Shown in pieces: positions 1 through 30,623 of a stretch of 30,623 nt of DNA. The DNA is taken from positions 1-30,623 of IMG/VR virus record IMGVR_UViG_3300020392_000052; one strand, 5' to 3'. The notes under the pieces were generated by a model. The model saw only the letters and a program-made list of their open reading frames with translations. It was not told the DNA's origin and ran no database searches. The stretch is from a virus. Made by a program: the position numbers and the translations under genes. Position 1 is the first letter of the stretch. Every line of letters starts with the position of its first letter.

Positions 1-485
1 AGTTCAGTTCCGGCAGTCCAATTTCCTGTTCTCAAGGCACAATGTTGAACATTATTTTTTTCCGATCCTATATTCTTATTTACATGAATAATAACTTTTT
101 TACCATTTGTTGAAGATGGTTTTGCGTTAGTAGGAGAACCAACAACAACATATCTACCATTTGCATTTGAGGAGTTATACTTATCAGTTTTTGCATTAAT
201 ACGATTTTGATTATTAGTATAAAAATCAATGATTATATTTTGTTTGGCACTATAGAAATTACTAAAACTTATCGGTTGATTATCAACTGGAATATTACTA
301 TTTGCATTTTTACCACAACCGTCTCTTGATAAGGAAACTTCACTTAAGTCACCTATATTCAAATTGTTCATTCTATACTTACCAAGAGATCGTTTAGAGT
401 TTTGCCCAAATTCATTTTCAATTTCAACAAATGATAATGAATTCTGAGGAACTCCACCAACTAAATTTGCACCTTTAATAGCCAT
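1..485 (-). CDS. Tail-fibre-like structural protein, partial (C-terminus beyond window)
   Basis: The reading frame starts at the ATG at 485 and stays open for 161 codons to the window edge, so the C-terminal part is missing. A strong ribosome binding site (AAGGAGGG) lies just upstream, 14 nt after the stop of the 746-aa gene. The N-terminus has LSFVEIENEFG (around residues 17-27), and PISFSNFYSA lies near residue 75. In marine T4-like phages such an early I-E-x-E-F-G element and a (P/G)-x-ISFSNFY-(G/S)A element mark the N-terminal part of tail fibre or other virion surface proteins; I use this from family knowledge. It follows the three giant fibre genes in the same orientation, which supports a host-contact or fibre role. 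Adhesin specificity cannot be judged because the distal part is absent. Confidence 0.6.
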   Translation of the reverse strand, partial: MAIKGANLVGGVPQNSLSFVEIENEFGQNSKRSLGKYRMNNLNIGDLSEVSLSRDGCGKNANSNIPVDNQPISFSNFYSAKQNIIIDFYTNNQNRINAKTDKYNSSNANGRYVVVGSPTNAKPSSTNGKKVIIHVNKNIGSEKNNVQHCALRTGNWTAGTE

Positions 486-499
486 GATCCCTCCTTACG

Positions 500-2740
500 C
501 TATAGAACAACACTTGTAACGGTCTCCCATTCAGTGCCATTATAAAATTGTAATTTTCTGAGTGAGGTATTGTAAATGAATCCTCCACCAAGTGTGCTTT
601 CTGATGTTAGTTCTGCTGTCTGTCCTGCAGATACCAATGGTAGTAAAATAAATTTCTTAGTTGTGTTTACTCCAACAACATCTGAAACATCTAGTATACA
701 ATCAGGTTGAGTTGAACCAATACCGATTCTCCTGAATGCTGCATTTCCTGAAATACAATCCAACGCAACGGATTCTGTTATTATTGTTGTATTAATACCA
801 ACTTTCGCAAATGTAGAAATTCCTGAATCTGTGAATACATTTCCAGCAAGATCTCCTGTGACATTACCAGTTAAGTTTGAATTTATAGAAGAAACATTTA
901 AATTTCCACCTATTGTTAGGTCATCTGTAACATTTGCAGCACCAAATACACTTTGATTTCCTTCTACAGATAAATTTCCTCCAATAGATGATGAACCTCC
1001 GACCTGTAAATTAAATTCAGGATCTGTAACACCTATTCCTAAACTACCTTGATTTGTAAGAGTTAATAATGGTGAAGTATTAGCACCTCTAAACCAATTA
1101 AAATTACCTGTATCAACACCAACTAAATTAGCATCTAAGTAAAAATTAACACTACCACTATCATTATTAACTAAATCTAGTGATCTCCTAGTGCTATATG
1201 GGAATCCTTCATTCTCATTACCATATCTAAGTGATGCAAAGTATGTTGATAATCCTGATGTTCCACCATTTAAACTCGCAATCTGCAATTCATTAAATAC
1301 AGAGACTCCAGCTCCAATGGTTTTAAATTTTTCAATTCCATCATGGTGCAATCTTACTTCAGGAACACCACCTGGATTATTTGCTGTGATTGCTGCTTTA
1401 GATCCATCTTCATTTTTAAGATCAAATGTATCAGTTAGTAGAATTAAATTAGTGTTATCAAATGTTGTCCTAAAATCATTAGTATCTGGTTTATGAAACA
1501 TTACTACTTCATTACTATTTCCAAATACTGCCTTTGCGTTATCATTAAAAAATACATGTGTTCCAAATCCGACTGTTGCACTAGAACCTACATTTATTTT
1601 ACTACTAAATGTTGAGATGCCGGTAATATTTAATGAACCACTCACATCAACACCCGAATCAGTGGTTTCTAATCTTTTAATGTTATTAAAAAATAATGTT
1701 GTTGCAGATCCGACTGTAGCGGTCAGATATGATTTATCACCAGTTCCACTTCTTAATTCAAGATTATCAGAAATTATTTCAAATTCAGAATCAATATCAC
1801 TTGTTAATTGATTAGCAGGTGGTGTGACGGTGGTATTGTGTGCAAGAGAAAAATCTGACGAATTTCCAAATACTACCTTTACGTTATCATCAAAAAATAC
1901 ATTTGTTCCAATACCGACTGTTGCACCTACACCAGTGATTATATCACCACTAAATGTAGAGGCACTAGAAAATGTTGTTATCCCCACTACATCTAAATTA
2001 TCATCAATAATTGTTTGACCTGTCGCAGAATCGAGTGTAAGATTACCAGATGCAGTGTCTATCTCACCATCATTATCCGAGTTTGCTATTCTTATTTCAC
2101 CAATGTGTGCTTCAGAAAATGGTTTTACAGATGATCCAATATACGCTCCCTCATCTTCATCAGGTAATATACCTGTCTTTATCTGTACTTTATCAGCAAA
2201 TGTAGAAACTCCTAAAACATTTAGTTCATCTCTTACTATTAAATCATGAGTTGTTGTAAGTCCTGTCACCACCAATTTTGTTGAAACAGTTGTTACTCCA
2301 CTTATTAATACATCACCATTTGTTATTCCAACACCTGTAGAATTTCTTGGATTTGATCCTATTTGTAAATCAAAAACTGGATTATCTGTTTTTATACCAA
2401 CTTTCGCAGTAGTTGACAAAGATCCTGCTTGTTGAACAAATCCATCAGTTGCAATTGCAACAATTCCATTTAAGTTTCCAGCATCTCCAACAAATTTAGT
2501 AGCAGTTATAATTCCACTTGCAGCATCTATAATTATATTTGCCCCTACCGAAACGGCAGCACCAACATTCACACCTGATGTGGTCAAAATACCAGATATA
2601 TCAGCATTTCCACGAACGTCTAGTGTCTTTGATGGAACAGAAGTGCCAATTCCAACGAGACCACCTTGAGTAACGACAAAATTGTCATCATCTACCTGTA
2701 CACCATTTTGAAAATTAAATGACTTTGTATAATTAGACAT
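500..2740 (-). CDS. Fibre protein with repeated shaft modules (746 aa)
   Basis: A 746-residue protein made almost wholly of short beta-rich repeats: VGIGT-x-x-P, ITATKFVGDAGNLNGI, LTVxGxxTTxxLIV and two copies of a longer module containing (A/V)VFGNS-x-x-(hydrophobic)-x-x-H followed by LFFNxxKRLETTDSGVDVSG. These modules recur in the neighbouring giant proteins and are typical of trimeric phage fibre shafts. The C-terminus (GFIYNTSLRKLQFYNG, then W-E-T-V-T) resembles the compact tip that ends many fibres; there is no S74 chaperone domain, unlike its 1992- and 2092-aa neighbours. The gene starts 8 nt after the stop of the 1992-aa gene. A late-promoter-like AATAAATA lies shortly upstream. Probable role: tail or baseplate fibre, assembled as a trimer. 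The exact T4 counterpart is not recognisable. Confidence 0.75.
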   Translation of the reverse strand: MSNYTKSFNFQNGVQVDDDNFVVTQGGLVGIGTSVPSKTLDVRGNADISGILTTSGVNVGAAVSVGANIIIDAASGIITATKFVGDAGNLNGIVAIATDGFVQQAGSLSTTAKVGIKTDNPVFDLQIGSNPRNSTGVGITNGDVLISGVTTVSTKLVVTGLTTTHDLIVRDELNVLGVSTFADKVQIKTGILPDEDEGAYIGSSVKPFSEAHIGEIRIANSDNDGEIDTASGNLTLDSATGQTIIDDNLDVVGITTFSSASTFSGDIITGVGATVGIGTNVFFDDNVKVVFGNSSDFSLAHNTTVTPPANQLTSDIDSEFEIISDNLELRSGTGDKSYLTATVGSATTLFFNNIKRLETTDSGVDVSGSLNITGISTFSSKINVGSSATVGFGTHVFFNDNAKAVFGNSNEVVMFHKPDTNDFRTTFDNTNLILLTDTFDLKNEDGSKAAITANNPGGVPEVRLHHDGIEKFKTIGAGVSVFNELQIASLNGGTSGLSTYFASLRYGNENEGFPYSTRRSLDLVNNDSGSVNFYLDANLVGVDTGNFNWFRGANTSPLLTLTNQGSLGIGVTDPEFNLQVGGSSSIGGNLSVEGNQSVFGAANVTDDLTIGGNLNVSSINSNLTGNVTGDLAGNVFTDSGISTFAKVGINTTIITESVALDCISGNAAFRRIGIGSTQPDCILDVSDVVGVNTTKKFILLPLVSAGQTAELTSESTLGGGFIYNTSLRKLQFYNGTEWETVTSVVL
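1518..1580. repeat. Intragenic direct repeat, copy A
   Basis: A stretch in the 746-aa fibre gene that is nearly identical in DNA sequence to 1863-1925, about 345 nt away (115 codons). The shared run reads, with a few substitutions, ccaaatactgcctttgcgtt and onward through the 'ttccaa...ccgactgttgca' end. Conservation at DNA level suggests a recent duplication or gene conversion of the shaft module. Confidence 0.75.
1863..1925. repeat. Intragenic direct repeat, copy B
   Basis: Second copy of the repeat at 1518-1580. It encodes the start of a shaft module with the residues VVFGNSS. A weaker, protein-level relative occurs in the 1992-aa gene near 3900 and twice in the 2092-aa gene (near 14340 and 13380). 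Confidence 0.75.
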
Positions 2741-2748
2741 ATTTGTTT

Positions 2749-5700
2749 TTAGTTATTTATTTGTTTTTCAAGAGCATCAACCTTGGCAGATAATTCTTTT
2801 ATTGCCTCAATCAATAATGGAGTTAATTTTTCATATTGAACTGTCAAAAATTCATTGTTACTTGGAGCAGGTTTAATTATCTCTGGTAATATTTTTTGAA
2901 CATCTTGTGCTGATACACCTGCATGAGATACTTTAGTATCGAATCCTAACGATGCACCAGTCTCATTAAAATTAAATGTGAATCCATTTAGAGATTTAAC
3001 TTTATCTAAAGCATTGACAATATTAAGTCTATTTGTTTTTAACCTATCATCAGAAGCAAATGCGACTACATCACCATCGAAAGCAGCTTCTGGTTGCCCA
3101 TCACCATCAAGTTTAAATGTAGCTATGGTTTGATCAGCACCATCAGATTTTTTGGAAGCAATTCTCCATTGACCAAGATTGGTAGTCATCTGAAGAACTG
3201 CGATACCATCATTACCACCAGCTGAGTGAATATCTCCAGAATCTACAGTATCACCATTTAAGGCAATCCCTTTCTTACCAATTATAGTGTCTGTAACTGT
3301 GGCAAGTCCAGAGATATTTAAACCAGATGTGGTTGCTTGTGCCCTAGACGTACTATCACTATCAAATAATTCATCAATACCACTTAAGTTAGAAGCATCT
3401 CCATATAGAGAATCAAAATATCCATTGGCAAATCTAACAGTATTTGTTCCTATATCTATAGAGCTATCAGAATTTGGTAGTATATTTCCAGTAACTGTGG
3501 TGCTTCCAGTTATATTAATTCCATCTGTTGAGGCAAGTATTCTTACTGTATTTTCACTATCCACTAATCGATCAGAATTAATACCATCTAATGTTGATCC
3601 ATCTCCAAAGAAGTTAATTGCAGTTACTGAACTACTCGCAGATACATTTGTCGCAGATACATTGGTTGCTGTTAAACTTTCAGTTACTGTGACTCCCGAA
3701 TCAGATGTTTCTAATCTTTTAGTATCATTAAAGAATAGGGATACAGATCCACTTTGTTCAGCTGCTATTAAATTCGCATTGTCATCAGCATTATTCACCC
3801 TAAAAGAACTAGTTAATAATTTTAATTGCCCAACACCAGCATCTGCAATTACCGAATTGGTGCCTGAGTGATACACCTGTAAATCATTAGAATTACCGAA
3901 TAATACCTTACTATTATCAGTAAATTTAATTGATGAACCAGAACCAACATTAACTGTTCCAGCAATACCAACACCACCATCAATGACTAATGCTCCAGTT
4001 GTAACATCGGTTGAATCTTTTTGATTATCTGATGGTTGTATTTTTACATTATTAAGTATGTTTATTTTTTCATTGAAAGTAACGGGACCATCAAATCTTG
4101 ATAAAGAGGTGTTTGACTTACCACCCTCAACAAGTATTCTTTCCTTAACAGTGACCTCATCAAAAATCACACTTAATCTAGAGGCATCAGCTCCAGTAAT
4201 TGTGGGTATTGGGACATCAAAATTAATTTCTTCACCGGTTGTTGCAGATTTTTTATTATTCCCTATATAAAAATCACCCTTATCGTTCATACCCGTATAA
4301 ACAACAGCACCGGCAGATCTCTCTTGAGATTGAGATAAGAACTCTTCTTTCTCAGTTAATGTTTTTATCTGTACTTGTGGTAGAGCAGTCGAATAGTTAC
4401 CAGGACCATAACCAAGATATTCAAATGTATGTCCGGAAGCTCTTAATATTGATGGTCTATGAAACTCGATTGGTAACGGTTTTATTTTTTGAATCAAAGA
4501 TCCATTATCATGAACTGCTGCTGATGTTCCTAAAACACCTCTAATGACTGTTACTTTATCATCTTCTGATCCACTCAAACTATTTTTTGATACTCTCATT
4601 ATCTCATCATCAATTAAAAGATAAGATCCATAACTAAATCTGTTTAATATGCCTGATTTATCATTTAAGAGAGTTATTCTTATCGTACTACTTGAGACAG
4701 TAGCACTTTCTGCCAATTTTCCAAATTCATTACCTGAAATAGGAATTCCTCTTACTGATAAATTTTCTGCGTCGATATCAGATGTCGAATTATTTGCAGA
4801 ATATCCATGTTTAAGAACAAACCCATTTGATAAAGTACCATTGTCAAGATCGGTTATCGCAGTAAATACTGTCGTACTAATTCTTGATTTAACGATAAAT
4901 GTTCCTATATTATTATTAGAATTATCATTATATTGAAATCTATTACCAACAACTAATCCATGAGGATTTGTTGAGGTAAATGTCGTTAAAGAGTTAGATG
5001 TTACGGCAGTTGATTGAACTGATGGACTAACAATAAGTGCGTATTGATCTGTGGTAATTTCATTATCACCAGTTGTTCTTGCAATAGCAATTGTATTTCT
5101 TGATGGGACTGAATGTAATCTGACGTGACTATCTGTTGTAATACCCGAACCAGTGAATTGGAATGTTAAATTGCTAGTTAAACCTGAAAGTAAACTAACA
5201 CCAAGTCCAACATTACCTTGATCAAATTTATCTTTAATTCTTCTTTGATCATTACCACCACCAGATCCAATGATTGCTGCATCAATATATGCAACACTAC
5301 CAGATTGATACCCACTTCCTGAATTGGTTATATCAACACTTACTATCGAACCACCTGAAATAATAACTGATGCTAATCCTCCATTCCAATTTGAATCGTC
5401 AGCAATACCTGTATTCGTTAGAATTTTGACATTATGAAATGTTCCATCATTAAAACCAGCGGTGACAGAATTTAATTTACCAGTTGATATACCACTCAAA
5501 TCATGATTTTGAGCAAAAGTAACTGTGGATATACCACCAGATAATGTTGAGATATTTGTTATAGTTAAACCTATTCCTAATTTTTTGGTGATTAAATCAT
5601 TTGTCTCACGAGTTATACTTTTTTTCAAATCATTTGTAGTAACATCACCTAATGGGTTTCTTAAGGCAAATGATTTTGAAGAAAGTGGATTATCGTCAGA

Positions 5701-8700
5701 ATTATCACGATCTAATTGAGGGTATAAATCAACAACATTTTGACCATATTTTAGATCACTAAATTCACCTGAAGATGTAGTTACAGAATAACTTGCATTT
5801 GATGGTATAAGATGATATATACCATCTTGTTGATTTGGTATATGATCAGATATTTTAATATTCCTGTAAGTATAAATGTTAGATTTTAAATCTGTTCTTT
5901 CAAATCTAGGTGATGATGTTGCACTACTCTTATCAAATGAGTTTGTTACCGAAACTGGAATAATTCTACCAGGATTATATGTAAATGAAAGAGAATCTGG
6001 TATATTTTCAACTGTGAAAGTTCCATTAAATCCACTATTTGCTGCTCCAACGGAATTTGTTGTGTCAGTAGCATTTTTTATGGTAATTAAATCACCTTTA
6101 TTTAAATTATGAGGTCTCTCTGCAGTAATACTTACAATTGAAGATCCATCAAAAGTACAAGAGGATATAAATCTTGGATTCCTATCGAAGAAAAAATCTT
6201 CCCTAGTTAATTCTGTGTCAGATGATTTGATAGTAAGGTCAATATCTGTTCGGATGCCAGTAGTCGTAGATTCTTGTAAAATAAAACTACTTTCTGGATT
6301 TTTTGAATTTGTAAGTTCTTTAGGTATAGTAACACGAAGTTTATAAACCTTATCATCAATACTCCTTGTATCACTTATTCTTTTAACAAATGAAATTTTA
6401 GTTCTATCACCAATACCAGCAACACCTCTACTTTCAATTTGTTGAAAAATTTCATTATTATCAGAAGTTGTAACATACCAATTAGAATTGTCACTGTCAA
6501 ATTGTACTGGATGTCCAACTTCTCCGGATATTTTATCAACTACTCTACTTTTTGCTCTTAGATTTTGTCCTCCTATTACATCTAATTCAGAATTATTAAG
6601 AGCATTTTGTAATGAAGCAGCTACTTTGAAATTGACAGCATCAATTTTTATAACATAATATATGACTTCACCTTTAATATTTTCTGGCAAATCTCCTACA
6701 TCACTAAAGAATAAAATTTTCTCACCTGTTTCAAACTTATGTCCTGTAGGAACGTTAAATATATTATCTGAGGGTGTTGTTAAAGTGATATTTTTTTCGG
6801 AACTTGTAGTTCCATCAGACATTAAGATATTTGATGAGTAAATTGTTTCCTCAATTTCAACAAATAACGGATCAATAAATTTTGCACCTATTTTAAAACC
6901 TTGAGTTAAAGCAGGTGGAGTATTTCCAATATCATCAAATCCAAATAAGTATAATCTATCTTTATTTGAATTATTTCCTCCCCCCGTAGATGTTGTGGTA
7001 GTTAGTCCCACATCAATTGATAACCAATCTATATTATCTACTTTATCATCAATAGATTTTGGTGGTATAATATGAGTTAAAAAAGACGTGTTATCAGAAG
7101 CAAAAGAATTCTTTTTGAATCCATCAGATATTAGTGCTAATTGTCCAAAGTTTGAGTTTGAGTTTGTTATAGATGCATCACCACCAGACAATGCCTCAAA
7201 ATGTTTATTATATCCTATCGCAAATACAGATACTATTTGAAGAATTGCATCTTTTGATATTTTAATATGACATGTTTCCCATCCACTTCTATAGATTGCT
7301 CCTGAATCCAAGTGATATGCTGTTTCAGGATTTGTAGATGATGATTCTAATGCTAAATTATCACCAAATACTGGATTTGCATCATTACCCTCATAATCTC
7401 TATTTGATGGGATATACTTAACAAATGCACGATCATCTTTTTGAAGTGAGACCCCAGTAAATTGTGCGACAACCATTGAACGGAATCCAGATGCTTTGCT
7501 GCCATCAGCATGAAGACCATTCATTCCATAAACAGATCTCATTGATATGTTAAAGATATATGGTGAAGCACCTGTAACTGTATCAGTTTCTATAACCACT
7601 GTTCCACCTGGATTTCCTGAGGCATCACCAGGTGTCTGTAATTCCAAATCGAAATTTGGTAATGCGTAATTAAATTTCTTATTATTTAATGGATCTACAA
7701 AAGAAACTTTGGTTGAAATATTATATGCTTGAGGTGAAACACCTTTTATTTTAATTGGAGTTCCTACAGATAAACCATGTGGTGTCGTGGTTGTTACGGT
7801 CACTTTATTTGACGGAACACCTGGAATATCACCTGAAACAATAGTTTCAATGCTAATTGGATCATCAGCAAAAGCACCCACTATTTCCCATTCTGGTCTT
7901 TGTTTAGCAAAACCATCAGAATTTGATGGGAATTTTTGATCTATGTCACGATTTGATGCTGCATTATACGCATTTGATAATTTAGCATAATACATGTCAA
8001 GATCTGTCAATCCCGATCTGTCAAATAAATTTACACCATCGGCATATTCAAAAATAGTTAATTTATGATGTGAAAATACAGGTTTTACTGTAAATGCGGA
8101 TCCAAAATTACCATTATCAGTGTAAACTAATTTATTTTCATCTCCATCAAAAACACTAAATTGCCAAAAATAGCAAGTACCAGTTATTCTGAAGATGGCA
8201 CTTTTTGGATCTTTATCATATGAAGTTGTAGGATTAGGAACATATTTCGGTCTTATTCTTGTTTTTCTTAAATCTAATCCAACAATTGATGTTCCTCTTG
8301 GAACGATAACTCCACCATGCACGGAGTTAAACTTATATAAAATATTATTTTCTTGACTTAAATCAAAAGTTGAATCATTTGTTAAGTTAAAAATATTTGC
8401 ATTAGGTAGCACCGCACCATTTGGTCCTGATTCAATTGCTTTGGCAATACCACTTTCATTCTTAATACCAAAACCTGGTCGGTTATCTATTTCATGTTGA
8501 CCAGGCATTAATAATATAGTTGTTCTCTCAATCAAATCATTATCATTTCCTTTGACATATGAAAATCTTGCAGACTCTAAAAGTGCTCTCTGTATTGTTT
8601 TAAATGGTTTTGTTAGAGAATTACCTTCGTTTGTTATACTATCAGTCGCATCAATATCACTTGGACTAACATAAAGTATTCTTCCATCAACGTTCTTTAA

Positions 8701-8727
8701 AAAATTCTCTAATTTATTCAGGGGCAT
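2749..8727 (-). CDS. Giant virion protein with N-terminal beta-helix-like domain, fibre repeats and C-terminal S74 chaperone domain (1992 aa)
   Basis: The N-terminus carries ILYVSPSDIDATD, then KPFKTIQRALLESARFSY (around residues 42-59) and ILLMPGQHEIDNRPG, the signature of a pectin-lyase-like right-handed beta-helix in marine T4-like structural proteins. A long middle part has Thr/Ser/Gly-rich beta repeats and GSGYQSG-type turns. From about residue 1600 come the shaft modules shared with the 746- and 2092-aa proteins (VLFGNSNDLQVYH, LFFNDTKRLETSDSG). The C-terminus is an intramolecular chaperone domain of the peptidase S74/endosialidase type: SDDRLK with Ser at about 1892, then HAGVSAQDVQKILPE and YEKLTPLLIEAIKEL. 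In characterised S74 proteins the domain drives trimerisation and is cut off just before that Ser. AGGA precedes the ATG by 6 nt. Role: probably a fibre or whisker-like host-contact protein; no T4 counterpart is evident. Confidence 0.8.
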   Translation of the reverse strand: MPLNKLENFLKNVDGRILYVSPSDIDATDSITNEGNSLTKPFKTIQRALLESARFSYVKGNDNDLIERTTILLMPGQHEIDNRPGFGIKNESGIAKAIESGPNGAVLPNANIFNLTNDSTFDLSQENNILYKFNSVHGGVIVPRGTSIVGLDLRKTRIRPKYVPNPTTSYDKDPKSAIFRITGTCYFWQFSVFDGDENKLVYTDNGNFGSAFTVKPVFSHHKLTIFEYADGVNLFDRSGLTDLDMYYAKLSNAYNAASNRDIDQKFPSNSDGFAKQRPEWEIVGAFADDPISIETIVSGDIPGVPSNKVTVTTTTPHGLSVGTPIKIKGVSPQAYNISTKVSFVDPLNNKKFNYALPNFDLELQTPGDASGNPGGTVVIETDTVTGASPYIFNISMRSVYGMNGLHADGSKASGFRSMVVAQFTGVSLQKDDRAFVKYIPSNRDYEGNDANPVFGDNLALESSSTNPETAYHLDSGAIYRSGWETCHIKISKDAILQIVSVFAIGYNKHFEALSGGDASITNSNSNFGQLALISDGFKKNSFASDNTSFLTHIIPPKSIDDKVDNIDWLSIDVGLTTTTSTGGGNNSNKDRLYLFGFDDIGNTPPALTQGFKIGAKFIDPLFVEIEETIYSSNILMSDGTTSSEKNITLTTPSDNIFNVPTGHKFETGEKILFFSDVGDLPENIKGEVIYYVIKIDAVNFKVAASLQNALNNSELDVIGGQNLRAKSRVVDKISGEVGHPVQFDSDNSNWYVTTSDNNEIFQQIESRGVAGIGDRTKISFVKRISDTRSIDDKVYKLRVTIPKELTNSKNPESSFILQESTTTGIRTDIDLTIKSSDTELTREDFFFDRNPRFISSCTFDGSSIVSITAERPHNLNKGDLITIKNATDTTNSVGAANSGFNGTFTVENIPDSLSFTYNPGRIIPVSVTNSFDKSSATSSPRFERTDLKSNIYTYRNIKISDHIPNQQDGIYHLIPSNASYSVTTSSGEFSDLKYGQNVVDLYPQLDRDNSDDNPLSSKSFALRNPLGDVTTNDLKKSITRETNDLITKKLGIGLTITNISTLSGGISTVTFAQNHDLSGISTGKLNSVTAGFNDGTFHNVKILTNTGIADDSNWNGGLASVIISGGSIVSVDITNSGSGYQSGSVAYIDAAIIGSGGGNDQRRIKDKFDQGNVGLGVSLLSGLTSNLTFQFTGSGITTDSHVRLHSVPSRNTIAIARTTGDNEITTDQYALIVSPSVQSTAVTSNSLTTFTSTNPHGLVVGNRFQYNDNSNNNIGTFIVKSRISTTVFTAITDLDNGTLSNGFVLKHGYSANNSTSDIDAENLSVRGIPISGNEFGKLAESATVSSSTIRITLLNDKSGILNRFSYGSYLLIDDEIMRVSKNSLSGSEDDKVTVIRGVLGTSAAVHDNGSLIQKIKPLPIEFHRPSILRASGHTFEYLGYGPGNYSTALPQVQIKTLTEKEEFLSQSQERSAGAVVYTGMNDKGDFYIGNNKKSATTGEEINFDVPIPTITGADASRLSVIFDEVTVKERILVEGGKSNTSLSRFDGPVTFNEKINILNNVKIQPSDNQKDSTDVTTGALVIDGGVGIAGTVNVGSGSSIKFTDNSKVLFGNSNDLQVYHSGTNSVIADAGVGQLKLLTSSFRVNNADDNANLIAAEQSGSVSLFFNDTKRLETSDSGVTVTESLTATNVSATNVSASSSVTAINFFGDGSTLDGINSDRLVDSENTVRILASTDGINITGSTTVTGNILPNSDSSIDIGTNTVRFANGYFDSLYGDASNLSGIDELFDSDSTSRAQATTSGLNISGLATVTDTIIGKKGIALNGDTVDSGDIHSAGGNDGIAVLQMTTNLGQWRIASKKSDGADQTIATFKLDGDGQPEAAFDGDVVAFASDDRLKTNRLNIVNALDKVKSLNGFTFNFNETGASLGFDTKVSHAGVSAQDVQKILPEIIKPAPSNNEFLTVQYEKLTPLLIEAIKELSAKVDALEKQINN
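2754..2761 (-). promoter_or_regulatory. Late-promoter-like AATAAATA upstream of the 746-aa gene
   Basis: Read on the minus strand the box is AATAAATA, one mismatch from the T4 late promoter TATAAATA. It lies 13 nt upstream of the ATG at 2740 and overlaps the end of the 1992-aa gene. In this AT-rich sequence one such box alone is weak evidence; it gains some support from similar boxes before three other minus-strand genes. Confidence 0.35.
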
Positions 8728-8755
8728 GGGTATCCTGACTACTTATACTATATTT

Positions 8756-8763
8756 TATTTATG
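8756..8763 (-). promoter_or_regulatory. Late-promoter-like CATAAATA upstream of the 1992-aa gene
   Basis: On the minus strand CATAAATA lies in the short gap between the 62-aa and 1992-aa genes, 28 nt upstream of the ATG at 8727. The extended 13-mer CATAAATAAAATA recurs exactly before the gp26-like gene (27746-27758). It fits the NATAAATA form of T4-type late promoters. Confidence 0.55.
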
Positions 8764-8775
8764 TATGATCTGTGG
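8764..8775. repeat. Inverted repeat, left arm (12 bp)
   Basis: TATGATCTGTGG on the plus strand, immediately next to the stop codon of the 62-aa gene. Its exact reverse complement is at 8987-8998, on the other side of that gene. The arms are 211 nt apart, too far to be a simple terminator. Confidence 0.7.
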
Positions 8776-8776
8776 A

Positions 8777-8965
8777 CTACTTTTTTTCGGATAATTGAGC
8801 AAACTCAATTTTATCCTGTTCTAATTGATTACAAACATCAAGCACACGGAGAAATTCATCAGGTGTATCACATTCGACAAGTCTTTGCGAACCATTTTCA
8901 CTAATTAAAAGAAAAGATCGAGAAGTCATGTCAACAACTATTCTTGTTAAAAAATCCTCTTTCAT
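8777..8965 (-). CDS. Small conserved-looking protein of unknown function (62 aa)
   Basis: A 62-residue acidic protein that starts MKEDFLTRIVVDMTSRSFLLISENG and contains CDTPDEFLRVLDVCNQL. The first half should form a small beta-sheet (alternating hydrophobic residues around IVVDMTSRSFLLI) and the second half an amphipathic helix ending in a charged tail. I recall small proteins of similar form in marine T4-like phages but cannot assign a function. It sits alone between two giant fibre genes, with about 45 nt of non-coding DNA on each side where the other genes of this strand nearly touch. A 12-bp perfect inverted repeat brackets it, and a sigma70-like promoter lies upstream. A regulatory, chaperone or host-directed role is possible, without direct support. 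Confidence 0.6.
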   Translation of the reverse strand: MKEDFLTRIVVDMTSRSFLLISENGSQRLVECDTPDEFLRVLDVCNQLEQDKIEFAQLSEKK

Positions 8966-8980
8966 ATACTGTTTTTCTTT

Positions 8981-9008
8981 ATCTTACCACAGATCATAAC
9001 AAAGTCAA
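8981..9008 (-). promoter_or_regulatory. Candidate sigma70-type promoter for the 62-aa gene
   Basis: On the minus strand TTGACT (9008-9003) is followed after 16 nt by TAAGAT (8986-8981), a near-consensus -35 box and a fair -10 box, about 15 nt upstream of the ATG at 8965. A late-type alternative, ACTAAATA (9019-9012), overlaps the stop codon of the 2092-aa gene. The right arm of the inverted repeat lies between the -35 and -10 boxes. Confidence 0.35.
8987..8998. repeat. Inverted repeat, right arm (12 bp)
   Basis: CCACAGATCATA on the plus strand, the exact reverse complement of 8764-8775. It lies between the candidate -35 and -10 boxes of the 62-aa gene, so a protein bound here could affect its transcription. 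Confidence 0.7.
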
Positions 9009-9010
9009 TA

Positions 9011-12000
9011 TTATTTAGTGCTTTTGAGTTCGTCAATTTCACCCTTTAATTCCTTGATTGCCTCAATTAAAAGTGGTATAAGTTTCTCATACATAACAGC
9101 CTGAGTTCCATCATGCCTAGTGGTCGATATACCAGGTAGTCCAAGTGTAGCAATCTCTTGTGCAATAACACCAGTGTCATGATTTCCTCGTTTATCATCG
9201 GTTGATTTTTCATTCCATGTAAATGTATTACCACTTATTGAGGAAACTTTGGCAAGTGCATTTTTTATAGGAGATATATTATCTTTTAATCTAATATCAG
9301 AACGTCGGAATGCTGTAATGTCACCATCCACACGAAGATCACCGGTTCTTGGATTAACTTGAAGTCTACCATCATCATTTATTAGTAAATCTTCTGAACT
9401 TGAGTTTACTGCAAAAGTAAGATTACGAAAACTATTTTGATTATTGTTGGTTAAGTCTACATGACCATCACCCGAGCCACCAGTTATGGTAATAGTTTTA
9501 GTTGTACCATCACCAGAGGCAGTAACTACATCTCCAGTAAACTTTAATATTTCAGTGTTACCAGCAAGAACGGTATCTTCATTTTGTACCTGTAAACCAG
9601 GTATAGTAATTTCTTTAACAAAAGCAACAAATCCATTATTTTTTGCCTCAACACCTCCTCCTCTGAAATCAATAACTTGGGCACCAGTTGTCAGAGATAC
9701 ACCTTCATCCTGAACTGTAATCTCACTCGAATCAGCTCTTAAATCAGTTCCATCTATTTCTAATCCAGTGCCAACTGTTAAATATTTTAATTTATCAGCA
9801 GATTCATCATAAAATACGATTTTATCTCCAACTGCATCTTTGGCTTTTAAAGAAGCACCATCAAGTTCAAAAACTTGAGTAACTGTATCATCCAGTGTTA
9901 AACCACCCGCAGTAGCACCAGTAATTTTTAATTTACCACCATTAATTCGTTGAACTGTTACACTTCCTGAACCCTCAAGTTGAACATCATCATCATCACC
10001 CGATGTAGATAATCTCAAAAGAGGATCAAAATTTGTAGGTAAACCCTCATCATTTAGTGATGGTTCAACTGAAAAATCATATTTTGTGTCCGCATTAAGT
10101 CCCCATGCCCAGTCTCCACTTCCATCTGCCACTGGTACATATCCATCTTGACCAGTAGAATCACTTGAATCAACAATAGAATCGGGTTTAATTTTTGGTA
10201 CAAATAATTGATTATTGTTTGGATTATATAATAAATTAGTATCAGCTGATATGGTTTGAACAGTGCTGTCTGGAGAAGATTCTACAAAAGTGATATGGTA
10301 ACTGACATTTTCAGATGCAAGTGCTACATTAACTTTTTTAGCACTAGTTGCTTCTCCATCAATTTCACCATAAAATTTGTCTGCGTATACCTCTTCCCAC
10401 GTTAAATCTGAATTACCGAGAGTATATTTGCTTGCTTCATTTGGTAATATACTGCTGTCAACCTTCGCATTAATGGTAAGAGTATCAGATGTTGCATTTC
10501 CAAGATCAGTATTACCAATAACTTCTAAATCCCCTGCTACTTTTAGATTATTTGATGCTTTTACAAGAGGTGCCGTTAATAATATATCATCACTTCCATC
10601 ATTTAAGTTTGCAATTTCAAGTCTCGTTTTCTCACCAGTTTCTCCCTTCCTGTAGTAACGTATGTATGCCTCATCACCAGATCCACCAAATGCATTAGGT
10701 TTCCATTGAATACCAACACTAGAACTATTTCCTTCCTTTGGTTGAATCACATTTTCTAATTCAACCTTATCATTGAATGTTGATATACCTGACGTTACGA
10801 CTATACCACCTTCTGTGACTCGTAAACCCTTTCCAGCTGTAATTATACCAACTGCATCTACATTTGTCACATTTTCATATTCTAAATCACCTGTAAGTCT
10901 TATATTACCATCAACAAATAACTCAGTTTCTGTTTCTGTACTTGTAAATTGTAATTTACTAGAAGTCTCTAACTTTCCAACAATGTCGTCAGCATTTTTA
11001 GTAATAAAAACAATCTCATTCTCTGCAAGATCTTGAACTGTCAGAGTGTTAATGACTGCACCACCTTGAATATTGGCTCCTTCATCGACATCAAGAATAT
11101 CAATATTTGCAGTGCCATCAATATATAAATCTTTCCATTGCCTATTTGACAAACCCAAATCAACTGAATCGTCATTTGTTGGTATCAAAGAGCTGTCAAA
11201 TCTACCTGTTGCAGTGATTGAGTCAGAACTATTATTACCAAGATCTACATTACCATTTACAACTAGATTATCTCGTATGTCTACACTGGCATTAATATCA
11301 ACAGCACCTCCAAATGTTGATAAACCAGTTACCTCTAAACTTCCAGTAGTAAATACTAATTGAGTATCTACAAGTGTTCCATAGAATTTATCTGCATAAA
11401 TACCATTCCATTGTTTTTCTGTTGACCCAATATCTTGTTCATTCGCAGTAGAACCAGGAAGTAAATTACCTTCTTTATCAATACTTAATTTTTCGTCGCC
11501 ACCAGTTGTAAAACTTAAACTTCCTGCACCTTTTAATGTAGTGCCTCTATGGAACTGCATTCCCGCTATATCGGAATTATCAGTTTCATAAAATAATCCA
11601 AATTTACCCTGTGATGCACCAGTGGCGTTACTACCTGATTGATTTACAAATTGTATTCTAAATTTATCATCGTTTCCTCTCGTCATTATTGCCTGAATTT
11701 CATTGTTAGTATTACCACCGACATCTAATATTGCTTTTGGATCATTAATATTAATACCAACCTTTTCATCAAAAATTCCACGACCTTCAACTTTGACAAC
11801 TGTGAGAGATTCAGATCCTCCAATTATAAATCCATCTTTGGAACTTGGTGCCACATCATTATCACCATGTCTATATCTGATATGACCTATTTCATTATAA
11901 TCAGTATTATCAGTACTAAACCTAATTTGAGCACCATTAGTTGGATTATTAGTTTCTGATTTTATAAAAATTCCGTCATCATTTTTGAAAGTTGATGATG

Positions 12001-15000
12001 CGTTTACGGTGAGAGTATCTGAAGTCGCATTTCCTAATGTTGTATTTCCATTTACAACTAGATTATCACTAATGTCTACACTGGCATTAATGTCAACAGC
12101 ACCTCTAAATGTTGATAAACCTGTTACATCTAAACTTGCAGTAGTAAATTGTTTTTGAACATCTATAAGGTCTCCGTAAAAATTCTGTGCATAAACCCCT
12201 AACCATTGATTACCCGTAGATCCAATATTTTGAGTTTTACCACTATCAGGAAGTAAATGACCATCGGAATCGATTTTAAGTCTTTCAACAAAGGAAGTCG
12301 AACCTTTATAATATCCACCGAATGTTATTTCAGAAGTTTTGTCAGCAGCTGTTGTATTAAAAAATTCTATTCGACCAGAACTTCTAGATTCATATGATTG
12401 TGTTGGAGTATCAGAATTACTGTATATAAGATTAGAGGATAGTCCACCTTTCAATGCATCTCCGTAACTATAAAGTCCTATTCCATTTTTATTATTAGAT
12501 CCTGAATGAGTAGTGTTACCAGTAAATACTGTAACTGCATTAGTATATGTTGGAGCACTTGCTCTTACCTCAAAAATAGAATTTGGGTTTGCAGCGTTGA
12601 TACCAACATGACCAAGTGATGTAATACGAACTGTCTCAAGAGATTCCGATCCACTATCACCACCACTATGAAAGGTCAGTGTATTATTTTCTGGAACTCT
12701 AAATCTTGGACCACCAGTATTTAATTGTATCTCTGGATTAGTATCAGAGAGTTTTATATTGCCAAATACATCAAGTTTTGTTGCTGGTTGTGTGCTTCCA
12801 ATACCAACATCACCTAATATAATAGAGTTTTTTAAAAATAAAGATTCTTCTGAAAATGTTGAAAAACCAGTAACACGTAAATTTTTTGTTGTTGTTATAC
12901 CAAGAACATTTAAATTTGCTATTGTGGCTATTCCTGTTACATCTAATCTCTCTACCGATGTTTCTTCAACTGCAATTTCTTCAGTGCCTATAATTTTTTT
13001 AATGTATAATTTATTCCAAGATCTAATATCATCTCCTAAATCATATCCTCCTACAGCTGCATCAACCTCTGGTATTAAACTAGAATCGACAGTGGTGCCC
13101 ACCTGTAAACCACCTGTCATTGAGGTCATACCACTTATCTTCACACCTTCATTAGTGGTTTCAAATTTAAGATCTGTCGCATCTCCATTTGCATTAAAAA
13201 ATAATCTTGAAGCACCCCCTTTTGTGAAATCTGCCAGTTGCTTACCATTTTCATCCTCAATCTCAATGGCATCTGCACTCATCAAGGAAATTTTCTTAGA
13301 TGATCGAATAATACTCTGATCCGTTACTGAATCATGATATATTCTTAAATCATCGTCATTACCAAAAACTACTCGTTTATCATCAGGAATAAATACTGAA
13401 TCTCCAAGACCAACAGTCGCACCAGCGGCTACGAAAACATTACCTCTAAAAGTTGAAAAACCAGATTCAACTGAAATTCCATCATTAAATGTGGATAATC
13501 CTACAAAAGTTGATAATCCAGTGACATTAGCACTACCAGCTGTTATGTTCCTAAGAACTATATCCTCCTTAACAAATAAATTATCTCCTACAAAAAGATC
13601 TCCCCCAGTTGTCGTAATGCCACCACTAGACGCAAGAGTAGTTGCACCACCAACAGTTAAATTTTTACCAACTGATAGTCCCTTTTCAATACCAATACCA
13701 CCTTGAGTGATAATTGATCCGGTATCTTTTGTAGTTGAATCATCAGAATTATCGACAAATATTACATCATTAGCTGTTATTGTATTTGTTGCTGACTCTA
13801 AAATTAAATTCCCATTTGTTGACTCAATTTTAGTATCATTTATTTTTATTTTGTCAACTTGTAATTCTCCAGCGTATGTACCAACACCTGTAACAAAAAT
13901 ATTTTTTGTTGTCGTAAATCCAGTAACATTTAATTTATCTGTAATAGTTCCAAAACCAATAAGTGCATTATCCGCAAATAAACTAGTTGTGGTGGTAATT
14001 CCTAACGTTGCGATACCAGAAACATCAATTTGAACAAAATTATTTTCTATTGTTGTAATTTTATCTGATTGTATTTCTTGTGTTGCAGTAAATATTCCTG
14101 TTACAATCGCACCCGTTTCTGCAGTTTCAAATTTTTTAGCTCCTCCGTCGTGAAATAGACCGACTCCACCCGATTTTTCAAATATTGCTATATTAACACC
14201 ATTCTCATCTTCAATCTCAACCTTATCACCACTCATTATTGATATTATTTTACTTTCTGCTTTAATAATAGATTGATCAGATGTTGAATCGTGATATATT
14301 TGTAGGTCTAAATCTGTTCCGAAAACTGCTTTTGCATTATCTTCAAATTCTAAAGCACTTTCGGATATGTCCCATTCAGCATTATAATTTGCTCCTTCAA
14401 ATCGCACATCTGTCTCAAAATCTACTCCACCATTTTCAATAGAGGCAGATAAAATTCCTGAAACTCTCAGATCAGAAAATGTGTTTATTCCTGTAAATCG
14501 AGTATTACCTAAAACATCAAATAAAACTTTTGGTTGAGTGCTACCGAGTCCAACTCTATTAGTCGTTTCTACATACACAAAATTAGATGCACCGTCTAGT
14601 AATCCACTATCATCATGAAATTGTATATTATTAAACGTTCCACCAGCACCAACAGATAAAGTTTCGACATTTGTATATTCAAGACCACCAGTTTCATTTC
14701 TTTTTAGGACTTGACCATTTGCACCTTCATTATTATTTGCATCAAAAAACTTATTTTCTAAACGTATGTTACCTAATATGTGGAGATTTTGTGTTGGTGC
14801 AGTTGTTCCAATTCCAACTGATGCAACTCCCACTGTAGAATCATCATAATTAAAAAGTGTTGCTCCCCCAAAGTCTCCATTCTTATTAAACAACAGTTGT
14901 CCATCAGTTCCTGGTGGATCCACACTTAATGTTACTGCAACACCAGGATTCGATAACCCAGTCCTATTTCCAATAGCAGTAATAATATTCCCTCTAAAAT

Positions 15001-15289
15001 CTAATTGAGTTGTGCTACTTAGTCCTCCAACTAATACTCCCTCCTCAAAAACACTAACTGAACCAGGTATAATTCCTCCCTCCACTGGAACCCAAAATCT
15101 TTCACCAGGAAAACCTTGGACAGAAATTATTTGAGATCTCTGCCCAACTGGTATATTTGGTGATGTCCCTCCTGCTGGTGGGTCTGCTAAATTAGGTTCA
15201 GCTTGCTCTAATCCAAGAAATTGATATCTATCAGTGCTTAGAAAAGCTTGACCTGTTCTTTTTACCCTTCCACTTAAATACTTTGCCAT
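9011..15289 (-). CDS. Giant fibre-type virion protein with C-terminal S74 chaperone domain (2092 aa)
   Basis: The N-terminus (MAKYLSGRVKRTGQAF, then YQFLGLEQAEPNLADP) has the form of an anchor segment that I recall from marine T4-like structural proteins. From about residue 130 the protein is a long array of shaft repeats: VGIGTTAPTQNLHILGNI, LDVTGLSTF, two copies of the (D/R)-IYHDS-x-x-DQSII module with SLMSAD or SIMSGD and IEDENG, and repeated QWxxxYADKFYG segments. The last 96 residues form a peptidase S74-type intramolecular chaperone: RRSDIRLKDNISPIKNAL with Ser at about 1997, TGVIAQEI, and YEKLIPLLIEAIKELKGEIDEL. This predicts trimeric assembly and possible release of the chaperone. The ATG follows the stop of the 330-aa gene by 1 nt without a clear ribosome binding site, so translational coupling is likely. 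Probable role: long fibre or baseplate-attached adhesin. Confidence 0.8.
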   Translation of the reverse strand: MAKYLSGRVKRTGQAFLSTDRYQFLGLEQAEPNLADPPAGGTSPNIPVGQRSQIISVQGFPGERFWVPVEGGIIPGSVSVFEEGVLVGGLSSTTQLDFRGNIITAIGNRTGLSNPGVAVTLSVDPPGTDGQLLFNKNGDFGGATLFNYDDSTVGVASVGIGTTAPTQNLHILGNIRLENKFFDANNNEGANGQVLKRNETGGLEYTNVETLSVGAGGTFNNIQFHDDSGLLDGASNFVYVETTNRVGLGSTQPKVLFDVLGNTRFTGINTFSDLRVSGILSASIENGGVDFETDVRFEGANYNAEWDISESALEFEDNAKAVFGTDLDLQIYHDSTSDQSIIKAESKIISIMSGDKVEIEDENGVNIAIFEKSGGVGLFHDGGAKKFETAETGAIVTGIFTATQEIQSDKITTIENNFVQIDVSGIATLGITTTTSLFADNALIGFGTITDKLNVTGFTTTKNIFVTGVGTYAGELQVDKIKINDTKIESTNGNLILESATNTITANDVIFVDNSDDSTTKDTGSIITQGGIGIEKGLSVGKNLTVGGATTLASSGGITTTGGDLFVGDNLFVKEDIVLRNITAGSANVTGLSTFVGLSTFNDGISVESGFSTFRGNVFVAAGATVGLGDSVFIPDDKRVVFGNDDDLRIYHDSVTDQSIIRSSKKISLMSADAIEIEDENGKQLADFTKGGASRLFFNANGDATDLKFETTNEGVKISGMTSMTGGLQVGTTVDSSLIPEVDAAVGGYDLGDDIRSWNKLYIKKIIGTEEIAVEETSVERLDVTGIATIANLNVLGITTTKNLRVTGFSTFSEESLFLKNSIILGDVGIGSTQPATKLDVFGNIKLSDTNPEIQLNTGGPRFRVPENNTLTFHSGGDSGSESLETVRITSLGHVGINAANPNSIFEVRASAPTYTNAVTVFTGNTTHSGSNNKNGIGLYSYGDALKGGLSSNLIYSNSDTPTQSYESRSSGRIEFFNTTAADKTSEITFGGYYKGSTSFVERLKIDSDGHLLPDSGKTQNIGSTGNQWLGVYAQNFYGDLIDVQKQFTTASLDVTGLSTFRGAVDINASVDISDNLVVNGNTTLGNATSDTLTVNASSTFKNDDGIFIKSETNNPTNGAQIRFSTDNTDYNEIGHIRYRHGDNDVAPSSKDGFIIGGSESLTVVKVEGRGIFDEKVGININDPKAILDVGGNTNNEIQAIMTRGNDDKFRIQFVNQSGSNATGASQGKFGLFYETDNSDIAGMQFHRGTTLKGAGSLSFTTGGDEKLSIDKEGNLLPGSTANEQDIGSTEKQWNGIYADKFYGTLVDTQLVFTTGSLEVTGLSTFGGAVDINASVDIRDNLVVNGNVDLGNNSSDSITATGRFDSSLIPTNDDSVDLGLSNRQWKDLYIDGTANIDILDVDEGANIQGGAVINTLTVQDLAENEIVFITKNADDIVGKLETSSKLQFTSTETETELFVDGNIRLTGDLEYENVTNVDAVGIITAGKGLRVTEGGIVVTSGISTFNDKVELENVIQPKEGNSSSVGIQWKPNAFGGSGDEAYIRYYRKGETGEKTRLEIANLNDGSDDILLTAPLVKASNNLKVAGDLEVIGNTDLGNATSDTLTINAKVDSSILPNEASKYTLGNSDLTWEEVYADKFYGEIDGEATSAKKVNVALASENVSYHITFVESSPDSTVQTISADTNLLYNPNNNQLFVPKIKPDSIVDSSDSTGQDGYVPVADGSGDWAWGLNADTKYDFSVEPSLNDEGLPTNFDPLLRLSTSGDDDDVQLEGSGSVTVQRINGGKLKITGATAGGLTLDDTVTQVFELDGASLKAKDAVGDKIVFYDESADKLKYLTVGTGLEIDGTDLRADSSEITVQDEGVSLTTGAQVIDFRGGGVEAKNNGFVAFVKEITIPGLQVQNEDTVLAGNTEILKFTGDVVTASGDGTTKTITITGGSGDGHVDLTNNNQNSFRNLTFAVNSSSEDLLINDDGRLQVNPRTGDLRVDGDITAFRRSDIRLKDNISPIKNALAKVSSISGNTFTWNEKSTDDKRGNHDTGVIAQEIATLGLPGISTTRHDGTQAVMYEKLIPLLIEAIKELKGEIDELKSTK
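11253..11492. repeat. Internal duplication in the 2092-aa gene, copy B
   Basis: Closely similar in DNA sequence to 12048-12290, about 795 nt away. Both copies share runs such as ccatttacaactagattatc and tgtctacactggcattaat. At protein level both read IGST-x-x-QW...F(T)T-x-SL-x-VTGLSTF-x-GAVDINASVDI-x-DNLVVNGN. Confidence 0.8.
12048..12290. repeat. Internal duplication in the 2092-aa gene, copy A
   Basis: Partner of 11253-11492 (see there). The unit covers about 80 codons and begins, in protein order, near LLPDSGKTQNIGSTGNQW. The repeat spacing implies a period of about 265 residues in the fibre shaft. Confidence 0.8.
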
Positions 15290-15290
15290 A

Positions 15291-16283
15291 CTATGTTGCT
15301 GTACTATTCTCTAAAATACTACAGATAAATTCCATCTGAAGTGGCCCAACCAATCCACCTGTGGTTGTCGTTCCTACATTCACAGTAAAAGTATTAAGTC
15401 CAACAACTGTTATAGGTATATTATTACCATTTGCTGCAGGATCTGTTGATCTTGGATATGATTTTTCTTTAAAATAATTATCTTGAGAGCATTTAAATAC
15501 AAGAGAATTATTTTCAAATTCTATTTCATCACCATTGGTTAAATTATGAGCAGATGAGGTTGTTACAGACAAAATTCCTGTATTTGAAGTATATGTTGTT
15601 CCTCTTCTCGGAGTAATTTTACTGTTTATTTGTGATCCTGTTTTTACAGTTATAGAATCTGGCAATGATCTAATAAATCTATGATCTGATGGTTTAAAAG
15701 TATGTGGTAAATTATTTACTATACCAGTGTTAGTTTCAAAAGTTTTTATCCCAACAACTCTTTCAACAAAAAATGATCTTTGAGGTGCAGGAAAGAGAGA
15801 ACTTGTGATACCTGCAGTGGATGGGCATGAAAATACAATACCTGCCATTGTTATTTCCTGATCTTCACCTAGTCCATGTGGATCAAGTGTTGTAACTGTT
15901 GTCAAACCAGTGTTATTATCATATGTAACATTCTGTATGGTTGATATACCTGTTTGCACTCCAGAAATTACTATTGAATCTGATACAACAGCGGTTCTTT
16001 CTAAAACTAATCTTCCATCAATAAGAATGAGTGCATCATTTGGTGGTATTTCAACATCTTTAACAATTCTATTATTTCTCAAATTACCTGATGTGCTTGT
16101 TGCTACACTTTTTCTACGATGTGAAAAAGTAACAGTTGGGAAAGTCACACCTACTCCCACATTTGAAACTTGTGCATACAAAACAATCGCTGATGTACCA
16201 ACATTTGCTTCAAATATTGTTTGTTCACCTGGTGCCACAGGAACTGCAATCGTTAAAAATTTATTTAGTGGTGCTACTGCCAT
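15291..16283 (-). CDS. Virion structural protein of unknown role (330 aa)
   Basis: The protein starts MAVAPLNKFLTIAVPV and has two related beta-rich segments: one with DNNTGLTTVTTLDPHGLGEDQEITMAGIVFSC cut here into its motifs HGL-x-x-(D/G)-x-(E/I)-(E/I) and V-F-(S/K)-C, the other with NTGILSVTTSSAHNLTNGD and LVFKCS. The paired 'TGxxxVTTxxxHxLxxGxxI...F.C' units point to an internal duplication of a small beta-sandwich. Similar HGL/HNL segments occur in the 1992-aa protein (PHGLSVGTPIKIKG, PHNLNKGDLITIKN). It lies exactly between two fibre genes, abutting the 1185-aa gene (TAA directly followed by ATG). A connector or fibre-associated virion protein is the best inference; no enzymatic motif is visible. 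Confidence 0.65.
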   Translation of the reverse strand: MAVAPLNKFLTIAVPVAPGEQTIFEANVGTSAIVLYAQVSNVGVGVTFPTVTFSHRRKSVATSTSGNLRNNRIVKDVEIPPNDALILIDGRLVLERTAVVSDSIVISGVQTGISTIQNVTYDNNTGLTTVTTLDPHGLGEDQEITMAGIVFSCPSTAGITSSLFPAPQRSFFVERVVGIKTFETNTGIVNNLPHTFKPSDHRFIRSLPDSITVKTGSQINSKITPRRGTTYTSNTGILSVTTSSAHNLTNGDEIEFENNSLVFKCSQDNYFKEKSYPRSTDPAANGNNIPITVVGLNTFTVNVGTTTTGGLVGPLQMEFICSILENSTAT

Positions 16284-19200
16284 TTATCTCAATGCTAATA
16301 TTAATGGTGTTACTTCTGCTTGAATAGCTCTAGCAAAATCTCTTCCTCGAATTGTTGATGTTGTTTGATCAATTTGAATGCCTTCACCTATATCAAAGTT
16401 ACCTTTTTGATCAGTAGAAGTAAATGGAATTTGTGCTCCATCAAGACTAACAACCTCATTTTCTTTAATAGGTATGGCACCCTGTAGAGGTGTCGCTCTA
16501 TTTATATCTGTGCCCGTACCAACATATTCAAAGGAATGTGAACTCGTTAATATACGACTAATTCTCTGTAGAGAAAAAGGATCATTATCAAAAACTTCAT
16601 ATGGAATGAATTCGTTAAATGTAATTGTAGTTATTCCTGAACTTGTTGGCACAGTTGCTGATTCAATAGTAAAATATATTGGTTCCATAACAGCAGTTGC
16701 TAATCCAGTATTTCCCTCAATATCAACCACTATATTTTGAGAGGATAGATAATTTCTACCCTGTGCAACCACATTGATACTCTGAATTGTTCCTGCAGCA
16801 CTTACATTTGCAGTTGCCTCAGCGATAATACCCTGCGGACCTTTAGGTGTCGTTGTTCCATCAACATCTCTTATGAGAATACTTGGAGGATCAACTGCAC
16901 TGTAACCTGATACATCTGTGCCAGGTATGACTTTTACCTCAGATAATTTCTCAAGAGGTTTTGTTATTCTACCACTTCCTGTTGTATCGGGATAATTATC
17001 TAAATCAATTTGGAAAAATAATGCCTGTCCATCAAATGGTCTTCTAACAACTCCTGTGAATGGTGGAACTGGTGATCCAGTTGAATCATCCCTTACTTCT
17101 GCACACACAATTGTATCAGTGTCTGGAGTATTACTTGAAATTGTAAGACCAGCAGGATTAAAATTTGTTGCAATACCTGTGAATTGTGTTGAACCCAATC
17201 CAACTGCTACTAATCCAAAATTACCAAAGGATGAGTTAGAGTTCGTTAAATCGCATTGTGCACCACTTGATGCAAAAATTGCAATATCAGTATTAATAGT
17301 AAAAATTGAAACTAACTGTGCATAAGCATCATTTGTAAGAGAAACACCGATACCATTTTCATTATATTGAGTGAATGAGTCACAGACCATAGATTTCAAA
17401 TCAGCACCGAATGTTGAGGCAGTAGCATTATCACCATCTATTTTCATACCAATACTACTTGTCATAAAGTTAGTGCAGTTTCTCACATATGGTGATCTCC
17501 ATCTTCCACTTGGTCCTTCAGTTGCAGGACCAGGTTCTGTGTAACCAGTTATGGCACTATCAGATCCTGCAGGAGGTGGAAATGCCACACAAGCAGAACC
17601 TGTATGATCGACTCCTACATTAGTGCCACCAAAATTTAAATTTTCAATAAGACATCCTCTTCTCACATGAAAAATGTCTTTATTTGGATTACCTGCTTGA
17701 ATAATAACTAATCTCAAATCTTCCCCAGTTACTGTGACATCAGTTCTTAAACCAATCGGATTATTCTCAATGTAAATACCAGGTCTTACCTTAATCGTAT
17801 CAGTCTCTACAGCAATTGCAGCTGCTCCCCCAATTGTTGCCTTTGCATCACCCTCTAATAATCCACTATTTGTATCACACCCATTTTTTGATACCCATAT
17901 AGTTCTTTTCGTTTGAACACCAGACGGTCTCCAAGAAACTCCAGTGCCAACTGATGATAGTCTATAATCAGTCTTACAAACACCTACGGCACTTGAAAAT
18001 CCATTATCATCATTAATATCTATTAAAGGACCATCTAAATCAACAGTGCTGGTAAATGTAGAGAAACCAGTTGTTATCACATCATCTAAATCTGTATGTC
18101 CATCTACATCTAAATTTTGATCTACATTTAAATTTTGTATTAAGTTAACATCTCCACCTATATACACACTTGATCCAATACCAACACCACCTTTTACTAT
18201 TAATGCACCAGTTTCTATATCAAAACTCTGCGATTCATTTTTTATACTTGTTATTCCAACAATATCAATCTTTCCTTGTATATCAGTATTACCGGTATTT
18301 GAAAATATCGTAAACTTAATATCTGATGTAGCATTTTGTATTTTAAAAGTTTTATTATCTGCCTTTAAAGCAACATCATTTAAAAACAAAGATTCACCAT
18401 CTACATCCAATTTAGATTCTAAAGCTACATCACCCCCAACATATAATCTTTTTGCTATTCCAACACCACCAGATACAAGAAAAGGTGCATTAGTAATGCT
18501 TGTAGCATCAAGCGCATTATTAAAACGAACATTACCAGTATCTCCAACATCAAGATCTTGATTCAAAGTTGTATCACCATTAACATCTAATTTATTGTCA
18601 AAGTCAACATCTTCTTCTACATGAAGAGTTCCATTAACATCAAGATCTGCGCTTGGATTACTATTTTTTATTCCAACTTTAGTATCTCTGTAAATAGATG
18701 CAGATGCTCCTGTACCAGAATATCCCCACAAATCACTAGTAAATATAGTGGCAACACCGGTAGCACTGGTTGCATCTCTTGCTGTCGGTACTAAAGTATC
18801 AGTGCCAAGACCAAGACTATTATTCTGTATAAAGTTTAATATAGTGAATGATTGTCCAGCTCCAACTGCACCACCTTGTGCGGGTGTTGGCACAAATACC
18901 GACTCATCCATGAGGAATATACCCTCGGAGAAATTAGGTTCAATTGATACCCAAGTTATACCATTAGCATCTTTACTTAAGAAGTTGCCAGGAAGACCAT
19001 CAAGATTCCTAGAGTCAAATATTTCGTTTTCGATTCTAACATTATAAATTGTATGAAGACTTTGTGTGGGTAGAGTTGTTCCAATTCCTATAGAATTACC
19101 ACCACCTACATGAATACTACCATCAATATCAAGTTTTATTTTTGACCTATCAATTTTAATGGGATAATTTTGCCTATCTCCATTTCCATCTATATAAGTT

Positions 19201-19841
19201 CTTTCGCTTTTATTTCTTTGATCAATTGGAAGATGTGAATCATCTATAATATCTCGAACAGGAATAGTTGATCCGATTCCAACTCTTTCAAAAGATGTGG
19301 TTGTGACACCTGTAAAACTAACATATTTGCCTGTTATATTTAAGTGACCGTAAGATTCTTTAACAACATTTCCAAAATCATCAATTCTTGTGTTGATAGA
19401 GGGTATGAATGCAACACCAACGGGGTTATCCTCAACTATTGTGCCAAATACTCCTATCTTTCCTTCAGTCTCATCAGGAATAACTGGAAAGTCTACACCT
19501 GTGCCTACAGTTCCCTCATTGATAGCATTAACGGAAACAGATCCAAAATCAGAAACTTTAATTGTTTCTAATATACCAGCTCCACTATAAATTTGTCCAA
19601 AACCAATCACTGTTCCACTTTGAGCAGTTGTGATTCCAACAAAATCTGATTCACCTAAAACATCTAAATCTTGTCTTATTAATAAATTCTCAATGTCAAG
19701 ATCACCCGTTATATCAAGTTTACCGGCATCTATTCTTGTAAAATTTCCAAGTAATAAATCACCTCTAAGGTCAATATCTTTAAGAAAGATTACATCTTCA
19801 TTAAATTGAGCTTTATTACCTGTAACTGTGATATCTGACAT
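16284..19841 (-). CDS. Virion structural protein with right-handed beta-helix domain (1185 aa)
   Basis: The first 600 residues consist of shaft-type repeats (LDVLGESDFVGITTAQSG, SIGIGTTLPTQSLH, LDVNGDTTLNQDLDVG, GVGIAKRLYVGG). At about residue 645 a pectin-lyase-like segment begins: TIWVSKNGCDTNSG, TDTIKVRPGIYIENNPIGLR, then DIFHVRRGCLIENLNF and further turns to about 870, the pattern of a right-handed parallel beta-helix found in tail spikes and fibres. The C-terminus has SSHSFEYVGTGTDINRATP and DQKGNFDIGEGIQID, which resemble a module in the 1992-aa protein (GHTFEYLGYGPG, DKGDFYIG). No catalytic residues of a polysaccharide lyase can be asserted. The start overlaps the stop of the needle-like gene by 1 nt (TAATG), implying coupled translation. 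Probable role: baseplate-peripheral or fibre protein. Confidence 0.75.
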   Translation of the reverse strand: MSDITVTGNKAQFNEDVIFLKDIDLRGDLLLGNFTRIDAGKLDITGDLDIENLLIRQDLDVLGESDFVGITTAQSGTVIGFGQIYSGAGILETIKVSDFGSVSVNAINEGTVGTGVDFPVIPDETEGKIGVFGTIVEDNPVGVAFIPSINTRIDDFGNVVKESYGHLNITGKYVSFTGVTTTSFERVGIGSTIPVRDIIDDSHLPIDQRNKSERTYIDGNGDRQNYPIKIDRSKIKLDIDGSIHVGGGNSIGIGTTLPTQSLHTIYNVRIENEIFDSRNLDGLPGNFLSKDANGITWVSIEPNFSEGIFLMDESVFVPTPAQGGAVGAGQSFTILNFIQNNSLGLGTDTLVPTARDATSATGVATIFTSDLWGYSGTGASASIYRDTKVGIKNSNPSADLDVNGTLHVEEDVDFDNKLDVNGDTTLNQDLDVGDTGNVRFNNALDATSITNAPFLVSGGVGIAKRLYVGGDVALESKLDVDGESLFLNDVALKADNKTFKIQNATSDIKFTIFSNTGNTDIQGKIDIVGITSIKNESQSFDIETGALIVKGGVGIGSSVYIGGDVNLIQNLNVDQNLDVDGHTDLDDVITTGFSTFTSTVDLDGPLIDINDDNGFSSAVGVCKTDYRLSSVGTGVSWRPSGVQTKRTIWVSKNGCDTNSGLLEGDAKATIGGAAAIAVETDTIKVRPGIYIENNPIGLRTDVTVTGEDLRLVIIQAGNPNKDIFHVRRGCLIENLNFGGTNVGVDHTGSACVAFPPPAGSDSAITGYTEPGPATEGPSGRWRSPYVRNCTNFMTSSIGMKIDGDNATASTFGADLKSMVCDSFTQYNENGIGVSLTNDAYAQLVSIFTINTDIAIFASSGAQCDLTNSNSSFGNFGLVAVGLGSTQFTGIATNFNPAGLTISSNTPDTDTIVCAEVRDDSTGSPVPPFTGVVRRPFDGQALFFQIDLDNYPDTTGSGRITKPLEKLSEVKVIPGTDVSGYSAVDPPSILIRDVDGTTTPKGPQGIIAEATANVSAAGTIQSINVVAQGRNYLSSQNIVVDIEGNTGLATAVMEPIYFTIESATVPTSSGITTITFNEFIPYEVFDNDPFSLQRISRILTSSHSFEYVGTGTDINRATPLQGAIPIKENEVVSLDGAQIPFTSTDQKGNFDIGEGIQIDQTTSTIRGRDFARAIQAEVTPLILALR

Positions 19842-20545
19842 TATACTGGAAAATTGAAACCTGTTGGAAGATTAATATTACTTGGTAAAGATTGAGTTGC
19901 TGATTGTAATTGGTCAGTGAATCCTCCCACGTCAATATTAGATAATTGACTTTGAATGTCGGATATCGGTAGATTTTCTGTTATGTTTGCTAAATCACCG
20001 ATTCCAGACAATGCACCAACATCTGCGTTTGCTAAAAAATCCATTCCAACCTTGGTTGGTGCAAATACTTGTTGAATAAAACTTCCAGAAGTTTTCTCAA
20101 TTAAATTACCTAGTAGTCCTCTCGCATCTATTTTATTTGCATTTAACAAAATTCTTGCCCCCGCATTAAGATTTATATTTCTTCCAGCTTTTAAATCTAT
20201 ATCAGAATCAGCTTGAACCTCAATACTACTACCTTTTATTCTGACTCTACCATTTTCATTGGCTGTAATTGTAATATCACCTTTCTTTGTGCTTATTTGA
20301 ATATCAACTTCACCAGCTTGTCGATTCAGTCCACCTATGATTTCAATTTTACCATCATTATGAATATGATAAGTTCCCCCCTCACTTAAAGCACATAATT
20401 GTTGTTCTTTATTATCAGTGACTGCATAAAGCATATAAACCACAGAACCTCCATCACCCATTTGCGGATTTGCAGTATCAATTCTAAATTTTGGTCCAAA
20501 AGAATATACTTGTCTTCCTTCCCAGTTTTCATTAGGTCTAGTCAT
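19841..20545 (-). CDS. Baseplate spike/needle-like beta-helix protein (234 aa)
   Basis: Residues about 60-145 show alternating short beta strands: GGTYHIHNDGKIEIIGG, VDIQISTKKGDITITA, GRVRIKGSSIEVQADSDID, LKAGRNINLNAGARILLNA. This pattern is that of the C-terminal triple-stranded beta-helix of T4 gp5 and of VgrG spikes, known to form the membrane-piercing needle. The C-terminal 80 residues are different (helical, then ending in PTGFNFPV). It directly follows the gp5-like gene, overlapping by 1 nt (TAATG), with a GGAGG ribosome binding site supplied by the Gly-rich end of gp5. I infer that the spike, which in T4 is one gp5 chain, is here encoded in two genes. A PAAR-like tip role is less likely because no PAAR metal motif is seen. 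Confidence 0.65.
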   Translation of the reverse strand: MTRPNENWEGRQVYSFGPKFRIDTANPQMGDGGSVVYMLYAVTDNKEQQLCALSEGGTYHIHNDGKIEIIGGLNRQAGEVDIQISTKKGDITITANENGRVRIKGSSIEVQADSDIDLKAGRNINLNAGARILLNANKIDARGLLGNLIEKTSGSFIQQVFAPTKVGMDFLANADVGALSGIGDLANITENLPISDIQSQLSNIDVGGFTDQLQSATQSLPSNINLPTGFNFPV

Positions 20546-22851
20546 TAATATCCTCCATATCCACCACCACCTGAAGGTGGTGTACTTGGTGGTGTACTTG
20601 GTGGTGGTGTACTTGGTGGTGTACTTGGTGGTGGTGTGCTTGGTGATGGTGTGCTTGGTGTTTCACTCGGTGTTGTTGGAACATTAGTTGTTGGTGTAAT
20701 ATTTGGTGTGGATACTGCAGAATCATTAATCATTGTAGAGGTTGATATTCCTGAAGATATTCTTTGTCTTAAACTTTCAGCAGGTGTATCATAAATTACA
20801 TCATGTGGTGTATCTACATGAACTGCACCAACCATTTTAACTCCTCTTTTAGGATGAAGATGAAATGGTCCTGAATAAGGTTTTCCATTTACATATCCGA
20901 CTATGAAATTAGTTTCAGGTCCGACACAATCAATTACTTGAATAATATCACCTTGAGGATCAATAGATAATTCTTTAATTATTGGTTTAATTAATGCACC
21001 ACTACCTGTTAATGATTCTATTATTATGTTTGGTTTATTTGTAATCGCAATATTATTTATCGGTTGAGCTGAGATAATTCTACCATTACCTATAGTAACA
21101 TTATATTCTAATCCGTTACTATCGGTTATAGTTGCGTCTTCATACCCTGATCCTGAATTCACCACGATAGTATCAACAACACCAACTGGTGTGCTATCTG
21201 ATGATATAACATCTGATGCATCATTTCCAATGGGATAATTTTCACCCTCAGAAATAATATCCACTGATATAATTTGTCCGAATGTTGGTGAATTAGAATC
21301 TGAATCAATGTTTGCTCTTGCGATAGCACCATATCCCAATTGACAAGGATCACTAATACTTACTAGAGGAGGTTTTACAAGATATCCAGATCCTGGATCT
21401 GTAATCTCAACACCAATGATACTTGCAGTCCTGCTTACATCAGCAGTAACTTGTGATAAATCAGGTGTATTTTCAACAAATTCTCCTAATATAAGTTTAC
21501 CTAATCCACCCTCACCATCACCACCAAAAAATGTTATGCTTGGAGAATCACAAAATGAAGGTTCAGCACATGTAGGATTTGGAAATGATGGAGTTCCAGA
21601 TGAAACTGAGTTAAATGACTGTGTAATATTACTTACTGTATTCAATAAATTTGGCACGGGAAATGACCCAGATCCCACTTTTTGTTTTTTAACTTTACCA
21701 ACGCATTTTGATTTATTTTGATTACAATCAAATAAACCACCAATGGAGGTAAACATATCTGCAGAACTTAATAGGGAGTCCTGCACTTTAAAAGTTCCCG
21801 GTAAAATACTACTTAATCCACTTAAAGATTCGGATAAGTCAGATGAAATTTGATTTGATATTTCATTTAATAAACTACCTGTAAATTGTTCTGCAACACA
21901 ATCTCCAGCTACCATCGAATCAGCTAAAAACTTTCCTAACAAACCTTGTATTGTAGAGGATAACCCTGATTGAATTTTACCAGGTAAACAATCTAAACCA
22001 GATTGTAATTTTTTTATAGGACCTATCATTGCTTTTTGTGCTGCGATTGCAGCTAATTCAGATCCTGTTGCAGCTAAAACTGACGAATATAATGATTGTA
22101 ATCCTGTTGATAATCCTGGTATCATATTTGTATATAATTTACCCATCATGTTGTTCACCAACCCATTAGATATTGTTTCTAAACTTTGAGTGGCGGATGC
22201 AATATCAGTGAATAAATTTGTCGTTGATGAGATATTTGAAGATAAATTTGTAAGCACACTTGATATGTTATTAAAAATACTGTCATCACATGTGTCTGCT
22301 ACAACCTCCTCAGATCCAAAAGCTTTAGATGCACTTATTTCATCACCAGTTGGTTTTCTTAAAACTGGTGATTTTAAAGCATTACTATTTGATTCATTTG
22401 CCTCACCTTTGTCTAATGTTCCATCACCCGTGGGTACATTTTTTGTCCATCCAGTCGATGGAGCAAATCCATCTTCAGGGTCTGGTGCATCTTGCGATAC
22501 ATCATTAGTTCTTCCAAGTGCTCCCATAATAACAGGCACTTGTGCGTTATTTCCATCAATAAAAAATCCTACAACTGAATCACCCGGACGATATTTAACA
22601 GTTTGACCTTGACCTGCAGCACCAGTTCCTGCTGTTGCAGGGAGAAGAGCAATTGCCCATGGTAAATCAGCATCCTTTAACTCACTTTTACCACGGGGAT
22701 GATATCCAATGATTCTAACTTTAAATCTATTTCCCCACCCCTCACCAGATACTTGTTTCCCCTGTGCCTCAATTGGTGCAATTTTACCTATCCACCAAGT
22801 AAATCCATCTTGACCTATAAAATTAGTTTTGAAAAATGAATCTTGTAACAT
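20545..22851 (-). CDS. gp5: gp5-like baseplate hub/spike protein without lysozyme domain (768 aa)
   Basis: Residues 1 to about 125 match the OB-fold of T4-type gp5: FTWWIGKIAP, NRFKVRIIGYHPRGK, LPWAIALLP, then GDSVVGFFIDGNNAQVPVIMGALGR. T4 gp5 has a lysozyme domain next; here there is none, but a helical Ser/Leu/Gly-rich region (about 190-370) with several Cys, then GSGYLVKPPLVSI and GSGYEDATI beta units (about 480-620), and YVNGKPYSGPFHLHPKRG with VHVDTPHDVIYDT near 655-690. The last 50 residues are a Pro/Ser/Thr repeat linker ending GGGGYGGY. It follows the gp27-like gene by 1 nt, has a GGGAG ribosome binding site, and is followed by the needle-like gene. Role: central hub trimer joining gp27 and the needle; a linker function for the Pro-rich tail is inference. 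Confidence 0.85.
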   Translation of the reverse strand: MLQDSFFKTNFIGQDGFTWWIGKIAPIEAQGKQVSGEGWGNRFKVRIIGYHPRGKSELKDADLPWAIALLPATAGTGAAGQGQTVKYRPGDSVVGFFIDGNNAQVPVIMGALGRTNDVSQDAPDPEDGFAPSTGWTKNVPTGDGTLDKGEANESNSNALKSPVLRKPTGDEISASKAFGSEEVVADTCDDSIFNNISSVLTNLSSNISSTTNLFTDIASATQSLETISNGLVNNMMGKLYTNMIPGLSTGLQSLYSSVLAATGSELAAIAAQKAMIGPIKKLQSGLDCLPGKIQSGLSSTIQGLLGKFLADSMVAGDCVAEQFTGSLLNEISNQISSDLSESLSGLSSILPGTFKVQDSLLSSADMFTSIGGLFDCNQNKSKCVGKVKKQKVGSGSFPVPNLLNTVSNITQSFNSVSSGTPSFPNPTCAEPSFCDSPSITFFGGDGEGGLGKLILGEFVENTPDLSQVTADVSRTASIIGVEITDPGSGYLVKPPLVSISDPCQLGYGAIARANIDSDSNSPTFGQIISVDIISEGENYPIGNDASDVISSDSTPVGVVDTIVVNSGSGYEDATITDSNGLEYNVTIGNGRIISAQPINNIAITNKPNIIIESLTGSGALIKPIIKELSIDPQGDIIQVIDCVGPETNFIVGYVNGKPYSGPFHLHPKRGVKMVGAVHVDTPHDVIYDTPAESLRQRISSGISTSTMINDSAVSTPNITPTTNVPTTPSETPSTPSPSTPPPSTPPSTPPPSTPPSTPPSGGGGYGGY
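20576..20670. repeat. Tandem repeat encoding the Pro/Ser/Thr linker of gp5
   Basis: On the plus strand ggtggtgtacttggt units, with a longer period of about 27 nt, encode PPSTPP/PPPSTPP repeats in the gp5-like protein. Copies at 20576-20640 are almost identical, and later ones diverge. Such repeats can change length by slippage. Confidence 0.85.
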
Positions 22852-22852
22852 A

Positions 22853-24112
22853 TTATCTCCCGAAAGTATCTCTAGCTAATGTCATTGATGAAACAGATTT
22901 TTCTGGATCAAAATGATGAACAATTGATTGTATTAAGTATTTACCACTTATCTCTTCATCTTTAACATTTTTTTCTTTCAAAGAATTTTTAAAAAATACA
23001 CAATCAATCACATCACCTGCATCTAAATCTGTATTGCACGGAACAGAGATTTCTACCTTTTGAGTTGTTAAAATATTATATCCACTAACAGACTGAGAGA
23101 GGTATTTTTTAGGATCAGCATTCTCTTCTTTTGATACATTAGGTTCAATCGTTCCTACATCTAATACTTGAGTAAATGTTCTTGATGGTTGTGTAACTAT
23201 ATCCTCAGGCAGAATATCTTCAATTTTTTTACCACCAAGTGTTGTTTTGCTTTTTGATTTAAAAACTTGACCTGTTACTGAAAAATCATTTGGATTAAAA
23301 AAGAATCTACTGCTTGAGTATGCTCCTAATCTCAATTTGCGAATTATATCTTGATTTTTATCTATTTTATAATTAAGCATCTTCAAATCTAAGGATGGTA
23401 AATCTGGTGTTGGTTTAAATGTTGAAGTATTGTATTGAACTTGAGAGTAAACAAATTTAGACTTTGGTTTTTGATTTATTAAATTAATTATTGATTTGAA
23501 TTTAAATCCACTTTTTGTTTGAAAGAAAACAAATCCAGATGAACTATTATTTTGTGATTCTTCAGGAACTGCTTTTGTTGCCAACCATGTTAGTGTTTTA
23601 AATGGTTTCTTTAAATTACCTATAAAAGAATATTTGTTTTGTGTAGGATCTATATCAATTTTGTTTTTACTTATACCTAAAATCTCTGTTAGAATAGATG
23701 TAACTGATTGTTTTATTGTTCCAATATATTTTTTTGATACACTTGAAATTTCATTTGTTATTGCTTCTCTGGAGGACAAAGTGAGTAAAAAAGACTCTCT
23801 CTGTGAACTTGATATAACATCAGATATACTTGTCACAAATAAATCCATATCTAAACCAGATCTATTTTTAACTTGTTCAATAATTTTTATTCTTACTTTT
23901 TCACCACCTCGTAATGGTAAACCATTATAGACCCCTTGATCATTTATCACATTTCCTGTGAGTGAAACTCTCATTTTAGCTGTTACAACAGGAGATAATA
24001 TATTTTGAAAAAACTCAAATGACACAACACCAAGTCTTAGATCAACAGTGTTATTACCATCATTAGACGTTATTTCAATAACTTTATATGATGCTGGATC
24101 CTTTGCTGCCAT
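22853..24112 (-). CDS. gp27: gp27-like baseplate hub protein (419 aa)
   Basis: The length is close to that of T4 gp27 (391 aa). The N-terminal half has the two-barrel pattern of gp27/VgrG hub proteins: VVSFEFFQNILSPVVTAKMRVSL, PLRGGEKVRIKI and LDMDLFVTSISD, followed by SFLLTLSSREAI, a helical SVTSILTEILGI segment and LKKPFKTLTWLATKAVP, then GFVFFQTKSGFKFKSI, which is typical of the tail-hub fold. The C-terminus (GDVIDCVFF, GKYLIQSIVHHFDP, SMTLARDTFG) is also characteristic. It lies directly before the gp5-like gene with a 1-nt gap, as expected for the hub pair, and has an AGGAG ribosome binding site. It should form the trimeric ring at the centre of the baseplate that caps the tube end and holds gp5. 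Confidence 0.8.
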   Translation of the reverse strand: MAAKDPASYKVIEITSNDGNNTVDLRLGVVSFEFFQNILSPVVTAKMRVSLTGNVINDQGVYNGLPLRGGEKVRIKIIEQVKNRSGLDMDLFVTSISDVISSSQRESFLLTLSSREAITNEISSVSKKYIGTIKQSVTSILTEILGISKNKIDIDPTQNKYSFIGNLKKPFKTLTWLATKAVPEESQNNSSSGFVFFQTKSGFKFKSIINLINQKPKSKFVYSQVQYNTSTFKPTPDLPSLDLKMLNYKIDKNQDIIRKLRLGAYSSSRFFFNPNDFSVTGQVFKSKSKTTLGGKKIEDILPEDIVTQPSRTFTQVLDVGTIEPNVSKEENADPKKYLSQSVSGYNILTTQKVEISVPCNTDLDAGDVIDCVFFKNSLKEKNVKDEEISGKYLIQSIVHHFDPEKSVSSMTLARDTFGR

Positions 24113-25299
24113 TATAAATCTCCTAATTTAGTAAGTAAAAGGTCATTAACTTGTTGTGATTTTTCCTTCACAACTATCACTTTTTCAGATGATTGAGGTT
24201 GCATCATGTTATTATTTTTATTGTTGCTTTCATTATTTGAATTAATCACAACAGTTCTCCTTTTTCGTTTTCCAAATTGATTTATATTGTTTATAGTTGT
24301 CATATTTTTATTATTTACTACTGATTTATCTATTTCTATTGTCTTACTTATCTTATTTACTGATAAATTTCCCCCTCTTGGATCAGATTGTTGCAATGAA
24401 CTTGCATCAGGAGTGTTATCTTTAAAATTTTCTAAACTTATATTTAATCCACCTTCTTCATTTAAAAGATTAGTATCTGTTGATTCAAAACTTTCTTGTA
24501 TAGGTCTAGTTGTTGTTGCAGTAACTTCATTTCTTCCCGATAGTCTATCTTCGTATGCGAATTTTTTGATTTCTAATTTGGATTCTGCAAACTCTAATCG
24601 TCTCGCATTTGCTTCAGTTCTTTTTTCATCAAATGCTGCTTGTCGTTTTGATACTTCAGATTGTGCTGCTTCGTATCCACTTTTTAATTCTTCAAGTGTT
24701 TGATCTCTTTTTTCTTCTTTTTTTTCTTCCTTTTCATCTTCTTTTTCTTCCTTTACATTTTCAGGATCAAAATTTTCTAGATCTTTTTCAGTTTCACTTA
24801 GTGATGTATCTATTTCATCTTGTAATTCTTTTTTTGATGACTTTAAGTTTGTGGATGCTATATCTTCATCAAGTTTTTTAAATGGTTGAAACAAATTACT
24901 AAAAAATTTTTTTATATTAGGTATTATATTTTTAAGAAATTCTACGAATCCTTTTATTTTTTCAATAATATTTTCGATTGCTTTTATAAATTTTGGTATA
25001 TTAACAGCTAACCAACCTAAAAATAATTGTTTTATTGCCGACATAATATTAGATCCAAATTTTTTAGGATTAATTTTTTTATTTTTTTTCGGTATTGTAG
25101 GATTATCTTTCTTCTCTAAATTTTGTTCTTTTTGATTTCTTTTTTGTTTTTCTAATCTTTTCTTTTCAAAAATAGATCTAATCTTACTTGTACCTTTTTT
25201 TATAGTTTTAGATTTTTGTATTGATTTTTTGACACCACTAATTATATTTCCAGATTTTGAAAACATTGACTTGCCTATTTTAATTACCGACTCCTTCAT
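24112..25299 (-). CDS. Tape-measure/hub-type protein, second of a pair (395 aa)
   Basis: Very Lys/Glu/Asn-rich. The N-terminus is basic (KKSIQKSKTIKKGTSKIRS and on), then a hydrophobic segment, IKQLFLGWLAVNIPKFIKAI (about 85-105), continues as an amphipathic helix to about 135. A highly charged region (about 150-215, with KEEKEDEKEEKKEEKRDQ) should form a long coiled coil. The C-terminus is Asn-rich with KRKRRTVVI. The LF-(L/V)-GWL motif is shared with the 515-aa protein just upstream, whose stop overlaps this start by 4 nt (ATGA), so the two may be diverged paralogues or parts of one tape-measure system. The gene stands where T4-like phages place hub proteins gp28/gp29. Assignment to a particular T4 gene is not possible from what I can see. 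Confidence 0.6.
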   Translation of the reverse strand: MKESVIKIGKSMFSKSGNIISGVKKSIQKSKTIKKGTSKIRSIFEKKRLEKQKRNQKEQNLEKKDNPTIPKKNKKINPKKFGSNIMSAIKQLFLGWLAVNIPKFIKAIENIIEKIKGFVEFLKNIIPNIKKFFSNLFQPFKKLDEDIASTNLKSSKKELQDEIDTSLSETEKDLENFDPENVKEEKEDEKEEKKEEKRDQTLEELKSGYEAAQSEVSKRQAAFDEKRTEANARRLEFAESKLEIKKFAYEDRLSGRNEVTATTTRPIQESFESTDTNLLNEEGGLNISLENFKDNTPDASSLQQSDPRGGNLSVNKISKTIEIDKSVVNNKNMTTINNINQFGKRKRRTVVINSNNESNNKNNNMMQPQSSEKVIVVKEKSQQVNDLLLTKLGDL

Positions 25300-26843
25300 G
25301 CTAAGTTAAACTCCGATTGGGTTCCCACAAGGTACATATTAGAATTATCTTCTGATGCAAAATTGATTATATCCTCTTCAATTTCACCATAATCAGGTGA
25401 ACCCATTGTCTGACTTTCACCTACGTTTTGATTTTGTGATCCATCAATCACCACCACTTCATCTTCAGGTGCTCCATAATCATATATTTTCTCATTTTTT
25501 TGATTTACTTTAGTTGCATTTGTTGTAATTTTAGAATCTATTTTTGAAGTTTCTTCACCTTCACCAGTGGTGGATTTTTTAACATCTCTTGCTATATTTG
25601 CCACATCAGCTGCAGTTGATATTGCTGTGCCAACACCAGGCACAGTTGATGCAACACCTGAAATTAGTTCAAGACCTGCTCCGAGTAAATCACCTTTTCT
25701 TGCTCTGTCAATCGCAAATGCAGTTCCTAAAACTAAACCAACAAGTGGTATTTTTTTCGCAAGTAATTTACCAGTTCCCTTTTTAACAGCACCTTTTGCT
25801 ACATTTTTACTTCCACTTTTAAGTAATGTTTTACCAAGATTTTTTCCTTTTCCTGCTACGTTTTTTGCTATATTAAGTCCCTTACCTCCTATATTTTTTG
25901 CTATGTTAAGTCCTTTTCCCCCTATATTTTTTGCTACATTAAGTCCTTTTCCTCCTACACCTTTTACTACATTAAGTCCTTTTCCAACTATGTTTTTACC
26001 AAGATTTTTTATTCCTTTACCCAAATTTTTCAACGCACCTGTTGTGGCTTTAGCAAATTTTCCACCTATCTTACCAAATTTTTTAATCATGAAACGAGTG
26101 AATGATTTACCAATTCCTTTTTTATAGATTTTTAATAATTTAAATAAACCTCCCTTCGCTATGAACATTAATCCACCAACTGCTGCAAGTCCAAGAGCAA
26201 CATTTTTTGCTATGCTCCTCAACTTCTCCATATTACCTTCTTGAAAGGCTCTAAACGCTTGTATTCCTTTATCAGTCAACCATCCAACAAATAAAGTTGT
26301 AAAGGCACCTTTTAATTTTTCTAAAAATCCTTTTACTTTTTTAAACCTTTCGACTTGAGGTTTTTCCTCTTCAACTTGTTTTTCTGGTTCATCCCCTGCT
26401 TCCAGTAATAATTCTTTTTTAGCTAGTTTTCTCTTTTCATCTAATTCAATTTTTTCTTTCAGTTCTTCTAAAGTTTTTTTCCTATCTGATTTCTCCTCAT
26501 CAACAATAAATTTTTGAATTTTTTCAATACTTTTTGATACATCATGTATATATTTTTCAATTACACGAACTCTTTTTGAAATACTATCAGGACTATCATC
26601 AACTGCATTTTCTACATCATTAGGATTATATTTAACAATCGGTGCAAATCTTGACAATTCATTACGTCCCATGAATTTATTAAAATTCACTTGTCTACTT
26701 TTAAATGCAATATTAGGATCTGGAGTTCCTCCCCTTGCTTTTATTAATGCGTTTTTATATTCCGGATCCGTTCTTGCTCTAGCTGCATCAACTGGAGCTT
26801 TAGGATCAAATGGTTTTTGTGGTTTTTTAGTTATTCTAGCCAC
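25296..26843 (-). CDS. Probable tape-measure protein (gp29 position; 515 aa)
   Basis: The start is GTG at 26843, 8 nt inside the end of the 58-aa ORF. Residues about 80-165 are charged and helical. TLFVGWLTDKGIQAF (near 184) matches the LF-x-GWL element of the next protein. A hydrophobic helix IAKNVALGLAAVGGLMFIAKGG (cut: about 212-232) is followed by a Gly/Lys-rich array of 11-residue repeats (GKGLN-(V/I)-AKN-(I/V)-G, about 286-331) and a second hydrophobic segment, IPLVGLVLGTAFAIDRARKG with LISGVASTVPGVGTA (about 364-405). Hydrophobic helices plus helical repeats directly after a tail-assembly-chaperone-like pair are what a tape measure shows. T4 gp29 has 590 residues. The protein would set tail length and perhaps be ejected into the host envelope. 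Identity as gp29 is inferred from position and character, not from clear similarity. Confidence 0.6.
   Translation of the reverse strand: MARITKKPQKPFDPKAPVDAARARTDPEYKNALIKARGGTPDPNIAFKSRQVNFNKFMGRNELSRFAPIVKYNPNDVENAVDDSPDSISKRVRVIEKYIHDVSKSIEKIQKFIVDEEKSDRKKTLEELKEKIELDEKRKLAKKELLLEAGDEPEKQVEEEKPQVERFKKVKGFLEKLKGAFTTLFVGWLTDKGIQAFRAFQEGNMEKLRSIAKNVALGLAAVGGLMFIAKGGLFKLLKIYKKGIGKSFTRFMIKKFGKIGGKFAKATTGALKNLGKGIKNLGKNIVGKGLNVVKGVGGKGLNVAKNIGGKGLNIAKNIGGKGLNIAKNVAGKGKNLGKTLLKSGSKNVAKGAVKKGTGKLLAKKIPLVGLVLGTAFAIDRARKGDLLGAGLELISGVASTVPGVGTAISTAADVANIARDVKKSTTGEGEETSKIDSKITTNATKVNQKNEKIYDYGAPEDEVVVIDGSQNQNVGESQTMGSPDYGEIEEDIINFASEDNSNMYLVGTQSEFNLA
25851..25985. repeat. Tandem 33-nt repeats in the tape-measure-like gene
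   Basis: About four units of 33 nt, each encoding GKGLN-x-(V/A)-K-x-x-(G/A). The plus-strand units contain 'aagtcc(c/t)tt' and 'attttttgcta'. An 11-residue period suits an amphipathic helix with a hendecad pattern. Confidence 0.8.
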
Positions 26844-27012
26844 TTTGTTGTTGACGTTTTAAATTTTCCTCTTCAATATACTGTTGTAATAATGAAATAT
26901 AAATTTCCTTTTCCCAAGGAATCATATTTTCAAGTTCAGTTATTGAGTATTTATGATGTTGCATCAAGGCAAAATTCAACTTATAGTATGACTCAAGACT
27001 TGTATGAGCCAT
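26836..27012 (-). CDS. Small tail-assembly-chaperone-like ORF, possible frameshift extension of gp26 (58 aa)
   Basis: The ORF reads MAHTSLESYYKLNFALMQHH, then KYSITELENMIPWEKEIYIS and LLQQYIEEENLKRQQQSG. It is helical, with the Y-x-x-NFALMQHHKYS-I-x-x-LE-x-MIPWE pattern that I recall in short ORFs next to gp26 in marine T4-like phages. The ATG is only 2 nt after the gp26 stop. The frame is also open upstream of the ATG (R-V-G) back to a slippery TTTTTTC in gp26, so it can be made as the C-terminal part of a gp26 fusion of about 298 residues by a -1 shift, or alone by reinitiation (a weak GAG lies 5 nt before the ATG). Its last 8 nt overlap the GTG start of the tape-measure-like gene. Position and size resemble the T part of lambda G/GT. 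Confidence 0.7.
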   Translation of the reverse strand: MAHTSLESYYKLNFALMQHHKYSITELENMIPWEKEIYISLLQQYIEEENLKRQQQSG

Positions 27013-27042
27013 ACCTACTCGAAAAAATCTGATAATCCCTCT
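27002..27042 (-). promoter_or_regulatory. Candidate -1 programmed ribosomal frameshift site
   Basis: On the minus strand, in order: AGAGGG (27042-27037), a 9-nt spacer, the heptamer T TTT TTC (27027-27021) aligned with the gp26 reading frame as GAT TTT TTC GAG TAG, a 6-nt spacer, then GTATG-GCT-CATAC (27014-27002), a 5-bp hairpin with a 3-nt loop. The heptamer fits X XXY YYZ, and the upstream purine box is placed as in the E. coli dnaX signal. After the shift the frame reads CGA GTA GGT ATG and enters the 58-aa ORF. The hairpin is short and AT-rich, so its contribution is uncertain. Confidence 0.65.
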
Positions 27043-27731
27043 AAGATTATTTTATTTTTCACATTTGTTTTTGGATTTAATACCTCAACAGTGTATGACA
27101 ATTTAGGCATAGAGTCAAAGAAATACTCAACCTCTTTAAATTGTTTTGAATTAAGTTGTTCTATAAATTCTGTAAGTTCTTTTTTTGAACAATCAGACGC
27201 AGACCATGATTCTTCTTCATTATACACTTGATCAATACATGATGTGATTAAATCAAATGATTCCTTTAATCCCACCTCATTTGGATTAAAGTTTGAATTA
27301 ATAAATTGTGAGAGAGATGGATACTTCATTCTCATTTTTAAATTATCATCCAGTATAATATCCTTTGTGTGTTTAGAGTCTTTAACGATTTGTATGTCAT
27401 CAAGAGGAATATTTACAGCAACTTTAGTTTTATTATCATCTGGACAAGTAACTAATACTTCTACCTCTTCACCAACTGATTTTCCTCTTATATTTAAGAA
27501 CAAATACTCCATATCAAAGGTTGATAGATGATCTACTTTTACACCTCTTGTTAAGATACAACCACTAATTACATCCTTAATCGCATTGGTGATTTGTTTT
27601 ATATCCTCAGACTCTAGTGCAATAATAAGTATTTTTTCTTCTTTTACAAGAAATGGTCTGTATCTTATCTTTTTTCCAGTTGACGGAAGAACCAATTCAT
27701 AGGTCGGTGTTTTTATTTTGGGTAATGGCAT
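27015..27731 (-). CDS. gp26: gp26-like baseplate hub assembly protein (238 aa)
   Basis: The protein matches the T4 baseplate gp26 family in its form: an N-terminal PTYELVLPSTGKKIRYRPFLVKEEKILIIA segment (cut: PTYELVLPSTGK, then YRPFLVKEEKIL, residues 9-35), then a helical LESEDIKQITNAIKDVISGC, FDMEYLFLNIRGKSVGEEV, and a Cys-containing VTCPDDNKT hairpin. T4 gp26 has 208 residues. The protein acts in assembly of the central hub; by position ahead of the tape-measure-like genes it also resembles a tail assembly chaperone. Its last codons carry the slippery heptamer described separately, so two products are possible: 238 aa and a longer fusion. A late-promoter-like CATAAATA precedes the gene; no clear ribosome binding site is seen. 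Confidence 0.75.
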   Translation of the reverse strand: MPLPKIKTPTYELVLPSTGKKIRYRPFLVKEEKILIIALESEDIKQITNAIKDVISGCILTRGVKVDHLSTFDMEYLFLNIRGKSVGEEVEVLVTCPDDNKTKVAVNIPLDDIQIVKDSKHTKDIILDDNLKMRMKYPSLSQFINSNFNPNEVGLKESFDLITSCIDQVYNEEESWSASDCSKKELTEFIEQLNSKQFKEVEYFFDSMPKLSYTVEVLNPKTNVKNKIILEGLSDFFE

Positions 27732-27750
27732 AATAATATCAAATGTATTT

Positions 27751-27758
27751 TATTTATG
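27751..27758 (-). promoter_or_regulatory. Late-promoter-like CATAAATA upstream of gp26
   Basis: Minus-strand CATAAATA, 19 nt before the gp26 ATG and overlapping the last codons of the gp54-like gene. The 13-mer CATAAATAAAATA is identical to the one before the 1992-aa gene. Confidence 0.55.
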
Positions 27759-28431
27759 TGAGTAATCGAAGTAAAGATGAAGTGAAATTTTCACTGTTTC
27801 CAAACTGTCTACTTAAACTTGTAGATTTTCCACAAATGTATCTTGTATACGCAAACTCCACACTCATCTTTAAAGTATCAGATGATCCATATTGAACAGG
27901 AACAGATGACATGTTTCTAGGGAACATCTCATAAAATGTGTACTCTATTGAGTCCTTATAATCACGATCAAACTTAACTAATTTTATTTTATCACATTTA
28001 TATCCATTTGCTGGATCTTTGGGATATCTCATTCGATAATAATATCCATCTTGATCCTTTGAAACACCTGAGTTCTCTGAACCATTTGAAACATAGTCCA
28101 TCCAATGTTCCATAAACTTCAGCATTTTATACTGTTTATCAACATAAAAATCAAGATTAATTGTTGTAAATATTCTACTATGAACCATGGGTTCAATCAC
28201 ACCCATGAAATTACCTCTGGTCTCTGTAGTTGCTAATTGACTTCCGGGTAAAGAAGCATTACTACACAATAAACCTGCGTTTCTCAATACAAAAGCACGA
28301 TCAACATTCTTACTACTCAAAAATCTTCTTAATCCCTCTGACAATCCATCAAAAGATAGTTCGTAGTGAGATGTTTGTGCAGTATTTGCAACTATTCCAA
28401 TATAATCAGTTATTTTTCTCTTTGTTATCAT
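27754..28431 (-). CDS. gp54: Tail-tube-fold baseplate protein, probable gp54 tube initiator (225 aa)
   Basis: The sequence shows the tail-tube fold shared by gp19, gp48 and gp54: LLCSNASLPGSQLATTETRG (about 55-74), TTINLDFYVDKQYKMLKFMEHWMDYV cut as LDFYVDKQYKML and F-x-x-HWMDYV, YYYRMRYPKDPANGY, FYEMFPRNMSSVPVQYGSS and the final strand LKMSVEFAYTRY. T4 gp54 is about 320 residues, so this version is shorter, mainly at the N-terminus. The first gene of the leftward unit, it is preceded by NATAAATA boxes and followed by gp26. With the gp48 homologue on the other side of the divergent gap, the most likely role is the tube initiator that sits on the hub. A second tube-like hub protein is the alternative. 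Confidence 0.6.
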   Translation of the reverse strand: MITKRKITDYIGIVANTAQTSHYELSFDGLSEGLRRFLSSKNVDRAFVLRNAGLLCSNASLPGSQLATTETRGNFMGVIEPMVHSRIFTTINLDFYVDKQYKMLKFMEHWMDYVSNGSENSGVSKDQDGYYYRMRYPKDPANGYKCDKIKLVKFDRDYKDSIEYTFYEMFPRNMSSVPVQYGSSDTLKMSVEFAYTRYICGKSTSLSRQFGNSENFTSSLLRLLT

Positions 28432-28432
28432 T

Positions 28433-28446
28433 AAACTAAATAGTTT
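28433..28446 (+). promoter_or_regulatory. Dyad AAACTA-AA-TAGTTT with late-promoter-like CTAAATA, before gp4
   Basis: The box ACTAAATAGTT (28435-28445) is 19 nt upstream of the gp4 ATG and recurs exactly 17 nt before the gp48-like gene (29264-29274). CTAAATA is close to the T4 late box TATAAATA. The 14-bp segment is a perfect dyad with a 2-bp centre, located about at the expected start point of leftward transcription. Confidence 0.45.
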
Positions 28447-28449
28447 GTA

Positions 28450-28463
28450 TATTTATATTTATG
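28450..28463 (-). promoter_or_regulatory. Overlapping late-promoter boxes for the leftward unit
   Basis: On the minus strand CATAAATA (28463-28456) overlaps TATAAATA (28457-28450); the latter is the exact T4 late consensus. They lie 18-25 nt upstream of the gp54-like ATG at 28431, inside the 33-bp divergent gap. No ribosome binding site is evident after them. Confidence 0.65.
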
Positions 28464-28464
28464 T

Positions 28465-28902
28465 ATGTCATATAAGGGTAAATATCAACCTTCATATCCA
28501 AAAAAGTATAAAGGTGATCACACAAATATCATTTATAGATCTTTGTGGGAAAGAAAATTTATGGTTTATTGTGACACAAATTCAAATATTTTAGAATGGG
28601 GTAGTGAGGAGATAGCATTACCATATAGATCACCACTTGATAATAAAGTGCATCGATACTTTCCAGATTTCTATATAAAAGTAAGAGAAAGTAATAACAA
28701 AATTAAAAAATATATTATTGAAGTTAAACCAGCAAAACAAACTATAGAACCCAAAGTCAAAAAAAGAAAAACAAAAGGTTATATCTATGAAGTGCGTGAA
28801 TATGTTAAAAATCAAGCAAAATGGAAGGCAGCAAAGGAATTTTGTAAAGATAGATTATGGGAATTTAAAATAATAACAGAAAAAGAACTAGGAATAAAAT
28901 GA
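28465..28902 (+). CDS. gp4: gp4-like head completion protein, PD-(D/E)xK nuclease fold (145 aa)
   Basis: Length equals that of T4 gp4 (about 150 aa). The sequence has a TnsA-like nuclease pattern: SLWERKF with Glu29, WGSEEIALPY, HRYFPDFYIKV with Asp68, and IIEVKPAKQ with Glu86 and Lys88, so a PD...E-x-K active site appears intact. A basic helix KKRKTKGYIYEVREYVKNQ and a C-terminal KEFC segment follow. In T4, gp4 completes heads after DNA packaging before tail joining; a nuclease-type fold is known from family annotation, and the retained acidic residues suggest that DNA cutting is possible. The first gene of the rightward unit; it overlaps the next by 4 nt (ATGA). No ribosome binding site is obvious. 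Confidence 0.8.
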   Translation: MSYKGKYQPSYPKKYKGDHTNIIYRSLWERKFMVYCDTNSNILEWGSEEIALPYRSPLDNKVHRYFPDFYIKVRESNNKIKKYIIEVKPAKQTIEPKVKKRKTKGYIYEVREYVKNQAKWKAAKEFCKDRLWEFKIITEKELGIK

Positions 28903-29276
28903 ATAGTTTTCCAACCGATGATAATAGCAATCGTATAAGAGGTGTTGTTGGTAGTATTATCGGCACAGAGGATGCAGATGATTTGATGGTAAATTTAATG
29001 GAGGCAGTCACAGATTCTAGCACTCCAGTTCCAGATATTGGTAAGTATTATATATTTGTATATAATCCGAAGACTCCAAATATAAGATACGATCAAAATC
29101 CTCTTGTTGCAGTCACTGATATTTTCCAATGGGGATTTCGTGGTATCAACCTACACATGGGTGGATATCGTCAATACACATGGACAGAGGTTGCAGGAAA
29201 CCTTTATGAAATCTATCCAGATGAGTTAGCAGACGTAAGAGAAATACCTTTTGGCAAATTCTTACTAAATAGTTAA
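28899..29276 (+). CDS. Conserved phage protein of unknown function (125 aa)
   Basis: A 125-residue protein with an N-terminal helical part (GVVGSIIGTEDADDLMVNLM), then YYIFVYNPKTPNIRYDQNPL, a WGFRGINLHM segment and YTWTEVAGNLYEIYPDEL near the end. The PKTP...YD-x-x-PL...GF-x-G-x-N-x-H layout resembles that of short conserved hypothetical proteins in T4-like phages, but I cannot name a function. It overlaps gp4 by 4 nt and is followed after 15 nt by the gp48-like gene, so it belongs to the head-completion/baseplate set. AGGA is 6 nt before the ATG. In T4 the gene after 4 is 53; this protein is not gp53, which starts further right. Confidence 0.65.
   Translation: MNSFPTDDNSNRIRGVVGSIIGTEDADDLMVNLMEAVTDSSTPVPDIGKYYIFVYNPKTPNIRYDQNPLVAVTDIFQWGFRGINLHMGGYRQYTWTEVAGNLYEIYPDELADVREIPFGKFLLNS
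29264..29274 (+). promoter_or_regulatory. Late-promoter-like ACTAAATAGTT before gp48
   Basis: Identical 11-mer to 28435-28445 ahead of gp4, at almost the same distance from the next start codon (17 and 19 nt). It overlaps the end of the 125-aa gene. Confidence 0.4.
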
Positions 29277-29291
29277 AAAATTAGGTCGATA

Positions 29292-30446
29292 ATGTATAAT
29301 CTTAATTGGCAAGATCAAAAACAATTTAGCAAAAAAGAAATAAATAAAAGTTTTGGTGGTTCTGCAGCAACTGGTAAATTATTTAAAACAAACCCTTTTG
29401 GTGGTAAGACATATGCTGAAAGTATAAATGTCTTAGGTAGTGCAGGACCTAATAGTTCAGGATCTGCTGGTAAAAAATCAAGTGTTAGAAAACCTTCTCA
29501 AACACTAAGATATCCAAACGCACAAATTACAGATAATACAGACTACTTAGAAATAAAGGTTGTAGAATACGTTCCCACTGGAAATCCAAGTAATTTTGAT
29601 TTTAGTCAAGACCTTATACCGAATAAGGAAAGTAGAGCACAGTATGGATCATCTAATAGTGTTTTTAATGTAAAAAGAAGTTCTGATAATTATAGTTCTA
29701 ATAGAGAGAAAACATTAGGCACCGTTTTATTACCAATTCCTCAAAGTGTTATGGATAATAGAGGAGTTGCCTGGGGAGAGAGAGAATTAAATGGTTTCGC
29801 AGCTGCAGGTATAGCTGCAGGTATGGCAGGTATACAATCTGATGGTGTTGTTGGGGGTGCTGATAAATTATTGAAAGGAGGATCAAACGCTGTATCTCAA
29901 TTATTCAAAGAGGGAGGAGTTTCACAGGATGCTGCCTCTTCATTTTTTGCAGGTAAGGCAGCTAATATCCTTGGGGCTAATGTAAATCCACAAGAGATAG
30001 TAACCAGAACTACAGGTCAAGTATTAAATCAGAATTTAGAACTATTGTTTAAAGGTGTTGAATTAAGACAATTTAATTTTGAATTTACTTTAACACCAAG
30101 AGATGTTACTGAATCTAATACTATCAAACAGATAATAAGACTTTTCAAACAAAATATGAGTGGAAAGAAAAATGGTGCGAATAATGCTGGTGGTTTATTT
30201 TTGAGCAGTCCAAATATATTTAAATTATGCTATAAAACTGGTGGCAAAAAACATGCATATTTAAATTCATTCTTTCCAATGGCAATGAAAAAAATAGAAG
30301 TGAACTATACTAATGCAGGTACTTATGCAACTTATGAAGATACAACTCCTGTCAATATGAAAATGACTATATCTTTACAAGAAATAAATCCAATATACAA
30401 TGAAGATTATGATACTGGAGACGGAGCAATAGGAGTTGGATACTAA
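29292..30446 (+). CDS. gp48: gp48-like baseplate tail tube cap (384 aa)
   Basis: Near in length to T4 gp48 (364 aa). The N-terminal third has IKVVEYVPTGNP and a polar loop, then VLLPIPQSVMDNRGVAWGE and an Ala/Gly-rich insertion (AAAGIAAGMAGIQ; about 170-185). The C-terminal half shows the tail-tube fold of the gp19/gp48/gp54 family: LLFKGVELRQFNFEFTLTPR, IIRLFKQNMSGKK, SPNIFKLCYK, YLNSFFPMAMKKIEVNYT, GTYATYEDTTPVNMKMTISLQE cut at its motifs, and INPIYNEDY. It caps the baseplate hub and starts the tube with gp54. An AGGT ribosome binding site precedes the ATG and an ACTAAATAGTT box lies upstream. The stop overlaps the start of gp53 (TAATG). Confidence 0.85.
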   Translation: MYNLNWQDQKQFSKKEINKSFGGSAATGKLFKTNPFGGKTYAESINVLGSAGPNSSGSAGKKSSVRKPSQTLRYPNAQITDNTDYLEIKVVEYVPTGNPSNFDFSQDLIPNKESRAQYGSSNSVFNVKRSSDNYSSNREKTLGTVLLPIPQSVMDNRGVAWGERELNGFAAAGIAAGMAGIQSDGVVGGADKLLKGGSNAVSQLFKEGGVSQDAASSFFAGKAANILGANVNPQEIVTRTTGQVLNQNLELLFKGVELRQFNFEFTLTPRDVTESNTIKQIIRLFKQNMSGKKNGANNAGGLFLSSPNIFKLCYKTGGKKHAYLNSFFPMAMKKIEVNYTNAGTYATYEDTTPVNMKMTISLQEINPIYNEDYDTGDGAIGVGY

Positions 30447-30623
30447 TGGGTTATTTTTCAGAACTACCAAATTTACAATATCAATCACCATTTTCTGATA
30501 GATTATCAGACTCATCATACGTATTTGCAAAAAATATTTTTCGTAGGATGAAAGTCCGTGATGATTTACAAAATGTATTTACTATTTTTAATAAGTATCA
30601 AATAATAGATGGAATAAGACCTG
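30446..30623 (+). CDS. gp53: gp53-like baseplate wedge protein, partial (N-terminal 59 codons)
   Basis: Open from the ATG at 30446 to the window end. The sequence (MGYFSELPNLQYQSPFSDR ... VFAKNIFRRMKVRDDL ... YQIIDGIRP) resembles the start of T4 gp53, in which a DIFRNYKD-like helix is followed by a short strand and then a RPEELA-type segment; the window stops at that point. gp53 is the wedge protein that links wedges around the hub. GGAG lies in the end of gp48, and the start overlaps the gp48 stop by 1 nt. Confidence 0.75.
   Translation, partial: MGYFSELPNLQYQSPFSDRLSDSSYVFAKNIFRRMKVRDDLQNVFTIFNKYQIIDGIRP

Follow-up and report, generated by a model that had tools for sequence, protein, structure and literature searches.

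A candidate frameshift cassette at the end of gp26

How is the short reading frame that follows gp26 in this marine T4-like phage translated: as a protein of its own, or as an extension of gp26? We addressed this in a window of 30,623 nt, the whole stretch of DNA analysed (IMGVR_UViG_3300020392_000052). All coordinates are positions in this window, and the cassette genes all lie on the minus strand.

27754-28431, minus strand: tail tube-like gene, upstream of gp26 (PF23849, E 1.6e-18; phrog_45, E 4e-36)
27015-27731, minus strand: gp26 gene, 238 aa, T4_baseplate family, including the TAG stop at 27015-27017
27037-27042, minus strand: AGAGGG within gp26, Shine-Dalgarno-like, 9 nt ahead of the heptamer
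27021-27027, minus strand: slippery heptamer T TTT TTC
26836-27020, minus strand: -1 frame extension, RVG plus the 58-residue gp51-like sequence after the predicted slip
27012-26836, minus strand: 58-residue gp51-like ORF (ORF2), in the -1 frame relative to gp26
27005-27015, minus strand: 5' arm (GGTATGGCTCA) of an 11-bp stem, starting 5 nt past the heptamer
26985-26995, minus strand: 3' arm (TGAGTCATACT) of the same stem, pairing with 27005-27015
25296-26843, minus strand: 515-aa ORF after the cassette, a tape measure by position only

Judging from sequence, this locus very probably uses a -1 programmed ribosomal frameshift to make a short and a long form of a tail assembly chaperone. Profile searches assign gp26 to PF12322 (E 2.3e-72) and phrog_150 (E 4.9e-76), and the 58-residue ORF to phrog_634 (E 6.2e-28), a family whose annotation is gp51, "hub assembly catalyst"; the PF12322 and phrog_634 matches span the full domains. 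At the 3' end of gp26, TTTTTTC stands in X XXY YYZ phase (GAT TTT TTC), with GAG TAG coming next; an open -1 frame begins 34 nt ahead of the gp26 stop and runs into the 58-residue ORF. A preliminary description of this stretch had read AGAGGG, 9 nt, an in-frame T TTT TTC, 6 nt and a hairpin GTATG-GCT-CATAC, with the -1 frame open into a 58-aa ORF across the junction F-R-V-G-M-A-H; all of these elements were found on the minus strand at that spacing, and the open frame and its junction are as described.

What is seen in the sequence is the heptamer, its phase, the open -1 frame, their conservation, relatives lacking a start codon, the internal Shine-Dalgarno, a covarying stem and the fusion in T4 gp51; from this we infer slippage, its efficiency and the chaperone function. 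Most ribosomes would stop at the TAG and release the 238-aa gp26, equivalent to the G form of phage lambda, while a fraction would be held by the GAGGG upstream and the 11-bp stem downstream. Held ribosomes would slip one base back on T TTT TTC and produce a predicted gp26-gp51 fusion of 298 aa (junction SDFF-RVGMAH), the counterpart of lambda GT. On the lambda model, the two proteins may coat the tape measure, recruit tube subunits and then depart.

The preliminary description had also placed the cassette before tape-measure genes. Profile searches with the 515- and 395-aa ORFs gave no match to any tape-measure family, and the gene downstream of the cassette is a putative tape measure from its position. 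The 515-aa ORF holds a tandem 33-bp repeat (4.6 copies, 25845-25997), giving GGKGLN(V/I)AKNI repeats.

Conservation of the slippery heptamer

Relatives were retrieved only by their similarity to gp26, a choice that does not favor loci with the heptamer. TTTTTTC occurs at the same place and in the same phase in 81/81 of the nearest loci. T6N is present in 323 of 324 readable loci (N is C in 240, T in 53, A in 28 and G in 2), as well as in 58/58 more distant loci, 6/7 isolates and 3/3 large Straboviridae (Aeh1, 65 and S13). In total, 390 of 392 readable relatives, with gp26 identity down to ~25%, carry an in-phase T6N followed by a second ORF in the -1 frame, which supports the fusion of gp26 to the 58-residue ORF that had been proposed from this one sequence. 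It is this conservation that weighs most in showing the site to be real. As a measure of chance, the 9808 codons of the window contain 6 in-phase T6N heptamers, of which the copy at 27021-27027 alone falls in the last five codons of a gene. In 29 of the 323 T6N loci the 0-frame stop is shifted ~20 nt downstream, with heptamer and -1 frame unchanged. One clade with a 0-frame stop ~20 nt later (L278, L293, L308 and relatives) has a gp26/tail overlap of about ten codons and another stem (GCCTCT/AGAGGC).

The codon before the FF of the junction always ends in T, whether it encodes Ser, Asp, Asn, Ala, Gly or Thr, whereas FF pairs elsewhere in gp26 are written T TTT TTY in only 5 of 288 cases. The constraint is therefore on the nucleotides and not on the protein.

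Since the site is a T homopolymer, which reaches T7 in some relatives, a fusion might also be produced by RNA polymerase adding or dropping bases on the T run. At most slip sites the run has only six T before a C or A, a short stretch for polymerase slippage; moreover, it is ribosomes that respond to signals such as an exact X XXY YYZ phase, a conserved Shine-Dalgarno at 9 nt and a covarying stem placed 5 nt past the slip site. We regard transcriptional slippage as the least probable of the explanations considered, with hardly any weight beside ribosomal frameshifting.

The T6N heptamer is absent in two distant lineages, Vibrio phage K357 and the Ackermannviridae phage SD25, which have a TAATG overlap instead; these are the only losses found, and even there the frame remains -1. 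In both Vibrio phage K357 (L089 1440-1700) and Vibrio phage SD25 (L405 1600-1820) a gp26-family protein, its PF12322 match having been tested for K357, is followed by a -1 ORF. They may represent a third solution, by re-initiation, or possibly a non-canonical slip site (ACTTTTC, CGTTTTTC).

Start codons of the tail ORF

A ribosome stopping at the TAG could instead re-initiate at a nearby ATG, in which case two separate proteins would be made, the stem would hide the ATG from other ribosomes and the heptamer would be incidental. The window does have such an ATG, at 27012-27010, about 2-3 nt past the gp26 stop and inside the stem, and a separate 58-aa product may arise here. Annotators label the tail as a separate gp51 gene, and the TAATG overlaps of the two lineages without the heptamer are in keeping with coupled translation. 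Against this, the ATG is not conserved in relatives, as opposed to the heptamer and the -1 frame, a comparison that the preliminary description had suggested as a check. Many of the loci are near-copies of one another, and the distinct junctions number 256. In 85 of these, the open -1 frame contains neither ATG nor GTG nor TTG before the conserved core is reached, and yet heptamer, frame and protein are kept; a further 30 lack an ATG. The start-less junctions span several clades (syn9-like cyanophages, Methylophilales phages, relatives of Pseudomonas phage pf16, and Aeh1), and ordinary initiation therefore cannot explain the conservation of ORF2 there. Furthermore, the ~24 nt between the Shine-Dalgarno and the ATG are too many for initiation, and the spacing from the Shine-Dalgarno to the heptamer stays constant even where there is no ATG; the coding frame of the tail is invariably -1 with respect to gp26; and T4 carries an in-frame fusion. 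With this evidence on both sides, we consider translational coupling very improbable as the general explanation, and retain -1 frameshifting.

The lack of a start codon also accounts for the state of deposited annotations, which cut or omit the gp51 tail (L083 1671, L084 1650, L093, L087, L419, L420): gp51 is truncated in syn9 and Melnitz and unannotated in S-CAM1, ACP17, Aeh1 and S13.

Stimulatory elements

The internal Shine-Dalgarno is visible as a GAGGG at positions -14 to -10 from the heptamer. Codon usage is biased at this position, with Glu encoded by GAG in 73% of cases versus 31% elsewhere, and Gly by GGG in 28% versus 9%. Pairing to the anti-Shine-Dalgarno is strongest at the GAGGG in all classes of loci, including those in which ORF2 has no start codon.

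Downstream, the 11-bp stem has a minimum free energy of -14.7 kcal/mol (z -3.9). Over 64 distinct near relatives it is 90.6% paired, compared with 23-47% when slid, and it contains 33 double-changed cells versus 13.9 in shuffles. Almost all of this covariation comes from one pair (UA 28, GC 22, AU 9), in which a synonymous third base (GCT/GCG/GCA, Ala) follows a Glu/Ala/Val codon; its state changes ~14 times on the tree. A rate-corrected covariation test did not reach significance, the well supported branches holding just 2-3 independent pairs, and RNAalifold on the near alignment alone gave only the 3 central pairs of the stem.

The hairpin of the preliminary description, a 5-bp GTATG-GCT-CATAC at 27014-27002, 6 nt past the heptamer, does exist and shares its 5' arm with the 11-bp stem; as a stimulator it was rejected, being 73.8% paired with no covariation, and its closing pair being kept in 18 of the 64 near relatives. 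It is probably the wrong stimulatory structure, given that the 11-bp stem is more stable, conserved and covarying.

A single structure common to all clades was also considered and discarded: over all relatives the 11-bp stem is 59.7% paired, so that it is clade-specific, and distant clades show other stems or none obvious.

Two genes in T4

T4 gp26 and T4 gp51 both match PF12322, the former at residues 1-206 (215.6 bits) and the latter at residues 1-201 (177.5 bits); in gp51, the C-terminus is in addition recognized by phrog_634. A hidden Markov model built from the -1 tails alone recognizes residues ~200-250 of T4-type gp51 and no gp26 (best E 2e-8; T4 itself is weaker, 2e-4), and a model of gp26 alone recognizes both gp26 and gp51. 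When the sequences are aligned, T4 gp26 stops at the slip site and T4 gp51 runs on. T4 gp51 is thus a gp26-like domain with the same tail in frame, and T4 has two paralogous genes for the two forms, gp26, which ends at the slip site, being the short one and gp51 the long one. The preliminary description had seen in gp26 plus the small ORF the T4-like counterpart of lambda G/GT; this correspondence is supported, with the amendment that T4 itself uses the paralogous genes 26 and 51.

Genes 26 and 51 are divergently transcribed in T4 and several relatives, and in tandem in RB43. In RB43 (L401 1301-2594) the gp51-type and gp26-type genes overlap on the same strand, possibly a duplication intermediate. 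T4 gp26 (L094 6306-6929) also matches the gp28 family phrog_1140 (E 9e-4), and gp28 is possibly another distant relative. On a phylogenetic tree, which is unrooted and includes several long rows, T4-type gp26 and gp51 group together, separated from all frameshifting phages by a branch with 100/98 support, and this placement fits a single duplication. Large Straboviridae such as Aeh1, and Vibrio schizoT4 phages, retain the frameshift arrangement. We give an even chance to the following scenario: the -1 frameshift is ancestral and still the dominant source of the long chaperone across the T4 superfamily; it was replaced once, in the lineage of T4, RB43, Krischvirus and Acinetobacter phages, by a duplication in which one copy acquired the tail in frame; and the ratio of short to long form depends on the internal Shine-Dalgarno and the covarying stem.

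This arrangement bears on an earlier survey, in which cyanophage and vibriophage gp51 lacked the first ~200 residues and Aeh1 had no gp51 (Sullivan et al. 2010; PMC3037559). In Aeh1 the heptamer is present as well, and the -1 ORF after it has no start codon. We suggest that the frameshift explains both observations: with gp26 supplying the rest, cyanophage and vibriophage gp51 resembles no more than the final fifth of T4 gp51, and Aeh1 seems to have none.

Structural support for a proposed chaperone role

Among known structures, an AlphaFold2 model of gp26 (pLDDT 87.5) is closest to the tail assembly chaperone of HK97 (2ob9, Z 7.9), followed by 3fgx (Z 7.8) and YqbN (3klu, Z 7.1), the last of which we take to be an XkdN-like chaperone; unrelated chains score Z 4.1 and below. 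The modeled fold supports the view that gp26 is a tail assembly chaperone like that of HK97. Since the best Z is just under 8 and the match is restricted to the first ~90-96 residues, this role is supported rather than proven. Foldseek alone, run with the gp26 model, gave no match below E 0.4, and a fold search with a T4-type gp51 model gave no chaperone match.

Comparison with known systems

In the E. coli dnaX cassette an internal Shine-Dalgarno, the heptamer A AAA AAG and a hairpin follow one another in this order. The cassette described here has the same order of elements at similar distances, but the dnaX protein is unrelated and its heptamer differs.

A frameshifted tail chaperone is not a new idea, and its core is already published for T4-like phages, as far as the citing papers convey. 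The preliminary description knew of no such account for gp26 of these phages, and a literature search under the gp26 and gp51 names found no direct description of the frameshift; two papers nevertheless credit Vladimirov, Gautam and Davidson (2022; Virology 566:9-15), one for the finding that in T4-like phages the gene for the short form contains poly-T slippery sequences (PMC12846349), and the other, on PRFect, for the presence in some of these phages of two genes, one short and one a long fusion (PMC10885494). As represented there, the T4-like tail assembly chaperones of that work are the same genes as gp26/gp51. Relative to that work as known through the citing papers, the present analysis is broader and adds a test for start codons, an internal Shine-Dalgarno and, in place of the 5-bp hairpin, a covarying stem. 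With the core idea already in print, its value lies mainly in breadth, in mechanistic detail and in annotation repair. In hundreds of deposited genomes the tail is annotated as a gene of its own, is cut short or is missing.

A close parallel is lambda G/GT (Xu, Hendrix and Duda 2004; reviewed in PMC5009743), in which a short protein and its -1 extension follow the tail tube gene; the tail tube-like gene of the window holds the same place before gp26. The slippery site here is T6N, and no sequence similarity to lambda emerged. Atkins et al. 2016 (PMC5009743) named T4 as the exception to an otherwise widespread conservation of G-T frameshifting. T4 indeed lacks the frameshift, and its genes 26 and 51 correspond to the two products of the cassette, gp26 to the short form and gp51 to the long one. 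Frameshifting and gene duplication would be interchangeable routes to the same two proteins, of which the T4 superfamily offers a clean example.
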